Origin: Actinomycetes bacterium
GTDB lineage: Bacteria > Actinomycetota > Actinomycetes > Propionibacteriales > Propionibacteriaceae
Reading direction: 5' to 3'
Assembly (NCBI GenBank): GCA_021803025.1
Contig: JAJZQV010000001.1
Location: 1 to 64,000, forward strand
DNA length: 64,000 nt
The position numbers were made by a program, and so were the translations under genes. Positions 1 to 64,000 of the stretch are shown here, in pieces. The first letter of the stretch is position 1. Each line of letters starts with the position of its first letter. The notes under the pieces are model-generated. The model did no database searches, was not told where the DNA came from, and saw only the letters and a program-made list of their open reading frames with translations.

Positions 1-913
1 CCGATCTCTCCTCTCGGGTCAGCTCGATGCTCGTCTCGAAGAGGGCGATGTCGGCCTTCAGCTTCCGGCGGGAACGTGCACGCGTGTCGACGTAGGTGCC
101 CAGCATGAGGATCGGGCTGAGCCCCACGAACAGCAGGCTCATCGGGGACTTCGTCGTGGTGAACATCACGGCACCCACCACGAGCGGCGCCACCATGGCG
201 ATCCACGGGAACGGAGCCGGGTCCTTCGCGTTGGGAATGTCCGGCAGGGCGAGGGTCTGTTCGGGGACGCGGGGAACAACGCGGGGAGGTCGTACGAAGG
301 GAATGTCCGTACTGAGCGACGGGACTGCGGTGTCCGGGCGGAGGAGAGTCACAGACAGGCTCGTGTCCCCCAGCTTCGCCGTGTCTCCGGGCGCCAGCTG
401 GACTCGGCTGACCCGCGTGCCGCCGACGATCACGCCGTTGGACGAGTTGAGGTCGACGATCTCAATACGATCGCCGACGTTGATGCGGGCATGGACCTTG
501 GAGACGAGAGGGTCGTTCAGCGTGACATCGCACTCGACGGAGCGCCCCACTTCGCTCGTACCGGTCGGCAGAGAGACCTCCGTACCGGCGTCAGGACCGG
601 AGACGATGCGAAGGACTGCCACGCCGGGGCCCCGGTGGGAGCGGTGCTCATCGGCGACGACGAGCTCGATCGCGGAGCCTGACCGGATACCCGAGTCGAG
701 CAGCGACACGCGCGGGCTGAGCAGGTTGGCGGTGCTTCCTCCGACGTCGGTCACGCGCATGGAGTGGTTCATGCCGCTGGCTGCCCGAGGGGCGCCGGTG
801 GCACCTGCGAGCGCCGTCGCCACGTCGCCGACCGTTGCTGTCGCGTCCGCCGTGATCTGGATGTCCGAGTGCGCGCGCCCGGACTGGCTGAGCAACGTGA
901 CCTTGAGCTTCAT
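1..913 (-). CDS. FHA domain-containing FtsK/SpoIIIE (EssC/EccC-like) type VII secretion ATPase, N-terminal part
   Basis: Only the first 304 residues are present; the gene runs off the left edge. Residues 1-90 look like a ubiquitin-like fold. Residues about 98-190 form an FHA domain with the expected GR, S-x-x-H and N-G elements (EVGRS, SKVHAR, SSNG), which would bind phosphothreonine. Two membrane helices follow at about 235-252 and 256-276, then a basic, helical start of a cytoplasmic region. This FHA, two helices, cytoplasmic motor order is that of Firmicutes EssC and of actinobacterial FHA-FtsK proteins that drive type VII secretion; the FtsK motor itself is outside the window, so the class is inferred from the N terminus. 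The ATG overlaps the stop of the upstream gene (ATGA), so it belongs to the same operon as the kinase and phosphatase. Its FHA domain is a natural target of that kinase. Confidence 0.72.
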   Translation of the reverse strand, partial: MKLKVTLLSQSGRAHSDIQITADATATVGDVATALAGATGAPRAASGMNHSMRVTDVGGSTANLLSPRVSLLDSGIRSGSAIELVVADEHRSHRGPGVAVLRIVSGPDAGTEVSLPTGTSEVGRSVECDVTLNDPLVSKVHARINVGDRIEIVDLNSSNGVIVGGTRVSRVQLAPGDTAKLGDTSLSVTLLRPDTAVPSLSTDIPFVRPPRVVPRVPEQTLALPDIPNAKDPAPFPWIAMVAPLVVGAVMFTTTKSPMSLLFVGLSPILMLGTYVDTRARSRRKLKADIALFETSIELTREERS

Positions 914-1710
914 GACAGCCTTCCTGACGGGACGGACGCGGTCCCGATGGGGGTGGACGAAGGGATGCCTCGCCGGTTCGCAGCGCGTTCCGCCTCGAGG
1001 AGCGGCAGGTCGTCGATCCGTACGAGCAGGGTCGAGACGGCGTACTCCACCAGGGCGGCGCGGCGGTTCGTGGCCTGGTCCTCCGCGTCACCGCGCAGGC
1101 CCTTGACGCCCGCGTTGGCGAGCTTGTCGCAGACGTTGTCGAGCTTGCGGTTGAACCGCGTCAGGCTCCAGCCGAGCCGCTGAGCCGCGTCTGCGGACGC
1201 GGGGATCTCGGACGCTCCGGTGCCGGCGCGCCGCAGGACCGGCTCGGCCAGGGCAAGCATGAGGAGCCGCTGGGACGGGGTGAAGCGGGTCGGGCCGACG
1301 GTCGTGTCGCCTGCGACGTCGTCGAGGCGATGCGCGGGGGTGAGGAATCCGTCGACAGCGCACTCGATCTGGATCTCGTACGCCGTCGGGCCGGCCGTGA
1401 ACGTCAGCAGGACCTCGGGGAACACGATCGGAAGGCTCGCCCCCGGCGCGAGCACGGACCGCATCAGGCCTCGCGAGTCGGACAGGATGACGGGCAGTCG
1501 CGAACCCGTGTTCGCCACCCACCACAGCCCGTCGCGGAAGGACAGCAGGATGAAGCGCCGGTGCAGGTACGGGTTGTCGTCGAGCGCGAGCTGGCCCACT
1601 CTCCCGATGACGAAGGTCTCGCCGGGCTCGACCTGGAAGATCTCGCCGGCGAAGTCGAGGACGAGCGACGGGTCGCTCGCGTTGGGTGCAGGAAGCCGCG
1701 TCTCGGTCAT
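910..1710 (-). CDS. FHA-like domain protein with C-terminal helix-turn-helix-like region
   Basis: A 266-residue soluble protein. Residues about 15-105 resemble an FHA fold (VIGR near residue 35, then YLHRRF and a WWVANTG strand), although the usual Ser-x-x-His pair is changed to LHRRF, so phosphopeptide binding is uncertain. Residues about 135-225 are helical with a region resembling a winged helix or sigma-4 fold (FTPSQRLLMLAL, then RLGWSLTRFNRKLDNV). I chose the ATG at 1710 because it overlaps the kinase stop in ATGA; the frame is open further upstream but that part lies inside the kinase gene. Its stop overlaps the next start (ATGA). The role is unknown; the context suggests a phospho-dependent regulator or adaptor for the surface-protein and secretion cluster. 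Confidence 0.75.
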   Translation of the reverse strand: MTETRLPAPNASDPSLVLDFAGEIFQVEPGETFVIGRVGQLALDDNPYLHRRFILLSFRDGLWWVANTGSRLPVILSDSRGLMRSVLAPGASLPIVFPEVLLTFTAGPTAYEIQIECAVDGFLTPAHRLDDVAGDTTVGPTRFTPSQRLLMLALAEPVLRRAGTGASEIPASADAAQRLGWSLTRFNRKLDNVCDKLANAGVKGLRGDAEDQATNRRAALVEYAVSTLLVRIDDLPLLEAERAANRRGIPSSTPIGTASVPSGRLS

Positions 1711-3332
1711 GTCACCAGACAGACCGCGGTCGGGTCGGAGCTGCGACCGTTGCTCCGGACCAGGATGACCTCGACACACGTCCTGCCCGGGATCGCCTTG
1801 ACCGTGGCCTTCATGTCGGAGGTGGTCTCGTAGCTCTTCGCGGTGGCCGCCGGGTCCACCACCCTGAAGAGGTAGTGGTCCGCCGGCAGGGGCGAGGGGT
1901 TCGTCCAGCTGACGGCGACGCTGCCCGCGTCGTTCACCAGCTTCAGATCGGCGACCTGAGGCACGACCTCCCCGATCGGGTCGGCCGGCTTGATGGTCGG
2001 AGTCGTGGTTCCCGCACTCTGGGTGGCGGTGTCACCGGATCCCTTGGGGATCATGACGAACGCGCCGACCCCGAGGACCAGCACGACGACCGCGAGTACG
2101 GCCCAGAGGGAGGCTCGACGCCGGGTCGGAGCAGCCGGCTCACCCTCGGCGGTCTGCGGGCCTGAGAGCTGAGCGGCGAGGACCGTGTGGCCGTCTGCAT
2201 CCAGTGACGGGGGAACCGGGCCCGTGAACTCGATGGGGCCGAGGGACTCGACCGAGCCCCGCCCGTGCCGGATGACCTGAGGGACGAGCCCGTCGCGTTC
2301 CAGGTCCGTCGTGTTGACGTGGGCCGTGTTCCCTGTGAACCCTGAGCCGAAGCGGCTGTCGAACTCCGTCGTCGACTTCGTCGGGGTCGCTTCGATGGTG
2401 ACGAAACCGGCCGCTATCGTGCCGCCGGCCTCGGTCTCGTCGTCGACCTCGACGGCCGCGAGCTCAGCTCGTACATCCGCAGCAGTCACGGGCAGATGGA
2501 GCTCCAGCTGCACCTGCTGCAACGCGCGGGCGAACTCGAGCGCCGTGGGGTACCGCTGCGACGCCCTCTTGCTCATGGCGACCTCGAGCACCCGCTGCAA
2601 CGAGGGCGGCGCCTCGTCGCGACGGATGGGAGGGAGCGGCTCGTTGACGATCCGGCTGCTCATCGACATGTTGTCGTTGGGGCCCTGCGGCTTCCAGAAG
2701 GGCGGATGCCCTGCAAGAGCCGTGTACAGGGTCGCCCCGAGGGAGTAGACGTCACCCGTGATGCCGGTCTGGCTCCCGGCGGCGAGCTGCTCCGGCGGCG
2801 CCCACGGAACTGAGACGCCGACAGCCTTTCCCTGGTTGGACGTGGTCGACGCGGAGATCCCGAAGTCGGTGAGCGCCGGCCGGTTGAACTCGGTGAACAG
2901 GATGTTGGCCGGCTTGATGTCACGGTGGACGATTCCCGCGGCGTGGGCTGTCTCCACGGCCCCGGCGACCTGGATGGCGACCTCAAGAGCCTTGGCCAGG
3001 TTGAGGGGGCGGTTCTTCACCTGAGACCCGAGGTGCGCACCCGGGCAGTGCTCCATGACGAGGTAGGCACGGCCGTCGGCTGTCTGGCCCGCGTCGAACA
3101 CGCTGACGATCGACGGGTGGTTCGACAGCCGGGCCATCGCGCGTGCTTCGTCCTCGAAGGCTTGCTGCAGGTCGGACCGCAGACCCTGCAGCAGCACCTT
3201 CACGGCGACCTTGCGGCCGCCCATGCTGCGCTGCTCGTACAGGAAGACGTCGGCGAAGCCGCCCATGCCGAGCAGGTCCAGGTGCCGGTAGCCCGGGATC
3301 TCTGGTGGGGCGGATGCGGGGCGCGGACTCAC
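1707..3332 (-). CDS. membrane serine/threonine protein kinase (PknB/Pkb2-like) with extracytoplasmic Fn3-like domain
   Basis: A 541-residue Hanks-type kinase. The kinase domain spans about residues 14-270: glycine-rich loop GMGGFADV near 22-29, the VAVK lysine, catalytic HRDIKPAN, DFG and APPE motifs are all intact, so it should be active. A linker of about 130 residues leads to one membrane helix (about 407-429), and the outer C-terminal part (about 460-541) looks like a single fibronectin type III domain rather than PASTA repeats. The GTG start at 3332 overlaps the upstream FHA gene's stop (GTGA); the longer open frame upstream only shadows that gene. In the bifidobacterial PFNA cluster the Pkb2 kinase sits with fn3, AAA-ATPase, DUF58 and transglutaminase genes as here. 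Its likely substrates are the FHA partners; PP2C (4873-5736) would reverse it. Confidence 0.93.
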   Translation of the reverse strand: MSPRPASAPPEIPGYRHLDLLGMGGFADVFLYEQRSMGGRKVAVKVLLQGLRSDLQQAFEDEARAMARLSNHPSIVSVFDAGQTADGRAYLVMEHCPGAHLGSQVKNRPLNLAKALEVAIQVAGAVETAHAAGIVHRDIKPANILFTEFNRPALTDFGISASTTSNQGKAVGVSVPWAPPEQLAAGSQTGITGDVYSLGATLYTALAGHPPFWKPQGPNDNMSMSSRIVNEPLPPIRRDEAPPSLQRVLEVAMSKRASQRYPTALEFARALQQVQLELHLPVTAADVRAELAAVEVDDETEAGGTIAAGFVTIEATPTKSTTEFDSRFGSGFTGNTAHVNTTDLERDGLVPQVIRHGRGSVESLGPIEFTGPVPPSLDADGHTVLAAQLSGPQTAEGEPAAPTRRRASLWAVLAVVVLVLGVGAFVMIPKGSGDTATQSAGTTTPTIKPADPIGEVVPQVADLKLVNDAGSVAVSWTNPSPLPADHYLFRVVDPAATAKSYETTSDMKATVKAIPGRTCVEVILVRSNGRSSDPTAVCLVT

Positions 3333-4876
3333 GGCATCCCCTCGAAAGCGATCGAGACGCCGTGCCCGAAGTCGATGACATCCCCGTCGGCCAGCATGAG
3401 CGGCGTGTGCGTGACCCTCACGGGCGGTTCGTCGTGCCTGCGCAGGTACGCCCCGTTCATGGAGTTGAGGTCGACCGCGAAGACGTTCCAGCCTTCCAGC
3501 CGTACCTCGAGATGCGTGCTGGACACGTGCTGGTACGGCAGCGACAGCAGCCGAGGGCTGACCGTGCCCTGGAAGCGTGCAGCCCGTGGACTCCGGCCGA
3601 TGAGGACCGGACCCGTGAGGGGCACGATCTCTCCGGTCGAGGAGCGGATCTGGCCGAGGGCCGGACGCCGGACTGTCTGGGTGAAGCCGGCGGAAAGGAG
3701 CGCCCCGCAGTCGCGGCATGTCTCCCGATGAGGTCTGTTGGAGTGTCCCGACGGGCAGAGCAGGGCGAGCACCATCTCAGAGACCGCCGGCTCAGGCTCG
3801 GGCTCGGCGGCCGCCGATCCGAGGCTGAAGCCGACCACTGTCGCGCCGTCGTGGTCGCTCCAGTCCTCGGTCACCGGCGCCGTCGGCGCGGCCGCGGAAC
3901 CACCCCGGCCTGGTACGGACGAGATGAGCTCCACGTGGTCGCCCGACGCCTGGGAGGCGGCCGTCCCTTCGCCAGCGGACCTCGGTGACGAGTGCGAGGC
4001 CTTGGCCGACTCCTCGTCCTCGATCCGAACGGCGGCTTCCTCGATCGAGTAGGCAGCAGTGTCGCCCCACAGCGCCGCGAAGCGGGAGGCTGCTGCCGGT
4101 ACGGGTGCATCCTCGGGCACATCCGTCGGTTCGGCCGGGTCGGCGACATTCGGCTCGTCAGTGGGCTCGACAACGGTCGTCGCACCGCTGGGCTCCGTCG
4201 CCACACCGGCAGAGGTCATGGTCGGCACGCCCTCGTCGAGGGCCGCTGAGCCGTCGACAGGAGCCGGCATCGGCTCGGGCGTTGCCGCGACGGGTTCGGC
4301 CGCCGCTGGCGGAAGCGTGGGGGCAGGTGCGGGCCCACGCGGCGGCGCAGCGTCGACAGGACGAGTGCTCAGCACCGCGGCGCCTACGGGCTGCTGCGCG
4401 TCCAACGACAGCGGGGCGAGAGCTCCCCAGGAGACCCGGGAGGCCTGTACGACTCCTGCACGCACGGGCAGCCCGCGTCCCCCCTCGGCCGTGTCCACCT
4501 CACCGAGCGAGACGGAGAGGATGCCGTCGACCGCCCGCTCAGACCATGTCGTGACCCCGAGACCCGCCACGGTGACAGCACCTGCTGCTTGGCCGACCTT
4601 CACCTCGAAGTGCCCGCGTGCAGCGAACTGCCCCGCGGGTCCGTCGAAGAGCGCCACGGCGAAGTCCGGGAGGCTCAGGAGGGATGCGCCGAGCGCATCG
4701 GTGAGCAGCTGGAGGACTCCGCTCAGCGTGACGTCGTCCGACAGGGATCCCCAGATCCTGTCGACCGTCAGGTCCAAGCGCTCACCCTCGAGGTCGACGC
4801 TCAGCATCAACGTCCCCCCAGGCCACACGAAGGTCCAGGCGCTTCCGGGTGACCACCGTGCCGCATCCCAGGTCAT
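3329..4876 (-). CDS. FHA domain protein with zinc-ribbon-like motif
   Basis: A 515-residue, mostly soluble protein. The first 170 residues are beta-rich and unassigned. A long Pro/Ala/Glu-rich low-complexity stretch follows (about 180-360), then a four-ligand zinc-ribbon-like segment near 370-390 (CPSGH, then CRDCG). The last 95 residues or so form a canonical FHA domain (LIGRSP, SSTHLEV, LNSMNGAYL), so phosphothreonine binding is likely. The ATG start overlaps the PP2C stop (ATGA), and its own stop overlaps the kinase GTG, consistent with translational coupling between phosphatase, FHA reader and kinase. It probably recruits kinase-modified proteins of the same cluster; the exact partner cannot be read from the sequence. 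Confidence 0.88.
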   Translation of the reverse strand: MTWDAARWSPGSAWTFVWPGGTLMLSVDLEGERLDLTVDRIWGSLSDDVTLSGVLQLLTDALGASLLSLPDFAVALFDGPAGQFAARGHFEVKVGQAAGAVTVAGLGVTTWSERAVDGILSVSLGEVDTAEGGRGLPVRAGVVQASRVSWGALAPLSLDAQQPVGAAVLSTRPVDAAPPRGPAPAPTLPPAAAEPVAATPEPMPAPVDGSAALDEGVPTMTSAGVATEPSGATTVVEPTDEPNVADPAEPTDVPEDAPVPAAASRFAALWGDTAAYSIEEAAVRIEDEESAKASHSSPRSAGEGTAASQASGDHVELISSVPGRGGSAAAPTAPVTEDWSDHDGATVVGFSLGSAAAEPEPEPAVSEMVLALLCPSGHSNRPHRETCRDCGALLSAGFTQTVRRPALGQIRSSTGEIVPLTGPVLIGRSPRAARFQGTVSPRLLSLPYQHVSSTHLEVRLEGWNVFAVDLNSMNGAYLRRHDEPPVRVTHTPLMLADGDVIDFGHGVSIAFEGMP

Positions 4877-5736
4877 GCGTCGATTCCTTCGGCATCCGGG
4901 AAGGCCATGCTGGGAATCGTGTTGCCATCGTGGTCCACCAGCAGCTCCACGGAGAGGGTGTCCTCGCTGAGGTCCGCCTCGACGTCGTCGAACAGGCCGG
5001 CGACGGCGTCCACGACGACAGCAGTGACGTTGTCGCGGCCCCCGGCCTGTACGGCCGCCTCGACCAGCGCCTCAGCTGCTGCTTGGGGATCCGGCACAGC
5101 CTGGAGAGTGGCCATGAGGAACTGGTCGGTCAGCTCCGTGGAGAGGCCGTCGCTGCAGAGCAGGATGCGGTCGTTGGGACGGGCGATGAGCAGCCACTGG
5201 TCCACCACGGGGATGCCGGGGATCCCTCCACCCAGGGCCCTCGTCACGACGTTGCGCTTCTCGTGCAGCTGGGCCTGCTCGGCTCTCAGGGCACCGGAGT
5301 CGACCATCGCCTGCACTTCGGAGTGGTCCACGCTCACCTGCTCGAGCACGCCGCCGCTCAGCCGGTACGTGCGGGAGTCACCGATGTTGAAGACGAGCCA
5401 GCACGGGGTCGACCCTTGGGCGGCGAGTCCGACCCCCGTCAGGGTGCTGCCAGGGGCGCGGCCGGACGAGGCGATCGCCCGCACCCGGCCCACAGCCTCG
5501 TTGATCGTGCGCAGGAGCGCTTCGGACGTGAGAGCGGCCTCGCCGGACAAGCCCTCGAAGGACTCCACGACCGTGCGCGACGCGACGTCGCCCCCCTGGT
5601 GGCCGCCCATCCCGTCGGCCACCAGGAAGACAGGAGGGGACGCCAGGTAGGAGTCCTCGTTGTGGGCCCGCTTCTGGCCACGGTCCGTGGCGGCACCCCA
5701 TGCGACGGTGAACGGAGCGGAGACCATCGTCGTCAC
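4873..5736 (-). CDS. PP2C-family Ser/Thr protein phosphatase (PstP-like)
   Basis: A 287-residue soluble PPM phosphatase with all metal-binding motifs: RAHNEDSY, VADGMGGHQGGD, NIGDSRTYRL, LLCSDGLS and GGRDNVTAV. The length is that of a bare catalytic domain; no membrane segment is seen, unlike the housekeeping PstP beside ftsW/pknB. It should dephosphorylate targets of the neighbouring kinase. The start can be GTG at 5736 or ATG at 5727; the GTG is used because it lies close after the previous stop at 5738. The gene overlaps the next FHA gene by ATGA. Confidence 0.95.
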   Translation of the reverse strand: MTTMVSAPFTVAWGAATDRGQKRAHNEDSYLASPPVFLVADGMGGHQGGDVASRTVVESFEGLSGEAALTSEALLRTINEAVGRVRAIASSGRAPGSTLTGVGLAAQGSTPCWLVFNIGDSRTYRLSGGVLEQVSVDHSEVQAMVDSGALRAEQAQLHEKRNVVTRALGGGIPGIPVVDQWLLIARPNDRILLCSDGLSTELTDQFLMATLQAVPDPQAAAEALVEAAVQAGGRDNVTAVVVDAVAGLFDDVEADLSEDTLSVELLVDHDGNTIPSMAFPDAEGIDA

Positions 5737-5737
5737 C

Positions 5738-7006
5738 TCACTGCTCCGTCACGCGGAAGGCGACCTTGCCGATGTGCACGACGGCACCGTGGCCCGCGAC
5801 GAGGCGGCCACCGGACGGGACAGCGGTCCGCATGCCGTTCGCCGTCGTGACAGCGGTCCCGTTCGTGGACCTCAGGTCCTGTACCCACACACCGTCAGGG
5901 TCGGGACCCACCACCGCGTGGGTCTTCGAGACCGACATGGTCGTGTCCTGCAGAGGGTGGAGCCGGGAGCCGACGAAACCCTCCGGCGCGACCGGGTTCC
6001 GGCCCAGGACCGTCGCCTTGTCGACCGGGATCCGCTGGCCGTCGTCGCTCACGAGCAGCAGGGTGTGCTGCGCCTGCAGGAGAGCGATGGCGTCGAGCGA
6101 GACCACGGTCCGGTCGGACTCGTCCTCAGCGAGTGGCTGGCTGGCTGGTACGGGGGGTGCGACCTCCCGTACCGGTGTGAAGTGCTGGTCGACGTCGGGC
6201 GACGCCGGAGCGCTCGCGCTGCCCCTGCTCCAAGGGACACCGGTGATCATTCCGTCATCGCCCACGCTGACCACCGATGCCGCAGAGGTCACAGGCTGAG
6301 CCGTCGAGAGGCTTGCTGGGTCCGAGAACGGGGATGCCAGGCTTGTTGCGTCGTTGCTCGCGTGAGACACAGGAGCCGTAGGTGACCCGACGCTGACGAC
6401 CGCCGGTCGTGCGGTCGACGTGATCGACTCGGCGGGGGACGCATCGAAGGCCCCCGTCGGGGCAGGCGAGACCGCAGAGAGCCGGGCGGGAGCTACGTTC
6501 AACCGGTTGGCGAGGGGATCACGCCCTGCCCTCACGTCCAGGACGACTAGCCCGGTAGCCGTATCGTGCCAAGCGCGGTTGAGGGGCTTCTTGATCATGA
6601 GGACCGTGATCAGGTAGCCGACTCCGAGCGTGAACCCGGACACCAGGGAGATGAGCAGGTACTTGCCCAGGCCGGCCCAGCCCGGTGCCCGCCCATCAGC
6701 GACCCGGACCTGTCGGATGCCGAGGATGCGGCCGCCGGGAAGGAAGCCCGTCTTGCCGAAGTACAGGTAGACACCGAACGACAAGGCGATGGCCAGCACC
6801 TGGACCAGCAAAGAGGCGACCAACAGACCGTCGAGGGACGTCTGGAGTGACACTGCGAAGCTGATGAGCAAGCCCGCCGCTCCACCCAGGACGAAGTCCA
6901 GGAGCCGCGCCGCGAAGCGTCGGCCCAGGGTTGCGGGAGCGCACCCGTCGAGGGCCTCGTACGTCGCGGTCCCGTCGGTGAACGGGCTCACACCACTACT
7001 GGACAT
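5738..7006 (-). CDS. RDD family membrane protein with C-terminal FHA domain
   Basis: A 422-residue protein. The N-terminal half (about 25-150) is an RDD domain: RRFAARLLDFVLGG near the start gives the Arg-Asp signature, followed by three or so membrane helices and the ILGIRQVRV segment. A disordered Ser/Ala/Pro linker leads to a C-terminal FHA domain (about 320-420; VLGRNP, SKTHAVV, STNGTAV). The start is ATG at 7006, inside the end of the transglutaminase gene (11-bp overlap); earlier in-frame starts fall deep in that gene. In the operon it links the membrane enzymes to the phospho-signalling genes. RDD-FHA fusions are frequent in this type of actinobacterial cluster, but the transported or sensed partner is unknown. 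Confidence 0.88.
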   Translation of the reverse strand: MSSSGVSPFTDGTATYEALDGCAPATLGRRFAARLLDFVLGGAAGLLISFAVSLQTSLDGLLVASLLVQVLAIALSFGVYLYFGKTGFLPGGRILGIRQVRVADGRAPGWAGLGKYLLISLVSGFTLGVGYLITVLMIKKPLNRAWHDTATGLVVLDVRAGRDPLANRLNVAPARLSAVSPAPTGAFDASPAESITSTARPAVVSVGSPTAPVSHASNDATSLASPFSDPASLSTAQPVTSAASVVSVGDDGMITGVPWSRGSASAPASPDVDQHFTPVREVAPPVPASQPLAEDESDRTVVSLDAIALLQAQHTLLLVSDDGQRIPVDKATVLGRNPVAPEGFVGSRLHPLQDTTMSVSKTHAVVGPDPDGVWVQDLRSTNGTAVTTANGMRTAVPSGGRLVAGHGAVVHIGKVAFRVTEQ

Positions 7007-9359
7007 CTGCGTCCTTTCCGCGAGACAGGATTCGTACGACCAGCACAGTGGTCGCGCGTCGTGCCCGGCCGGCCAGGCGCGAAGGCGACAGCGAACCGGC
7101 CACGCGGCGACGGGTGAGCCCGAGGGACCGTGGAGAGACTGCCGACACCCAGCGCCGCCATCGAGGGACCGACCCGGACATGCGCCCGAGAACCGCATCC
7201 ACCTGGCTCCACATCGCCGCCACGTCATCCACCGAGGGCTCGGCCGCACCGAACACCCCCGCGTCGATCCGGTCTGCGACGGCCACGGAGCCTGCTCCGG
7301 GGAACGCCGTCTCGATGATCGACGACGTCTCCCGTCGCGTCGCCGTGGGCTCGAACGTCTTGCCGAGGTCGGTGGCGCGGTCGACGACTTCCAACCAGCC
7401 GCCGTGCGCGCGGTCGCTCATGAGCTCGCCGTTGAGGCGACGCCGCCGCCGTCGTCGCTTGAGCGCGATGACGACGAGGAAGGGGGAAGCCACGACGGCG
7501 GCACCGCCGACGGCGACCGCCACGATCCAGGCGACCTGCACCCATGCCGGCTGCGTGTCCGACTTGGCCCGGCGCTGGTCGTCGACGATGTCCTTGTTGT
7601 CGTCCGCGGTGTTGTTGGCCTGCTCAGGCGGAGGCAGAACCTGGGGCTTGGGGTCCGACTTGGGCTGCGGGACGTCTGTGTTGGGGGTCTTGGCCCGGTC
7701 GGGGGTCGGGTCGAACGGGACCCATCCCACACCTTCGAAGGCCACTTCGACCCAGATGTGCGCCTGGCCACCCGTCACAGCCCACGCGGCGCTGCCCACG
7801 TTCTTGCTCGCGTCCGGGTAGAACCCCATGACGACCCGCGCAGGGATCCCGAGCTGACGTGCCATGAGGGCCATCGCCACCGAGTACTGCTCGTCGTCGC
7901 CGATCATCTGCTTGGCGGTGAGCAGCGTCGTCAGGCGTGCCGCCGACTCGCCGGAGAGCGAGCGTCCGTCACTGCCGTTCGAGTAGAAGCCCCTGCTGCG
8001 CAGCTCAGAAGCGAGCTTCGTGACCTGGTCGATCGGCGTGCTGGCGTTCCCGACGAGCTGTTGCGACATCGTCGTGACGGCCTCGGGAACGTCGGTGTCG
8101 GGCGGAAGGGTGACCTTGGCGAAGTTGACACCGGCAAGGGATGCGGGGGCCGGACTGCTGTGCGGGACCACGGACAGCCGGTACGAGTCGCCCTCGGACA
8201 AGCCCACGGTCGTCAGGGCCGTCCCGCTGTCCTGGTTGTAGAACAGGGACTGGTCGAACTTCGTACCGGAGAAGGAGACTCCGCGCAGGTCCCCACCACC
8301 GGGGAGCCATACCCCCGCGTACTGGCCGATCGTGACGTCGACCATGGTGGCAGTCCCCGTCGGCTGGCGCTCGTCCGCAATGGATGCGCCGACCCGCTGG
8401 TACGCAGCCGAGGCTGCGTCCACGTTGTACACGACACCGTCGTACGCGTCCACAGCCGCCAGGCGTACTCGGCTGCCGGTGGGCACTCCCGAGATCGTGA
8501 AGAGGGTCTGGTCCTGCAGCGTCGTCTCGAGATAGCGGAACATCGTCAGCGGACTGGCGTACTGCTCGAGGTGCAGCGGGGGTACGACCGTGTCCCTCAG
8601 CACGAACCGCTGCGGGGCCGGCATCACGATGTTCGCTCCGACGGCCGCCACGGCGGCGATGGCGACGATCGCGGCGCCACCTGCCCACGACGGCCGGGCG
8701 CCTGCGCGAAGCCCTTCCAGACCGAGGAGCTCGGAGGCATCGGACGTCGCTCGCTTGCGCGCGACCCACGCCAACCACACCATGGCGACCACGCCGAAGG
8801 CTGTTCCGAGACCGAGCGCGAGGGGAGCGGTGTGGACGCCCCACAGGATGCCGACTGCGAGCAGGGCACCGAGGGGCAGAAGCGAGAAGCCCGGCCGAGA
8901 CGTACGGAGGGCGATCGTGCCTGCCACCACCGAGCAGAGGAGCGCAGCCAGGTACGGGACGACGGCCGGCCCCGTGAACAGGCTTGCCGGCAGGCTCACC
9001 GTCAGCAGGTCGCGCCAGGCGTAGGCGGTGAGAGTGACGAGCCGCCGGAGTGTATCGAGCGTCGGGACGAAACCGGCGATCGTCGTGCTGGGAAGCGCGA
9101 GGGCCCCCCCGAAGAGAAGGTACGTGATCAGCGAGGCGGCCAGGACTTCGAGCCACCCCCAGCGACGTGCGGCGGCGAGGAAGGCCACTCCCAGACCGAG
9201 CACCGCCCCTCCCCCCGCGGCCACCCACCCCTGCGTACCGCCGAAGATGGGGCCGAAGGAGAGGATGCCCGGTACGAGCAGCAGGACCAGTGCGGGCGTC
9301 GTCACCTGCCAGCCCGTCGGCAGCAGCCAGCGCTGGCGGACGCGAGTGTCAGGGCTCAT
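6996..9359 (-). CDS. TgpA-type membrane transglutaminase-like protein, catalytic Cys replaced
   Basis: A 787-residue membrane protein: six or so N-terminal helices (about 18-230), an external region with the transglutaminase-like core near 460-555, then another helix (about 605-630) and a cytoplasmic tail. This is the TgpA layout (DUF3488 plus transglutaminase core). In the core the usual G-x-C-E-Q/F-Y/A active-site motif reads GDDEQYSVAMAL, so Asp489 stands where Cys is expected, while His534 (GGQAHIW) and the DPTP Asp are kept. It is therefore probably not a cysteine transferase; binding or another chemistry is possible. The ATG at 9359 shares one base with the DUF58 stop (TGATG). The DUF58 plus transglutaminase pairing is widespread and forms part of the PFNA cluster. 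Confidence 0.9.
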   Translation of the reverse strand: MSPDTRVRQRWLLPTGWQVTTPALVLLLVPGILSFGPIFGGTQGWVAAGGGAVLGLGVAFLAAARRWGWLEVLAASLITYLLFGGALALPSTTIAGFVPTLDTLRRLVTLTAYAWRDLLTVSLPASLFTGPAVVPYLAALLCSVVAGTIALRTSRPGFSLLPLGALLAVGILWGVHTAPLALGLGTAFGVVAMVWLAWVARKRATSDASELLGLEGLRAGARPSWAGGAAIVAIAAVAAVGANIVMPAPQRFVLRDTVVPPLHLEQYASPLTMFRYLETTLQDQTLFTISGVPTGSRVRLAAVDAYDGVVYNVDAASAAYQRVGASIADERQPTGTATMVDVTIGQYAGVWLPGGGDLRGVSFSGTKFDQSLFYNQDSGTALTTVGLSEGDSYRLSVVPHSSPAPASLAGVNFAKVTLPPDTDVPEAVTTMSQQLVGNASTPIDQVTKLASELRSRGFYSNGSDGRSLSGESAARLTTLLTAKQMIGDDEQYSVAMALMARQLGIPARVVMGFYPDASKNVGSAAWAVTGGQAHIWVEVAFEGVGWVPFDPTPDRAKTPNTDVPQPKSDPKPQVLPPPEQANNTADDNKDIVDDQRRAKSDTQPAWVQVAWIVAVAVGGAAVVASPFLVVIALKRRRRRRRLNGELMSDRAHGGWLEVVDRATDLGKTFEPTATRRETSSIIETAFPGAGSVAVADRIDAGVFGAAEPSVDDVAAMWSQVDAVLGRMSGSVPRWRRWVSAVSPRSLGLTRRRVAGSLSPSRLAGRARRATTVLVVRILSRGKDADVQ

Positions 9360-10720
9360 CAGTGGACCGTCCTCAGAGCCTTGGCAAGGTCGTCCACGGA
9401 CGGGACCTCAAGGATGACGAGAGTGGCGATCTGGCGCCGCGACGCGTTGGCGGACCCATCGCATCGGACCGCGAAGGACTTGACGTCGTACGGGATCTGC
9501 AGATGCGCTGTACGGAGCTCAGCAGGGCTGACGCCTGACCCGGTGACGAGCACGGCGACCGAGGTCTGCGGCACTGCGGTGACGGCTCGCGCCGCCACGT
9601 CGCGCAGCGGCTTCCCTTCCCGTGAGAGCTCCAAGCGGGACAGCTCGTCGAAGAGGCCGGGCGCCGAGGGGTACGTGACGATGCCGCGATCGATGAACAG
9701 GGTGACGGCCCGCTGCTCCCGCAGCGCCTGCCCGGCGAGTGAGGCGACGCTGGAGACGGCCGTCTCGAAGTCCTCCGGGTCCGCGTAGTCGGCCGCCCGG
9801 GTCGACAGGACCAGGAGCAGGTGCGATCGCTGGGTCTCCTCGAACTGGCGGACCATGAGCTTGCCCATACGGGCAGTCGTCCGCCAGTGGATGTTGCGCC
9901 GGTCGTCGCCCGGTACGTACTCGCGCAGCGCGTGGAACGCCACGTCCGAGCTGGAGAGGTTCTGCGTCGTGATGCCGTCGACGTCCCGGAGGAAGCCGGT
10001 ACTGGTTGCGGACAGAGCGACGACGCGAGGGTGGATGAAGAGCTCCACAGGGTCGCTCCAGCGCTTCACCCGCTGCATGAGCCCTAGCGGGTCAGCCTTC
10101 ACGGAACGGACCGGGCCGATCGTGAGGACGGACCGATGCCGAGCCGGGATCGAGAACAGCTGTTCGTGCGTCGCATCCGCTGCGAGGGCCGGGACCTGGA
10201 AGGAGCCGACCCCGCCGCCGACGGGGAGGTCGAACCGGGTGGCGAGCAACGAGCGTCCTCCCTGGTTGCGGACGACCACCCGTCCCACAGCGCTCTCACC
10301 GACGGTGACGCGTGACTTCGCGAGCTCGATGTCTGCCGCGAACGCCATGCGCCCGAAGGTCCACAGGGCCGCCACGGCGAGGCAGGCGACGGCGAAGGTG
10401 CCCAGCCCGCGCCCTTCGAGCCAGCCGTAGCGCAGACCGGCCACCAGCGCGATCACCGCGACCACAAGTGTCAGCCAGCCGAGCGGGTTGACGACCCGGC
10501 GGACGGGGGCGGTGGCCTGCAACCACGCCGTACGGAGGTCGCTCGCACGATCGGATGTCCAGCGGCGGGTGGCCCGCACCGACGTCGCCCAGCGTCGTGT
10601 CCTTCGGGTGGAGTTGGGCTCAGGCACCACGGCCCGAGCGGCTGTGGCGGGACGACGCCACATCCCCCGGCGAGGCGGTGGCGCCTCGTCGAGTACCTCC
10701 CGGGTAGCCGTCTGGGTCAA
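9359..10720 (-). CDS. DUF58 domain-containing membrane protein
   Basis: A 453-residue protein with a hydrophobic pair near residues 75-125 and the DUF58 signature PGDDRRNIHWRTTARMGKL around 265-285, followed by a vWA-like fold. DUF58 proteins are encoded directly beside MoxR ATPases and are thought to act with them as a chaperone or assembly pair; no enzymatic activity is established. The start is taken as TTG at 10720, which overlaps the MoxR stop (TTGA). The alternative is an internal ATG about 19 codons later. It lies between the MoxR and transglutaminase genes with no gaps. Confidence 0.92.
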   Translation of the reverse strand: MTQTATREVLDEAPPPRRGMWRRPATAARAVVPEPNSTRRTRRWATSVRATRRWTSDRASDLRTAWLQATAPVRRVVNPLGWLTLVVAVIALVAGLRYGWLEGRGLGTFAVACLAVAALWTFGRMAFAADIELAKSRVTVGESAVGRVVVRNQGGRSLLATRFDLPVGGGVGSFQVPALAADATHEQLFSIPARHRSVLTIGPVRSVKADPLGLMQRVKRWSDPVELFIHPRVVALSATSTGFLRDVDGITTQNLSSSDVAFHALREYVPGDDRRNIHWRTTARMGKLMVRQFEETQRSHLLLVLSTRAADYADPEDFETAVSSVASLAGQALREQRAVTLFIDRGIVTYPSAPGLFDELSRLELSREGKPLRDVAARAVTAVPQTSVAVLVTGSGVSPAELRTAHLQIPYDVKSFAVRCDGSANASRRQIATLVILEVPSVDDLAKALRTVH

Positions 10721-11691
10721 GCAACGACCCCCTTGACCTGGGGCGCATCAACGGCGGCGAGCGCCTTCGCGATGACCTGCTGAGCCGTGGCGCCGGAGAA
10801 CTCCGCGTCGGGAGACATCACCAACCGGTGGGTCCAGACGGGTGCCGCCAGCTGCTTGACGTCGTCGGGCAGCACGTAGTTGCGGCCATGGGCTCCGGCC
10901 CAGACACGTGCGGCACGGACCATGGCGATCGCGCCTCGCGTGGAGACGCCGAGCGTGGTGTCGATGCTGTCGCGCGTGTGCTCGGTGAGCAGGTGCACGT
11001 ACTCGAGCACAGAGTCGGCGACGTGGTTCTCGGACACCATGTCCGCCATGTCAGCGACCGCGTTCGTCGCGATGATCGGGCGCAGCGACTTCGTACGGTC
11101 CGGCTGGGATGCTCCTCCGAGGACCTTCAGCATGGACGTACGGTCGGGGTAGCCCACGCTCGTCTTCATGAGGAAACGGTCGAGCTGGGCCTCGGGAAGG
11201 CGGTACGTACCGGCCTGCTCCACGGGGTTCTGGGTGGCCACCACCATGAACGGGCGGCCGGTGTCGTACCGGGTGCCGTCCACGGTGACGTGCGACTCCT
11301 CCATCACCTCCAGGAGCGCCGACTGCGTCTTCGGCGAGGCCCGGTTGATCTCGTCGGCGAGCACGATCGAGGAGAAGATCGGGCCGCGGTGGAACTCCCA
11401 CACGCCCTTCGACTGGTCGTACATCGTCACGCCCGTGATGTCGCTCGGCAGCAGGTCGGGCGTGAACTGGATCCGGTTGTGCGTGCCGTGGACCGTGGCC
11501 GCGAGGGCCCGCGCGAGCGCGGTCTTGCCCGTGCCCGGCGCATCCTCCAGCAGCAGGTGGCCCTCCGTAAGCATGCACGTCAGCGCCAGCCGGATCACCG
11601 TCGCCTTGCCCAGCAGGGCCTGGCCGACGTTGTCCACGAGCTTGCCGAACGTACCGGCGAACCACGCCGCGTTCTCGGGTGTAACAGTCAT
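10717..11691 (-). CDS. MoxR family AAA+ ATPase
   Basis: A 324-residue MoxR ATPase with Walker A (DAPGTGKTA, residues 50-58), Walker B (VLADEINRA, about 110-118) and sensor 1 (VVATQNP). The length is normal for the family. The start is ATG at 11691, preceded by a GGAGC ribosome site that lies between the fn3 stop (11717) and this ATG; longer frames run into the fn3 gene. MoxR proteins work with DUF58 and VWA proteins in assembling or maturing secreted or cell-envelope complexes. Placement directly after the giant surface-protein gene suggests it helps to fold, export or assemble that protein. Confidence 0.95.
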   Translation of the reverse strand: MTVTPENAAWFAGTFGKLVDNVGQALLGKATVIRLALTCMLTEGHLLLEDAPGTGKTALARALAATVHGTHNRIQFTPDLLPSDITGVTMYDQSKGVWEFHRGPIFSSIVLADEINRASPKTQSALLEVMEESHVTVDGTRYDTGRPFMVVATQNPVEQAGTYRLPEAQLDRFLMKTSVGYPDRTSMLKVLGGASQPDRTKSLRPIIATNAVADMADMVSENHVADSVLEYVHLLTEHTRDSIDTTLGVSTRGAIAMVRAARVWAGAHGRNYVLPDDVKQLAAPVWTHRLVMSPDAEFSGATAQQVIAKALAAVDAPQVKGVVA

Positions 11692-11716
11692 TCTTATCGC
11701 TCCTGGAAATTGGTAA

Positions 11717-14700
11717 CTAGAGTTGGTAGCACGTACCGAAGCCGGCTGCGCTCGTTCCCCACTTAACAGTGGGATATCCGTTGGTTCCCTTCGGATAGGC
11801 CGGCCCCCAATTGCCACCCTGGTCCACGGTAACCGTCACGTCATAGTCTGGAGCGCCAATTCCACCCGCATAGCATCGAACGGAACTACCCGGGTTGAAT
11901 CGAGACAGAGTAATGTTCACATATTCACAAGTCCCCCAGGGGCATGAGTTTGTGAACGTGACTCCGGAATTCGTGAACGCGAAAGACGGATTGCCCCAGG
12001 TAGAGGCGCTCGCGTAGCCGGACCACGCGCCCCACAAGCCCGTCTGGTCCTTCGCCCTGGCGCGAATCGACTTCGTCTGGTTGCGGCCATTACCCTGAAT
12101 AGTGCTGCCGCTGATGGGCTGCCCTGCCTGCTGCCCGCCGTCCGTGGTCTCGATCTGCACCTCGACGATGGGTCGCCCATTCCCGGAGCCGCCGGCGTTC
12201 CAGCTCAGCGTCACGTTGTTGACGCTTCCTGAGGCCGAGACCTGTGGTGCGTTGGGCGCGCCATATGGAACCACCGCTCCGCTCGGGACGAAGGAGCCTG
12301 TGACTGTTTCGCCGTTGACGGTGGATCGTGCGGCGATGCTGATCTGGTAGCTGTTGCCGTTGACGAGACCTCCGTAGGTGATGGTTCCCCCGGAAACCAC
12401 GGTTCCAGTACCACCTGCGGCATTCCACACATAGACGATCTCGCTAGCGAGGGCTCCGTTGCCGGGGGCGGGGTTGAACGTGACCTTCACCTGGTTGTTC
12501 GTCCCCGTGGCCGCCGCCACCAGACCTGTCACCGTCCCAGGGGTCTGGAACGCGCGGATCGGAGCCGAGGCAGGCGACCATGCGCTCCAGCCGGCCTTGT
12601 TCTGGGCCCGGTACTCGAACCTCTGGTCCGTCGTATCCACCGACAGTGTGAGCTGGGTGGAGGGAGCGGACCCGGTGTAGACGACGCTCGTGGCGCCGGT
12701 GCGCCGCAGCTCGTACGTCATGGTGGTGTCGCCGTTGCCGTTCGGTGGTGCCCAGCTGACCGTCGCGCTCGGCGCGAGGGTGCTGACGGGCTGCTTCACG
12801 ACGGTGGGGGCCACCAGGCTGAGTGGGACGCCCGCAGGGACCTCCGTCGCCGAGTAGCTCGACCAGTCGGACGGGAGGACAGCCTTCGAGTGCGCCTGGA
12901 CCCGGAACCTGTACGCAGTGCCGTTGGTGAGTCCGGTCCACGTGTACGAGGTGGCGGCCACCTGCTGCTGTGTGACGCCGCCGGTCGGCCCGTCGATCTC
13001 GAGCGTGTAGCTCTCCACCGCGGAGCCTTCGGTGGTCGGTGCCGCCCACGCGACGTCGATCTGCTTGTCGCCGAACGTGAGGGTCGGCGGCGCCGGCTGG
13101 TTCGGCTTGACGTCGGGCCGGACGACCGCTGAGGCCGCCGACGGGGCCGACTCGCCGACCTCGTTCGTCGCCGTGACGGTGAACGTGTACTCCACGTTGT
13201 TCGTGAGCAGGTTGCTCAGCTCACACACCGTGGTCGCGCCGCAGTCCTTCGTGCCGCCGTTCCACTTCACGGTGAACTTGCTGATCTGCGCGCCGTTGTT
13301 GGCACCCGGCTGCCAGCTGACGGTCGCGGACCGTGAGGCGTTCGTGACCCCGACGACAGCGGTGGGTGCGTCGGGCTTGTCGCGTACGGTCAGAGTGATC
13401 TTGCCCTGCACCTGCCGCGAGACCTCGCCCGTCGCATCAGCGAGCGTGTACACGACGGTGAGCTGACCGTGGAAGCCTGCGGAAGGAGCGACCGTGACGT
13501 TGAGGCCGTTCACGGACGCGGTGCCCGTCCCGACCTGGACCTGGGGCTGACCGACCAGGGTCAAGGGCTTGTTCAGATCTGCGAACGGGTTCGTTGCGTA
13601 CTGGGTCAGGTCGACGGTCTCCGCCTTCCCGGCGTTCGCTGAGGTGATGACGGCCTCTGTCGTCGTGATGAGCGGCCGGGACGACGCGATCGTCTTGATC
13701 GGGATCTGCGCGGCCACCGGAGTCGTGCTGCCGTCGGTGACGGTGATCTCAACCAGCCCGGCTGTCCCGATCTTCGTCTCCACAGGCGCCGACGCCTTGA
13801 GCATGTGCCCGGAGATGCTGACGTCGAAGCCGGCCGGGACCTTGCCCAGAGTGAAGGACATCCTGTCCATGTCGCCCTGGTCGGGGTCGGTGACCATCGC
13901 GAGGAGGTCGACCTCCTTGGCGGGTTCGATGGCAGAGACGTCGATCTCGGACGGGGACACCTTCGGCTGCGTCTTGCCTGACGACTGGACCACGATCGGC
14001 AGGGTCAGTACAACCTTGAGCCCGTTCGGGTCGTCGGGAGAGGACCCGTCGGTCACCTCGAATGTCAGCGAGCTGTTCCCGACGTACTCACCCACCGGTG
14101 TGAACACCAGCGTCGTGGCGTTCTTGACGATCGGGTCCCCGTTCGCGCCCGGTCCCGCCTTGACGCGGTTCTCGAAGGTGAGGATGGGCGAGTGCCCGTC
14201 CCGTACAGACACGTAGTCCGCGAGGTTGACTGTGAGCGTGTCGCCGCCCTTGATCGTCACCGGGACCTTGTCCGGCTTGAGCACCGGCAGCCTGTCGCTC
14301 GTTCCGGGAACGACGATCACCGCCTGGGCTGTCAGCCCGTCGACATCCGTGACCGTGTAGACGATCACCTGACGCGTGGGCGTGAGCGTGACGGTGACGA
14401 TGCCCTTGCTCTTGACGCTCGCGGTGGCCGAGTCCGTGGACACGACCAGCGCCTCTGCCGACCCGTCCGGATCCTCGTCGTTGGCGAGCACGTCGACATC
14501 CACCTGGGTCTTGCCGGCGACCTCGTACCCCTGCACCACATCGTCACGGGCGATGGGCGCCTGGAGGGGAGTATCCGTCCGGATGTCCAGCGTGAGCTGC
14601 CCTTGGGTCACGCCGCCCCGGCCGTCGCTGACCTGGTACACGAAGGAGTACAGACCAGGTGTCTGGGGAGCCGTGATGCTGACCCGAGCGCCCTCCGTGA

Positions 14701-17700
14701 CCGCCGCGATGCTGGAGGCGTTGCCCTGGCCCTTCGCCGAGCCCGGGACGAGCGACAGCGGGTCACCGTCGGGGTCGATGTCGTTCGCGAGGACCGGCAT
14801 CGACAGCAGTCGGCCAGGTCTGGCGATGACCAGGTCGGCGACGGCCACCGGCGGCTGGTTGATGGGAGACGGTGGAGCGATCCCGACCTTGACCGTTCCG
14901 ATGCCCCTGGCGCCGAAGCGGTCCATGACCGCGTACGTGAACGTGTCGGTGCCTGACGAACCTGACGGCGCCTCGTACGTGAGGTACTCGGACGCCGTGG
15001 TGACGGTGCCTTTCGACGGCGCTGTGTCGACGCCGAGCAGGGTCACGGAGTCGCCGTCGGGGTCGATGCCGTCGAGGCTCACGGGGATCTTGACGCTGGC
15101 GCCGGCAAGAACTCGGGCAGTCAGTGGAGGGGCAACCGGGGCGTTGTTCCCTGAGTCCGCCGCGCGGACGTCGATCTTCACCTGTGCCGAGGCGTACCCC
15201 TTCTGGGTGTCTCGCACGGTGTAGACGATGCGTGCCGTGCCGGGATCGGGTCCGGCCTTGAACCGCACGGTCTTCTCCGAGACGAAGGCCTCACCGGCCG
15301 CTGCGACGCCCTGCAGCTGAAGTGCGGGATCGAGCGAGAGCGCCAGCCCGGCAGGAGAGGTGTCGTTGTCGAGGACGTGGACGGTCACGATGTCGCCGGC
15401 CCGCACCGTGGCAACGTCGTCGGACGCCACCGGCGGAAGCCCGGAGGCCACAGCCGCCAGCGGAATGACAGTGACCGTCGCCGTGGCCGAACCGAAGCCG
15501 TTCGAGACCGTGTACGAGAACGACGCCTGCTTGGTGAGTCCACCAGGTGCGGTCACACGGATCTTCGCCCGGGCGACCACCTCGACGTGCAGCGCCGGGA
15601 TCTTCGTGATGTCGGTGGACTGGACGACGAGAACGCCACCAGTGGGATCGAAGTCGTTGGCGAGGACGTCGACGACCACTTCTCCACCTGCGGGCAGGAG
15701 CGCAAGGTCGTCATCGGCAACCGGTGGCGCGTCCTTCACGGGATCCACGACGTCCACGCGTACGACGCCCTTCGAGGCGGACGGTCCGTTCGACACGACA
15801 TAGTCGAGGTAGAAGGTCCCGACGACGGTGGACGTGAACCGGAACGACCCGGAGTCGTAGCTCGGTGTCACGGTCGTGCCTGCTGGTCCGTCCGAGATCT
15901 TCGCAAGACGGAGGGCGCCGCCGGACAGGTCGGTGTCGTTGTCGAGCGGCTTGACGACGACCTCCTCGCCCTTGATCACCCGGGCGAAGTCGGCATTGGC
16001 GACAGGTGCGTAGGTCCCCTTTGCACGCACGTCGACGTGAAGGACACCTTCCGTCTCCTTCGAGCCGTCGCTCATCACGATCTTCACGTCATAGCGGCCC
16101 GGCTGGTTCACGCCCAGGTCTCGAACGGTGACAAGACCATCCGCGCGGAACTTGGCCGTCATCCCCTGCGGCGCGGTAACCGAAGAGATGAAGAACTGGT
16201 CGCCATCGGGGTCGGACCAGTCGGGCGCGACGTTGTACTCGGCTTCGCCACCGCTGACCACGGAGGCGGCTCTTTGGGTACGCCATTGCACCGGCCCTGA
16301 GTTCACGTTCCACGGGTGAACGCTGACGTTGACCGATGCATCGGCCGTTCCGCCCCTGCCGTCGTCGGCGGTGTACGTGAACGTCCCTGGGCCGCTGGCA
16401 TTGTCCGGGACCGTGATCTGAAGGGCGGCCCCCGCACGTACGGCTCGCACCGTTCCGACCGAGGGGCTCTTGCCGGGCACGGCTGTGAGAACGTCCCCGT
16501 CGGGGTCGGTGTCGTTCTGCAGAACCGGGAGGGTCGTCGAACGCCCCGGTCTCACACCGAACTGGTCATCCACCGCGTTCGGCTTGTGGTTCTGCTGGGT
16601 ACGGTCGGGGTTGGCCTGTTCTTGGGTCGTGCTGTGGTTCTTGTCGTTCTTCTGCTCCTTGGACTTCAGGTCGGCCAGGATGTCGTTCCAGTTGTTCACG
16701 ACGACGACCTTGCTCGACACGACGAAGACGTCCCCGTTGGCGATGTTGTTGATGACGACGACATCGCGGTTCGTTCGGAACGTCAGGTTCTTGGCCGTTT
16801 GAAGCTTCGGTACCGACTGCGTGACGTTCGCACTGGCGTCGTCGCAGTCCCGAAGGTACTGGCCGGTCACAGCCCAGGCGGCGTATCGGCAGCCGCCCAT
16901 GACAACGGGCGCCACGGGTGTGCCGCGACCGCTCGCGCCGGCGGAGACTTGAGTGACCGCACCGTTCTGGAGCCGCACCTTCACCAAGGCGGTCGGAGAC
17001 TCGAGTGAGACGTCAGCCGCGCGCACACTGGGCTCCTGGAGCACTGCCTGCTCGAGACCGGCTACCGCATGTTGACCGGACGGAAGGTACACGACGTTCG
17101 TGGCGCGATCGAGAACCACCGCCTCCGGGCCGACACTCGTGATGCTGAGCTTCGAGGACTCGGTGATCCCCGACAGCTGTCGCTTGGACGGCTTCGACCA
17201 GCCGCCGCCCTGCGGTGTGACAGTGACGAGGAGGCCGGTCTTCGAGACGGCGTGCACGGCGCCGTCCAGGCCCACGACGACTGTCGCTCCGGGAACCCCG
17301 TCGATCACCGGAATGGACGTGTCGGGGGAGATCCCTGAGACAGAGGCGGCATCGGAGGCCCAGATCTTGCCGGCGGCTGAATCCACGATCGCCGCTTTCG
17401 TCCCTCCCTGCACGACCGTCATGCCCTCGGCCTTCACGGCGGTGCCCAGCGTGATGAGCGCGACGTCGACCGGATAGACCGATCCTCCGGTCGTGTCGTG
17501 AACGAGCACGTCCTTGGCGGACTGCGAGACGTCGAACGACGCCGACGGGGCGCGCAGGCCTCCGTCCAGGGTTCGCGAGGGGTAATTGAGATGGGCGACC
17601 AGGCGCAAGCTCTCATTGGTGACCCAGACCCCACCATCGTGGAGGCTTACGTCCTCGGTCGGCACGCCGGGGTGGATCGACGCGATGATTCCCACGACGA

Positions 17701-17761
17701 TGGCGGTGACCACAGCGAGCGCACTCGAGCCGCGCGACAGCGCAAGGCTCTTGAGAGCCAT
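11717..17761 (-). CDS. giant cell-surface protein with cadherin-like/Ig and fibronectin type III repeats
   Basis: A 2014-residue protein. Residues about 10-35 form an N-terminal signal-anchor helix. Residues 40-390 hold a beta-rich domain. From about 400 to 1300 there are eight or so tandem cadherin-like/Ig repeats recognised by the recurring V-x-x-N-D-x-D-P-D-G-D motif (for example VLANDIDPDGDPL). A less regular region follows, then about five Fn3 domains (about 1464-1920). The C-terminal tip (about 1925-2014) has four Cys (SCPWGTCEY, VRCYAG, GTCYQL) and unusual base composition. No LPxTG motif is present, so the N-terminal helix is the probable anchor. The start is ATG at 17761 with a GGGGGAAA ribosome site. 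It is the fn3 member of the PFNA-type cluster, probably an adhesin or surface fibre first in its operon. Confidence 0.93.
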   Translation of the reverse strand: MALKSLALSRGSSALAVVTAIVVGIIASIHPGVPTEDVSLHDGGVWVTNESLRLVAHLNYPSRTLDGGLRAPSASFDVSQSAKDVLVHDTTGGSVYPVDVALITLGTAVKAEGMTVVQGGTKAAIVDSAAGKIWASDAASVSGISPDTSIPVIDGVPGATVVVGLDGAVHAVSKTGLLVTVTPQGGGWSKPSKRQLSGITESSKLSITSVGPEAVVLDRATNVVYLPSGQHAVAGLEQAVLQEPSVRAADVSLESPTALVKVRLQNGAVTQVSAGASGRGTPVAPVVMGGCRYAAWAVTGQYLRDCDDASANVTQSVPKLQTAKNLTFRTNRDVVVINNIANGDVFVVSSKVVVVNNWNDILADLKSKEQKNDKNHSTTQEQANPDRTQQNHKPNAVDDQFGVRPGRSTTLPVLQNDTDPDGDVLTAVPGKSPSVGTVRAVRAGAALQITVPDNASGPGTFTYTADDGRGGTADASVNVSVHPWNVNSGPVQWRTQRAASVVSGGEAEYNVAPDWSDPDGDQFFISSVTAPQGMTAKFRADGLVTVRDLGVNQPGRYDVKIVMSDGSKETEGVLHVDVRAKGTYAPVANADFARVIKGEEVVVKPLDNDTDLSGGALRLAKISDGPAGTTVTPSYDSGSFRFTSTVVGTFYLDYVVSNGPSASKGVVRVDVVDPVKDAPPVADDDLALLPAGGEVVVDVLANDFDPTGGVLVVQSTDITKIPALHVEVVARAKIRVTAPGGLTKQASFSYTVSNGFGSATATVTVIPLAAVASGLPPVASDDVATVRAGDIVTVHVLDNDTSPAGLALSLDPALQLQGVAAAGEAFVSEKTVRFKAGPDPGTARIVYTVRDTQKGYASAQVKIDVRAADSGNNAPVAPPLTARVLAGASVKIPVSLDGIDPDGDSVTLLGVDTAPSKGTVTTASEYLTYEAPSGSSGTDTFTYAVMDRFGARGIGTVKVGIAPPSPINQPPVAVADLVIARPGRLLSMPVLANDIDPDGDPLSLVPGSAKGQGNASSIAAVTEGARVSITAPQTPGLYSFVYQVSDGRGGVTQGQLTLDIRTDTPLQAPIARDDVVQGYEVAGKTQVDVDVLANDEDPDGSAEALVVSTDSATASVKSKGIVTVTLTPTRQVIVYTVTDVDGLTAQAVIVVPGTSDRLPVLKPDKVPVTIKGGDTLTVNLADYVSVRDGHSPILTFENRVKAGPGANGDPIVKNATTLVFTPVGEYVGNSSLTFEVTDGSSPDDPNGLKVVLTLPIVVQSSGKTQPKVSPSEIDVSAIEPAKEVDLLAMVTDPDQGDMDRMSFTLGKVPAGFDVSISGHMLKASAPVETKIGTAGLVEITVTDGSTTPVAAQIPIKTIASSRPLITTTEAVITSANAGKAETVDLTQYATNPFADLNKPLTLVGQPQVQVGTGTASVNGLNVTVAPSAGFHGQLTVVYTLADATGEVSRQVQGKITLTVRDKPDAPTAVVGVTNASRSATVSWQPGANNGAQISKFTVKWNGGTKDCGATTVCELSNLLTNNVEYTFTVTATNEVGESAPSAASAVVRPDVKPNQPAPPTLTFGDKQIDVAWAAPTTEGSAVESYTLEIDGPTGGVTQQQVAATSYTWTGLTNGTAYRFRVQAHSKAVLPSDWSSYSATEVPAGVPLSLVAPTVVKQPVSTLAPSATVSWAPPNGNGDTTMTYELRRTGATSVVYTGSAPSTQLTLSVDTTDQRFEYRAQNKAGWSAWSPASAPIRAFQTPGTVTGLVAAATGTNNQVKVTFNPAPGNGALASEIVYVWNAAGGTGTVVSGGTITYGGLVNGNSYQISIAARSTVNGETVTGSFVPSGAVVPYGAPNAPQVSASGSVNNVTLSWNAGGSGNGRPIVEVQIETTDGGQQAGQPISGSTIQGNGRNQTKSIRARAKDQTGLWGAWSGYASASTWGNPSFAFTNSGVTFTNSCPWGTCEYVNITLSRFNPGSSVRCYAGGIGAPDYDVTVTVDQGGNWGPAYPKGTNGYPTVKWGTSAAGFGTCYQL

Positions 17762-18097
17762 GACGATTTCCCCCTGTTGGTAGAGCGGGGTGGAAGTGCC
17801 CCTACCGTTCGTCGGCCGAAGTCGGCGTGAACAGGAATATGATGACGCGTTCATTGTTGAGAACGTCAAATGCACAGAATGGGTAGTTCTCCCCATTCCG
17901 GGCAATTACTGGACAATTGCCGGGCAATGCTGGTTGAACTGGACACGCCAAGAAGGGCTTCCAGATCCGAGGACGACGACGAGCGACAGCTCGCACGACC
18001 CAGGATCCCGCGCTCTGCGCGCTGAGGCCACCGCACGCCGGGTCTTCGTACGTTCTCATACAGGGCCGCTCAGACGCGGCCGCTGCGACCGTGTGGG
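17762..18097. other. intergenic leader region upstream of the fn3 operon
   Basis: This 336-bp gap separates the STAND NTPase gene from the fn3 operon, both on the minus strand. It should hold the operon promoter. The part at about 17830-17940 is clearly more AT-rich than its surroundings and contains an inverted repeat (listed separately). No convincing gene is seen. Confidence 0.6.
17901..17921. promoter_or_regulatory. inverted repeat, candidate operator of the fn3-MoxR-kinase operon
   Basis: GGCAATT and AATTGCC form perfect 7-bp arms separated by 7 bp, about 140 bp upstream of the fn3 ATG in an AT-richer part of the leader. The position and symmetry fit a dimeric repressor or activator site. 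No regulator is assigned. Confidence 0.35.
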
Positions 18098-21000
18098 TCA
18101 GCAGACTCGCTGTCGAGTGACTCCCGGGAGGTAGCGCGCCCACTCGTCGTCTGTGAGAGGCGTGCCTTGCTTGGCGCACAGGCTCGCCCGGGCCGCCGCG
18201 GGGGTGGTGTCCCATTCGCGGAGCAGGCCCGTGTCCCCTGCCCCGAGCAGCTTCTGCCCGTCGGCGTAGAACCGCACGTCGAGCGCGCCCCCCAAGCCCC
18301 CAGCGAGGCTGTACCGTGCCGTCGCGTCTTTGCCGATGTCCCAGAGCCATAGGTATCCCTCGCCCGAGGCTGCAGCAAGGTGCTGACCGTCCGGCGAGAA
18401 GTTCACGCCGACCACTGGTGAGATGGCGTCGTGGTACGTGCGGACGATCGCCGGCTTCGCTGGACTGCTGAGGTCCCACACATAGACGGTCCCCAGATCC
18501 GTACCGGCGGCAACGTACTTCCCCTGCCGGCTCGTCGTGACAGCCGTAGGATTTGCGTCGGTCTTGAGCGTCTCGAGCAGGCGAGGATTGGCCGCAGTGA
18601 GGTCGAACACCATGACATACCCGTCCGCGGACCCCACGAAGTAGAACCTTCCATCGGCTGTGAAGGCCCCAGTCTGCGGCGTGGGGGTGTCGAGGGTGGC
18701 CGTCGGCGTCCAGGTGCCATCCGCACTTCGGTGGGCGACGATCGAGGTGACACCCAGGAAGCGGGTCGCGACCAGAGTGTCCCCGTCCGGGGAGACCGCG
18801 ATGCTGCCGAAGCTGCCGGCGTCGGTGAGCTGACTGGTACGAGGCGTCCCCGCTCCTTGATCGGTCAAAGGCCAGGTCACCACGCCCCCCGAGCTCGTTC
18901 CGACGACTAGCTCGGTGCCGGCCGCGTTGATGGCGAGGGCGCTGCCCAACCTGACTCCGCTCGGTACGCTCGGTGTGGCGGCAGCACCGAGGCGGATGCC
19001 CTTCCACAGCATCGCCTTGCCTCCCGAAGAGGTGGCGAGCCACTTCTGTCCCAGGGAGTCCGAGGCAAGCTGCCACAGGGGCGTACCAGTTCGACGGATG
19101 ACCGGCGAGCGGGCGTCCCAGACACGCAGCGCGCCGTCGACGCTGGAGGTGACGATCTGCGCACCCGCCCAGGCGACCGACGTCACCTGGGCTGGATCGG
19201 ACAGAACCCGACCGACGCTCCAGTCGGCCGTACCGACGACGTAGGTCTTCTGGTCCGAGTCCGCGATCGCAAGCTGGCTGCCGTCCGCATTGAAGGCCAC
19301 TCCGTTGACGAAGCTCGTGACCTCACTGAGGCTTGCCATCTGCTCTCCGGATGTGAGATCCCAGAGGCGGACCTCCGCAGCTGCCAGCCCGGCCGCCAGC
19401 CAGTGCTCGTCCCGGCTCACCGCGAGCGCCTGCACACGTCCGGTCCGGGGGTGCGCCTCTGGCAGCGTGCCCACTTGCACGTACGCAGCGCCGCTCCTCC
19501 GCCATCGAGTAACGGCCCCGTCGCCGCCCAGGAAGACGTCGCCCGATGGGGCGACCGCCACGGCGCGCGCAGCGGCGGGGGCGTCCTGAATCGCCGTCAA
19601 GGTCTGGCCAGCCACGGTCAGCCATGACACCGAGTGCTCGGCGCCGAAGACCAGGAGGGAGCCATCGCCAGAGAATGCCGTCGAGTACGTCGTGTCCTTC
19701 GGACAGGTCCCATACAGCTGCGTCGGCGCGGCCGTGATGTCCCACACCGTACGGCACTTGCCCGCCGTAGCCACGAGGACGTGGTCGCCTCGCACCACCG
19801 CTGCCACAGCGTAGATCGGTGACGCGCTGGTGTCGGCAAGGAACGTGGTTCCCGGAGAGGTTCTGAGCGCCGCGGTGGGCCACCACGTCACCTCACCGAC
19901 AGAGTTGGCCCGGAACACATACGTGCCGTCGCCCGTAGCACCAGCCACCGAGCTCAGCGGCCCGGTCCACCGCGTCGGGGTGTCGGCGGCAGCGGCGTCG
20001 AGTACCGCCGAGTTGCCCTCTCGCGTGTCGCTGATGACCGATGCGGCCGTCGCCATCTGGGCGCGCACGTTGGGGTCAACGACGCGGAGCTGCACGGATG
20101 CAGCCGCGACCTGGCGGGACTGGGCATCCGCCTGGATCCGCTGCGTATGCACGACCTGGTAACCGGCGACCACCGCGAGCACAGTGGTCAGGCTCGCCAG
20201 GGTGGTGACTAGTCGGGTTCGACGCCGGAGTCGACCGTTCACGATCCGTTCCTGCTGGACGACCGATGCGAAATGGGACTCGCTCGCTGCGACGAACTCC
20301 GTCACGACGGGCTGGGCGCCGTTGGACTCCTGCAGCGCAGACTGGAACACAGGAAGCCGGTCGACAGGGAGCAGGAGGGCGTCGGGACGGCCCTGCTCCT
20401 GCCACGAGGCCGCTGCTTGTTGAAGCCGCTCCATCGCTCGCAGCCGAGCGCGGTCCTCCTCGATCCACCCGTGGAGCCTCGGCCAGTGCGCGATCAGCGC
20501 ATCGTGGCTGATCCACACCTCGCTATCCGAGATGGTCAGCAGCCGCGCGGCCGCAAACACGCGAGCCGCCGCGCGGTGGTTCTCGCTCAGCTCGTCGAGC
20601 CGCGCATGCCTTCGAACGATCGCCTCACCATCGAGCCTGACGAGTCTCAGGAACATTGACTTGACGGTGTCGGTTTCCTCTTGTCCTGACGTCGAGTATG
20701 CGCTCTCCGCAAGCTCGTCGATGCTGTGGGCGAGCCCTCCGGCTGCGAGATAGTCAGAGGCCCGGAACACGCTGCCGTCCGATCGCGTCCATCCTGCGGC
20801 CAAGGCATTCGAGATCAGGGGCAGCACGCTGGGCTGCATGTCGCCGCCGGTCAGCCCGGCATCGCGAAGTACAAGCTCGACCAGTTGGGGGTCAACTGTC
20901 GCCCCGGCCGTCTGGGCGGGCCCAGACACGATCTGACGAACGTCATCCGGGGTCACCGGACCGATCAGGAACGGGCGACTCAGAGGCTCACGGAGCCCCG

Positions 21001-21682
21001 GGAATTGAGCCGCCTCACCGAACGCGTCCGCGCGCAGCACCGCCAACGCCACGACTCCTTCCGGCAAGACCGACAGCCTGTCGATTCCTTCGACATGTCC
21101 GCTGCGGATCTGGTCGTCGAGCTGGTCGACGATCCACAGCTCGTGCGGGTCCTGGGCGTCCTGGGTCGAGACCTCCGAGAGTCGGAGAAACCTGACTCTC
21201 CACCCTTCGAGCACCCCGCCCGGCTGGGTGTGCCGACCGGCCACACCGGCGGCCACCAAGGACGACTTCCCGCTCCCCGACGCGCCCAGAACGACGAGCA
21301 GACGCTGCTTCGCCTCGTTGAACCGGTGCAGGACCTCTGTAGCGAGGCGAGCCGACTCTGCGTCGCGTCCGGAGAAGAGGGTCCAGTCAGAGGCCGTGTA
21401 CGGCCGCAGTCCAAGGTACGGAGACTCCTTCGCCAACCATGAGCCTTCAACGTCAGCACCCCAGAGCTCCGGAGTGATGTAGTCGTCGAGGCCGAGCCGA
21501 TGAACGAGCAGCAGGAACTGAGGACGGAGAGCGGGCGTCGGGAAATGGCGACCATTCAGCCAGCCCTGCACGGTCGCAGTCGGCAACCCGACGATGCGGG
21601 CCGCGCCGCGGATGGAAACGTGCTGCTCACGGCGGGCCTGCTCGAGCGCAGCGGCCAGTTGATCTCGCACTGAGATGGACAC
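18098..21682 (-). CDS. HTH - nSTAND1 NTPase - WD40 repeat protein
   Basis: A 1194-residue STAND protein. Residues about 5-48 form a lambda-repressor-like helix-turn-helix (SIRGAARIVGLPTATVQGWL). An nSTAND1-type NTPase follows (about 88-480) opening with YLGLRPYTASDWTLFSGRD and containing Walker A GASGSGKSSL (133-142) and LWIVDQLDD as Walker B. One hydrophobic helix lies at about 489-511, then a C-terminal WD40 propeller (about 560-1190; repeated LAVSRDEHWLAAG- and VRLWDL-type units). STAND proteins act as sensor switches that assemble upon ligand binding; WD40 would be the sensor. Such HTH-STAND-WD40 proteins are common in actinobacteria and some STANDs are antiphage sensors. The start is GTG at 21682 with an upstream GAGAGG. 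The ligand and output are unknown. Confidence 0.9.
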   Translation of the reverse strand: MSISVRDQLAAALEQARREQHVSIRGAARIVGLPTATVQGWLNGRHFPTPALRPQFLLLVHRLGLDDYITPELWGADVEGSWLAKESPYLGLRPYTASDWTLFSGRDAESARLATEVLHRFNEAKQRLLVVLGASGSGKSSLVAAGVAGRHTQPGGVLEGWRVRFLRLSEVSTQDAQDPHELWIVDQLDDQIRSGHVEGIDRLSVLPEGVVALAVLRADAFGEAAQFPGLREPLSRPFLIGPVTPDDVRQIVSGPAQTAGATVDPQLVELVLRDAGLTGGDMQPSVLPLISNALAAGWTRSDGSVFRASDYLAAGGLAHSIDELAESAYSTSGQEETDTVKSMFLRLVRLDGEAIVRRHARLDELSENHRAAARVFAAARLLTISDSEVWISHDALIAHWPRLHGWIEEDRARLRAMERLQQAAASWQEQGRPDALLLPVDRLPVFQSALQESNGAQPVVTEFVAASESHFASVVQQERIVNGRLRRRTRLVTTLASLTTVLAVVAGYQVVHTQRIQADAQSRQVAAASVQLRVVDPNVRAQMATAASVISDTREGNSAVLDAAAADTPTRWTGPLSSVAGATGDGTYVFRANSVGEVTWWPTAALRTSPGTTFLADTSASPIYAVAAVVRGDHVLVATAGKCRTVWDITAAPTQLYGTCPKDTTYSTAFSGDGSLLVFGAEHSVSWLTVAGQTLTAIQDAPAAARAVAVAPSGDVFLGGDGAVTRWRRSGAAYVQVGTLPEAHPRTGRVQALAVSRDEHWLAAGLAAAEVRLWDLTSGEQMASLSEVTSFVNGVAFNADGSQLAIADSDQKTYVVGTADWSVGRVLSDPAQVTSVAWAGAQIVTSSVDGALRVWDARSPVIRRTGTPLWQLASDSLGQKWLATSSGGKAMLWKGIRLGAAATPSVPSGVRLGSALAINAAGTELVVGTSSGGVVTWPLTDQGAGTPRTSQLTDAGSFGSIAVSPDGDTLVATRFLGVTSIVAHRSADGTWTPTATLDTPTPQTGAFTADGRFYFVGSADGYVMVFDLTAANPRLLETLKTDANPTAVTTSRQGKYVAAGTDLGTVYVWDLSSPAKPAIVRTYHDAISPVVGVNFSPDGQHLAAASGEGYLWLWDIGKDATARYSLAGGLGGALDVRFYADGQKLLGAGDTGLLREWDTTPAAARASLCAKQGTPLTDDEWARYLPGVTRQRVC

Positions 21683-21968
21683 AGCCGGAATCCTCTCAGA
21701 ACCACGTCATGCACTGGGTCGGCAGGTGACTTCCGGATACAGGTGACGCGCAGGATCGTGCATTCGATGTCTCGCAAGCCGCGACCTCCCTACGCGGATG
21801 AAAGTCGCCCATGAGCCACACGCATCCGCTCGTTCCTGCTCTCGCGCGACGCTTCGTACTTTCCACACCGCGACGACTCGCTCGTACGTCTACCCACCTT
21901 TCGACTGACATCTGAGCCCTTCAGCGGCAGACACCGACCACCGGTGGTCGCAACTTCTGGGCCGCGCC
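21683..21968. other. intergenic region, promoter side of the STAND gene
   Basis: A 286-bp gap between the primase-helicase stop and the STAND start. It is less GC-rich than the flanking genes. It should contain the STAND promoter, but I see no clear hexamers, repeat or RNA gene. Confidence 0.45.
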
Positions 21969-24350
21969 CTATTGCCCCACCACTTCGAAGCCGAGGGCTC
22001 GATAGCCGGGCATGCGGCGCCGCAGGGAGGCGGCAACTATCGGTGTTGCCACATCGTGGTAGTCGTGGGCTTCGGCGACGTCCTTGCCCGGCGAGCTTCG
22101 AACCACGCGACCCGCGCACTGGACGAGGAGGCCGTCGAAAGAGATCGGCCCGGCGAGGAACAGAGTGTCGAGTGCTGGGACGTCGAATCCCTCGCCGATG
22201 AAGGGGGTCGTGCCGATGACCACGATCGCGTCTCCCGGACGGGCGTCAGCAAGTTCCGCGACGGTGCTTCGTCGTTCGCTCGCCGACATGCCCCCTTGGA
22301 GCACGAGCGGTCGCTGCCCGTGGCTGGTCAGCTGCTTGGCGAGGGTGTCGACGTGTGCAACGCGCCTCGTGAGTACGAGGCAGTTCCGGCGGCGGCCGAG
22401 GGCCTCGAGGATGTCAGCGACGATCTGGTCGTTTCGGTCCTCGTCGGCAATGAGGGCCCGTTGCACTTCGGCAAGGGTGGCTGGGTCGGAGAAGTCCACG
22501 TCGCCAAAGGCGAAGCGGGTGTCGTGGATGTGCAACTCGCGCCGCGGACCGCCTTCCGCTACGTCTGGGGCCAACAGCGTGCCGGGATGCTGGGTGGCGC
22601 CGATCACGTGCCGGATGGGACCGAGCTGCCATGTAGCCAGATCACCGAGTCCGTCGCGTCGCTTGGGCGTGGCCGTGAGCCCGAGCCAGAAGCGAGCCGC
22701 CATGGGCTTCACCGAATGCTCGTAGGCGGCCGCCGCCAAGTGGTGGCACTCGTCGACGATGACCTGCCCATAGTCGTTGGTCAGCTGGTCGATCTCCTCG
22801 CGCCTGGCGAGGGAGGGGAGCATCGCGATGTCGACAATGCCGCTGAGTTTCTTGCGTCCGCCGCCCAGCTGGCCCGCACGGATCCCCAGGAACTGCTCAA
22901 TCCGGGTCCGCCACTGTTCCGCGAGTGCCTTCCGGTCGACCAGGACGAGGGTCGACGTCCCCCGCTCGGCAATGAGTGCGCACGCCATGACCGTCTTGCC
23001 AGCGCCGGGCGGTGCCACGAGGATGCCGTCGTCGTGGGCGAGGAGCGCATTGACCGCTGATGCTTGAGGTTCGGACAACTCCGTACCCAAGGCGAGGTCG
23101 ATCTCCCGACCAGGCCTGCGCGCGTCGGTGACCTCCAGACGAGAGCCGGATCGTTCGACGATTTCCGCGACCTGATGCCGTAGTCCTCGAGGGAGCACCA
23201 GTCGATCATCGAGAGTGACGTCGTAGCCTCGAACGAACCGGGGCGTGTCCCACGTCGACTTCCGCAGTCGCTGAAGCTCGTAGAACTTCGGGTTCGCCAG
23301 CGACGCGACGTGCTTCAAGGTCGCGACCGCCGAGGGGGTCAGCTGGGACATGTCGATCGCAAGACCGGCAGCGAGCTCCGCGCGGACCACCGCTGGCAGC
23401 CGGGGCTGGACCTTGCTGGCGGTCGACACACTCACCACCGCGATTCCGCTCCCCATCGGGGTCGGCCCCACATGCTTGGCAAGGCGGGCCGCGTCACGTG
23501 GGTCGAGGCGATCGAGGGTGGACAGGTAGGCCCATTGGTCGGCATGCGGCTCCAGGGTTGCCAGATCGAGGAAGACCGTCAGCCCATCGCGGCGACGCCG
23601 GCCCTGCAGGGGCGCCGCGATGAGGTTCCCGAACCCACCTGCTGGGAGAAGATCCTGGTTAGGGAACAGCCGGTCGTACGAGCGCAGGTCCATCGCCCCC
23701 CGCAGCACCATCGCCTCGTGGACAAGCCACGTCCCGATGGCCCGCGCGGTCACAGCCGGAACGGGGCCCGAGAACATGATCCACACGTGCGCCCCGCGCC
23801 CAGACTGGGAGATCTCCACGGCAGCCGGGATCCGTCGGCTCCTGGCGGCCTTCGCGTATGCCAGCGCATCCATCATCGCCACGGCTCCATCGAAGTCGGC
23901 CGCCAGGAAATGGCAGGCGTTGGTGGTCAGCAGTGGGTACAGGCCGATGAAGACCTCCCCTGCCAGGTGCGCGCCCAGCACGTCCGGCGTCAACGGGAGG
24001 TGACGGATGCTGCTGCGGTCCGCGCCCTTTCGCCAGCCGCCGGCCACGGCCGGCGACCACCCGCTCAGCCCGGATCGGGCGTTCTCCCAGCGCACTGCGT
24101 ACACGTCGCGGCGCGCCTGGAATCGGTCCGCATACAGCCGAAGCTTGTCGTCCAAGGACGACGCCATGGTGACCATCCCCGGAGTCGCCAACGGCATCGC
24201 CGGCTGCTCAGCGGCCGGCGTCGTGTCCCAGCCGCGCAGCTCGAGCAGCCGCGACAACCGAGCGTTCTCATCGCGCAGACGCTCCAGCTCGCGAGCCAAA
24301 ACGGCGATCTCGGCACGACCCGACGAAGAGTCCATGCCTCCCATTCTCAC
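21969..24350 (-). CDS. TOTE-type archaeo-eukaryotic primase fused to SF2 helicase
   Basis: A 793-residue fusion. Residues 12-42 form a coiled coil (ARELERLRDENARLSRLLE). Residues about 70-290 match the archaeo-eukaryotic primase fold of the TOTE conflict-system type: FLAADFDG gives the catalytic D-x-D near 147, SGRGAHVWIMF supplies the His motif, and LPAGGFGNLIAAPLQG the third motif. Residues about 425-793 form a superfamily 2 helicase with Walker A APPGAGKT (near 445), DECHH, LTATPKRRDG and the C-terminal QCAGRVVR arginine finger motif. Such primase-helicase fusions are proposed to act in conflict between hosts and mobile DNA. Start choice is unsure: GTG at 24350, ATG at 24344 or ATG at 24335. 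The HepT gene ends 12 bp upstream, so all may be one transcript. Confidence 0.87.
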   Translation of the reverse strand: MRMGGMDSSSGRAEIAVLARELERLRDENARLSRLLELRGWDTTPAAEQPAMPLATPGMVTMASSLDDKLRLYADRFQARRDVYAVRWENARSGLSGWSPAVAGGWRKGADRSSIRHLPLTPDVLGAHLAGEVFIGLYPLLTTNACHFLAADFDGAVAMMDALAYAKAARSRRIPAAVEISQSGRGAHVWIMFSGPVPAVTARAIGTWLVHEAMVLRGAMDLRSYDRLFPNQDLLPAGGFGNLIAAPLQGRRRRDGLTVFLDLATLEPHADQWAYLSTLDRLDPRDAARLAKHVGPTPMGSGIAVVSVSTASKVQPRLPAVVRAELAAGLAIDMSQLTPSAVATLKHVASLANPKFYELQRLRKSTWDTPRFVRGYDVTLDDRLVLPRGLRHQVAEIVERSGSRLEVTDARRPGREIDLALGTELSEPQASAVNALLAHDDGILVAPPGAGKTVMACALIAERGTSTLVLVDRKALAEQWRTRIEQFLGIRAGQLGGGRKKLSGIVDIAMLPSLARREEIDQLTNDYGQVIVDECHHLAAAAYEHSVKPMAARFWLGLTATPKRRDGLGDLATWQLGPIRHVIGATQHPGTLLAPDVAEGGPRRELHIHDTRFAFGDVDFSDPATLAEVQRALIADEDRNDQIVADILEALGRRRNCLVLTRRVAHVDTLAKQLTSHGQRPLVLQGGMSASERRSTVAELADARPGDAIVVIGTTPFIGEGFDVPALDTLFLAGPISFDGLLVQCAGRVVRSSPGKDVAEAHDYHDVATPIVAASLRRRMPGYRALGFEVVGQ

Positions 24351-24362
24351 GTGGGACTTCGA

Positions 24363-24686
24363 TCAGAGACTGCTCAAGCGTTCGGCCAGTGGGCCGAGTT
24401 GTCGATCGACGATGTCAATGATGAGGTCCGGGTTCACGCGGAAGTACTCGTGTACGACGATGTTGCGCAAACCCGCGATCGCGGACCACGGGACGTCGGG
24501 CATTCGCTCGCGCGACTCGCTGGGCAACGAACGGACTGCCTCACCGATCACCGCGAGGTTGCGCAAGACAGCGTCGTAAGCCATCGGGGCGAACTCATCG
24601 TCGCCACCGAGGTAAGGGCGATAGTCCTGGCACCGCTGGATCGCGTGGAGGATGTCGGAGAACCGCTCCTGGTCTGATCGACTCAC
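24363..24686 (-). CDS. hepT: HepT-like ribonuclease toxin (DUF86)
   Basis: A 107-residue helical HEPN protein with the catalytic R-x4-H-x-Y motif intact as RNIVVHEY near residues 73-80. In this type VII toxin-antitoxin family HepT cleaves RNA and is silenced when MntA AMPylates the Tyr of the motif. The GTG start overlaps the mntA stop (GTGA), the standard coupled arrangement of antitoxin first and toxin second. The following primase-helicase begins only 12 bp downstream, suggesting co-transcription. Confidence 0.92.
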   Translation of the reverse strand: MSRSDQERFSDILHAIQRCQDYRPYLGGDDEFAPMAYDAVLRNLAVIGEAVRSLPSESRERMPDVPWSAIAGLRNIVVHEYFRVNPDLIIDIVDRQLGPLAERLSSL

Positions 24687-25003
24687 AGCGCCACCGAGTC
24701 ACCCAGCGCACTCGCTGAAACCTCACCACGCAGAAGCGAAGGCGTCACGACGTCGACCCTCAGCCCCAAGACCTGGCCCAACTCTTCTGCGATACCTGCG
24801 ACGCACAGCAACTCGTTGCCCCGGCCCGGGACGAGATCTACGAGAAGATCAATGTCACTCTCGGGAGTGGCGTCGCCTCTTGCCACCGAGCCAAACAGCC
24901 GGGGGTTGACGGCCCCGTACCGCCGCAAGATGTCGTCTAGGGCAGCACGCTGCGCCGCAATCGCTGCACGCAGCGACACGCTCTCGGCAGTCACCATGCT
25001 CAT
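24683..25003 (-). CDS. mntA: MntA-like minimal nucleotidyltransferase antitoxin
   Basis: A 106-residue MNT-fold nucleotidyltransferase with the signature GSVARGD followed by SDIDLLVD (G-S-x10-D-x-D), so metal and nucleotide binding residues are present. It should neutralise HepT by AMPylation. The start is taken at ATG 25003; ATG 24997 is an alternative; a longer open frame upstream shows no similarity. It is the first gene of the MntA-HepT pair. Confidence 0.9.
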   Translation of the reverse strand: MSMVTAESVSLRAAIAAQRAALDDILRRYGAVNPRLFGSVARGDATPESDIDLLVDLVPGRGNELLCVAGIAEELGQVLGLRVDVVTPSLLRGEVSASALGDSVAL

Positions 25004-25582
25004 GTTGCGATCGTACCGGGCTAGGTGCTCAAGAGCAGGGGACGCGGTCCACCGACCCCCGCACCAGACCACGCCAGCTCGCACGGTGACGCTGATGGCG
25101 TGGGTATCGATTGTCGTAGAAGGCGTTCGGCGCGGTCATCGGCCCAGCCGACCTCGATCGGCGGTCTCGGCCATCGCCGATCTGGCCCTCGAGTCACGGA
25201 GCAAGCGCCGTCAGCGGGTCGTGACAGCGCCCGTCAGGGAGCGTGATGATCGCGTCGATCTCCTGGCGTTGGAGTCGGCAGTGGCATACCTCTAGGACAA
25301 GGATTGCAGCATCCCTGAGACGAGGACTGCAGGCCTCGCTCTACCGAACGCCTCGATGCTCCCGCTGGATCTGCACCCCGGAGGGAGCTTGTTCACCTTC
25401 TGGTGCAGCCAATGGAACTGAACACACTCACCTCGGCAGACCCGCCCGGAGCGGCCTCCAGCGCCCTCCACGGAGGAGTCCGCCGCGAAAGATAGCGCAA
25501 AAATAGCGCACAGATAGCGGACCAGGGCCTCAACGTGGAGTCCGGTGCGGGGTATACGCCCTAGTCAGGGCGCAGTTCACAG
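25004..25582. other. intergenic region with a possible gene relic
   Basis: A gap of 579 bp between mntA and the 3' end of tRNA-Ser. On the minus strand around 25235-25290 a short stretch reads EIDAIITLPDGR, like a strand pair seen in DUF4143 (AAA-family) proteins, then breaks off with a stop; it may be the remains of such a gene. At about 25491-25520 the motif ATAGCGCA recurs two to three times in an AT-rich patch. Nothing else is recognised. Confidence 0.4.
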
Positions 25583-25670
25583 TGGCGGAGGATACGAGAT
25601 TCGAACTCGTGAGGGCTTGCACCCAACCCGCTTTCCAAGCGAGCGCCATAGGCCTCTAGGCGAATCCTCC
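25583..25670 (-). tRNA. tRNA-Ser(GGA)
   Basis: Class II tRNA on the minus strand. The acceptor strands GGAGGAT and ATCCTCC pair perfectly, the anticodon loop is TTGGAAA (anticodon GGA, reading UCC/UCU), a long variable arm is present as expected for serine, the T arm has GAGTTCGAATCTC, and CCA is encoded. Its 3' end faces the toxin-antitoxin/primase island, a common place for island insertion. Confidence 0.96.
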
Positions 25671-25730
25671 GCCGAGGATCGTACAGGGGCCCCCACGACT
25701 TCGGCCAACCGCGGTCGAGTCGCTACAGTT

Positions 25731-25828
25731 GGGCCTCAGGTCCTCCGCGCGGCGGTACCTCACCGAACTCCCCCAGGGCGGAGACGCAGCAAGGGTAGGA
25801 GAGCTCTTCCGGGTGCGCGGGGGGCCCC
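25731..25828 (+). ncRNA. ffs: bacterial small signal recognition particle RNA (4.5S-like)
   Basis: The conserved SRP domain IV is recognisable: AACTCCCCCAGG on one side and GCAGCAAGGGTA on the other of the apical loop. Flanking GGGCC and GGGGGGCCC strands close the long hairpin. It is about 98 nt, transcribed away from tRNA-Ser; the 60-bp space between them would hold both promoters. It binds Ffh for membrane-protein targeting. Ends are estimated from the stem. Confidence 0.85.
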
Positions 25829-25937
25829 TTGACGTCTCCGGCCCACCGCAAGGTCGTGCGACCCGCCTCAGTCCTCCCGGGGCTCCGCACCCCAGCCCCC
25901 CGGTGGCCCGCACGGCCACGGCCCCCACCGGTGCAGG

Positions 25938-26525
25938 ATGGACCCCATGCAGATCCCCTGGTCGGACGGCACGTGGACCCACCCGCCCGTACGTGTCGAG
26001 CCCGTCGGCGACACCCTCCGCGTCACCGCGGCCGAGGGGTCGGACGCGTGGCGGCACACCTCGTACGGCTTCGTCCACGACACCGAGCACGCCCTGCTCC
26101 GGCCGCTCGCGGTCGGCCGCGCCGTCGAGGTCGACTTCCTCTGCGCGCTCAGCGGCCAGTTCGACCAGGCCGGCGCCTATGTGCGCTTCGACGATGAGCA
26201 CTGGGTCAAGGCCGGCGTCGAGCACTCCGACGGCGTCGACATGCTCGGCGGCGTCGTCACCATGGGGCGCTCCGACTGGTCCACCGCGCCCGTCCCCGAC
26301 TGGTCGGGCCGGGTCGTGACGATCCGGATCTCCCGGGCCGAGGAGTCGCTGACCGTACGGGCCCGGGTGGACGCCGGTCCGTACCACCTCGTCCGCCTCG
26401 CCCCCACCCCACCCGGCGCCGACGCCACCGCCGGGCCATTCCTCTGCGCGCCCACGCGCTCTGGCTTCGCCGTCGACCTCCTCGCCTGGCGCGAGACCGA
26501 GGCCGACGCCTCACTCCACGTGTAA
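25938..26525 (+). CDS. DUF1349 domain-containing protein
   Basis: A 195-residue soluble beta-sandwich protein of the DUF1349 (YesU-like, concanavalin-like) family. Typical elements are the early HTSYGFVHDTEHALL, the QAGAYVRFDDEHWVKAGVE strand pair and a final AVDLLAWRE. The function is unknown; relatives are linked to sugar metabolism. ATG 25938 or ATG 25947 may be the start. It stands alone downstream of the SRP RNA. Confidence 0.85.
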   Translation: MDPMQIPWSDGTWTHPPVRVEPVGDTLRVTAAEGSDAWRHTSYGFVHDTEHALLRPLAVGRAVEVDFLCALSGQFDQAGAYVRFDDEHWVKAGVEHSDGVDMLGGVVTMGRSDWSTAPVPDWSGRVVTIRISRAEESLTVRARVDAGPYHLVRLAPTPPGADATAGPFLCAPTRSGFAVDLLAWRETEADASLHV

Positions 26526-26888
26526 CGACTCGGAGTCGGGCGCGGACGCGCTGGTCCGGTGATGCATGAGCCCATCAGGCCATGGGGGGCCGCCTCCCCC
26601 TTCTCGAATCCACCCCAAAAGGGCTCGGCGGCCGTTCAACCCCGTTTGGCGTCGTTATGGGAGGGGGAGCCAGGCTCCTCTCGCGCCCGACCCCGTTTGT
26701 GGTCGTTCTGGAGCCATATGGAGGGCTGAGAACGACACCAAACGGGGTCCGCCGTCTGGTGGAGTGGACAAGGGCCGCGAAAACGACACCGAAGGGGGTC
26801 GCTCACGACTCGCTGCCGACCGGCAACCCGCCGATCCAACTCCCTGACACCCCGGTACGGTGCCAACGCGCGCCCATACGATGAACTC
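26526..26888. repeat. intergenic nested inverted repeats (CCCCGTTTGG-type)
   Basis: This 363-bp gap contains four related units: forward at about 26638-26660 and 26689-26711, reverse at 26728-26750 and 26777-26800. The core is ACCCCGTTTGGCGTCGTT and its complement. The inner pair forms a hairpin with a 16-bp loop, and the outer pair brackets it. No gene is seen in the gap. It looks like a REP- or MITE-type element. Confidence 0.7.
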
Positions 26889-27692
26889 GTGACTTCGACG
26901 ACCGTGGAGCCCCGGAAGCGCCGGAAGGCACCGGCCGTCTGGGTACCCCGCGAGCACGGGGCGTGGTCGTGGCTCGTCAGCCCGGTCATCGCCGGCACGA
27001 TCGTCGCCGGCCCGCACCTCCACCAGCTGTTCCTGCTCGGCGTCGCGCTCGGAGGCTACCTGTTCTTCAACGCCGCCTCCTGGTGGGCGAAGATGCCGTT
27101 GAGACGGCGCGGCGAGGCCGTACCTGCCGTGGCCACGTACGCCGCCGTGACCGCCCTGTGGGGGATCGCGCTCCTTGTCAGCGCCGGATGGGGCGTCCTC
27201 GGATGGTTCGCGGCCCTGCTCGTACCGCTCGCCGTCGCCTACCTGCTCACCCTCCGCGGCGCCGGCCGCTCGCTCGGCAGCGGGCTCGCCACCGCAGTCG
27301 CCTCCTCAGCGCTGCTGCTCATCGCGATCCAGCCCGACCTGCCCGCGTTCCTCCGCGACCCGCGCCCGGCGTGGTGGTGGGCGGTCGCGATCATGTACGG
27401 CGCCACCGCCGGCACGCTGTTCGCCGTGAAGTCGATGATCCGCGAGAGCGGCTCGAACCGCTTCCTCGCCGCCTCCATCGCCTGGCACCTCGCGTGGGTT
27501 GTCGTCACCGGGATCGGGACCCGGTACGGGCTGCCGCTCGCGTGGCCTTCGTACTTCCTGCTCACGACCGTGCGGGCGGCCGTGCTGCCCCTGGTCGCTC
27601 GCCGTCGCTCATTGCGCCCGGGCACCATCGGCCTCGTCGAGCTGGGCCTCACCATCGTGCTGCTCGCCCTGTACGCCTGGCCCGGAGTCTAG
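26889..27692 (+). CDS. YwiC-like family membrane protein
   Basis: A 267-residue protein with eight or so membrane helices. The N-terminal PREHGAWSWLVSP motif is characteristic of the YwiC-like family, named after a Bacillus gene near nitrate reductase genes. No enzymatic role is established; some resemblance to prenyltransferase-like membrane proteins is possible. The start is GTG at 26889. It stands alone between repeat DNA and the convergent sigma-factor operon. Confidence 0.88.
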   Translation: MTSTTVEPRKRRKAPAVWVPREHGAWSWLVSPVIAGTIVAGPHLHQLFLLGVALGGYLFFNAASWWAKMPLRRRGEAVPAVATYAAVTALWGIALLVSAGWGVLGWFAALLVPLAVAYLLTLRGAGRSLGSGLATAVASSALLLIAIQPDLPAFLRDPRPAWWWAVAIMYGATAGTLFAVKSMIRESGSNRFLAASIAWHLAWVVVTGIGTRYGLPLAWPSYFLLTTVRAAVLPLVARRRSLRPGTIGLVELGLTIVLLALYAWPGV

Positions 27693-27761
27693 CCGGGGTT
27701 ACGCGCCTGCTATCCGGCGCCCGAGCCGTTCAGCCCACACGAGCCAACTGGACAGCCAGCC

Positions 27762-28829
27762 TCACGCGACGGTGAACGTCACGCGAGTCTCGTAGAACAC
27801 GCTGCCGTCCTTCATGGACAGCTCGTACACCCGGAGCGTGTACGTCCCGGCCGGTCGCGTCCCGAGCGAGATCGAGTACGAGCCCTGCGTCGGGCAGCCG
27901 CTCGTGGGCGAGGCACTGCCAGCCCCGACGACAGCCGTCCCCTGCAGCAGCTGCCACTGGAACTGCGCCTCGAACACGCACGCCTGGCCGGTCACCGTGA
28001 CCGGGGACGACACGGTCGCTCCCGGCGCCGGGCTGTCGACCCAGATCGGGACGAGGTCGGTGTACGAAGTCGACGGTCGCGAGTACGTACCCGCCGGCTT
28101 CGTGGCGAAGATCGCCTGACCGCCCGCCACCTCGACGTGCACGCCCACGTTGAGCTGCGCCGCGGCCGTCGCCGTCCAGACCAGGCTCTGCACGGCGATG
28201 CGCTGCTGGTCCGCACTCAGGCCCGTGACACCCGGCTGAGAGAGCACGATCCCCAGCTGCGTGTCAGTCGTCGTCACCGTCGCGGTCGTCCCGGCGAGCC
28301 AGGGCTTCTGCAGCCCGTACACCGCACTCCCGCTCCCCGAGCCGCCCGCGAGCGCTGCGTTCACCGCGGCCTGGACCCGCGCGGTCCGGTCACCGGGGTC
28401 GGGGAGGCTCACGAACGTACGGCTCAGCAGCCACGGCTGCACGCTCGTCCCCGTGACCACCTGGTAGAGCGGCATGGCCCACGTGCCGGCAGCCACCGTC
28501 GGCGTCTGGGGGCCCGCGGCCGTCGACGGGGTCGCGCCACCCTTCGTACCGGCCTCGTCCTTCTGCGCGGGCGCCGCAGCGCCTGAGCTCGTCGTCGTGC
28601 GCATCCCGTTGTTGCCCAGCAGGTAGCCGACCCCGAGGGCCGCGACGAGCACGAACATGGCCGCGACGCCGGCGATCCAGTAGCCGGTACGACGACGGGC
28701 CGGGGCCTCGGCGTCGAGGATCGCGTCGAGGCGATGGCTGGGGTTGATCTGGTCAGCCTTGTCGTGCAGAGACATGCGTACACCCTCTTCGAAAGATCGG
28801 AACCGCCCGAGATCGTCCATGTCGCTCAT
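27762..28829 (-). CDS. membrane-anchored GerMN/Gmad2 domain protein, partner of an ECF sigma factor
   Basis: A 355-residue protein: a cytoplasmic segment (1-47), one membrane helix (about 50-72), a Thr/Ala/Pro linker, a GerMN-like domain (about 115-235) and a C-terminal Gmad2 Ig-like domain (about 255-355; SPAPGATVSSPVTVTGQA then ETRVTFTVA). The ATG overlaps the sigma-factor stop (ATGA). This arrangement suggests that the cytoplasmic part binds the sigma factor while the outer domains sense the envelope, although no zinc anti-sigma motif is visible. The anti-sigma role is inferred from position. Confidence 0.8.
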   Translation of the reverse strand: MSDMDDLGRFRSFEEGVRMSLHDKADQINPSHRLDAILDAEAPARRRTGYWIAGVAAMFVLVAALGVGYLLGNNGMRTTTSSGAAAPAQKDEAGTKGGATPSTAAGPQTPTVAAGTWAMPLYQVVTGTSVQPWLLSRTFVSLPDPGDRTARVQAAVNAALAGGSGSGSAVYGLQKPWLAGTTATVTTTDTQLGIVLSQPGVTGLSADQQRIAVQSLVWTATAAAQLNVGVHVEVAGGQAIFATKPAGTYSRPSTSYTDLVPIWVDSPAPGATVSSPVTVTGQACVFEAQFQWQLLQGTAVVGAGSASPTSGCPTQGSYSISLGTRPAGTYTLRVYELSMKDGSVFYETRVTFTVA

Positions 28830-29353
28830 GCCGACACCTCCATCCGCTCGCGAAGCGCCCGCAGCCCGCGGTAGGCGTGCGTCTTCACCGAACCCGGAGA
28901 GATGTCAAGCGCCTCAGCGATCTGAGCCTCGGACAGGTCCGAGTAGTAGCGCAGCACGATCACCTCGCGCTGCCGGCCGGGCAGGGTCGCCAGCGCTGCC
29001 ATGAGCTGGTCGGAGTCAAGTCGCATGAGGGCTGCCTCGTCGGAGCCCGGGGCCGTCAGCCGCCCGGTCGCCTCGGCCCGGTTGCCCTCGGCCTGGGTCT
29101 CGCGCCGCACCACCATGAGGTGTCGCTGCACAGATCGGGCGCCGTTCACCGCGCACCGTCTCAGATACGCCACAGCCGCCTCCTCGTTCCGCAGTCTGTC
29201 CCAGTTGCGATACGTGGCGATGTACGCGTCCTGCGCGACGTCCTCAGCAGCCTGCTGGTCGTGGAGAAGCAGCCAGACGAGCCGTACGACTCCAGCCCAG
29301 TGCGACTCGTACAGCCGGCTGATGCCCTCTGTCGCCGTCTCTCGGGTAGACAC
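28826..29353 (-). CDS. ECF RNA polymerase sigma factor (SigE-family)
   Basis: A 175-residue sigma factor with region 2 (VRLVWLLLHDQQAAEDVAQD, then YRNWDRLRN) and region 4 (LPGRQREVIVLRYYSDLSE, ISPGSVKTHAYRGL). It directs RNA polymerase to its own regulon. I start it at GTG 29353, which has AGGGAG seven bases upstream; a second GTG at 29359 sits too close to that site. The downstream GerMN/Gmad2 membrane protein is translationally coupled and is its probable regulator. Confidence 0.92.
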   Translation of the reverse strand: MSTRETATEGISRLYESHWAGVVRLVWLLLHDQQAAEDVAQDAYIATYRNWDRLRNEEAAVAYLRRCAVNGARSVQRHLMVVRRETQAEGNRAEATGRLTAPGSDEAALMRLDSDQLMAALATLPGRQREVIVLRYYSDLSEAQIAEALDISPGSVKTHAYRGLRALRERMEVSA

Positions 29354-29535
29354 CGTCACACTCCCTGGACGCTCGTCGACGACCTTTCGTTGACAACTCT
29401 GCTCTTGATCAGGCCATTTGGGGGGAGATCGGGCAGTCGAGAGGCCGCGTTGCGCCCTCGGCAGGTCGAGCGGTCCGCCGTCGGGGATCCGAGTGCGGCG
29501 TTCCCTCGCCCAGGTGTCCGCCGGGTCCTCGCCCG

Positions 29536-30423
29536 TCAGCTCGCCCAGCGGCGCCGCTCTCGCGTGAGGTTCTCGCGGGCGCGCTCGGACCACAGCGCAG
29601 CGCCGGCTGACGTGCGGTAGAGCGGGTCGAGAGCGAGCAGCGAGTCGAGCACGGCGGTACGCCCGAGGCGCCACGACGCGTCGTCGACGTCCGCGTAGTC
29701 GAGCCGTACGTCCCGCACGTACACGTCGTAGCGGCCGGGGGTCGAGCCCAGCACCGCGAGGTCGGCGTCGCACAGCGCGGCGCCCGCGTCGTCGCCCGGC
29801 TCCGGGTCGTGGGTGGCGGTGAGGAGGACAAGCCGAACGACCTCGTTGACCGTACGGACGGGGAGCTCGCTGAGCATCCGCCGCGCCAGCTCGGCCGACT
29901 CGTGCTCGTCCCGGCCGGCGACACCGGCGTACACGGAGTCGTGGAACCACGCAGCGAGCCGTACGTGCCGCGACGCGGCCGCCTCACCGCCGATCTGGTC
30001 GAGCGCGTCGAGCGTCGTCAGGAGGTGGCGCACGTCGTGGTAGTGGCGATGGAGCTCGGACCAGCGGCTGAGGAGCTCCACGTACAGCTCGTGGTGCAGC
30101 CCGAGGCGGCTCCAGTGCTCCGGGAGCAGCCGTCGCGCCGTGGCGCGCGTGGGGGTCCTGTCAGGCGTACGGACGCGCATGCCGCTGGAGACGAGGCGCC
30201 GTACGAGCTCGTCGGCCGCCACGGGTACCGCACCCGCCGCGACGGCCTCCTCGTACAGGCGCTGCGGCAGGTCGTAGTGGTCGTGGTCGAAGGCCCGGGG
30301 GGACACGCCGATGGCGGTCGCGAGGTCATGCAGCTCGGTGAGGTCGCTGTCCGAGACGAGGTGCGAGAAGAGCGTGCCGTGGGCCGGCCAGCGCGGGGGA
30401 TCAACGAGGATCACGGCGCTCAT
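29536..30423 (-). CDS. DUF4031 - HD phosphohydrolase fusion protein
   Basis: A 295-residue two-domain protein. Residues 1-85 match DUF4031 (VILVDPPRWPAHGTLFSHLV, then FDHDHYDLP). Residues about 115-290 form an HD-type metal-dependent hydrolase: HRHYHDVRHL, WFHDSVYAG and LLTATHD supply His/Asp ligands. The two parts occur as separate or fused genes in actinobacteria. The substrate is unknown. The start at 30423 lies beside the 21-bp repeat locus. A 182-bp gap separates its stop from the sigma factor and should hold the sigma promoter. Confidence 0.87.
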   Translation of the reverse strand: MSAVILVDPPRWPAHGTLFSHLVSDSDLTELHDLATAIGVSPRAFDHDHYDLPQRLYEEAVAAGAVPVAADELVRRLVSSGMRVRTPDRTPTRATARRLLPEHWSRLGLHHELYVELLSRWSELHRHYHDVRHLLTTLDALDQIGGEAAASRHVRLAAWFHDSVYAGVAGRDEHESAELARRMLSELPVRTVNEVVRLVLLTATHDPEPGDDAGAALCDADLAVLGSTPGRYDVYVRDVRLDYADVDDASWRLGRTAVLDSLLALDPLYRTSAGAALWSERARENLTRERRRWAS

Positions 30424-30438
30424 CCCCGGTCATGACAC

Positions 30439-30499
30439 AGGTCCTCTCTCGGAGCAGACAGGTCCTCTCCCGGAGCGGATAGGTCCTCTCCCCGAGCGG
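30439..30499. repeat. 21-bp tandem repeat locus A (three units)
   Basis: Three contiguous 21-bp copies of AGGTCCTCTCCCCGAGCGG plus two bases. The same unit occurs at 37471, 44110 and 56432, and singly near 43389. All copies are intergenic. Confidence 0.85.
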
Positions 30500-30508
30500 C
30501 GCATGGTT

Positions 30509-30793
30509 CTATCGCCGACGGGCCGTGCCGAAGACGCCGCGGACGATCTCGCGGCCGGCCGAGCGGACGGACTTCTTGAACACGTTCGACTGGGCGACCT
30601 CCTCGACCACCGACTTCTGGCGGGCCTGCGGGTGTGGCGGAGCCCCGGCCTCGCGCTCGGCCTGCCGCTGCCGCTGCTCGGCCTGCTTGTCGGCGGCAGC
30701 CTGCTGCTCGGCCTCAGGCGTCGGCGCGCCGTTGGGGTCCATGACCGTGACGACCGCCTCGCCGATGCCGGTCTGAACCATGCCGTCAGCCAT
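30509..30793 (-). pseudogene. orphan C-terminal fragment of a HerA-like helicase (DUF853/YjgR family)
   Basis: A 94-codon frame whose sequence resembles only the C-terminal end of DUF853 ATPases: it opens with a QTGIGEAVVTVMDPNGAPTP-like segment, has a charged helical linker, and ends in SVRSAGREIVRGVFGTARRR. The ATP-binding body (normally 400 or more residues) is missing; sequence upstream in the frame is unrelated. No clear ribosome site precedes the ATG. I regard it as a truncated remnant, though a small expressed protein cannot be excluded. Confidence 0.6.
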
Positions 30794-30913
30794 GCGCACA
30801 GACTGGCACAGCGCCTCCCGTTCGGCACCGGCCAGCAACAGCCGGGTGCTCCCCAGGGCTGCACGCCGGTAGTCTTCGAGGCGACTACGAGGCCCCTCCC
30901 CGAACGGACGACC

Positions 30914-32437
30914 ATGTTCAGCACACGCCTCACCATCGACCCCCGCTTCGCCATCGGCGACGTCTCCCGACGGCTCTTCGGCTCGTTCGTCGAGCACCTC
31001 GGACGCTGCGTCTACGACGGGCTGTACGAGCCGGGGCACGAGCTGGCCGACGAGAACGGCTTCCGGCGCGACGTCGTGGATCTGGTCAAGGAGCTCGGCG
31101 TGTCGACGGTCCGCTACCCCGGCGGCAACTTCGTCTCCGGGTTCAGGTGGGAGGACAGCGTCGGGCCGCGCGAGCAGCGCCCGCGCCGGCTCGACCTCGC
31201 CTGGCACTCCACCGAGACCAACCAGGTCGGCCTCCACGAGTTCGCGCAGTGGCTCGAGCTGGTGGGCAGCGAGCTCATGCTCGCGGTGAACCTCGGGACG
31301 CGCGGGACGGCGGAGGCGCTCGACCTGCTCGAGTACGCGAACATCCGCGGCGGGTCGACGCTCAGTGACCAGCGTGTCGCCAACGGCCGTACCGAGCCGT
31401 TCAACGTCCGCATGTGGTGCCTCGGCAACGAGATGGACGGCCCCTGGCAGCTCGGGCACAGCAGCGCCGACGCGTACGGGACGCTGGCGTCCCAGACGGC
31501 CAAGGCCCTACGCCAGCTCGACCCCGACGTCGAGCTCGTCGTGTGCGGGTCGTCGGGTGCGAGCATGCCGACGTTCGGCGAGTGGGAGCGCGTCGTGCTC
31601 GGCCACACGTACGACGACGTCGACTACATCTCGTGTCACGCGTACTACCAGGAGCGCGACGGCGACACGGCCGGCTTCCTCGCCTCCGCCGTCGACATGG
31701 ACCGGTTCATCGAGTCGGTCGTCGCGACCGCCGACCACGTCGGTGCGGCCCGCAAGAGCAGCAAGCGCATCGCCATCTCGTTCGACGAGTGGAACGTCTG
31801 GTACATGACCCGCTTCGAGGACGAGGAGCGCATCACCGGCCTGGACAACTGGCCGGTCGCGCCCCGCCTGCTCGAGGACACGTACTCCGTGCTCGACGCG
31901 GTCGTCGTCGGCAACCTGCTCATCTCGCTGCTCAAGCACGCCGACCGGGTGACGTCCGCCTCGCTCGCGCAGCTCGTCAACGTCATCGCCCCGATCATGA
32001 CCGAGCCTGGCGGCCCGGCGTGGCGGCAGACGACGTTCTTCCCTTTCGCGACCACCTCCCGCCTCGCCCAGGGGCGCGCCCTCGACGTACGGCTCGAGTC
32101 GCCCACGTACGAGACGAGTGCGTACGGGCAGGTGCCGCTCGTCGACGCGGTCGCCACCCACGACGCGTCCGGCGGGACCACCTCGGTCTTCCTCGTGAAC
32201 CGCTCGCTCGACGACGAGGCCGAGGTCGTCGTGGACGTGGCGGCCCTCGGGGGCGTGAGGGTGGCGTCCGCGCAGTCCCTGTACGACGAGGACCTCCACG
32301 CCGCCAACACGCTCGACGACCAGGAGCGCGTGTCGCTGCGTCCCACGCCCACGTGCGAGCTCGCCGGCGGCAGGCTCCGGCTCACCCTGCCGCCCGTCTC
32401 GTGGACGGCCGTCGAGCTGGACACGGTTGCCCTCTGA
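30914..32437 (+). CDS. GH51 alpha-L-arabinofuranosidase
   Basis: A 507-residue glycoside hydrolase family 51 enzyme, normal in length. It shows RLFGSFVEHLGRCVYDGLYE near the N terminus, RYPGGNF, the acid/base Glu173 in GNEMDGP and the nucleophile Glu292 in DEWNVWY, followed by a C-terminal beta domain. It releases terminal L-arabinofuranose from arabinan or arabinoxylan oligosaccharides. No signal peptide is visible, so it is cytoplasmic and acts on imported oligosaccharides. The ATG at 30914 is chosen because family homology begins there. No arabinose transporter lies next to it. Confidence 0.95.
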   Translation: MFSTRLTIDPRFAIGDVSRRLFGSFVEHLGRCVYDGLYEPGHELADENGFRRDVVDLVKELGVSTVRYPGGNFVSGFRWEDSVGPREQRPRRLDLAWHSTETNQVGLHEFAQWLELVGSELMLAVNLGTRGTAEALDLLEYANIRGGSTLSDQRVANGRTEPFNVRMWCLGNEMDGPWQLGHSSADAYGTLASQTAKALRQLDPDVELVVCGSSGASMPTFGEWERVVLGHTYDDVDYISCHAYYQERDGDTAGFLASAVDMDRFIESVVATADHVGAARKSSKRIAISFDEWNVWYMTRFEDEERITGLDNWPVAPRLLEDTYSVLDAVVVGNLLISLLKHADRVTSASLAQLVNVIAPIMTEPGGPAWRQTTFFPFATTSRLAQGRALDVRLESPTYETSAYGQVPLVDAVATHDASGGTTSVFLVNRSLDDEAEVVVDVAALGGVRVASAQSLYDEDLHAANTLDDQERVSLRPTPTCELAGGRLRLTLPPVSWTAVELDTVAL

Positions 32438-32460
32438 GGCTCGCGGGTAGGCTGACGGCC

Positions 32461-32754
32461 GTGATCTTCAAGCGCGTGGGGGAGTCGAGGCCGTACCCCG
32501 ACCACGGCTACGTCCAGAAGCAGTGGGCGGCCGTCACCCCACAGCAGGTGCGCCTGGACCAGCTCGTCACGACGAAGCGGATGCTGGACCTGGAGCTCCT
32601 GCTGGAGGAGGACTCGACGTTCTACGGCGACCTCTTCGCGCACGTCGTGAAGTGGCGTGGCGAGCTGTACCTCGAAGACGGATTGCACCGAGCCCTGCGC
32701 GCGGCCCTCCAACAACGGCAGACTGTGCACGCTAGGGTGCTCGAACTGAAGTGA
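32461..32754 (+). CDS. conserved small actinobacterial protein (often labelled VapB-family antitoxin)
   Basis: A 97-residue protein starting at GTG 32461 (VIFKRVGESRPYPDHGY) and containing VRLDQLVTTKRMLDLELLL and FYGDLFAHVVKWRGELYLED. It belongs to a strongly conserved actinobacterial family that databases label as a VapB-type antitoxin, but no toxin gene is nearby. Its regular neighbour, as here, is a LytR C-terminal domain protein starting 4 bp downstream. The antitoxin label is doubtful; the pairing suggests a cell-envelope or growth role. Confidence 0.85.
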   Translation: MIFKRVGESRPYPDHGYVQKQWAAVTPQQVRLDQLVTTKRMLDLELLLEEDSTFYGDLFAHVVKWRGELYLEDGLHRALRAALQQRQTVHARVLELK

Positions 32755-32757
32755 ACG

Positions 32758-33315
32758 GTGGTGCAGGTGTCCGTACGTGATGTGATCCGTCTTCTGCGGA
32801 CGCCGGTCACGCTCGTCGTCCTCCTCGTCGTCCTCGGCTACGGCGCCTGGTGGGGCTACAAGGCCGTCCTCACCGTCCCGGTCAGCACCGCCAACGCCTG
32901 CGTCTCGCAGCCGGTCACCCAGCTCACCCCGGACAAGGTCACCGTGCGAGTCCTGAACGGCGGGAACATCAAGGGGTACGCGACCGAGGTGGCCAAGGCG
33001 CTCAAGGCGCGCGGCTACAACATCTCGGTCGTGAGCAACACCCAAGAGACGATCACCACGCCCGTCATCGTCGGCGGATCGGTCGACCTGCCCGCCATGA
33101 AGCTCGTCGCCAGCAACTTCCCCGGCGCGACGCTGCGGGCCGACAACCGCAACGACGGCACGGTCGACGTGCTCGTCGGCGAGAAGACCGACAAGACGAT
33201 GCCGGCTACGGGTTTCGCGACCGCCGTGCCCGTACCGAACGGGAACGCCTGCCTCCCCAAGTCGGCTGTCTCCTCCGCGACCCCCAGCGGCAGCCCCACC
33301 ACGAAGGCGTCGTAG
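32758..33315 (+). CDS. LytR C-terminal domain-containing membrane protein
   Basis: A 185-residue protein with one N-terminal membrane helix (about 17-36) and an outer LytR_C domain (about 60-145; VTVRVLNGGNIKGYATEVAK, GYNISVV, then the DGTVDVLVGE end), followed by a Ser/Pro/Thr tail. LytR_C domains accompany LytR-CpsA-Psr cell-wall ligases, but the catalytic LCP domain is absent here. GTG starts at 32758 or 32761 or the ones just downstream are possible. It is coupled to the 97-residue gene upstream. Confidence 0.87.
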   Translation: MVQVSVRDVIRLLRTPVTLVVLLVVLGYGAWWGYKAVLTVPVSTANACVSQPVTQLTPDKVTVRVLNGGNIKGYATEVAKALKARGYNISVVSNTQETITTPVIVGGSVDLPAMKLVASNFPGATLRADNRNDGTVDVLVGEKTDKTMPATGFATAVPVPNGNACLPKSAVSSATPSGSPTTKAS

Positions 33316-33390
33316 GCGGGGCGTCTGTGGCCGTTTGGTGCGGCGATCCTGTCGGGCTCGGTTCCGGCGGCGAGCGCCCGCCCGGTCGAC

Positions 33391-33426
33391 GAGCCTGCGC
33401 CGCTGCGAGGAGCCTGCGCCGTTGCG
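33391..33426. repeat. short direct repeat
   Basis: GAGCCTGCGCCGYTGCG occurs twice in a row (19-bp period) in the 118-bp convergent space between the LytR_C gene and the antiporter gene. No terminator hairpin with a T tract is seen. Confidence 0.5.
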
Positions 33427-33433
33427 TACGGTC

Positions 33434-34915
33434 TCAGTCCGTTCCCCGCCAGCCGGCGAGGCGACCCGCCCGGTCGACGGCCTTGAGCCGGTCCTCCACC
33501 TTCGCCCGTACGTTCGAGGGCGTCACGACGAGCAGCTCGTCACCGGACCGCAGGATGTCGCGGCCGTGAGGGGTGAACGTACGGTCGCCGCGGATGACGA
33601 GGCTGACCTGGCTGTTCGGCGGCAGCCGCAGCTCACTCACGGACACGCCGTGGAGCCGTGAGTCCTCGGTGATCCGCACCTGGAGCAGGTCCGCCTCGAC
33701 CTCGTCGAGGGGTGCGACCTCGATGTCGACCTCGCGGGTGTCGGTGGCCAGCCCGAGCTTCTTCGCGACCCACAACAGCGACGGGGCGTTGAGCAGGGTG
33801 AGCGCGATGACGCTCACGAACACGAGGTCGAAGACCTGGTCGGCTCCGGGCATGCCGGCGGCCATGGGAATCGTGGCCAGGATGATGGGCACGGCGCCGC
33901 GCAGGCCCGCCCACGAGACGAACACCTGCTCGCGGAGCGGGATGTGGAACGGTGACAGGCAGGCCAGCACGCTGAGCGGCCTCGCGACGATGGTGAGGAA
34001 CAGGCTCGCGACGACCGCGAGCAGCGCCACGCTCCACGTGATCCGGGCCGGCGACGCGAGGAGGCCGAGCATGACGAACAGCCCGATCTGGGAGACCCAG
34101 CCGATGCCCTCGGCGAAGGAGCGGGTGGCGTGGCGGTGCGGCAGCTTCCCGTTCGACATGACGACCGAGCAGACGTAGACCGCGGCGAAGCCGGACACGT
34201 GGGTGAGGACGCCGACCCCGTACGAGATGACGGCCCAGCCAAGCGCGGCCAGAGGGTACAGGCCGGAGCTCGGCAGCGCCAGGTTGCGCAGCAGCCTCAC
34301 CCCGACCCACCCCACGGCGGCCCCCAGCAGGACGCCGCCGATGAGCTCAGCCACGATGATGAGGGCGGTGACGGGGGCGTCGGCGTACGTCGTGTGGCCC
34401 AGCGCGAGCTCGGTCGCGGCTATGACGAGGAGCACGGTCGGCGCGTCGTTGAGGCCGGACTCCCCCTCGAGCGTCGCCCGGAGCCGCGACGGGAGCGGCG
34501 CCTTGCGGAGGATCGAGAAGACCGCCGCCGAGTCCGTCGGCGCCATGATCGCCGCGACGACCACCGCCACGGCGAGCGGGGCCTTGAGCAGCACGAGGAA
34601 GAGCGTCATGAGCGCGACCGTGACGGCGACGCCGAGCGTCGCGAGCAGTACGGACGGCCAGATCGCCGGCTTGATGTCGCTCCACGTCGTCGACAGTCCG
34701 CCTTCGGCGAGGATGAGGACGAGTGCGGCGAAGCCGAGGTCGTGGGCGAGCGCCGGGTCGGTGAAGCTCGTACCGCCGGAGGGCAGCCCCAGCAGGACGC
34801 CGAGGCCGAGGAACAGGAGCAGAGCCGGCAGCCCGAGCCGGTCGCCGATCTTGGCGACGATCACTCCGGCGACCATGACGACGGCCCCCACAAGAAGGAG
34901 GACGTCGATGCTCAT
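33434..34915 (-). CDS. potassium/proton antiporter (CPA1/NhaP2 type) with TrkA_C domain
   Basis: A 493-residue protein with about 12 membrane helices (about 5-385) of the Na+/H+ exchanger fold, including the APTDSAAVFSIL and GESGLNDAPTVLL motifs with the ion-binding Asp residues. A cytoplasmic TrkA_C domain follows (about 400-480; LHGVSVSELRLPPNS, RSGDELLVV), which senses ligand or ions. It exports K+ (or Na+) in exchange for protons. The start is ATG 34915, with GGGAGG seven bases upstream, rather than the GTG six bases earlier. Confidence 0.93.
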   Translation of the reverse strand: MSIDVLLLVGAVVMVAGVIVAKIGDRLGLPALLLFLGLGVLLGLPSGGTSFTDPALAHDLGFAALVLILAEGGLSTTWSDIKPAIWPSVLLATLGVAVTVALMTLFLVLLKAPLAVAVVVAAIMAPTDSAAVFSILRKAPLPSRLRATLEGESGLNDAPTVLLVIAATELALGHTTYADAPVTALIIVAELIGGVLLGAAVGWVGVRLLRNLALPSSGLYPLAALGWAVISYGVGVLTHVSGFAAVYVCSVVMSNGKLPHRHATRSFAEGIGWVSQIGLFVMLGLLASPARITWSVALLAVVASLFLTIVARPLSVLACLSPFHIPLREQVFVSWAGLRGAVPIILATIPMAAGMPGADQVFDLVFVSVIALTLLNAPSLLWVAKKLGLATDTREVDIEVAPLDEVEADLLQVRITEDSRLHGVSVSELRLPPNSQVSLVIRGDRTFTPHGRDILRSGDELLVVTPSNVRAKVEDRLKAVDRAGRLAGWRGTD

Positions 34916-34942
34916 CCTCACCTCCCGGCTCAGCGTGTGGCG

Positions 34943-35387
34943 TCAACCTACCAAGGGAAGTCGCCCCAGCCGCCCGGCGCTCAGCGGACGGGTGCCGCCT
35001 CCCATGCCAGCTCGGCCTTCTCGGCGTCCGATGGCGAAGCTGGCGGCGATGCTGTTGAGCGCGAGTGTTCGGATCTCGTCGTCGCTGAGGTCCAGCGCGG
35101 CCCGTACGGCCTGGACGTTGTCGTCGAGGTAGCCGCCGGAAGCACGCGGGGCCGTCCGAGCTGACGGTCACCAAGACACGCGCGCCGCTCGCGAGAGCCT
35201 GCTCGGACGCCTCCATCGCCGACTCGGCCGAGAGGTGGCGCAGCAGCGTCACGATGAGACCGGACGAGATCCCGTACCGCTCGGACGAGCGCGACAGCGC
35301 CTCGGAGACGCCCTCGAGCGCCTCGCGGGAGGAGACGCCGCGTCCGGTGTGCGCCTGGAGGTCGCAGAACACCTCGGCGCGCCGCAC
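34943..35387 (-). pseudogene. adenosine deaminase remnant, C-terminal part with frameshift
   Basis: Starting at 35387 the minus strand encodes the C-terminal third of an adenosine deaminase: VFCDLQAHTGRGV, SGLIVTLLRHLSAESAMEA and VLVTVSSDGPACF. A one-base frameshift near 35150 moves the continuation GGYLDDNVQAVRAALDLSD and IRTLALNSIAASFA into another frame. The N-terminal two thirds, with the zinc-binding His-x-His, are missing, and the break falls next to a repeat. It cannot make active enzyme. Confidence 0.8.
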
Positions 35388-35417
35388 GCCTATCCGGGGC
35401 AGTTCGAGGCCTCAGAA

Positions 35418-35512
35418 CATGCACGTCGATGGATTGACCGGTCCGAGGCGGCGCGCCCCCTTCTCGATGCCATGCAGTTCGATGGAATGACCCGTCCGAG
35501 GTGACGCGCCCC
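35418..35512. repeat. pair of ~42-bp direct repeats
   Basis: CATGCACGTCGATGGATTGACC plus about 20 further bases (35418-35459) recurs with a few changes at 35471-35512; the period is 53 bp. It lies between the adenosine deaminase remnant and the TetR gene, at the point where the remnant is cut off. Confidence 0.7.
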
Positions 35513-35548
35513 TCCACCATGAGGCGCATGCCGGGGAAACGGGCCGCC

Positions 35549-36148
35549 TCAGTCCGGGAGCGGGACGACGAGCAGCTTCTGCAGCGCGGCTCGGAGGTCG
35601 GCCGCCATGTCGACCGTGTCCGGCGCTAGCAGCCACTGCACCTGGAGGCCGTCCATGAGCGCGACCAGTGCCCGAGCCTCACGATCGACGTCGACCCCGG
35701 CCACGAGCAGGCCCGCCTCGTGGGCCCGAGCCAGGATGCCGACGATCGACGCCCGTGCCCGCTCGTAGCGCAGGACGAAGTAGTCGTGGGCGGCGTGCGC
35801 CGGGTCGCCGGCCTCGGCGGAGAGCACGGCGAAGAGGCTCACGAGGTCGGGGATGCCGGCGTTGTGGCGTGCGAGCGCGACGATGTTGCCGAGGTCTGTC
35901 AGCGGGTCGTCGGTCGGCCCCAGCCGCTCGAGGTCCTCCACGTCACGCTTCGCGAGGATCGCCTTGAGGAGCGCCTCCTTGGACGGGAAGTGGTGCAGCA
36001 GGCCGGTGCGGGAGATGCCGACGTGCGTGGCGATGTCGAGGGTCGTGGCGTTGCGGTAGCCGATGCGGCCGAACAGCTCGACGGCCCCGGCCATGATCTC
36101 GTCGCGGCGCGCACGGCCGCGCGCGTACGCTCCCCGCTCACCCGCCAT
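35549..36148 (-). CDS. TetR/AcrR family transcriptional regulator
   Basis: A 199-residue regulator. The N-terminal helix-turn-helix (about residues 15-60) reads IMAGAVELFGRIGYRNATTLD, HVGISRTGLLHHFPSKEAL. The C-terminal ligand domain is helical and unassigned. The start is ATG 36148 with GGAGG at good spacing. It is divergent from an MFS transporter gene 115 bp away, the usual arrangement for a repressor of a drug or metabolite exporter. Confidence 0.93.
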   Translation of the reverse strand: MAGERGAYARGRARRDEIMAGAVELFGRIGYRNATTLDIATHVGISRTGLLHHFPSKEALLKAILAKRDVEDLERLGPTDDPLTDLGNIVALARHNAGIPDLVSLFAVLSAEAGDPAHAAHDYFVLRYERARASIVGILARAHEAGLLVAGVDVDREARALVALMDGLQVQWLLAPDTVDMAADLRAALQKLLVVPLPD

Positions 36149-36263
36149 CGCGCCTCCTCGTCGCGGCAAGGCTACCCCGAAACCCGACAGTCATGTACAA
36201 ATTGGTGGTAGCGTGACGGATCCGTGCCCCAGCGTGGCGGGTCGGCGACGGAAGGACTCCCAC

Positions 36264-37457
36264 ATGGCCACTGACGTCACCCTCACGCCCCGCCGCGTCG
36301 CAGCCGCGCGCAACGGGGACCTCGTCGTCTTCGCGGTGAACGGGTTCGCGATGGCCTCGTGGATGTCCCGCATCCCCGACATCAAGCAGATCCTCCACCT
36401 CACGCCCGGCACGCTGAGCCTGCTCCTGCTCGCGGTCTCCGCCGGATCGCTGGTCGGGCTGCCCCTGGCCGGCAGGCTCGCCCACCGGTACGGGGCGGTG
36501 ACGGTCGTACGGATGGGGATGGCGTCCGCGATGACCGGCGAGCTCGTCGCGGCGATCGCCGTCCAGTTCAGCGGCTCCCCGTGGTGGGTGGTCCCGGGGC
36601 TGCTCTTCGTGGGCCTCGGCAACGGCACGTGGGACGTGGCGCAGAACCTCGAGGGCACACGGATCGAGACGGCCCTCAAGCGGGCGATCATGCCCTGGTT
36701 CCACGCGGCCTTCAGCGGCGGGACCGTCGTCGCCGCACTCATCGGCGCGGGCCTCACGGCGCTCAAGGTGCCCGTCCTGCTCCACATCGGCGTCGCCGTC
36801 GCACTGTCGGCGCTGGCGGTCCTCTGGGGCACGTCGAAGTTCCTCCCGACCCACGGGGAGGAGAGCGCGCACGAGGACGGCACGAAGCCGCCTGTACGGT
36901 CGGCCTGGCTCGAGCCGCGGACGCTGCTCGTCGGCGTCATCGTGCTCGCCGCGGCCTTCGCCGAAGGCACGGCGAACGACTGGATGGCGGTCGCGTTCGT
37001 CGACGGCCACCACCTCTCGAACGCGCTGGGCGTCGTCGCCTTCGCGTCCTTCCTCGTCTTCATGACCGCGGGCCGGATCATCGGCACACGGCTGCTCGAC
37101 CTGTACGGGCGAGTCGTGGTGCTGCGGATCCTGTTCGGCATGGCCATCGTCGGCTGCGCCCTCGTCGTGTTCGGGCCGACGTGGCTGGCGTTCATCGGTA
37201 CGGCCATCTGGGGTGTCGGCGCCAGCCTCGGCTTCCCCGTCGGCATGTCGGCCGCGGCCGACGACCCGGCGCGCGCACCGATGCGCCTCAGCGTGGTCGC
37301 GACGATCGGCTACACCGCGTTCCTCGCCGGGCCGCCGTTCCTCGGCTTCCTCGGCGACCACTTCGGCGTCCTCCGCGCGCTCGTCGTCGTCGGCGCCGTC
37401 TCCCTCATCGCGATCCTCATCGTCCCGGTGACGAAGCCGCAGCGGCCGCACCCGTAG
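36264..37457 (+). CDS. MFS transporter
   Basis: A 397-residue protein with 12 membrane helices of the major facilitator superfamily, YbjJ/fucose-permease-like (FAMASWMSRIPDIKQIL near the first helix, NGTWDVAQN in helix 4). The start is ATG 36264 with GAAGGA upstream. It is divergent from the TetR gene, so it is probably repressed by that protein and released by its substrate. The substrate cannot be told from the sequence. Confidence 0.93.
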   Translation: MATDVTLTPRRVAAARNGDLVVFAVNGFAMASWMSRIPDIKQILHLTPGTLSLLLLAVSAGSLVGLPLAGRLAHRYGAVTVVRMGMASAMTGELVAAIAVQFSGSPWWVVPGLLFVGLGNGTWDVAQNLEGTRIETALKRAIMPWFHAAFSGGTVVAALIGAGLTALKVPVLLHIGVAVALSALAVLWGTSKFLPTHGEESAHEDGTKPPVRSAWLEPRTLLVGVIVLAAAFAEGTANDWMAVAFVDGHHLSNALGVVAFASFLVFMTAGRIIGTRLLDLYGRVVVLRILFGMAIVGCALVVFGPTWLAFIGTAIWGVGASLGFPVGMSAAADDPARAPMRLSVVATIGYTAFLAGPPFLGFLGDHFGVLRALVVVGAVSLIAILIVPVTKPQRPHP

Positions 37458-37470
37458 GCCGCCCCGTCCC

Positions 37471-37571
37471 CCGCTCCGGGAGAGGACCTACCCGCTCGGG
37501 GAGAGGACCTACCCGCTCCGGGAGAGGACCTACCCGCTCGGGGAGAGGACCTACCCGCTCGGGGAGAGGAG
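37471..37571. repeat. 21-bp tandem repeat locus B (nearly five units)
   Basis: Consecutive copies of CCGCTCGGGGAGAGGACCTAC, the reverse complement of the units at 30439 and 44110, alternate between CCGGG and CGGGG variants. They fill most of the space between the MFS gene and the DUF1214 gene. Confidence 0.9.
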
Positions 37572-37633
37572 CCTCGCCCCGTACATGCGAGGTCCCGCAC
37601 AGCCGTCACAGCCGGCAGTCGTACGATCGCGAC

Positions 37634-38278
37634 GTGGTCGGTACGGCGGCGAGGCCTTCAGTGCGTGACACCCGGTGGTGGTCGCCCCTGGTCAGGCGGT
37701 CCATCCCCTTGGACATCGTCCAGGGCGTCCTCGTCGGCTGGGGCGTCATGATCCTCGTCATCGGCCTGCTCATCACGACGAGGGCCCAGTCCATGATGAC
37801 GACGGCCAACGGCTGGCGCTCGACCCAGGCGTGCGGCGTCCCCAGCGACTGGGTCACCCAGGCGGCCTGCGCCCAGACGCTGCCCGCGATCAACGCGCCG
37901 AGCGAGGCCATGTACTGGCAGGCGACCGTGGACGGGAACGGGACGAAACTCGACGGGACGAGGTCGTACACCATCCACTTCCCCCAGGACGGCGAGCCGC
38001 CCGTGAGCGCGTTCTGGTCGATCACGATCGCCGGCTTGAACCGGCTCATGGTGGCGAACGCCGCCCACAAGTACAGCGTCAGCGACCACTCCGGCCTCGT
38101 CGCGAACGGCGACGGCTCCCTCGACATCTACCTCCAGCCGACGGCGCCCGCCGGCCACGAGGCGAACTGGCTGCCCACGCCGGGCGGGGGCTTCATGCTG
38201 TGGCTGCGCGCGTACGAGCCGAAGCCGCCGATCCTCGACGGTTCCTGGAAGCCCCTAGCCGCGGAGGCGGCGCGATGA
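37634..38278 (+). CDS. DUF1214 domain-containing membrane protein
   Basis: A 214-residue protein with one N-terminal helix (about 25-48) and an external DUF1214 domain (about 80-205; YTIHFPQDGEPPVSAFWSIT, then HSGLVANGDGSLDIYLQP). In many bacteria DUF1254 and DUF1214 are one protein; here they are two overlapping genes with the order reversed. The GTG at 37634 is the likely start; GTG 37658 is possible. Its stop overlaps the next ATG. Confidence 0.83.
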   Translation: MVGTAARPSVRDTRWWSPLVRRSIPLDIVQGVLVGWGVMILVIGLLITTRAQSMMTTANGWRSTQACGVPSDWVTQAACAQTLPAINAPSEAMYWQATVDGNGTKLDGTRSYTIHFPQDGEPPVSAFWSITIAGLNRLMVANAAHKYSVSDHSGLVANGDGSLDIYLQPTAPAGHEANWLPTPGGGFMLWLRAYEPKPPILDGSWKPLAAEAAR

Positions 38279-38829
38279 AGCCCTGGGTACGGCACCTCGC
38301 CGTCTTCCTCGTCACCGTGGCCGTGGTCGGCGGCGGCATCACCACCCTCGGGCTCAGCGTCTACCCGGCCCTCGCGCTCAACAACGCCCACAAGGCGATC
38401 TCCGCCGGTCTCGGCGGCCCGGCCGTCCCTGACAACACCGTCTACACCGCGCCCGACCTCGCCTCGCCGGAGACCGCGCACGGTGTGAGCTGGCTGCTCG
38501 GCGGCAACCAGGACGGCCTGTACACGGTCGGCTGGCTCGACCTCTCGAAGGGTGCGCAGCTGCTGACGATCCCCGAGATGGGGACGCGCTACCACAACGT
38601 CGAGCTCGTCGTGCCGAGGACGGGCGTCGCGTTCGCCAACCTCAAGGCCGCCGGGACCTACGTCATCGTGCCGACCGGGACGAACGTGGCGGCGCCGGCC
38701 GGTGCCACCGTGCTCGAGTTCCCCGGCAAGCAGGTGCTCGTCGCCGGCCGTACGTTCGTCGCGAACGACGCCGACCTCCCCGCCGCCCGCGCGCTCGCGC
38801 AGCAGATCACCGTCAGCCCGCTGCGCTAG
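38275..38829 (+). CDS. DUF1254-like membrane-anchored protein
   Basis: A 184-residue protein with an N-terminal helix (about 8-30) and an outer domain typical of the DUF1254 partner (DNTVYTAPDLASPETAHGV, MGTRYHNVELVVPRTGVAF). It starts at ATG 38275 inside the end of the DUF1214 gene (ATGA) and so is coupled to it. The function is unknown. Confidence 0.82.
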   Translation: MKPWVRHLAVFLVTVAVVGGGITTLGLSVYPALALNNAHKAISAGLGGPAVPDNTVYTAPDLASPETAHGVSWLLGGNQDGLYTVGWLDLSKGAQLLTIPEMGTRYHNVELVVPRTGVAFANLKAAGTYVIVPTGTNVAAPAGATVLEFPGKQVLVAGRTFVANDADLPAARALAQQITVSPLR

Positions 38830-38866
38830 CGACCTCAGCGACCAGAGCCCGCCTGCGCTAGGCCCG

Positions 38867-41800
38867 TCAGCGGCGCGACCCCTCCCACACGTCGATCGGA
38901 GAGAGGGGCGCGGCGGCGTCACCGACGTCGAGCACGTACTCTCCCGCGGCAGCGTGCCGCTTGTGAGCGGTCGCGACCATGAGCTTGATGCGGTTGAGCT
39001 GGTTCGTCTCCGACGCGCCAGGGTCGTAGTCGACGGAGACGACGTTCGCCTCGGGGTGGCGGCGGCGGAGCTCGGCGAACATCCCCTTGCCGACGACGTG
39101 GTTCGGCAGGCACGCGAACGGCTGCGCGCACACGATGTTCGGCGCCCCGAGCTCGATGAGCTCGACCATCTCCGCGGTGAGCAGCCAGCCCTCGCCCGCC
39201 CGGGTGCCGATCGAGATGATCCCGTCCGCCTTGGCGGCCAGGTCCTTCATCCGCGGCGGCACGTCGAACTTGCCGGTCTTCCTCAGTGCGGCCGCGACAG
39301 GCGCCTGGTACTTCTCGATGAGCCACGTCGCGAGCTTCTTGACGTGGTGGGACCTCTTCCCGATGGCGAGAGTGTCGTACTGGAACTGCGACGAGTACAG
39401 CGGCATGAGGAAGAACTGGAGCATCCCGGGCAGTACGGCCTCGCAGCCCTCCGCCTCGACGACGTCGACGACGTGGTTGTTGGCGTCGGGGTGGAACTTC
39501 ACGAGGATCTCGCCGACGATGCCGACCCGCGGCTTGCGCTCGACGTCTCGCAGCGGCAGCGCGTCGAAGTCGGCGACGATGGCCTTGATGAGGCTGCGGT
39601 AGCCGATGGTACGGCCCAGCCTCGCGCTGTAGCCCGAGTACTGGAGGAACTCCTGGCAGACGACGTCCCACCTGTCGTACAGGGCCTTCGCGCTTCCGGG
39701 CACCGCCTCGTACGGGCGGACGCGCAGCACCACGGTCTGCAGCAAGTCGCCCAGCACGAGCGCCTGCAGCGCGGGGTGGATGAGGCCGGGGGTCATCTGG
39801 AACCCGGGGTTCTTCTCGAGCCCCTGGACGCTGATCGCCAGCACGGGCACCTGCGGGTAGCCGGCGTCGGCGAGCGCCTTGCGCAGGAGGCTCACGTAGT
39901 TCGTGGCCCGGCACATGCCGCCGGTCTGGGTGATCGCCACTGACGTACGGTCGGGGTTCGCCTCGCCGGAGAGGATCTTGTTGACGAGCTGGCCGACGAC
40001 CATGATCGCCGGGAAGCAGGCGTCGTTGTTGACGTACTTGAGGCCGATCTCGACGTCGGCCTGGCCCGCGTGCTCGAGCAGCTGGACGTTGATGCCGAGC
40101 TTGCGCAGCACCGGCACGATGAGCCGGAAGTGCATCGGCGCCATCTGCGGCGCGTACACGGTGTGCGTGTCGCGCGCCTCCTCGTCGAACAGGCGGCGCT
40201 CGAACAGCGGTCCGTACGTGCTCACGGTCGCTGACCCGCGCCTCTCGGCGGCTGCGGCCTTCATCGAGCGCAGCCGGATCGTGGCGGCGCCGAGGTTGGA
40301 CACCTCGTCGATCTTGAGCAGCGTGTACATGTCGCCGGCGTGCTCGAGGATCTCGGCCACCTGGTCGGTCGTGATGGCGTCGACGCCGCACCCGAACGAG
40401 TTGAGCTGGACGAGGTGGAGCTCGGGCGTACGGGAGACGATGGCGGCGCTCTCGTACAGGCGGGTGTGGTACGCCCACTGGTCGCGGACCCGGATCGGCC
40501 GCTCGAGCACCGACACCGCCGGGTCGACGATCGAGTCCTCGGTGAGCACGGCCATCCCGAGCCCGTTGATGAGGCTCGGGATGCCGTGGTGGACCTCCGG
40601 GTCCACGTGGTACGGGCGGCCCGCCAGCACGATGCCCTTGATGCCGTGCTCCGCCATGTACGCGAGCGCCCGCTGCCCCTCTGCGCGTACGTCCGCCTTG
40701 ACCTGGGCGTCCTCGCCGTACCCGGCCTGTACGGCGGCGGTCATCTCCTCGAGCCCGATGTGCCAGTCGGCGAACACCTCGACGAGCCGCGCGGCGAGCT
40801 TGACCGGGTCGTTGAGGTTGAGCATCGGCGACAGGAACCGCACCGAAGGGTCCTGGAGCCGGGGCAGGTTCCGCTCCAGCACCTGCGGGTAGAACGCGAC
40901 GACCGGGCAGTTGAAGTGGTTGTCGGCGCCGGCGACGTCCTTCGCCTCGAGCGGCACGCAGGGGTAGAAGATCGTGCGGATGCCCTTGTCGAGCAGGTGC
41001 TCGACGTGGCCGTGCGCCAGCTTCGCCGGGTAGCAGACGTTCTCGCTGGGGATCGACTCCATGCCCTGCTCGAAGACCTCGTGGCTCGAGCGGCCGGACG
41101 GGATGACCCGGAAGCCGAGGTGGGTGAGGATCGTGAACCACAGCGGGTAGTTCTCGTACATGTTGAGGACCCGCGGGATGCCGATCTCGCCACGTGTGGC
41201 CTGAAAATCGGTGAGCCGGCGGTAGCCGAACAGTCGCTTGTACTTGTAGTCGAACAGGTTCGGCAGCTCGGACTTCGGCGGCACCTTCTCCAGGCTGGCG
41301 CCGCGCTCGCACCGGTTGCCGGAGACGTGGCGGGTGCCGTCCCCGAACCGGGAAATGGTCAGCTGGCAGTGGTTCTGGCAGAGCCGGCACTCCTCGAGCC
41401 GGGTCTCGACGCTGAACCCGTCGAGCTCGTCGAGGCCCAGCGACTGGGACTTCTCCCCCACCTGCCAGTTGCGCTGGGCGGTGAGCGCCGCGCCGTACGC
41501 GCCCATGAGGCCGGCGATGTCCGGGCGGACCACCTGGGCGCCGGTCTGGAGCTCGAACGCCCGGAGCACGGCGTCGTTGAGGAAGGTGCCGCCCTGGACG
41601 ACGACCTTGTCGCCGAGCTGCGAGGCGTCCTTGAGCTTGATGACCTTGTACAGGGCGTTGCGGACGACCGAGTACGAGAGGCCTGCGGCGATGTCGCCCT
41701 GCGTCGCGCCCTCGCGCTGGGCCTGCTTCACCGACGAGTTCATGAAGACCGTGCAGCGGGTGCCGAGGTCGACGGGCTCCTCGGACGTGAGGGCGGTCGC

Positions 41801-43210
41801 GGCGAAGGATGCGACGTCGGTGCCCATCGAGGCCGCGAACGTCTGGAGGAACGACCCGCACCCGGAGGAGCAGGCTTCGTTGACAGCGATCGAGTCGACG
41901 ACGCCGCCCTTGACCGCCACGTACTTCATATCCTGGCCGCCGATGTCGATGACGCTCGTCACGCCCGGGCAGACCTTCTCGGCGGCCCGGTAGTGGGCCA
42001 TCGTCTCGATCTCGCCGTCGTCGAGGCGGAGCGCCGCCCGGACGAGCCCCTCGCCGTACCCGGTCACGCAGGCACGCGCGAGGTACGCGCTGTCCGGGAT
42101 CTCCTCCGACACGCGGCGCAGGATGCCGAGCGCGACGTGTACGGGGTCGTTGCTGGGTTGGTAGTGGTCGAAGACGACCTCACCGGTCGCGGTGAGCAGG
42201 ACGGCCTTGACGGTCGTCGAGCCCGCGTCGATGCCGAGGAACAGCGGCCCGGAGGCCGTGGCGAGGTCGGCGCGCGGGACGGAGACCGCGTGGTGGCGTG
42301 CGGTGAAGGCGGTGCGCTCCTGGTCGTCGGCGAACAGCGGGCGCATGCGGGACGTGCCGAGGCTGAGGGTGACGCGCTCGCGGAGCCGGTCCTTCAGGGT
42401 GGCCGGGCGCTGAATGGTGCCGCGGAGCCCGGTGGTGCGCGCGGGCTGGGCGGCGAGCAGCGCGGCACCCATCGCGACGAACAGGTGCGCCTCGTCCGGC
42501 GTCGTGAACGAGGTGACCTGGGCGGCCAGCGTCCGCTCGTACGCGGCCCTCAGCTGGGGCAGGAAATGGAGCGGCCCGCCGAGGAAGACGACGTTGCCGC
42601 GGATCGGGTGGCCGCAGGCGAGGCCGGCGATCGTCTGCGTAGCGACGGCCTGGAAGACGGAGGCTGCGAGGTCGGTGTGCGCGGCGCCCTGGTTGAGCAG
42701 CGGCTGGAGGTCCGACTTCGCGAAGACGCCGCAGCGGGAGGCGATCGGGTAGAGGTGGCTGTACGCGGCGGCGAGTGCGTCGAGACCGGCGGCGTCGGTG
42801 TGGAGCAGGCTGGCCATCTGGTCGATGAACGCGCCCGTACCGCCGGCGCACGTGCCGTTCATCCGCTGCTCCACGACGGGGTGGAGGAACGTGATCTTCG
42901 CGTCCTCGCCGCCGAGCTCGATGACGACGTCGGCCCGCGGCTCGTAGCGCTCGATCGCGGCCGTGCCGGCGATGACCTCCTGGACGAACTCGACGCCCAT
43001 GACGTCGGCCACGCCGAGACCGGCTGACCCCGTGACCGCGCAGTGGAACGGTTCGTCAGGGTAGGCGTCGACGACCTCGGAGAGGAGGGTACGAAGGGCG
43101 CCGCGGGCATCGGCGTTGTGACGCCTGTACGAACTCCACCGCAGTGTCTCGCCCTCGAGGACGACAGCCTTGACGGTCGTCGACCCCACGTCCAGCCCCA
43201 GCGACAGCAC
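38867..43210 (-). CDS. acyl-CoA dehydratase activase, multidomain (two BadF/BcrA-type ATPase domains)
   Basis: A 1447-residue protein. Two ASKHA ATPase domains open with LSLGLDVGSTTVKAV (near 3) and LFLGIDAGSTTVKAV (near 325); the second contains CSSGCGSF near 443, a ligand of the [4Fe-4S] cluster shared by activator dimers. A Cys-rich segment follows (CRLCQNHC near 605, NRCERG), then DUF2229-like and HgdB/dehydratase-like regions to the C terminus. Known activators use ATP to inject an electron into 2-hydroxyacyl-CoA dehydratases, which are oxygen-sensitive enzymes; this fused form is a conserved but poorly understood family. The GTG at 43210 follows GGAGGGG. No separate dehydratase gene lies nearby. 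Confidence 0.88.
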   Translation of the reverse strand: MLSLGLDVGSTTVKAVVLEGETLRWSSYRRHNADARGALRTLLSEVVDAYPDEPFHCAVTGSAGLGVADVMGVEFVQEVIAGTAAIERYEPRADVVIELGGEDAKITFLHPVVEQRMNGTCAGGTGAFIDQMASLLHTDAAGLDALAAAYSHLYPIASRCGVFAKSDLQPLLNQGAAHTDLAASVFQAVATQTIAGLACGHPIRGNVVFLGGPLHFLPQLRAAYERTLAAQVTSFTTPDEAHLFVAMGAALLAAQPARTTGLRGTIQRPATLKDRLRERVTLSLGTSRMRPLFADDQERTAFTARHHAVSVPRADLATASGPLFLGIDAGSTTVKAVLLTATGEVVFDHYQPSNDPVHVALGILRRVSEEIPDSAYLARACVTGYGEGLVRAALRLDDGEIETMAHYRAAEKVCPGVTSVIDIGGQDMKYVAVKGGVVDSIAVNEACSSGCGSFLQTFAASMGTDVASFAATALTSEEPVDLGTRCTVFMNSSVKQAQREGATQGDIAAGLSYSVVRNALYKVIKLKDASQLGDKVVVQGGTFLNDAVLRAFELQTGAQVVRPDIAGLMGAYGAALTAQRNWQVGEKSQSLGLDELDGFSVETRLEECRLCQNHCQLTISRFGDGTRHVSGNRCERGASLEKVPPKSELPNLFDYKYKRLFGYRRLTDFQATRGEIGIPRVLNMYENYPLWFTILTHLGFRVIPSGRSSHEVFEQGMESIPSENVCYPAKLAHGHVEHLLDKGIRTIFYPCVPLEAKDVAGADNHFNCPVVAFYPQVLERNLPRLQDPSVRFLSPMLNLNDPVKLAARLVEVFADWHIGLEEMTAAVQAGYGEDAQVKADVRAEGQRALAYMAEHGIKGIVLAGRPYHVDPEVHHGIPSLINGLGMAVLTEDSIVDPAVSVLERPIRVRDQWAYHTRLYESAAIVSRTPELHLVQLNSFGCGVDAITTDQVAEILEHAGDMYTLLKIDEVSNLGAATIRLRSMKAAAAERRGSATVSTYGPLFERRLFDEEARDTHTVYAPQMAPMHFRLIVPVLRKLGINVQLLEHAGQADVEIGLKYVNNDACFPAIMVVGQLVNKILSGEANPDRTSVAITQTGGMCRATNYVSLLRKALADAGYPQVPVLAISVQGLEKNPGFQMTPGLIHPALQALVLGDLLQTVVLRVRPYEAVPGSAKALYDRWDVVCQEFLQYSGYSARLGRTIGYRSLIKAIVADFDALPLRDVERKPRVGIVGEILVKFHPDANNHVVDVVEAEGCEAVLPGMLQFFLMPLYSSQFQYDTLAIGKRSHHVKKLATWLIEKYQAPVAAALRKTGKFDVPPRMKDLAAKADGIISIGTRAGEGWLLTAEMVELIELGAPNIVCAQPFACLPNHVVGKGMFAELRRRHPEANVVSVDYDPGASETNQLNRIKLMVATAHKRHAAAGEYVLDVGDAAAPLSPIDVWEGSRR

Positions 43211-43223
43211 GAGCCCCTCCGAC

Positions 43224-43239
43224 CAGAACGACCGTTCTG
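43224..43239. promoter_or_regulatory. palindromic operator upstream of the dehydratase activase
   Basis: CAGAACG-AC-CGTTCTG, a perfect inverted repeat with 7-bp arms and 2-bp spacer, lies 14 bp upstream of the GTG start. AGAACG/CGTTCT half-sites are typical of TetR-family operators; binding here would block initiation. The repressor is not identified. Confidence 0.55.
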
Positions 43240-43320
43240 TATGTCGTCGCAACGCTAACAGGGTCGGGATCCCCAGGACGCCGGGACCCCGGGAAGAGCG
43301 GCTCAAGTCCCCGTCAGGAG

Positions 43321-43380
43321 ACGAGAGGCCAGTTCGTGCTGCGACACGCCGTACCGGCCGCGCGTGTCGTGGCCTCTCGT
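43321..43380. repeat. 60-bp hairpin element, copy 1
   Basis: ACGAGAGGCC (first ten bases) and GGCCTCTCGT (last ten) are perfectly complementary, and inside them CGACACGC pairs with GCGTGTCG. The second copy is at 56364-56423. A single 21-bp-type unit follows at about 43389-43405. Confidence 0.88.
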
Positions 43381-43416
43381 CGGAATGGGCTCGGGGAGAG
43401 AACCAGTCTGCCCCGA

Positions 43417-43504
43417 TGGCGGTGGCGGTGGGATTTGAACCCACGGAGGGTTGCCCCTCACACGCTTTCGAGGCGTGCTCCTTTGGCCGCTCGGACACGC
43501 CACC
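43417..43504 (-). tRNA. tRNA-Ser(CGA)
   Basis: Class II tRNA on the minus strand: acceptor GGTGGCG pairs with CGCCACC, the anticodon loop is CTCGAAA (anticodon CGA, reading UCG), the variable arm is long, the T arm contains GGGTTCAAATCCC, and G-CCA is encoded. It lies upstream of tadA, divergently. Confidence 0.96.
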
Positions 43505-43605
43505 GCCGGAGAGTGTAGCGGCGGGGTGAAGGGATCCGCGAATCGCCGACGGGGTCGGAGTGCGCCCCCGCGGCGCCTCCGTACGGGTCGTGGGACAGTG
43601 GGCGC

Positions 43606-44052
43606 ATGACCCGCTGGGACGACGCGATGCGCGAGGCGATCGCGACCGCCCGTACGGCCGGGGGCGACGTCCCCATCGGGGCTGTCCTGCTGGACGCCTC
43701 CGGCGCCGTGGTCACGGCTGCGGCCAACGAGCGCGAGGCCACCCACGACCCGACGGCACATGCGGAGGTGCTCGTGCTCCGCCGCCGGGCCGCCGAGCTC
43801 GGCACGTGGCGCCTCGACGGTCACACGCTCGTCGTGACGCTCGAGCCGTGCACGATGTGCGCCGGCGCGGCGGTGCTGGCTCGTGTCGACAGGGTCGTGT
43901 TCGGCGCGTACGACCCCAAAGCCGGGGCGGTCGCCTCGCTCTGGGACGTCGTACGGGACCCGCGGCTCAACCATCGTCCGGCCGTCGTCGGCGGCGTCCT
44001 CGCGGACGAGTGCGCCGCGCTCCTCAAGGACTACTTCGGGACGAGGCGCTGA
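43606..44052 (+). CDS. tadA: tRNA adenosine(34) deaminase TadA
   Basis: A 148-residue zinc-dependent deaminase with HAEVLVLR (zinc His and catalytic Glu) and EPCTMCAGA (two zinc Cys). It converts wobble A34 of tRNA-Arg(ACG) to inosine. The length is normal. Its partner-type protein is encoded at 45511-46146, and the two are normally close neighbours; here two relics separate them. Confidence 0.94.
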   Translation: MTRWDDAMREAIATARTAGGDVPIGAVLLDASGAVVTAAANEREATHDPTAHAEVLVLRRRAAELGTWRLDGHTLVVTLEPCTMCAGAAVLARVDRVVFGAYDPKAGAVASLWDVVRDPRLNHRPAVVGGVLADECAALLKDYFGTRR

Positions 44053-44109
44053 GCCTCTCCTTCAGAAAGGCCGGAACGCCGAACCCCGGACCCAGCCCTC
44101 CGCCCGCAT

Positions 44110-44170
44110 AAGTTCTCTCCCCCAGCGCATAAGTTCTCTCCCCGAGCGCACAGGTTCTCTCCCCGAGCGG
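44110..44170. repeat. 21-bp tandem repeat locus C (three units)
   Basis: Three copies of ARGTTCTCTCCCCGAGCGC plus two bases, in the same orientation as locus A, between tadA and the truncated hydrate dehydratase. Confidence 0.88.
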
Positions 44171-44177
44171 GCCTCCC

Positions 44178-44837
44178 TCAGGCGTCGAGCTCGGTGAGCA
44201 CCGCCGGCAGCTCGGAGAGGATCTCGCGCGCCAAGCCGAGCCGCCCGACCCGCGCGGCGAGCCGCTCGCCCGCGCTGGCGTGGACGTACTTCCCCCAGCA
44301 GGCGGCCTGGGACGGTGTGGCGCCCCTGGCAAGGAGACCGCCGACGATGCCGGACAGGACGTCGCCGCTGCCGTTGGTCGCCAGGCCCGAGTGACCCGTC
44401 TCGATGCGCCAGCTGCCTTCGTCCGGCTCGGCGATGACGTCGTGACAGGCCACGACAGCCTGGAAGCGCCGTCCGAGCTGAACGGAGTCCGCGGCGACGT
44501 CGTCGAGCGGCCGGCCCAGCAGCAGCTCGGCCTCCGGGTCGTTGGGCGTGAGGACGAGGCTGCCGGCCAGGGGGTCCAGCTGGTCCCCGAGCCGGGGCAG
44601 CGACCCCAAGGCGAACGCGTCGACGACGAGGAGAGTCCGGTCCCCCAGCAGGGGAAGCAGGCATCGGAGCAGCTGCTCCGTCGCCTCCGCGTCGTCGAGT
44701 CCCGGTCCGACGACGACAGCGTCCGCGTGGTCGAGCTCGGACGCCAGGACGGACAGGTCACCGCCCTGTACGGATCCGGAGTCGCTCGTCGCCAGCCCGT
44801 ACACGCCTGCCTCCGGTGTGGCGACGTCGAGACCCAC
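44178..44837 (-). pseudogene. ADP-dependent NAD(P)H-hydrate dehydratase, N-terminally truncated
   Basis: A frame of 219 codons with the C-terminal three quarters of a NAD(P)H-hydrate dehydratase: DAVVVGPGLDD, LTPNDPEAELLLG, and the nucleotide site NGSGDVLSGIVGGLLARG are present. The family normally has about 280 residues; the first 60 or so (start of the Rossmann-like core with its GSR-type glycine loop) are missing. The frame begins at GTG 44837 exactly where homology to a histidine phosphatase relic ends, so a deletion joined the two genes. It is probably inactive, although the open frame is otherwise intact. Confidence 0.65.
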
Positions 44838-44844
44838 GGCCGCC

Positions 44845-45356
44845 TCGGCTGAACAGGACGATGCGGTCGGTGTGCGGCTCCGCGAGTGCCTCGTGGAGGA
44901 AGCTGCGCGGCCGCAGGGCCACGTCGGCCCACGACTCGCCGCCGGGCGGCCGGTGGTAGAACTTCCTGAGCCAGTGGCGCCTCGTCGCCTCCTGCGGAAG
45001 GCGGCGCTAAACCCCCAGCCAGGTCAGCAGGTCGAGGATCCCCAGCTCACGGTCGCGCAGCCGTTCGTCCAGCCGGACCGGTAGCGACGCCCCGGACGCT
45101 TGCAGCGCGATCTCGGCGGTCTGGACGGCACGCCGGTACGGGGAGGACCAGACCAGGGTCCGCTCGCCGCCGCCGAGGAGGTCGTCCATGCGGGTCCCGA
45201 GCGCGGTCGCCTACTCGACCCCGAGGCCCGAGAGCGGCACGTCGGCATCGCGCTCTGCGATGCGGATGACCTCGTGGCCCTCGCGCTGCGCGGCGCTGGC
45301 GAGACGTTCCCGACGCTCTCCCCGTGCCGGATGAGCACGAGCTCGCGTGGGGTCAC
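44845..45356 (-). pseudogene. histidine phosphatase family protein, inactivated remnant
   Basis: From GTG 45356 the minus strand encodes ELVLIRHGESVGNV, the phosphatase N terminus. A frameshift follows, and homology continues in another frame as EVIRIAERDADVPLSGLGVE, then an in-frame TAG, then TLVWSSPYRRAVQTAEIAL and ERLRDRELGILDLLTWLGV, a second TAG, and finally RHWLRKFYHRPPGGESWADV. The last part, with the second catalytic His, is replaced by the truncated hydrate dehydratase. One frameshift, two stops and a C-terminal deletion make it non-functional. Confidence 0.85.
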
Positions 45357-45510
45357 GGTCGGCGACGCCTTCGCCGGGATCCAGGTCCCATGTGGTCCTC
45401 TCCCTCCACCACGGTCGTCCGTGGGTGGGACATATGTACCCGGAGGCGCTCCTGCGTAACCCGTCCGCGGGCGCGTCCGTGCACCGGCTCAGGAGCCGTC
45501 CGGCGCGACC

Positions 45511-46146
45511 TCAGCTGAAGCTGTCGGCGACCTTGCGGGCCTGCGGGCCGAAGTGGATCTCGTCGGCGATCTGAAGGGCCAGCGTGTCGGAGTCCTCGTC
45601 CCAGTCGGCGCAGATCGCCTCGAGGTCCATCTCGGAGAGCCCCTGGTCCGCGAACAGGTCGAGGTCGCCGACCAGGCCGTCCTCGTCGTCGTCCTCGGGG
45701 ACGTCGATGCCGAGGAAGTCGACGATGTCCCTGGCCAGAGACCAGTTCTCCGCCGCGTACACGTCACTGAGAACCATGTGGACATGGCGACCGCGGACCC
45801 GTACCGCCGCGAAGAACTCGCCCGAGATCGACACGAGCGCTGACGCGCCGTTGTCGCCGGGGAGCCGCTGGAGGTGGGCGATGAGGTCGTCGAGGTCGTT
45901 GGCGAGGTCGGTCTCCAACGGGGTGACGACGGGTACGCCGTCCTCCCTGTACAGAGCCATGATGAAGTCGATGTCGTCCTCGAGGGCGTCCTCGACGTCG
46001 TCGTCCTCGAGGGCGTCCTCGACGTCGTCGTCCTCGTCGTCGAGCTCTACGTCCTCGTCCACGAGGTCTGGATCCGCGTCCTCGAGGCCGGGACGGTCGT
46101 CGCCGCGGTCGCCGAGGTCGTACTCCTCGTCGCTGCTGTCGGCCAT
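45511..46146 (-). CDS. tRNA adenosine deaminase-associated protein
   Basis: A 211-residue acidic protein of the family found beside tadA in actinobacteria. The N-terminal third is a run of Asp/Glu with a duplicated DDVEDALED (a perfect 27-bp DNA repeat at about 45975-46029). The conserved part covers [27 protein letters not shown] and [14 protein letters not shown]. The biochemical role is unknown; the link to TadA rests on gene neighbourhood. The ATG at 46146 has GGAGG at good spacing. Confidence 0.88.
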
Positions 46147-46259
46147 CCGGAGGCCTCCTTCCACCAAGTCCCCATCGAATCACGTCTGGCCGCCCGGCGC
46201 ACCAGCGGGGTCGTGCCCCGATGCGGAGTCGTTACGCGACGTATGCCAATGTGTCGCCT

Positions 46260-46901
46260 GTGGAACTCCGTGTCATCAGTCATCCCCTCGTCTCCCACAA
46301 GCTGAGCCTCCTGCGCGACCGCCGTACCGACTCGCCGTCGTTCCGCCGCCTGGTCGAGGAGCTCGTCATGCTGCTCGCCTACGAGGCGACCGACCAGATC
46401 CGCGTCGAGCCCACCGAGATCGAGACCCCGATCCAGAAGACGCTGGGCGTACGGCTGTCGAAGCCGAGGCCCCTGGTCGTCCCGATCCTGCGTGCGGGGC
46501 TCGGGATGCTCGACGGGATGACCCGGCTCATGCCGTCCGCCGAGGTCGGCTTCGTTGGCATGGTGCGCGACGAGGAGACGCTCGAGCCGTTCACGTACGC
46601 CGAGCGCCTCCCCCGCGACCTCAGCGGACGTCAGTGCTACGTGCTGGACCCGATGCTGGCCACCGGCGGGTCGCTCGCCGGTACGGTCCAGTTCCTCGTC
46701 AACCGCGGGGCCGACCACATCACGTGCATCTGCCTCATCGCCGCGCCCGAGGGCATCGAGCGCATGCGGAACCTGCTGGCCGAGGTCGGCGTGCCCTGCA
46801 CCCTGGTCGTGGCCGCCGTCGACGAGCGCCTCAACGAGGTCGGCTACATCGTCCCGGGCCTCGGCGACGCGGGCGACCGCCTGTACGGACGTGCCGAGTA
46901 G
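46260..46901 (+). CDS. upp: uracil phosphoribosyltransferase
   Basis: A 213-residue enzyme of pyrimidine salvage converting uracil and PRPP to UMP. It has the PRPP loop [10 protein letters not shown] and the uracil-binding [12 protein letters not shown] near the C terminus. Family homology begins at GTG 46260 ([15 protein letters not shown]); an ATG at 46221 would add 13 residues. Neither start has a strong ribosome site, so a leaderless message is possible. It is divergent from the TadA-associated gene. Confidence 0.94.
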
Positions 46902-46955
46902 ACCCCCACCGGCTTCGGGGCGCCCCCTGAACAGGCGCGCTCTCGCACGTCACCT

Positions 46956-47025
46956 CCATTGAGTGGCGGAAGTTGGGGTGCCGTGCCATATGCGCATCGG
47001 CGGCCCGGTATCTGCCACTGAATGG
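46956..47025. repeat. 70-bp inverted-repeat element, copy 1
   Basis: Ends CCATTGAGTGGCGGA and TCTGCCACTGAATGG are inverted repeats with few mismatches. The centre (GCGCATCGGCGGC) is the reverse complement of that in the second copy at 60714-60783, which has the same length. It occupies the convergent space downstream of upp. Confidence 0.85.
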
Positions 47026-47067
47026 CGGTGACGCCTGCGATCTCGTGCCGAACCAGGCCGTGGACCC

Positions 47068-48165
47068 TCAGGAGAGGCCCGCGACGAACGCGTTGAGCGA
47101 CGACTCGTGCCGCTGCAGCGCCTTGACGAGGGCGATCTGCGTGCGGGCCCGGTCGAGGTTCTGGCCCGGGCGGCTGGTCTGGTAGTACGTGTCACCGGCG
47201 AGATGGTCACCGAGGAAGCGGTACGCCTGCTCGAGGGTCATGACCTCGCCCGCCAGCACGAGGAGCTCCCGCTCAGCGGGGAGCAGCGCCGACCCCGCCC
47301 CGGAGAGGTAGCCCTCGGCGAGGGCCTCGAACATCGGCACGTCCACGGCGACCTTCGAGGCGTCCGGGTCGTCCTCCGCCACCGTCGTGGCGCCCGAGCG
47401 GCACAGATCGGCGAAGTCGTACAGGCTGAGTCCCGGCATCACCGTATCCAGGTCGAGGACGCAGACCGCCTCGCCGGTCGCGTCGTCGAGCAGCACGTTC
47501 GACAGCTTCGTGTCGTTGTGGGTGATGCGTTCCGGGAGGACTCCCTCGGCCTGGAGCGACAGCATCGCCCCCGCGAGCTCGCGCTGCCCGAGCAGCCAGT
47601 CGGTCTCCTCCCGCACCTCGGCGGCACGCCCGCACGGGTCCGCGGCCACGACGGCGGCGAAGTCCGCGTACCGCTTCACCGTGTCGTGGAACCTCGGGAT
47701 CGTCTCGTACAGACGGGGGCCTTCGTAGTCGGAGAGCTGCTGCTGGAAGCGGCCGAACGCGTACGCGGCCGTGTACGCCTGGCCCGGCTCCGAGACGACG
47801 TCGTGGCTTGTCGCACCGCCGATGAAGAGGAAGACGCGCCACACCTGGCCGTCCGGGTCGACGTGCCAGTCGCTGCCGTCCCCGGTCGGCACGAGCGTCA
47901 GCACCCGGCGGTCGATGTCGGAGGCCCCGTCGGCGACGAGCCTCGCCCGTACGTGTCGGGTCACGCGGGAGACGTTCTCCATGAGCTCGAGGGGCCGCGG
48001 GAACACCGTGTCGTTGATGCGCTGCAGGATGTAGGCGCCACGGCGTCCGGTCACGAGGTACGTGTCGTTGATGTGGCCGCCGCCGTACCGGCGCACGTCG
48101 AGGGGCTCCAGCTCGAAGACGTCGGCGACCGCGGCCGGCAGGTCGTCCGGCACGGCCCGCGTCAT
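47068..48165 (-). CDS. phosphotransferase, N-acetylhexosamine 1-kinase (NahK)-like
   Basis: A 365-residue aminoglycoside-phosphotransferase-fold kinase, close in length to bifidobacterial NahK (about 360). It has GGGHINDTYLV and YILQRIND in the N lobe, catalytic HNDTKLSNVLLDD and metal-binding DLDTVMPGL. NahK phosphorylates GlcNAc or GalNAc at C1 in the anomeric position. The ATG overlaps the stop of the nucleotidyltransferase gene (ATGA), which could turn the sugar 1-phosphate into a UDP-sugar. The substrate assignment is by family and context. Confidence 0.85.
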   Translation of the reverse strand: MTRAVPDDLPAAVADVFELEPLDVRRYGGGHINDTYLVTGRRGAYILQRINDTVFPRPLELMENVSRVTRHVRARLVADGASDIDRRVLTLVPTGDGSDWHVDPDGQVWRVFLFIGGATSHDVVSEPGQAYTAAYAFGRFQQQLSDYEGPRLYETIPRFHDTVKRYADFAAVVAADPCGRAAEVREETDWLLGQRELAGAMLSLQAEGVLPERITHNDTKLSNVLLDDATGEAVCVLDLDTVMPGLSLYDFADLCRSGATTVAEDDPDASKVAVDVPMFEALAEGYLSGAGSALLPAERELLVLAGEVMTLEQAYRFLGDHLAGDTYYQTSRPGQNLDRARTQIALVKALQRHESSLNAFVAGLS

Positions 48166-49052
48166 GCCCGCCATCCGAGCCGGGACGGGTACTCGCTGGC
48201 CGCGACGAGCTCGGCCAGCCGCGCGGCCACCATCGCGCGGTCCGCCGCGTACGTCATCCCGAACCAGGGGTCCGGCGAGGTGAGCACGTCCACGGTCGCG
48301 TGACCCCGTGCCACGAGGTCGTCGATGACGGCAGGCAGGTACAGCTCGCTGCCCTGCTCCTGACCGTGCTCGTCGAGGAACGCGCCGAACGCCGCCTCGA
48401 GCCGCCCGAACACGTCCGGCAGCAGGCCCCAGAAGTTCATGCTCACGAGCTCGCGACCGGTGAAGCGGGCGCCCGAGGCATCGAGGACGCCGTCCCCGTC
48501 GGCGCTGAGCCCGGTGTGCTCGACGACGCTGCGCAGCCGGCCGTCGACCACCTCGCACACGCCGCGCGACACGGAGCCGTTCTCTGACAGCGTGTTGACG
48601 AGGGGATACGCCACCATCGCGTACGAGCCGGGCGTCCGCTCGACGGCGAGCAGGGCGCCCAAGGCCGCGTACGCCTGGCGGCCGTAGAAGTCGTCGGCGT
48701 TGATGACGATGAACGGTGCGCTCACCACGTCGCCCGCGGCGAGGACGGCCTGACCCGTGCCCCAGGGCTTGGTGCGGCCCTGGGGCACGGTCCGGCCGGC
48801 CGGAAGGACGTCCAGCTCCTGGAACGCGTACGCGACGGGCAGCCGGCCGGAGTACCGGCTCCCGATCGTCGCCCGGAACGCCTCCTCGACGTCCCGCCGG
48901 ATGACGAAGACGACCCGCTCGACACCCGCGCGGACGGCGTCGTAGACGGCGTAGTCCATGACGGTCTCGCCGCTCGGCCCGACCGGCTCGAGCTGCTTCA
49001 TTCCTCCGAACCGCGACCCCATGCCCGCGGCCAGCACCACGAGCTCCGTCAC
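48162..49052 (-). CDS. sugar-phosphate nucleotidyltransferase
   Basis: A 296-residue NTP_transferase protein with AAGMGSRFGGMKQLEPVGP (nucleotide loop and catalytic Lys) and INADDFYGRQ (metal-binding Asp). It transfers a nucleotide to a sugar 1-phosphate. It is coupled to the NahK-like kinase, so the likely product is UDP-GlcNAc/GalNAc or a similar NDP-hexosamine. The ATG start at 49052 follows a short 35-bp gap from menB. Confidence 0.9.
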   Translation of the reverse strand: MTELVVLAAGMGSRFGGMKQLEPVGPSGETVMDYAVYDAVRAGVERVVFVIRRDVEEAFRATIGSRYSGRLPVAYAFQELDVLPAGRTVPQGRTKPWGTGQAVLAAGDVVSAPFIVINADDFYGRQAYAALGALLAVERTPGSYAMVAYPLVNTLSENGSVSRGVCEVVDGRLRSVVEHTGLSADGDGVLDASGARFTGRELVSMNFWGLLPDVFGRLEAAFGAFLDEHGQEQGSELYLPAVIDDLVARGHATVDVLTSPDPWFGMTYAADRAMVAARLAELVAASEYPSRLGWRA

Positions 49053-49087
49053 GACCTGGCCCCGCTCAGCTCACTCACCGCCGCGCC

Positions 49088-49981
49088 TCAGTAGTAGTAG
49101 GGGAAGGCCGACCAGTCGGGCGACCTCTTCTCGAGGAACGCGTCACGGCCTTCGGCCGCCTCGTCCGTCATGTACGCCAGGCGGGTCGCCTCACCGGCGA
49201 ACACCTGCTGGCCGACCATGCCGTCGTCGACGGCGTTGAACGCGAACTTGAGCATCCGGATCGCGGTCGGCGACTTCTCGCAGATCATGCGCGCCCAGTC
49301 GAGGCCGACCGTCTCGAGGTCCTCGTGGGGGACGACGGCGTTGACGGTCCCCATGGCGTACGCCTCGGCCGCGTCGTAGGTCTGGCCGAGGAAGAAGATC
49401 TGGCGGGCGAACTTCTGGCCGACCTGGCGGGCGAGGTAGGCCGAGCCGAAGCCCGCGTCGAACGAGCCCACGTCGGCGTCGGTCTGTTTGAACCGCGCGT
49501 GCTCGGCCGAGGCGATCGTGAGGTCGCACACAACGTGGAGGGAGTGCCCGCCGCCGGCCGCCCAGCCGCCGACAAGCGCGATCACGGGCTTGGGCATGAA
49601 GCGGATCTGGCGCTGGACCTCGAGGATGTGCAGGCGGCCGAGCTTCGCGGGGTCGACCTCCGCGGCCGTCTCCCCGTCGGCGTACTGGTAGCCGGCGCGT
49701 CCCCGGATGCGCTGGTCGCCGCCCGAGCAGAACGACCAGCCGCCGTCCTTGGGGGAGGGTCCGTTGCCGGTGAGAAGGACGCAGCCGACGTCCGAGGCGG
49801 TCCGGGCGTGGTCGAAGGCCACGAGCAGCTCGTCGACGGTGTGCGGGCGGAACGCGTTGCGCACCTCCGGCCGGTCGAGCGCGATCCGCACCGCAGGTAC
49901 GTGCCGGGCACGGTGGTACGTGATGTCGCTGAACTCGAAGCCTGCGACGGGCTCCCACAACTCCGGCTGGAACGGGTTCAC
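49088..49981 (-). CDS. menB: 1,4-dihydroxy-2-naphthoyl-CoA synthase
   Basis: A 297-residue crotonase-fold enzyme of menaquinone synthesis that closes the second ring of o-succinylbenzoyl-CoA. It shows the MenB hallmarks SFCSGGDQRIRG, GGWAAGGGHSLHVVCDL and the C-terminal FLEKRSPDWSAFPYYY. The GTG at 49981 gives the family's N terminus (VNPFQPELWEPV). No other men genes are in the window. Confidence 0.95.
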   Translation of the reverse strand: MNPFQPELWEPVAGFEFSDITYHRARHVPAVRIALDRPEVRNAFRPHTVDELLVAFDHARTASDVGCVLLTGNGPSPKDGGWSFCSGGDQRIRGRAGYQYADGETAAEVDPAKLGRLHILEVQRQIRFMPKPVIALVGGWAAGGGHSLHVVCDLTIASAEHARFKQTDADVGSFDAGFGSAYLARQVGQKFARQIFFLGQTYDAAEAYAMGTVNAVVPHEDLETVGLDWARMICEKSPTAIRMLKFAFNAVDDGMVGQQVFAGEATRLAYMTDEAAEGRDAFLEKRSPDWSAFPYYY

Positions 49982-50016
49982 CGGACCACCGTAGTGGGGA
50001 CGGCCCCGGCGCGAGG

Positions 50017-50736
50017 TCAGAGGACCTTTCGCACCTCGTCCGGGCGGTTGCTGATCACCGCGTCCACGCCGAGGTCCGCCAGACGGCGGGCCGTCGAAGG
50101 GCTGTCGACCGTCCACACGTTGACGGCCAGCCCCGCGGCGTGACACCGCTCGACGGTCTCCGGCACGAGCTCCACGTAGCGCCAGTGGGGATGCAGCGCC
50201 GACACGTCCCGGTGCTCCGCGTAGTCCCACGGCTCGGCCAGGATGTCGGAGAACAGCAGCCCCACCCGGCTGGGCTGGAAGGACCGCGCCAGCCTCGTGG
50301 CGCTGATGTGGTTGAACGTCGAGTAGATGACCTTGTCTGCGAGACCCGCCGCCTCGACGAGCGAGACGACCGCGTCCTCGAGTCCGGGGTACGGCTCGAC
50401 GCTGTTCTTGAGCTCGATGTTGACCGTCATGCCCGTGGGCGCCAGGAGCTCGAGGACCTCTTCGAGCAGCGGGATCCGCTCACCGCGGTACTCCTCGCGG
50501 CCGTACGAGGCGTCGAGGGCCCGGAGCGCGTCCAGGGTGCGCGAGCACACCGGCCCCTTCCCCGTCGTCGTCCTGTCGAGGGTCTCGTCATGGATCACGA
50601 CGACGCGTCCGTCGACCGTGAGCTGGACATCGAGCTCGACGCCGTCGGCTCCCACCTCGTGCGCGAGACGGAACGCCGCCAGCGTGTTCTCCGGCGCCTT
50701 CGCGCTTGCGCCGCGATGGGCCCAGACGGTCGTCAT
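50017..50736 (-). CDS. glycerophosphodiester phosphodiesterase
   Basis: A 239-residue TIM-barrel enzyme with HRGASAKAPENTLAAF, ELDVQLTVDG and HDETLDRTT motifs, i.e. all catalytic His, Glu and Asp residues. It hydrolyses glycerophosphodiesters to glycerol 3-phosphate and an alcohol. There is no signal peptide, so it is cytoplasmic. The ATG at 50736 is chosen by homology (MTTVWAHRGA). It is divergent from the M3 peptidase gene 76 bp away. Confidence 0.94.
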   Translation of the reverse strand: MTTVWAHRGASAKAPENTLAAFRLAHEVGADGVELDVQLTVDGRVVVIHDETLDRTTTGKGPVCSRTLDALRALDASYGREEYRGERIPLLEEVLELLAPTGMTVNIELKNSVEPYPGLEDAVVSLVEAAGLADKVIYSTFNHISATRLARSFQPSRVGLLFSDILAEPWDYAEHRDVSALHPHWRYVELVPETVERCHAAGLAVNVWTVDSPSTARRLADLGVDAVISNRPDEVRKVL

Positions 50737-50812
50737 GAGGCCTATTCTCGCCGCGACGACGCGGTTCTGTCTGTGGTTCCTGCCACGATTGGGGAGCTTG
50801 GAAGGAGCACCC

Positions 50813-52858
50813 TTGACCCCCAACCCCGTGGCCTCGACCGCGCTGCCCTACGCCCTGCACGACTTCGCCCGGATCTCCGCCGACGACTGGCGAGCCGCGA
50901 TGCGTGACGGGATGGCCGCCCAGCTCGCCGAGCTCGACGCAGTCGCGACCGACACCTCCGCACCGACCGTCGAGAACGTGCTGGACGCCTGGGAACGGTC
51001 CGGGCAGCTGCTCAACCGGGCCGTCGCGGGATTCTGGACCCTCAAGGAGGCGGACACCACCGACGACCTCGACGCCATCGAGGAGGAGATGTCCCCCAAG
51101 CTGGCCGCTCACCACGACGCGATCCTGCTGGACAGGAGGCTGTACGACAGGCTGGTCACCCTGGACGCACGAGCCGCGGCAGGTGAGGTGACCCTGGACG
51201 AGCAAGCCGCATGGCTGCTCAGCGAGAAGCTCCGGGACTACCGCCGGCTCGGCGTGAACCTCCCCGAGGACGAGCAGGCCACGCTGCGCGAGCTCAACGA
51301 GCGCATCGCCACGCTGGAGGCCAGATGGAGCTCCGTCGTCGTCGCCGGGCGCAACGAGGCGGCGCTGCACATCGAGGACGCCTCGCTGCTCACGGGACTC
51401 ACCCCCGAGGACCTGCAGGCAGCTGAGGAGGCGGCCTCCCGCCGAGGGCTGGCCGGCTGGCTCCTCGAGGTCGTCAACACCACCGGCCAGCCCCTGCTCG
51501 ACAGGCTCGAGAACCGGGACGTCCGGCGCCGCCTGTACGAGGCGTCTGTCGGACGCGGCCTGTCCGGGGAGAACGACACCCGGCCGCTCATCGTCGAGCT
51601 GGCGCGCCTGCGCTCCCAGCGCGCGCACGTCCTCGGGTTCGCCCACCACGCGGAGTTCGTCGCGGGCGACGGGTGCGCGAAGACGACCGAGGCGGTCAAC
51701 GAGATCCTCCACCGCGTGGCAGGTCCCGCCGTCCGCAACGCCGAGCGTGAGGCAGCCGAGCTCCAGGAGGCGCTGTCCGCGGAGCACCCGGGTGAGACCC
51801 TCCAGCCGTGGGACTGGCAGTTCTACGCCGAGCGGCTGCGGGCGGCGAGGTTCTCGCTCGACGACGAGGTCCTGCGCCCGTACCTCGAATTCGAGCGCGT
51901 CCTCGCGGACGGCGTCTTCGCTGCCGCCACCGGCCTGTACGGGATCACGTTCGTCCGCCGCACCGACCTGACGGGCTACACCGACGAGTGCCGGGTCTTC
52001 GAGGTCCACGACACCGACGGCCGGCCGATGGCGCTCGTGGTGATCGACCCGTACGCGCGTCCCACGAAGCAGGGCGGGGCCTGGATGACGTCGCTCGTCG
52101 ACCAGAGCGAGCTGCTCGACCTGCTCCCCGTCGTGACGAACAACTGCAACCTCGTCCGGCCGGCGCCGGGCAGGCCGACGCTCATGCCCTGGGACAGCGT
52201 CATCACGCTCTTCCACGAGTTCGGCCACGACCTCCACGGGCTGCTCTCGCAGGTCCGCTACCCGTCACGGTCCGGCACCGCGACACCGCGGGACTTCGTC
52301 GAGTACCCGAGCCAGGTGAACGAGATGTGGGCCTGGGACCCGGCGCTGATCAGGTCCTACGCGCGTCACTACGAGACGGGCGAGCCGGTACCTCAGGAGT
52401 GGGTGGACACGCTGCAGGCAGCCCGGCACGCGGGCCAGGGGTACGACGCGACCGAGATCTTCGGCGCGATGATCCTCGACCAGGTGTGGCACCAGACGCC
52501 GCTCGACGAGCTGCCGTCCTCGCCCGACGAGGTGGAGGAGTTCGAGAGGCGCGGCCTCGCCGCGTGGGGCATCAACGTGCCCCTCGTCCCGCCGCGCTAC
52601 CGCACCACGTGCTTCTCCCACATCTGGAGCGGCAGCTACGCGGCCGGCTACTACTCGTACCTGTGGAGCGAGGTCATGGACGCCGACACCGTCGCCTGGT
52701 TCACCGAGAACGGCGGGATGACGAGGGCGAACGGCGACCACTTCCGCGCGACCCTCCTGAGCAAGGGCAGCTCCGTCGACGTCATGGAGTCGTACCGGCG
52801 GTTCCGGGGCGCGGACCCCGACGTCCGGCACGTCCTCGAACGCCGCGGGCTCGCCTGA
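50813..52858 (+). CDS. M3 family metallopeptidase (peptidyl-dipeptidase Dcp/oligopeptidase A-like)
   Basis: A 681-residue zinc peptidase. The HEFGH motif is at residues 468-472 with the downstream Glu ligand in YPSQVNEMWAWDP. The length and layout fit cytoplasmic Dcp or oligopeptidase A, which degrade short peptides. The start is TTG at 50813, supported by AAGGAG seven bases upstream and by the family's N terminus (LTPNPVASTALPY). It is monocistronic and ends facing the SCO1664 operon. Confidence 0.93.
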   Translation: MTPNPVASTALPYALHDFARISADDWRAAMRDGMAAQLAELDAVATDTSAPTVENVLDAWERSGQLLNRAVAGFWTLKEADTTDDLDAIEEEMSPKLAAHHDAILLDRRLYDRLVTLDARAAAGEVTLDEQAAWLLSEKLRDYRRLGVNLPEDEQATLRELNERIATLEARWSSVVVAGRNEAALHIEDASLLTGLTPEDLQAAEEAASRRGLAGWLLEVVNTTGQPLLDRLENRDVRRRLYEASVGRGLSGENDTRPLIVELARLRSQRAHVLGFAHHAEFVAGDGCAKTTEAVNEILHRVAGPAVRNAEREAAELQEALSAEHPGETLQPWDWQFYAERLRAARFSLDDEVLRPYLEFERVLADGVFAAATGLYGITFVRRTDLTGYTDECRVFEVHDTDGRPMALVVIDPYARPTKQGGAWMTSLVDQSELLDLLPVVTNNCNLVRPAPGRPTLMPWDSVITLFHEFGHDLHGLLSQVRYPSRSGTATPRDFVEYPSQVNEMWAWDPALIRSYARHYETGEPVPQEWVDTLQAARHAGQGYDATEIFGAMILDQVWHQTPLDELPSSPDEVEEFERRGLAAWGINVPLVPPRYRTTCFSHIWSGSYAAGYYSYLWSEVMDADTVAWFTENGGMTRANGDHFRATLLSKGSSVDVMESYRRFRGADPDVRHVLERRGLA

Positions 52859-52909
52859 CCACGACACGCTGGCTTCGGCTCGATGGCCGCGGTTCACGCA
52901 GCCGCGCGG

Positions 52910-53611
52910 TCAGATGAGAGGCCAGGGCACCCGGCGACCGGTGGTGTCGACCGGCAGCACACGGGTGGTGAGCAGCCTCCGCACCCGCAGCTGGAGCGCC
53001 TGGACCTCGTCGCGGCCGAGCAGCGCGGCGAGCAGGCGCGGTACGGACGAGGCGAGCGGCTCGATGGCCGCCAGGTCCTCCTCGGGCACCTCGTCTCCGG
53101 CGAAGTCCCAGATCACCGTACGGAGCTTGAAGTCGGCGGCGAAGCACAGGCCGTGGTCGATCCCGTACACGTGGCCGTCGTCGCCGAGCAGCACGTGCCC
53201 GCTCTTGCGGTCGGTGTTGTTGGCGACGCAGTCGAACAGGGCGAGCCTTCGGAACGCGTCGTGCAGCTCGGGGCGGGTGTCGTACAGCGAGAAGTAGTGC
53301 TCGCGCTGGTCCGCCTCGACGAAGCGCTGCAGCGAGCCGACCCCGGCCGGCCCGTCCTCGCGGACGACGGTCGGCGGCACGAGGCCCCAGCCGAGGTGGT
53401 CGGACAGCAGGTACGCGGCACGCTCCCGCTTGTACAGGCCGGGGTCGAAGTCCCACAGCGGGCGCTCTCCAGCCTGCGGCTTGTAGACGGCCGGCAGCTG
53501 CTCTCCGTCGAGGGTGACCTGCACCACGTACGTGGCGTTGCTGCTGTCGACCACCCGGCCGACGAGGTCGATCTCGCCGGCCTGCAGGACGGTCAGTTCA
53601 TGCGGGGACAC
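52910..53611 (-). CDS. SCO1664 family protein (PI3K-like kinase fold)
   Basis: A 233-residue protein with AVYKPQAGERPLWDF, ALFDCVANNTDRKSGHVLL and YGIDHGLCFA, giving the N-x4-G-H and D-H-G residues of a phosphatidylinositol-kinase-like fold. It is the third member of a conserved actinobacterial trio (phosphomutase, DUF3090, SCO1664) that often lies near the mycothiol gene mshC; a function has not been shown. GTG 53611 overlaps the DUF3090 gene by 19 bp and gives the family N terminus (VSPHELTVLQ). Confidence 0.9.
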   Translation of the reverse strand: MSPHELTVLQAGEIDLVGRVVDSSNATYVVQVTLDGEQLPAVYKPQAGERPLWDFDPGLYKRERAAYLLSDHLGWGLVPPTVVREDGPAGVGSLQRFVEADQREHYFSLYDTRPELHDAFRRLALFDCVANNTDRKSGHVLLGDDGHVYGIDHGLCFAADFKLRTVIWDFAGDEVPEEDLAAIEPLASSVPRLLAALLGRDEVQALQLRVRRLLTTRVLPVDTTGRRVPWPLI

Positions 53612-54096
53612 AGGTGACCGTCGACGTTGATCGGGAGCTCGCACCACCGGCACAAGGGACGCCCGCCCGCGACCGCGTCGTCGCTCTGCTCGCAGAACGC
53701 CAGCGCCTGGGCCGGCGACAGGAGGACCCGCAGGTGTCCGCGCGGCGCGTCGGAGACCGGCTCGCCCTCGTCGTCGGTGGGCTCGGCCTCCTCGAGCTGG
53801 ACCAGGACCCGCGAGCCCTCGGCCTCGAACCCCAGGCCGATCTCGCCGAGCACGAACTCGGCGTCGAAGGGCGGGGTGATCGGCGTCGGCGTCGGCACCG
53901 CCTCGGCCTGGGGGAGGTCCTCGAGCGCTCGCCGCAGGTACAGCGACATCGCCTGAGCCTGCTGCTTCTCGAGCTTGATCGTGATCCTCTCGTCGCCGTG
54001 GCGGCACTGCAGGAGGAACACGCGCTGTCCGGGCTCGCCCAGGGCTCCCACGGCGAACTCGTCGACGTCGTCGAACTCGGCATAGAGATCGCTCAT
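53593..54096 (-). CDS. DUF3090 family protein
   Basis: A 167-residue protein with GEPGQRVFLLQCRHGDERI, KLEKQQAQAMSLYL and a C-terminal Cys pair in LCRWCELPINVDGHLCPRMN, which resembles a zinc ribbon and is typical of the family. The middle member of the MSMEG_4193-DUF3090-SCO1664 trio. The function is unknown. It starts 10 bp after the phosphomutase stop and overlaps the next gene. Confidence 0.92.
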   Translation of the reverse strand: MSDLYAEFDDVDEFAVGALGEPGQRVFLLQCRHGDERITIKLEKQQAQAMSLYLRRALEDLPQAEAVPTPTPITPPFDAEFVLGEIGLGFEAEGSRVLVQLEEAEPTDDEGEPVSDAPRGHLRVLLSPAQALAFCEQSDDAVAGGRPLCRWCELPINVDGHLCPRMN

Positions 54097-54106
54097 CGGT
54101 CGCTCC

Positions 54107-54790
54107 TCACGATGGTTTGAGCTCGGACAGGGACTGGGAGTTCACGGTCAGGACGACGGGGGCCTCGCCGGGCGAGAACGCGATCGCCGAGACCGAGCAC
54201 GGGCTGACGACGACGCGCTGGAAGAGGTCCAGGTGCGTCCCCAGAGCGTACGCGACCGCGGCCTTGATGGGGTCGGCGTGGCTCACGCAGACGACCGTGC
54301 TGCCTTCGTGAGCCGTACGGATGCGCTCGATCGCCGTGATGATCCGGAGCTGCATCTCGGGGAAGCTCTCGCCGCCCGGGAACCGGAACGTCGACGGCGC
54401 CCGCTGGACCGTGGACCACTCGGGCAGCTTGTACAAGTCGGTGAGCTCGGCGCCGGTCCACTCCCCGAAGTCGCACTCGAGCAGCCCCGCGTCGTGGATC
54501 GCCTCGAGCCCGAACGCCTCGGCGATGGGGGCGGCTGTCTCGACCGTGCGCTCGAGCGGCGAGCAGTACAGCGCGGCGACCTCGAGCCCCTCGAGGCGGG
54601 CGGCGACGGCCTCGGCCTGGGCCCGTCCGGAGTCGGCGAGGTGGAGCCCGGGGGCACGACCGGGCAGGACCTTGCCGGTCGTCGGCGTCTGCCCGTGGCG
54701 TACGAGCAGGATCGTCGTGACGGGCGGGGGGCCCTGGCGCGGCGCGTCCGGCTCGTTCCCGGTCGGCGTGTCGGCGTGCTGGTCGCTCAC
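54107..54790 (-). CDS. MSMEG_4193-family histidine phosphatase/phosphomutase-like protein
   Basis: A 227-residue histidine phosphatase with the catalytic LLVRHGQT (RHG), ERTVETA, PGGESFPEM and VVCVSHADP (second His) motifs. It heads the conserved trio with DUF3090 and SCO1664 genes. I start it at GTG 54790 with GGGG a few bases upstream; the family core begins about 30 residues later, where no start codon is in frame. The substrate is unknown. Confidence 0.9.
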   Translation of the reverse strand: MSDQHADTPTGNEPDAPRQGPPPVTTILLVRHGQTPTTGKVLPGRAPGLHLADSGRAQAEAVAARLEGLEVAALYCSPLERTVETAAPIAEAFGLEAIHDAGLLECDFGEWTGAELTDLYKLPEWSTVQRAPSTFRFPGGESFPEMQLRIITAIERIRTAHEGSTVVCVSHADPIKAAVAYALGTHLDLFQRVVVSPCSVSAIAFSPGEAPVVLTVNSQSLSELKPS

Positions 54791-54893
54791 ACGTCCCCTA
54801 TACACCCCTGGCTCAAGACGGAGGGACCCGCCGCACACCAGGGCGGCGCCACGTGCGGGCGCCAGGAGGCTGCCCAGACGCCGCCCGTGCCGG

Positions 54894-55493
54894 TCAGCGG
54901 GCGGCCGTCGCCCAGCCGCGAGCGACCATCCCGACCTGTGTCTCGTACATGCGGTCGAGCTGCTCCCGCGGAAGAGGGTCGTAGTAGTGGGAGAGCTCGA
55001 GCGAGACGAAGCCGTGGATCGAGGCCCAGATCAAGCCGAGGATGAGGTTGGTGTCGACGGCGGGGAACGTCCCGGCGTCGATGAGCCGGGTGATGACCTT
55101 GCGGATGGGGTCTGCCGACTCGGCCTCGGGCAGCGGCCCGTGGAGACGCATGTCGAGCGCCGGTGGGGTGAGGAGGACCTGGTACAGCGCCGGGTTCTCC
55201 AGCGCCCAGTCGCGGTACGCGTGGCAATGCGCCAGCAGGTCCTGGTACGGATCGTCGGTGACCGGGACGGCCTGCTGCGCGGCGAGGAAGCTCCTCCCGG
55301 CCTCGCGGCCGACCTCGTGCATGAGCCCCGCACGGTCCGAGAACATGGAGTAGATCGCGCTGGTGGACGTACCCTCGGCCCAGGCGACCTGCCGAAGCCC
55401 CAGGTTGCTGGGACCCCCCTCGGCCAGCATCTTCGTCGCCCTCGCCACGAGGCGGCGGCGCAGACCGTCGTCGTAGACCTTGGGGCGAGGCAT
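54894..55493 (-). CDS. TetR/AcrR family transcriptional regulator with WHG-type C-terminal domain
   Basis: A 199-residue regulator. The helix-turn-helix region is GGPSNLGLRQVAWAEGTSTSAIYSMF (residues about 26-51). The C-terminal part (YRDWALENPALYQVLL and the IWASIHGFVSLELSH segment) is the domain of the TetR_C_33 type. It starts at ATG 55493 with TAAGG just upstream. No obvious target operon adjoins it except pyrE, read in the opposite direction. Confidence 0.92.
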   Translation of the reverse strand: MPRPKVYDDGLRRRLVARATKMLAEGGPSNLGLRQVAWAEGTSTSAIYSMFSDRAGLMHEVGREAGRSFLAAQQAVPVTDDPYQDLLAHCHAYRDWALENPALYQVLLTPPALDMRLHGPLPEAESADPIRKVITRLIDAGTFPAVDTNLILGLIWASIHGFVSLELSHYYDPLPREQLDRMYETQVGMVARGWATAAR

Positions 55494-55521
55494 CCTTAGA
55501 TTTTAGGACGACTTGACAAAA

Positions 55522-55540
55522 GGAACCATAACCCAGTTCC
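55522..55540. promoter_or_regulatory. inverted repeat in the TetR-pyrE divergent region, possible operator
   Basis: GGAAC and GTTCC arms are separated by nine bases in an AT-rich patch (55500-55550), with CCATAAC repeated directly within it and a TTGACA hexamer at 55513-55518. The position between divergent TetR and pyrE genes suits an autoregulatory site. This is inference from symmetry only. Confidence 0.35.
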
Positions 55541-55662
55541 ATAACTTCGTTGTGCATAGGGTGATGCCATGGCTTCCGCTTGGGGGAAGCCACTCCACCC
55601 TTGCGAGTCGCCCGCCTGGGGACCGTTCGCCGCGAGCTTGAGCGGCCCCTAGGCTGAGGCGC

Positions 55663-56304
55663 ATGCAGGCCTACCAGCTGGACTTCATCGAGCTCGCTCT
55701 CGCCCACAACGTACTGTCCTTCGGGCAGTTCACGCTCAAGTCGGGCCGCACGTCCCCGTACTTCTTCAATGCCGGACGCTTCGACAGCGGGGCGAAGCTC
55801 GCGGGTCTCGGTCGGGCGTACGCCTCGGCCATCCAGGCGTGGGGCCTCGACGTCAACGTGCTCCTCGGGCCTGCGTACAAGGGGATCCCGCTCGTAGCGG
55901 CGACGTCGGTGGAGCTCGCCGAGCAGTACGGGCGCGACCTGCGGTGGTCGTTCAACCGCAAGGAGGCGAAGGACCACGGCGAGGGGGGCCTGTTCGTCGG
56001 TGCGCCGGTCGCCGGGCGGGTGCTCGTCATCGACGACGTCATCACGGCAGGCACGGCCATCCGGGAGGTCATCGACCTTGTCGCGGCGACGGGTGCGGAG
56101 CTCGCCGGTGTCATCGTCGCGATCGACCGGCAGGAGCGCGGTACGGGCGGGCTGTCCGCGATCGGGCAGGTCCGGGCCGACTTCGGCATCGACGTACGGG
56201 CGATCGTGACGCTCGACGACGTCGTCGAGTACGTCGCCGCCGACCCCGTGCTCGCCGTTCACCTCCCCGCGATGCGCGCCTACCGGGACCAGTACGGCGC
56301 CTGA
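55663..56304 (+). CDS. pyrE: orotate phosphoribosyltransferase
   Basis: A 213-residue enzyme of de novo UMP synthesis converting orotate and PRPP to OMP. It contains [26 protein letters not shown] (catalytic Lys loop) and the PRPP loop [13 protein letters not shown]. The length is normal. It stands apart from other pyr genes, a common situation. Downstream is a 285-bp repeat-rich gap. Confidence 0.95.
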
Positions 56305-56363
56305 GCGCTTCATCCGCTACGGCGAGCAGGTGCTCGGCCTGGGCGAGAGGCTCGTGCGAGTCG

Positions 56364-56423
56364 ACGAGAGGCCAGTTCGTGCGCCGACACGCCGTACCGG
56401 CCGCGCGTGTCGCGGCCTTTCGA
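56364..56423. repeat. 60-bp hairpin element, copy 2
   Basis: It matches the element at 43321-43380 in length and orientation: ACGAGAGGCC at the start, inner CGACACGC/GCGTGTCG pair, and a slightly changed end (GGCCTTTCGA). Confidence 0.88.
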
Positions 56424-56431
56424 TGCGCTCC

Positions 56432-56505
56432 GCTCGGGGAGAGGACCTGTGCGCTCGGGGAGAGGACCTGTGCGCTCGGAGAGAAGCACAGGTCCTCTCC
56501 CGGTG
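56432..56505. repeat. 21-bp tandem repeat locus D
   Basis: Two full copies of GCTCGGGGAGAGGACCTGTGC, a third partial copy, then an inverted partial copy AGGTCCTCTCCCGG. It directly follows hairpin copy 2. Confidence 0.88.
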
Positions 56506-56589
56506 GGCCGAGTGCAGCCGCAGGCCCCTGAGGGACCTTCGCTGGAGATGGGGTGAGACGCCCGTTCGTGCTTGGCGGCCGGGGTTAGC

Positions 56590-57978
56590 GTGAAACACGT
56601 GGGCCAGCCAGGAATCCGTACAGTCGGCGAGCTTCGCGCGTCAGGGCACGAGCAGGAGTCGTTGCGGGAGGAGATCCGCAGGAACCTCCTCGCCGCGCTC
56701 GCAGAGGGCCGCGACCCCTGGCCCGGTATCCACGGCTTCGACCGCACGGTCATCCCCCAGCTCGAGCGCGCCCTCATCGCGGGCCACGACGTCGTCCTCC
56801 TCGGCGAGCGGGGCCAGGGCAAGACCCGGCTCCTCCGCACGCTCTCCGGGCTGCTCGACGAGTGGTCGCCGGTCATCGCCGGATCGGAGCTCGGCGAGCA
56901 CCCGTACGATCCCATCACCGCCGAGTCCCGGCGCCGCGCCATCGAGCTCGGCGACTCGCTGCCGGTAGCGTGGCGGCACCGGTCGGAGCGGTACGCCGAG
57001 AAGCTCGCCACCCCCGACACCTCTGTCGCGGACCTCATCGGCGACGTCGACCCGATGCGCGTCGCGGAAGGACGCCGCCTCGGCGACCCGGAGACGATCC
57101 ACTTCGGCCTCATCCCCCGTAGCCACCGCGGCATCGTGGCGATCAACGAGCTCCCCGACCTCGCCGAGCGCATCCAGGTCTCGATGCTCAACGTCATGGA
57201 GGAGCGGGACATCCAGATCCGCGGGTACGTCCTGCGGCTGCCCCTCGACGTCCTCGTCGTCGCGTCCGCGAACCCTGAGGACTACACGAACCGCGGCCGC
57301 ATCATCACGCCGCTCAAGGACCGCTTCGGCGCCGAGATCCGCACCCACTACCCGCTCGAGCTCGCCGACGAGATCGCCGTCATCCTCCAGGAGGCGAAGC
57401 TCGTCGCCGACCTGCCCGAGCCCCTCGTCGAGATCCTCGCGCGCTTCACACGCCAGCTCCGCTCCTCGCCCGCCGTGAACCAGCGCTCCGGTGTCTCCGC
57501 GCGGTTCGCGATCGCCGGCGCAGAGACCATCGCGGCGGCCGCCCGCCACAGGGCGACGCTCCGGGGCGAGGACGAGGCCGTCGCCCGGGTCGTCGACCTC
57601 GAGAGCGCCGTCGACGTGCTCGGCGGCAAGATCGAGTTCGAGTCCGGCGAGGAGGGCCGCGAGCGCGACATTCTCGACCACCTCCTGCGTATGGCGACCG
57701 CCGAGACCGTCCGCGAGCTGTACCGGGGCATCGACCTCGGCCCGCTCGTCGACGCGCTCGACGGGTCGATCACGGTGACGACCGGCGAGCAGGTGACCGC
57801 GAAGGAGTTCGTGGACACGCTGCCGCGACTCAACGGCACGTACGACGCCGTTGCCGAACGCTTCGGCGCGACGTCCGCGGGCGAGCGTGCGAGCGCGATC
57901 GAGCTGGCGCTCGAGGGGCTCTACCTCGCCCGCCGCATCTCGAAGGACTCCGGCGACGGAGAGACCTTGTATGGATAG
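56590..57978 (+). CDS. AAA+ ATPase of the magnesium-chelatase ChlI/MoxR type
   Basis: A 462-residue ATPase. Walker A is GERGQGKTR (residues 72-80), sensor 1 is VVASANPEDYTNRG, and an arginine-rich LKDRFGAEIRTHYP segment follows. The Walker B strand reads GIVAINELPDL, with Asn where Asp is usual. It resembles ChlI-like proteins that database pipelines also label as sigma-54-interacting regulators, but no sigma-54 loop (GAFTGA) is visible. It overlaps the VWA gene by 8 bp, so the two probably work as a MoxR-VWA-type pair. GTG 56590 is the likely start; GTG 56599 is possible. Confidence 0.87.
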   Translation: MKHVGQPGIRTVGELRASGHEQESLREEIRRNLLAALAEGRDPWPGIHGFDRTVIPQLERALIAGHDVVLLGERGQGKTRLLRTLSGLLDEWSPVIAGSELGEHPYDPITAESRRRAIELGDSLPVAWRHRSERYAEKLATPDTSVADLIGDVDPMRVAEGRRLGDPETIHFGLIPRSHRGIVAINELPDLAERIQVSMLNVMEERDIQIRGYVLRLPLDVLVVASANPEDYTNRGRIITPLKDRFGAEIRTHYPLELADEIAVILQEAKLVADLPEPLVEILARFTRQLRSSPAVNQRSGVSARFAIAGAETIAAAARHRATLRGEDEAVARVVDLESAVDVLGGKIEFESGEEGRERDILDHLLRMATAETVRELYRGIDLGPLVDALDGSITVTTGEQVTAKEFVDTLPRLNGTYDAVAERFGATSAGERASAIELALEGLYLARRISKDSGDGETLYG

Positions 57979-59962
57979 GCGTCGCAGGCGGTCACGGTAC
58001 GGGCGGTACGCGGGCGGCCCCGACCCGCTCGCGCCCCCGGTCGACCTGGCCGAGGCGCTCAAGGCGGTCACGGACGACGTCATGGCCGGCTACTCCCCCG
58101 AGGGAGCCCTCCGCGAGTACCTGCGGCGCGGGGGACGCGAGCAGCGCGGGCTCGACGACCTCGCCCGCGAGGTGCACCGCCGGCGCCAGGAGCTGCTGCG
58201 CAACCATCGCCTCGACGGGACGCTCGAGGAGGTGAAGCGGCTCCTCGACGCGGCCGTGCTGTCGGAGCGCAAGCAGCTCGCCCGCGACGCGACCATGGAC
58301 GACGGCGACCGGGCGCTGCGCGAGATGACGCTCGACAGTCTCCCCAGCTCGACGGCGGCCGCGGTGAGCTCGCTCAGCTCGTACGACTGGCAGTCCTCGG
58401 ACGCCCGCGAGTCGTACGACAAGATCAAGGACCTGCTCGGCCGCGAGATGCTCGACCAGCGCTTCGCCGGCATGAAGCAGGCGCTGGAGAACGCCACGGA
58501 CGAGGACCGCCAGGCCGTCTCGGAGATGCTGTCGGACCTCAACCATCTCCTCGAGGCCCATAGGCGCGGGGAGGACACGCGCGAGATGATGCGCGACTTC
58601 ATGGCGAAGCACGGACAGTTCTTCCCGGAGAACCCCCAGACGGTCGAGGAGCTCATCGACGCGCTCGCTGAGCGCGCCGCCGCCGCCCAGCGCATGATGC
58701 GGTCGATGTCGCAGGAGCAGCGCGACGAGCTCATGGCCTTGTCGGCGCAGGCCTTCGGCTCGCCGGAGCTGGCCCAGCAGCTCGGCCGGCTCGACGCGAA
58801 CCTCCAGGCGCTGCGGCCCGGTGGGGACTGGTCAGGACAGGAGTCGTTCAGCGGCGACGAGGGGCTCGGCCTGGGCGACGGGACCGGCGTGCTGCAGGAC
58901 CTCGCGGAGCTCGAGTCGCTGGCCGAGCAGCTGGGCCAGGGGTACGGGGGTGCGCACCTCGACGACGTCGATGTCGACGCCCTCGCGCGGCAGCTCGGTG
59001 AGGAGGCTGCGATCTCCGCGCGACGACTGGCCGAGATCGAGCGTCAGATGCGGTCGTCAGGGCTTCTGCGCCGCACCCCGGACGGGTCGCTGCGCCTCTC
59101 CCCCGCCGCCATGCGCCGGCTCGGGAAGTCGCTCCTCGAGGACGCCGCGAAGCACCTGTCCGGACGTACGGGCTCCCGCGACACGCGGCTCGCCGGCGCC
59201 GCGGGCGACCAGACGGGCGCCAGCCGCGAGTGGGCGTTCGGCGACACCGAGCCGTGGGACGTCACCCGGACGATCACCAACGCCGTCCGCCGCACCGTCG
59301 TCGAGGGCGCCGACCCGAGCAAGGGCCTGCGCATCGACGTGCGCGACGTCGAGGTGGCCGAGACCGAGGCCCGTACCCAGTCGGCGGTCGCGCTGCTCGT
59401 CGACGTCTCGTACTCCATGGCGGCCGAGGGCCGGTGGGTGCCGATGAAGCGCACGGCGCTGGCGCTGCACCACCTCGTCTCGACCCGCTACCGCGGCGAC
59501 CGGCTCGAGCTCGTGACGTTCGGCTACCTCGCGCAGACGATGGACATCGACGAGCTCACGGGGCTGTCGGCGGTACGGGAGCAGGGCACCAACCTCCACC
59601 ACGCCCTCCTTCTGGCCGAGAAGTTCTTCCGGGAGCACCCGACGATGCAGCCCGTCCTCCTCGTCGTGACCGATGGCGAGCCGACGGCCCACCTGACCGG
59701 CGAGGGCCACGCCTGGTTCGCGTACCCGCCCGACGACGAGACGCTCCGTCTCACCATCCAGGCACTGGACCAGGTGGCGCGGCGCGGCACGCAGACGACG
59801 TTCTTCCGGCTCGGCGACGACCCCGGCCTCGCGCGGTTCATGGGCACGCTCGCGGAGCGGGTCGACGGGCGCGTCGTCTCCCCGGAGCTCGACGAGCTGG
59901 GAACGGCCGTCGTCGACTCGTACCTACGGTCCCGCAGGGCCGCGCAGACCTGGTACGACTGA
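57971..59962 (+). CDS. VWA domain-containing protein (CoxE/ChlD-like)
   Basis: A 663-residue soluble protein. Residues 1-460 are helical and charged; the C-terminal von Willebrand A domain has a complete metal site with DVSYS (Asp478), the Thr region and VTDGEPTAHL. VWA proteins with MoxR/ChlI ATPases help insert metals or assemble enzyme complexes; the client is unknown here. The ATG at 57971 lies inside the end of the ATPase gene, so translation is coupled. Confidence 0.9.
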   Translation: MDRRRRRSRYGRYAGGPDPLAPPVDLAEALKAVTDDVMAGYSPEGALREYLRRGGREQRGLDDLAREVHRRRQELLRNHRLDGTLEEVKRLLDAAVLSERKQLARDATMDDGDRALREMTLDSLPSSTAAAVSSLSSYDWQSSDARESYDKIKDLLGREMLDQRFAGMKQALENATDEDRQAVSEMLSDLNHLLEAHRRGEDTREMMRDFMAKHGQFFPENPQTVEELIDALAERAAAAQRMMRSMSQEQRDELMALSAQAFGSPELAQQLGRLDANLQALRPGGDWSGQESFSGDEGLGLGDGTGVLQDLAELESLAEQLGQGYGGAHLDDVDVDALARQLGEEAAISARRLAEIERQMRSSGLLRRTPDGSLRLSPAAMRRLGKSLLEDAAKHLSGRTGSRDTRLAGAAGDQTGASREWAFGDTEPWDVTRTITNAVRRTVVEGADPSKGLRIDVRDVEVAETEARTQSAVALLVDVSYSMAAEGRWVPMKRTALALHHLVSTRYRGDRLELVTFGYLAQTMDIDELTGLSAVREQGTNLHHALLLAEKFFREHPTMQPVLLVVTDGEPTAHLTGEGHAWFAYPPDDETLRLTIQALDQVARRGTQTTFFRLGDDPGLARFMGTLAERVDGRVVSPELDELGTAVVDSYLRSRRAAQTWYD

Positions 59963-59993
59963 GCCCCCGTCCCCGACTGAGCCCCCTGGTTGT

Positions 59994-60044
59994 GACTGAG
60001 CACCGTACGTGGCTGGTGCTCTGACACGCCCGCGGTGCTCAGTC
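59994..60044. terminator. strong hairpin downstream of the VWA gene
   Basis: GACTGAGCACCG and CGGTGCTCAGTC are perfect 12-bp inverted repeats with a 27-bp loop. GACTGAGC is also repeated directly twice just upstream (about 59957 and 59974). It could end the AAA-VWA transcript, but no T tract follows, so it may instead be a repeat element. Confidence 0.5.
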
Positions 60045-60130
60045 GGCATCGACACGAGGGAACGCCACCGAGCTTGACGATGACGATCCTCATGAGTCCT
60101 CCTGGATGTTGGTCCTGTCACGGTATCTAG

Positions 60131-60146
60131 TGGATATCAATATCCA
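60131..60146. promoter_or_regulatory. palindrome upstream of the HxlR gene, likely operator
   Basis: TGGATAT-CA-ATATCCA is a perfect palindrome 20 bp before the HxlR start, in AT-rich sequence overlapping the likely promoter. HxlR proteins bind such short palindromes, so autoregulation is expected. Just beyond it, a minus-strand ATG at 60093 opens with MRIVIVKLGG and soon fades into the hairpin repeat, perhaps the stump of a lost divergent target gene. Confidence 0.6.
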
Positions 60147-60166
60147 TAGACGGCTACAGTTCCCTT

Positions 60167-60541
60167 GTGAATAGCGAGCGGCTCCCCGACGTCATGGACC
60201 CGGACTGCCGGGAGGTGCTGCGGCGGATCGGCGAGCGGTGGACGCCTCTGGTCATCGAGGCGCTGAGCGGCGGCTCGCTGCGCTTCACCCGGCTCCGCGA
60301 GGCGGTCGGCGGGGTGACGCCCCGCGTGCTCACGGCGACACTGCGAGGGCTGGAGCAGGACGGCCTCGTCACCCGGACGATCTATGCCGAGGTCCCTCCG
60401 CGCGTCGAGTACGCCCTGACGCCTCTGGGGTCGTCGCTCCTCGAGCCCATCCGCGTCAACCGCCGCTGGGCCGAGACCCACCTCGACGAGGTGCTCGCCG
60501 CCCGCGACCGCTGGGACGCCCGCGAGGAGTCACCGGTCTGA
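60167..60541 (+). CDS. HxlR family transcriptional regulator
   Basis: A 124-residue winged-helix regulator: LRRIGERWTPLVIEALSGGSLRFTRLRE, VTPRVLTATLRGLEQDGLVTR and YALTPLGSSL are diagnostic. These proteins sense thiols, quinones or aldehydes and control a divergent oxidoreductase gene. No such intact gene remains on the other side, where a stump and repeat lie. GTG 60167 is the likely start. Confidence 0.93.
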   Translation: MNSERLPDVMDPDCREVLRRIGERWTPLVIEALSGGSLRFTRLREAVGGVTPRVLTATLRGLEQDGLVTRTIYAEVPPRVEYALTPLGSSLLEPIRVNRRWAETHLDEVLAARDRWDAREESPV

Positions 60542-60592
60542 CACAGCGACCCGTACGCCTGGATCGGGGACGGCGTGGCTCAGGACCAGTCG

Positions 60593-60661
60593 GGGCGAAG
60601 GCGGGCTGCCGCACGGTCGGGCGAAGGCGGGCTGCCGCACGGTCGGGCGAAGGCCGGCCGC
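60593..60661. repeat. 26-bp tandem repeat
   Basis: GGGCGAAGGCGGGCTGCCGC plus ACGGTC is present twice exactly (60593-60618 and 60619-60644) and a third time in part. It lies between the HxlR gene and the 70-bp element. Confidence 0.8.
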
Positions 60662-60713
60662 CGGTCGGGGCGCGGGTCGAGCCCGCTGGCGGGCTAGTCT
60701 CGCGGGTGGATCT

Positions 60714-60783
60714 CCATTCAGTGCACGTCAGGCGGCCGCCGATGCGCATGTGCACCGGCGACCCGCTGTCTGCCACTGAATGG
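60714..60783. repeat. 70-bp inverted-repeat element, copy 2
   Basis: CCATTCAGTG and CACTGAATGG ends are exactly complementary. Its centre is the reverse complement of that of copy 1 (46956-47025), so the two are inserted in opposite orientation. It ends about 20 bp from the GH20 stop. Confidence 0.85.
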
Positions 60784-60804
60784 CGCAGAGGCGCCGCACC
60801 CGAC

Positions 60805-62043
60805 CTACGACAGGGGCCGATGCCCGATCCCGAGCGCTGCGAGCGCCTCGAGACGAGCGGGGAGGTTCGCGAGGAAGTCCTCGTAGGGCGGCCGGGTCGC
60901 TCCGTACCAGCCGATGTCGGCCACGGCCACGAGCCGCGGGAACGCCATGTACCAGAGGTGCTCGGGGCTCGGGATGTACTCGCTCCACAGCTGGGCCTGC
61001 AGCCCGAGGATGTGCGACGGCTCGACGCCCCCCTCATAGGGGTCGTACGCGTACACGTCGGCCAGCGTCGCGCCCGGCCCGATGGCCAGCGGCTCGCCGT
61101 CGTCGTCGCCGTGTGCGTGGTCGAAGTACAGGCGATCCGGGGCCTGGACGACGTCGAGGCCGGCCTGGGTGGCACGGCGCGCGGCCTCCGTCCAGCTCCG
61201 CCACGCGACGACGACCGGGTCGCCCTCGGGCACCCCCTCGTCGATGATCTCGTCCCACCCGACCAGGCGTCGGCCGCGTGACGCGAGGAAAGCGCCGATC
61301 CTGTTCGTGAACCAGCGCTGGAGCCCGCCCACACCGTCCAGCCCGAGGGCGCGGCACTGCGCCTGCGCCGTCGGCGACGCCTCCCACTCGACGAGCGGGC
61401 ACTCGTCGCCGCCGATGTGCACGTACGGGCTGTCGAAGACGTCGAGAACCTCGCCGAGGATGTCGGTGCAGAACGCGACCCCCGCCTCGTCCACCCGCAG
61501 CACCTCCGGGTAGATGCCCCAGCTCCGGCCCACTCCCAACACGTCGGGCTCGTACCCCAGCTCCGGATAGGCGGCCCGTGCGGCCCGCATGTGGCCGGGC
61601 ATGTCGATCTCCGGCATCACGGTGATGCCCCGCTCGCGCGCGAAGGCGACGAGGTCCCGCAGCTCGTCCTGGGTGTAGAAGCCGCCGTGCCGGACGCCGT
61701 CGTAGCTGTTGAGGTCGTTCTCCGGATGCAGCGCGTGGTCGTGGTAGTTGCCGGGACGGCCGACGACCGTCTCGTCGCGCCAGGCGCCGACCTCGGTGAG
61801 CCGGGGCCAGGTCTTGGACTCGAACCGCCATCCCTGGTCGTCGGTGAGGTGCAGGTGGAGCACGTTGAGGCGCAGCAGCGACATGGCCTCGACGAGCCGC
61901 CGCACCTCCTCGATCGGCAGGAAGTGGCGGGCGACGTCGAGCATCACGCCTCTCCACGCGAAGGCGGGTGTGATGGCGGCGGGGTCGACCGGAGCAGGCG
62001 GGGGCGAAGCGCCCGGGACGGCGGGCTGGGCTGAGGCGGTCAC
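60805..62043 (-). CDS. GH20 beta-N-acetylhexosaminidase
   Basis: A 412-residue family 20 enzyme with RGVMLDVARHFLP, HLHLTDDQGWRFE, MPEIDMPGH and the catalytic pair Asp213-Glu214 in HIGGDEC. It removes terminal beta-GlcNAc or GalNAc by substrate-assisted catalysis. The protein starts almost at the TIM barrel, without the usual N-terminal GH20b domain and without a signal peptide, so it is cytoplasmic. Its free amino sugars could feed the NahK-like kinase at 47068. GTG 62043 overlaps the quinone oxidoreductase stop. Confidence 0.94.
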   Translation of the reverse strand: MTASAQPAVPGASPPPAPVDPAAITPAFAWRGVMLDVARHFLPIEEVRRLVEAMSLLRLNVLHLHLTDDQGWRFESKTWPRLTEVGAWRDETVVGRPGNYHDHALHPENDLNSYDGVRHGGFYTQDELRDLVAFARERGITVMPEIDMPGHMRAARAAYPELGYEPDVLGVGRSWGIYPEVLRVDEAGVAFCTDILGEVLDVFDSPYVHIGGDECPLVEWEASPTAQAQCRALGLDGVGGLQRWFTNRIGAFLASRGRRLVGWDEIIDEGVPEGDPVVVAWRSWTEAARRATQAGLDVVQAPDRLYFDHAHGDDDGEPLAIGPGATLADVYAYDPYEGGVEPSHILGLQAQLWSEYIPSPEHLWYMAFPRLVAVADIGWYGATRPPYEDFLANLPARLEALAALGIGHRPLS

Positions 62044-63023
62044 GGTACGAGGATCACCTTTCCCGTGGTCGCCCGCCCTTCGAGCGCGCGGTGTGCCTCG
62101 ACGGCGTCGGCCAGCGTGTACCGCGCTCCGATGCGGACGGTGAGCTTCCCGGTCCGTACGGCCTCGAACACCTCGCCGCCTCGCCAGCGGAGCTCCTGGG
62201 TCGTGGCGACGTAGTGGCCGAGCGTCGGGCGGGTGAGGAACAGCGAGCCGCCGGCGTTGAGCCGCTGGATGTCGAAGGGGGGCACCTGCCCGCTGGAGCC
62301 GCCGAAGAGGACCATCATGCCGCGGGGGCGCAGGCTCGCGAGCGAGGCGTCGAAGGTGGCCTTGCCCACCCCGTCGTACACCGCCGCGACGCCCTCGCCC
62401 GCCGTCACCTCGCGGACGCGCGGTGGCAGGTCCTTGGTGAGGTCGTCGAGCTGGTCGTAGCGGATGACGATGTCGGCACCCGCCTCGTGCGCGAGCCCGG
62501 CCTTGAGGTCGGTGGAGACCGTACCGATGACGCGGCCGCCGCGCGCGACGACGAGCTGGGTGAGCAGCAGGCCGACACCGCCCGCGGCGGCGTGGATGAG
62601 CACGGTGTCACCGGGCTGTACGGGGTAGGTGGAGGAGCAGAGGTAGTGGGCGGTCATGCCCTGCAGCGGCAGCGCACCGGCCGTCTCGAGGTCAACCTCG
62701 TCCGGCACGGGGAGCAGCCTGTCGGCGGGGACGACGACGAGGTCTGCGTACGAGCCGGGGGCGTCCGACCACGCGACGCGGTCGCCGACCGAGACGCCGC
62801 CCACCCCGGGGCCGAGCGCGACCACCTCACCCGCACCCTCGCTGCCCACGATGTGGGGGAAGGGCACCTGGTAGATGCCGCTGCGCCGGTACGTGTCGAT
62901 GAAGTTGACGCCCGCGGCCGCCACCTTCACCAGCACCTGGCCGCGCCCCGGTGTGGGGTCTGCCACCTCAACGAGTTCCAGAACCTCGGGTCCGCCCGCC
63001 TCGCGGGCCTGCACTGCACGCAT
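62040..63023 (-). CDS. NADPH:quinone oxidoreductase (zeta-crystallin-like, MDR family)
   Basis: A 327-residue zinc-free medium-chain dehydrogenase. It has GVNFIDTYRRSGIY near residue 40, LPLQGMTAHYL, the Rossmann motif AAAGGVGLLLTQL and the YDGVGKATFD segment typical of quinone reductase Qor. It reduces quinones with NADPH. The start is ATG 63023 by homology. It is coupled to the GH20 gene (GTGA), an unusual but probably accidental partnership. Confidence 0.93.
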   Translation of the reverse strand: MRAVQAREAGGPEVLELVEVADPTPGRGQVLVKVAAAGVNFIDTYRRSGIYQVPFPHIVGSEGAGEVVALGPGVGGVSVGDRVAWSDAPGSYADLVVVPADRLLPVPDEVDLETAGALPLQGMTAHYLCSSTYPVQPGDTVLIHAAAGGVGLLLTQLVVARGGRVIGTVSTDLKAGLAHEAGADIVIRYDQLDDLTKDLPPRVREVTAGEGVAAVYDGVGKATFDASLASLRPRGMMVLFGGSSGQVPPFDIQRLNAGGSLFLTRPTLGHYVATTQELRWRGGEVFEAVRTGKLTVRIGARYTLADAVEAHRALEGRATTGKVILVP

Positions 63024-63356
63024 GAAGCCGACTGTACGACGCGACACGGTCCGGGTCCGGTCAGTCCCGCGCGCGTCGGGCGTCAGAGGCCCGCGATGAT
63101 GTGCCCATGGCTGATGAGCGCCCCCTCGCCCGGACCCGCCGTGAGTGTGACCTCTCACGATTCGGTAACGAAAGTCGTCACGGTGACCGCGTTCCGCTCC
63201 TGGGTCGTGGGCGAGGCGGGGACGCTCCGCGAGGGTGAGCGCCGCCATCCCCGGCCGACGCTGGAGGCCCGACGACGTGCCGTCTCGCTCCCGCGCGGTT
63301 CAGGAGAGGGCGCGCGGCCACTCCCACATGACAAGGGGATTCGCGGGAAGGACTGC
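63024..63356. other. intergenic region between quinone oxidoreductase and the tRNA fragment
   Basis: A gap of 333 bp. A GGTAACGAAAGTCGTCACGGTGACC stretch, shortened here to its core GTAACGAAAGTCGTCAC at about 63165-63181, is less GC-rich and partly symmetric and may belong to a promoter. Short open frames here have no recognisable similarity. Confidence 0.4.
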
Positions 63357-63401
63357 TGGCGCGCTCGGAGGGACTCGAACCCCCAACCTGCTGATTGGGA
63401 G
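63357..63401 (-). other. tRNA 3' fragment, probable attachment site of an integrated element
   Basis: The minus strand carries a complete T arm (GGGGGTTCGAGTCCCTC), the acceptor 3' strand CGAGCGC, discriminator G and CCA, preceded by AATCAGCAGGTT, which resembles the anticodon 3' stem and variable loop of tRNA-Lys. The 5' half is missing: no D arm and no matching GCGCTCG strand are found to the right. This is the usual product of integration into a tRNA gene, the intact tRNA being at the other end of the element beyond the window. Confidence 0.75.
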
Positions 63402-63437
63402 TCGCCGGCGGTCGTGCTGTCCTTCCCAGCGGCCGTT

Positions 63438-63497
63438 ATGGCGCGTGAGGCCGGCCTCGAGCGTCGGGCCTACGTCCTCGAGGCGGTGGCCTCGTGA
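63438..63497 (+). CDS. very short coupled open reading frame (possible)
   Basis: A 19-codon frame from ATG 63438 (MAREAGLERRAYVLEAVAS) ending in a TGA that overlaps the GTG of the next short frame. It may be a leader peptide or the tail of a lost gene. Support is only the chain of GTGA overlaps that follows. Confidence 0.25.
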   Translation: MAREAGLERRAYVLEAVAS

Positions 63498-63553
63498 AGG
63501 CCACGCGCAACCCCCTTGTCCTAGACCTGTTCACACGGGAGCGTGTCGCGTGA
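63494..63553 (+). CDS. very short coupled open reading frame (possible)
   Basis: A 19-codon frame from GTG 63494 (VKATRNPLVLDLFTRERVA) whose stop overlaps the GTG at 63550. No similarity is recognised. The overlap pattern on both sides suggests it is translated, but it is too short to be sure. Confidence 0.3.
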   Translation: MKATRNPLVLDLFTRERVA

Positions 63554-63810
63554 GCGCCATGGCAGAGCTGGCCGCCGCGCCAGTCGTACCCACACTGAGT
63601 TACCCCGACGCCGACGCGCTGGCCGATGTCATGGCGCTGATCTCGGCCGGCTGCACCCTAGACGATATCGAGCCGTCGACCCGCGAACTCGCGGGGCGAG
63701 CACTGACGGCGCTCTGCGATGCCATGGCGGAGACGATGGCCGATCTCAAGGCCGGCTGGGCGGCGTCAGGCGCGGCGCTGATCGAGTCCCAATCGGGTGA
63801 TCTGTCGTGA
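63550..63810 (+). CDS. hypothetical protein of a putative integrated element
   Basis: An 86-residue helical protein (VSAMAELAAAPVVPTLSYPD at the start, then SAGCTLDDIEPSTRELAGRA and LTALCDAMAETMADLKAG). The GTG at 63550 overlaps the previous short frame; ATG 63559 is an alternative. No family is recognised. It lies within 200 bp of the tRNA fragment and so is probably carried by the element. Confidence 0.6.
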   Translation: MSAMAELAAAPVVPTLSYPDADALADVMALISAGCTLDDIEPSTRELAGRALTALCDAMAETMADLKAGWAASGAALIESQSGDLS

Positions 63811-64000
63811 GTTTGGACACCGACCCGGCCGGCGCTGTCTTGGGGGCAGCGCCGGCCTCATGGTGGGACGAGGCCGCGCAGCTCGCGGACGAGGCCGAGG
63901 CGCTACGGCACCGGATCGTCGGACTGACGGGCCGGGCGTCGAGGCACTACGGCGGTCATGACAGCGTGCTCGGATGCCAGGCCACGGAGGCCGGTCAGGT
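63807..64000 (+). CDS. hypothetical protein, partial (runs off the right edge)
   Basis: The first 64 codons from GTG 63807, which overlaps the previous stop (GTGA). The visible part is helical and charged (SWWDEAAQLADEAEALRHRI) and ends in HYGGHDSVLGCQATEAGQ at the edge. No family is recognised. It continues the coupled operon of the putative integrated element. Confidence 0.6.
   Translation, partial: MSLDTDPAGAVLGAAPASWWDEAAQLADEAEALRHRIVGLTGRASRHYGGHDSVLGCQATEAGQ

Follow-up and report, generated by a model that had tools for sequence, protein, structure and literature searches.

The window analysed here, a 64,000-nt stretch of a Propionibacteriaceae contig (JAJZQV010000001.1), places a toxin-antitoxin (TA) pair, a primase-helicase and a STAND ATPase next to each other, which raises the question of whether these genes form one system or, if not, which of them belong together. 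All four genes are present on the minus strand and each is backed by curated profiles (Table 1). The mntA and hepT genes overlap by 4 bp, and hepT is separated from the primase-helicase gene by 12 bp with the GTG start or by 27 bp with the ATG at 24335, so the spacings of -4 and 12 bp reported in the earlier note are borne out, the second of them for the GTG start. The TA pair lies directly upstream of the helicase in an operon-like layout on the same strand, and a scan of the minus strand from 21600 to 25600, which is weak evidence, revealed no sigma-70-like promoter, including the region before 24350. Gene calls in the 18.1-25.0 kb interval include no integrase or transposase, and mntA lies 580 bp from the tRNA-Ser gene.

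Table 1. Features of the mntA-hepT-helicase locus and its surroundings (window coordinates).
Feature	Coordinates	Strand	Description
HTH-nSTAND1-WD40 ATPase	18098..21682	-	HTH, nSTAND1 (4e-72) and WD40 propellers; separate neighbour
Helicase-STAND gap	21683..21968		expected far end of the unit if like bracketed relatives
Prim-Pol–SF2 helicase (AEP-TOTE family)	21969..24335	-	788 aa; AEP-TOTE PF22548 (5.5e-71) and ResIII/Helicase_C
XPB/UvsW-like module	21972..23396	-	residues 314-788, with the region preceding the helicase core
Prim-Pol domain	23463..24161	-	residues 59-291 of the helicase protein; structure alignment of model
Alternative upstream starts of the helicase	24344 (ATG), 24350 (GTG)	-	besides ATG 24335
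hepT	24363..24686	-	HEPN ribonuclease toxin, 107 aa; PF01934 HepT-like (7e-21)
mntA	24683..25003	-	MNT-family adenylyltransferase antitoxin, 106 aa; PF01909 NTP_transf_2 (6e-13)
Post-tRNA stretch common to genus-mates	25490..25582		about 90 bp; variable part starts near 25490
tRNA-Ser(GGA)	25583..25670	-	ARAGORN; 3' end towards the mntA-hepT-helicase unit

The STAND gene, located 286 bp downstream of the helicase, was rejected as a part of the system. A genus-mate without an AEP-helicase match has an orthologue with 82% identity, and no STAND gene lies near any other helicase homologue examined; it is therefore regarded as a separate neighbour. Homology between the window and the STAND locus of a genus-mate ends at window position 21574.

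The primase-helicase retains the residues expected of both its halves: the DFD, SxSGxGxH and D266 of the Prim-Pol and the GKT, DECHH and Q..GR..R of the helicase are invariant or nearly so across 77 homologues. In VIA-align comparisons of an AlphaFold2 model of the protein (pLDDT 86.6, pTM 0.78), the Prim-Pol domain resembles the CRISPR-associated Prim-Pol (CAPP, 7nqd/7nqf; Z 22.7, rmsd 2.4 Å over 203 residues for 7nqf), and the helicase together with its preceding domain resembles XPB/Rad25 and RadD/UvsW (Z 25.1, rmsd 4.2 Å over 391 residues for 6p4f_C, XPB on forked DNA), with a sequence match to XPBII at 1e-24. It differs from CAPP in its fusion to an XPB-like helicase, with no CRISPR partner among the neighbours examined, and from XPB/Rad25 in its fusion to a Prim-Pol, with no Bax1 partner seen. 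The gene had also been labelled a TOTE primase-helicase, after the TOTE conflict systems (TPR, OB, TBP, Effector; PMC12458937), a label that holds for the AEP domain only, whose Pfam family is named after them. A profile search of the whole genome gave no PF00352 (TBP) match while an archaeal control was positive, so this is not a TOTE system; none of the four locus genes encodes a TPR-OB (cold-shock) partner, and TA pairs are found instead of TPR-OB and TBP. Of 5,426 complete Escherichia coli genomes, 491 carry the primase-helicase, and its distribution takes in seven or more other phyla. A phage or provirus origin was rejected because neither 50,697 phage records nor an IMG/VR scan yielded a full-length homologue.

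The TA pair is assigned to HepT/MntA Class I (type VII TA; PMC7641770), since a PF01934 toxin adjoins a PF01909 antitoxin in the same gene order and both the RX4HXY motif of HepT (RNIVVHEY) and the GSX10DXD motif of MntA (GSVARGDATPESDID) are intact. In Class I pairs the RNase toxicity is neutralised by tri-AMPylation, a trait that is predicted for the window pair. Differences from the studied pairs are the low sequence similarity of the window HepT (best PDB E-value 0.008) and the Prim-Pol–helicase that follows in the same direction. The trio of mntA, hepT and helicase does recur: seven more genomes, drawn from three genera of the family, have it in the same order and on the same strand, and beside still other homologues MNT-HEPN or MNT genes lie close by but differ in order or strand. 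The window HepT is nevertheless closest to free-standing HepTs and not to helicase-linked ones, which does not support its role as a dedicated effector; HepT/MntA pairs are also free-standing elsewhere in the same family, and the recruitment of HepT beside the helicase is convergent.

The partners of the helicase vary widely. Of the 95 homologues left after dereplication, 42 are accompanied by a TA module no more than two genes away (AbiE, HTH-NTase, MntA/HepT, PIN, Fic, HigBA), usually immediately upstream and in the same direction; for about half, no neighbour is recognised as TA. The helicase is paired with eight or more TA types that are unrelated to one another. It regularly occurs without HepT/MntA, which argues against the earlier notion of HepT as an effector controlled by the primase-helicase and is one of the two findings that the earlier note named as refuting it; the second, a separate promoter upstream of 24350, was not detected. 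With the seed loci excluded, genes of TA type account for 29 of 97 upstream same-strand neighbours (30%) and for 10 of 410 genes at least four positions away (2.4%; Fisher 4.5e-15), so that the link between helicase and TA is far above chance. A Pfam scan of 108 near genes yielded AbiEii (11), AbiEi_4 (8), HepT (4), PIN_3 (2) and Fic (2); among 108 far genes, each of these families occurs once at most. Preferentially the TA module precedes the helicase, both reading in one direction and closely spaced; orientation differs in some loci. Helicases that are 92-95% identical are found with different TA pairs, and the neighbour type switches at least 27 times on the helicase tree among the rows with a module, although for two of the neighbour types in this number the TA nature is uncertain. 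In the sister loci L125 and L136, the helicases are 95.4% identical and the matching stretch begins at the helicase start and runs on for about 145 bp beyond its stop, with AbiE in L125 and HTH-NTase in L136. The final TA figures leave out a neighbour pair from Micromonosporaceae (C5/C7), there being no profile hit and no solved fold for C5, and likewise an AAA_14-DUF4143 neighbour.

In 13 loci the unit is bracketed by direct repeats of a tRNA 3' end; 11 of these contain only the TA pair and the helicase within 3.7-5.0 kb and no integrase. The TA module is TacA-GNAT in the bracketed locus L102 and Zeta in L113. Nearby tRNAs have their 3' end towards the helicase in 17 of 19 cases (p 3.6e-4). 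A search for a complete empty site with joined flanks for L079, the Nocardioides halotolerans copy at tRNA-Thr, and for L164 turned up relatives that keep the tRNA side and not the other flank. The tRNA-Thr of Nocardioides is also occupied by small repeat-bracketed islets without the helicase, so that movement does not depend on the helicase. CIME-like integrative elements or islands are located at tRNA genes and have no integrase; the loci described here share with them the tRNA 3'-end direct repeats and the lack of a recombinase, but are only 2.9-5.0 kb and have a constant TA and helicase content across phyla.

The window locus follows this pattern in its upstream same-strand TA pair, the tRNA 3' end facing the unit and the absence of a recombinase inside, but not in the direct repeat of the tRNA 3' end on the far side. 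The last 20 nt of tRNA-Ser have no second copy within the window with up to three mismatches allowed, no bracketing or terminal repeat was detected with a repeat finder, short blast or a tRNA-tail pattern, and the helicase-STAND gap contains no detectable repeat. In blastn comparisons, two genus-mates match past the tRNA with 86-89% identity to 25494 and 25485, respectively, and the match of a third ends at 25580, beside the tRNA end; the stretch after the tRNA that is common to genus-mates means that the window copy is not obviously inserted at the tRNA end itself.

We propose, with confidence evenly balanced between acceptance and doubt, that mntA-hepT-helicase is one case of a widespread composite unit, in which an exchangeable TA operon is followed by a Prim-Pol/XPB-like helicase and which spreads as a very small recombinase-less mobile islet favouring tRNA 3' ends. 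Its composition, adjacency, TA exchange, repeats in 13 related loci and intact active sites are established at the sequence level, and for its function we infer the following scheme. A tyrosine recombinase acting in trans would move the islet between tRNA sites, and the window copy, beside tRNA-Ser, may be an older or rearranged one. AMPylation by MntA would keep HepT silent, and loss or disturbance of the unit would free HepT and arrest the cell, so that the role of the TA pair could be one of addiction or guarding. The XPB-like half may bind forked or damaged DNA and the Prim-Pol half may re-prime or copy it; the purpose would be replication or repair of the islet itself, or else interference with DNA entering the cell. 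The TA module CreTA, which guards CRISPR-Cas (PMC9458426), is similarly tied physically to another system that it is thought to guard, whereas here the guards would be protein TA pairs of many types and there is no RNA guide.

More tentatively, these islets might represent a previously unrecognised class of minimal mobile element of 2.9-5.0 kb, residing at tRNA 3' ends between tRNA-end direct repeats and devoid of a recombinase, in which the constant Prim-Pol/XPB-like helicase is accompanied by a TA pair of at least six unrelated types as the sole other cargo; in this view the helicase would either replicate or repair the element or belong to a new kind of TA-guarded immunity. Our literature search found no description of TA and AEP-helicase islets, which is no proof of novelty. 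The pattern gives an enigmatic primase-helicase a specific and testable context, namely insertion at tRNA ends together with swappable TA pairs. Should the islets move without a recombinase of their own, they would be a very compact model for three questions: what drives their movement, what makes a TA pair such a frequent choice, and whether the Prim-Pol–helicase serves element replication or host defence.

A role in phage defence, with the Prim-Pol–helicase as a sensor of abnormal DNA (forks, damage or phage replication) that releases whichever toxin lies beside it, is the strongest rival and in our view unlikely. Hachiman, in which the helicase sensor HamB activates the effector HamA, provides a precedent (PMC12278908), on mobile elements TA pairs are frequently found alongside immune systems (PMC8649781), the adjacent, same-strand, exchangeable toxins resemble swapped effectors, and the helicase half resembles the damage- and fork-binding XPB/UvsW; yet each toxin retains its own antitoxin, toxin chemistry and fold vary widely, the window proteins have no match to the HamA or HamB profiles, and a TA module is lacking near many intact helicases, among them the examined E. 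coli copies, whose neighbours are replication genes. It is improbable that TA pairs and helicase are independent passengers which co-occur only because mobile regions collect both. Both are mobile, and the free HepT/MntA pairs in the family, the half of the loci without a recognised TA and the varying orientation in part of the loci would fit such a view, but in the same islands the TA share, 30% beside the helicase, has dropped to 2-3% at a distance of four genes, there is a preferred order on one strand with short gaps, and the eleven islets hold nothing else. The dedicated three-part system with HepT as effector, as proposed in the earlier note, keeps the recurrence of the trio in its favour but is highly improbable, as the helicase tree, which includes six of the seven trio genomes, unites these six in a single subclade other than the one nearest to the window, the nearest relatives of the window helicase (about 73% identity) have other neighbours, and the window HepT groups with free-standing ones.

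The helicase is also found on annotated plasmids, which fit the proposed unit in that HigBA, AbiEii or HipBA adjoins it in some copies and Tn3, TniQ or tyrosine recombinases in others.

The window mntA and hepT genes, for an MNT antitoxin and a HEPN ribonuclease toxin, both with intact motifs, form with the downstream AEP-helicase gene a trio of operon-like layout (see the table). The helicase, a Prim-Pol fused to an XPB/UvsW-like SF2 helicase (Pfam AEP-TOTE and ResIII), represents a single-copy family in this genome, and a second mntA-hepT pair, unlinked to the first, is present. The TOTE label, by which the earlier note knew the enzyme, is unfit as a system name, since the genome has no TBP and the locus encodes no TPR-OB partner. 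Across 77 homologues, the catalytic residues of both Prim-Pol and helicase domains vary little or not at all. In the AlphaFold2 model (mean pLDDT 86.6), the XPB match of the C-terminal module extends to the part preceding the helicase core; the closest solved helicases by sequence are XPBII and RadD-like proteins. From the fold, the natural reading is an enzyme acting on DNA forks or damage, and we propose that it would act on forks.

Features of the window locus, its helicase and the compared loci (L, locus; G, genome)
Feature	Position	Strand	Remarks
mntA	25003-24683	minus	
hepT	24686-24363	minus	4-bp overlap with mntA
AEP-helicase gene	24335-21969	minus	other in-frame starts at 24344, 24350
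HTH-nSTAND1-WD40 gene	21682-18098	minus	286 bp beyond AEP-helicase gene
tRNA-Ser(GGA)	580 bp upstream of mntA		3' end towards mntA
Helicase, N-terminal helix	residues 3-30		AlphaFold2 model
Helicase, Prim-Pol domain	residues 59-291		CRISPR-associated Prim-Pol fold (7nqf, Z 22.7, rmsd 2.4 Å)
Helicase, C-terminal module	residues 314-788		XPB match (6p4f_C, forked DNA, Z 25.1, rmsd 4.2 Å)
L079			bracketing tRNA repeat Thr
L090, L102			bracketing tRNA repeat Pro
L117, L119, L125, L137			bracketing tRNA repeat Gly type
L130			bracketing tRNA repeat Cys
L113			bracketing tRNA repeat Ser
L097			bracketing tRNA repeat Val
L164			bracketing tRNA repeat Pro; MntA/HepT and broken helicase; 2.9 kb
L088			bracketing tRNA repeat Leu; 5.9 kb, more genes
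L131			tRNA fragments both sides; no complete tRNA called
Helicase-less Nocardioides islets	L312:1274-5032 (G790); L313:1302-3955 (G390); L314:1338-3787 (G791)		

Homologues were drawn from a contig collection of genomes (80 loci), order-level and phylum-level searches and annotated plasmids; the collection was scanned by peptide patterns of the window protein, which favours its kin, genes were called by a simple codon-usage script with approximate starts, several loci run into contig edges, and dereplication at 90% helicase identity gave 95 groups. Toxin–antitoxin (TA) modules are enriched beside the helicase. When 108 upstream neighbours on the helicase strand were scanned against Pfam, the families recovered were AbiEii (11), AbiEi_4 (8), HepT (4), PIN_3 (2) and Fic (2), none of which had two or more members among 108 genes at least four positions off in the same loci. 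Once the seed loci were excluded, iterated profiles classed 29/97 upstream same-strand neighbours as TA type versus 10/410 distant genes (Fisher 4.5e-15), and a TA module lay within two genes of the helicase in 42 of the 95 groups; profile seeds were chosen among near genes, so profile-based TA counts are biased upward, a bias from which the Pfam comparison is free. Upstream same-strand gaps before the helicase are mostly short or overlapping. At L155:3979-8160 (G235), two different mntA-hepT pairs flank the helicase, the upstream one sharing its strand, the downstream one convergent. A two-gene pair (103 aa, 385 aa) adjoins the helicase at L124:10486-12018 and at L073:6461-7927 and its Micromonosporaceae relatives, where it is divergent to the helicase; the L073 pair has no Pfam or NCBIfam match, and a model of the 385-aa protein (pLDDT 85) gave no solved-structure match below E 0.001.

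The TA pairs beside the helicase have evidently been exchanged. Mapped onto a 125-helicase tree, the rows that have an assigned module need no fewer than 27 changes of neighbour type, a number that takes in the AAA_14-DUF4143 type and the Micromonosporaceae pair C5/C7, neither counted as TA; counting 'none' as a state raises it to 45. On this tree MntA/HepT linkage requires at least six changes. Depending on the locus, Verrucomicrobial helicases 92-95% identical stand beside either AbiE or an HTH-NTase pair, the DNA being alike from the helicase start to ~140-180 bp beyond its stop and the TA part unrelated. The window HepT clusters with free-standing HepTs (54% identity to that of L176), outside the group of seven family genomes having the mntA-hepT-helicase order, so that HEPN/MNT recruitment at the window locus is convergent.

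A serious rival reading has the helicase setting off the toxin as part of a defence system. On plasmids, helicases adjoin HigBA, AbiEii (6 bp away) or HipBA, and others lie within transposon-like units that also carry a recombinase plus Tn3 transposase, TniB-TniQ, or tyrosine recombinases, often three consecutive. Of 5,426 E. coli genomes, 491 contain the helicase along the greater part of its length; the copies examined have an inovirus Gp2-like protein nearby, often with AlpA and YfjI, and no annotated TA pair beside them. Phage records held no full-length homologue. To judge from these loci, the helicase does not need a TA pair in order to persist, a point in favour of the pair as a guard and against it as an obligatory effector. 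At L243, L282, L284 and L291, on alphaproteobacterial plasmids, a row of three tyrosine recombinase genes converges on the helicase.

Self-comparison of the loci revealed direct repeats around many units of TA pair and helicase, and in 13 loci the repeats are tRNA gene 3' ends. Leaving L088 aside, 11 of 12 bracketed loci comprise the TA pair and helicase alone (3.7-5.0 kb), and in the twelfth, L164, the helicase has decayed; no integrase was seen in any of them. The enclosed pairs are AbiE, HTH-NTase, MerR-PIN, HEPN/MNT, TacA-GNAT and Zeta, and sister helicases at one tRNA carry different pairs (L090 versus L102 at Pro; L117 versus L125 at Gly). A tRNA lies within 3 kb in 19/95 groups, its 3' end towards the unit in 17 of the 19 (p 3.6e-4), and in G239 the trio occupies one end of a 17-kb island that runs from tRNA-Pro to a 28-bp tRNA-Pro repeat. 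Comparison of relatives of L079 and L164 gave no proven empty site. We propose that a recombinase acting in trans would move the islet. In other Nocardioides genomes, tRNA-end repeats bracket helicase-less islets (~2.4-3.7 kb) at tRNA-Thr(CGT), the tRNA-Thr at which L079 sits, that of G790 encoding a Fic protein; islets that lack an integrase seem to have a hotspot at tRNA-Thr and, because helicase-less ones occupy it too, movement need not be due to the helicase. Helicase copies with stops or split frames (L164:7332-8794, L055, L056) are as expected of dispensable mobile genes.

At the window site, ~17.7 to 25.49 kb is absent from that place in genus-mates with a comparable locus, and the content after tRNA-Ser varies between them: in G002 the tRNA-Ser end is immediately followed by genes that read as type I restriction genes, and G001 has other genes. 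Since searches for a far repeat at the window copy found none and ~90 bp past tRNA-Ser is common to the window, G001 and G004, this copy is a candidate member of the bracketed class by composition and position only. Gene order around the site is rearranged relative to G002, close to where the origin presumably lies: in G002 a large Big_9/fn3 surface-protein gene adjoins genes reading as recF-dnaN-dnaA (L274:4701-17397), whereas its window orthologue (11717-17905) has the island and tRNA-Ser in front of it. Near this tRNA-Ser, G001 has a MazF-like ORF (L273:5945-6334), recognised by eye from the start of its sequence.
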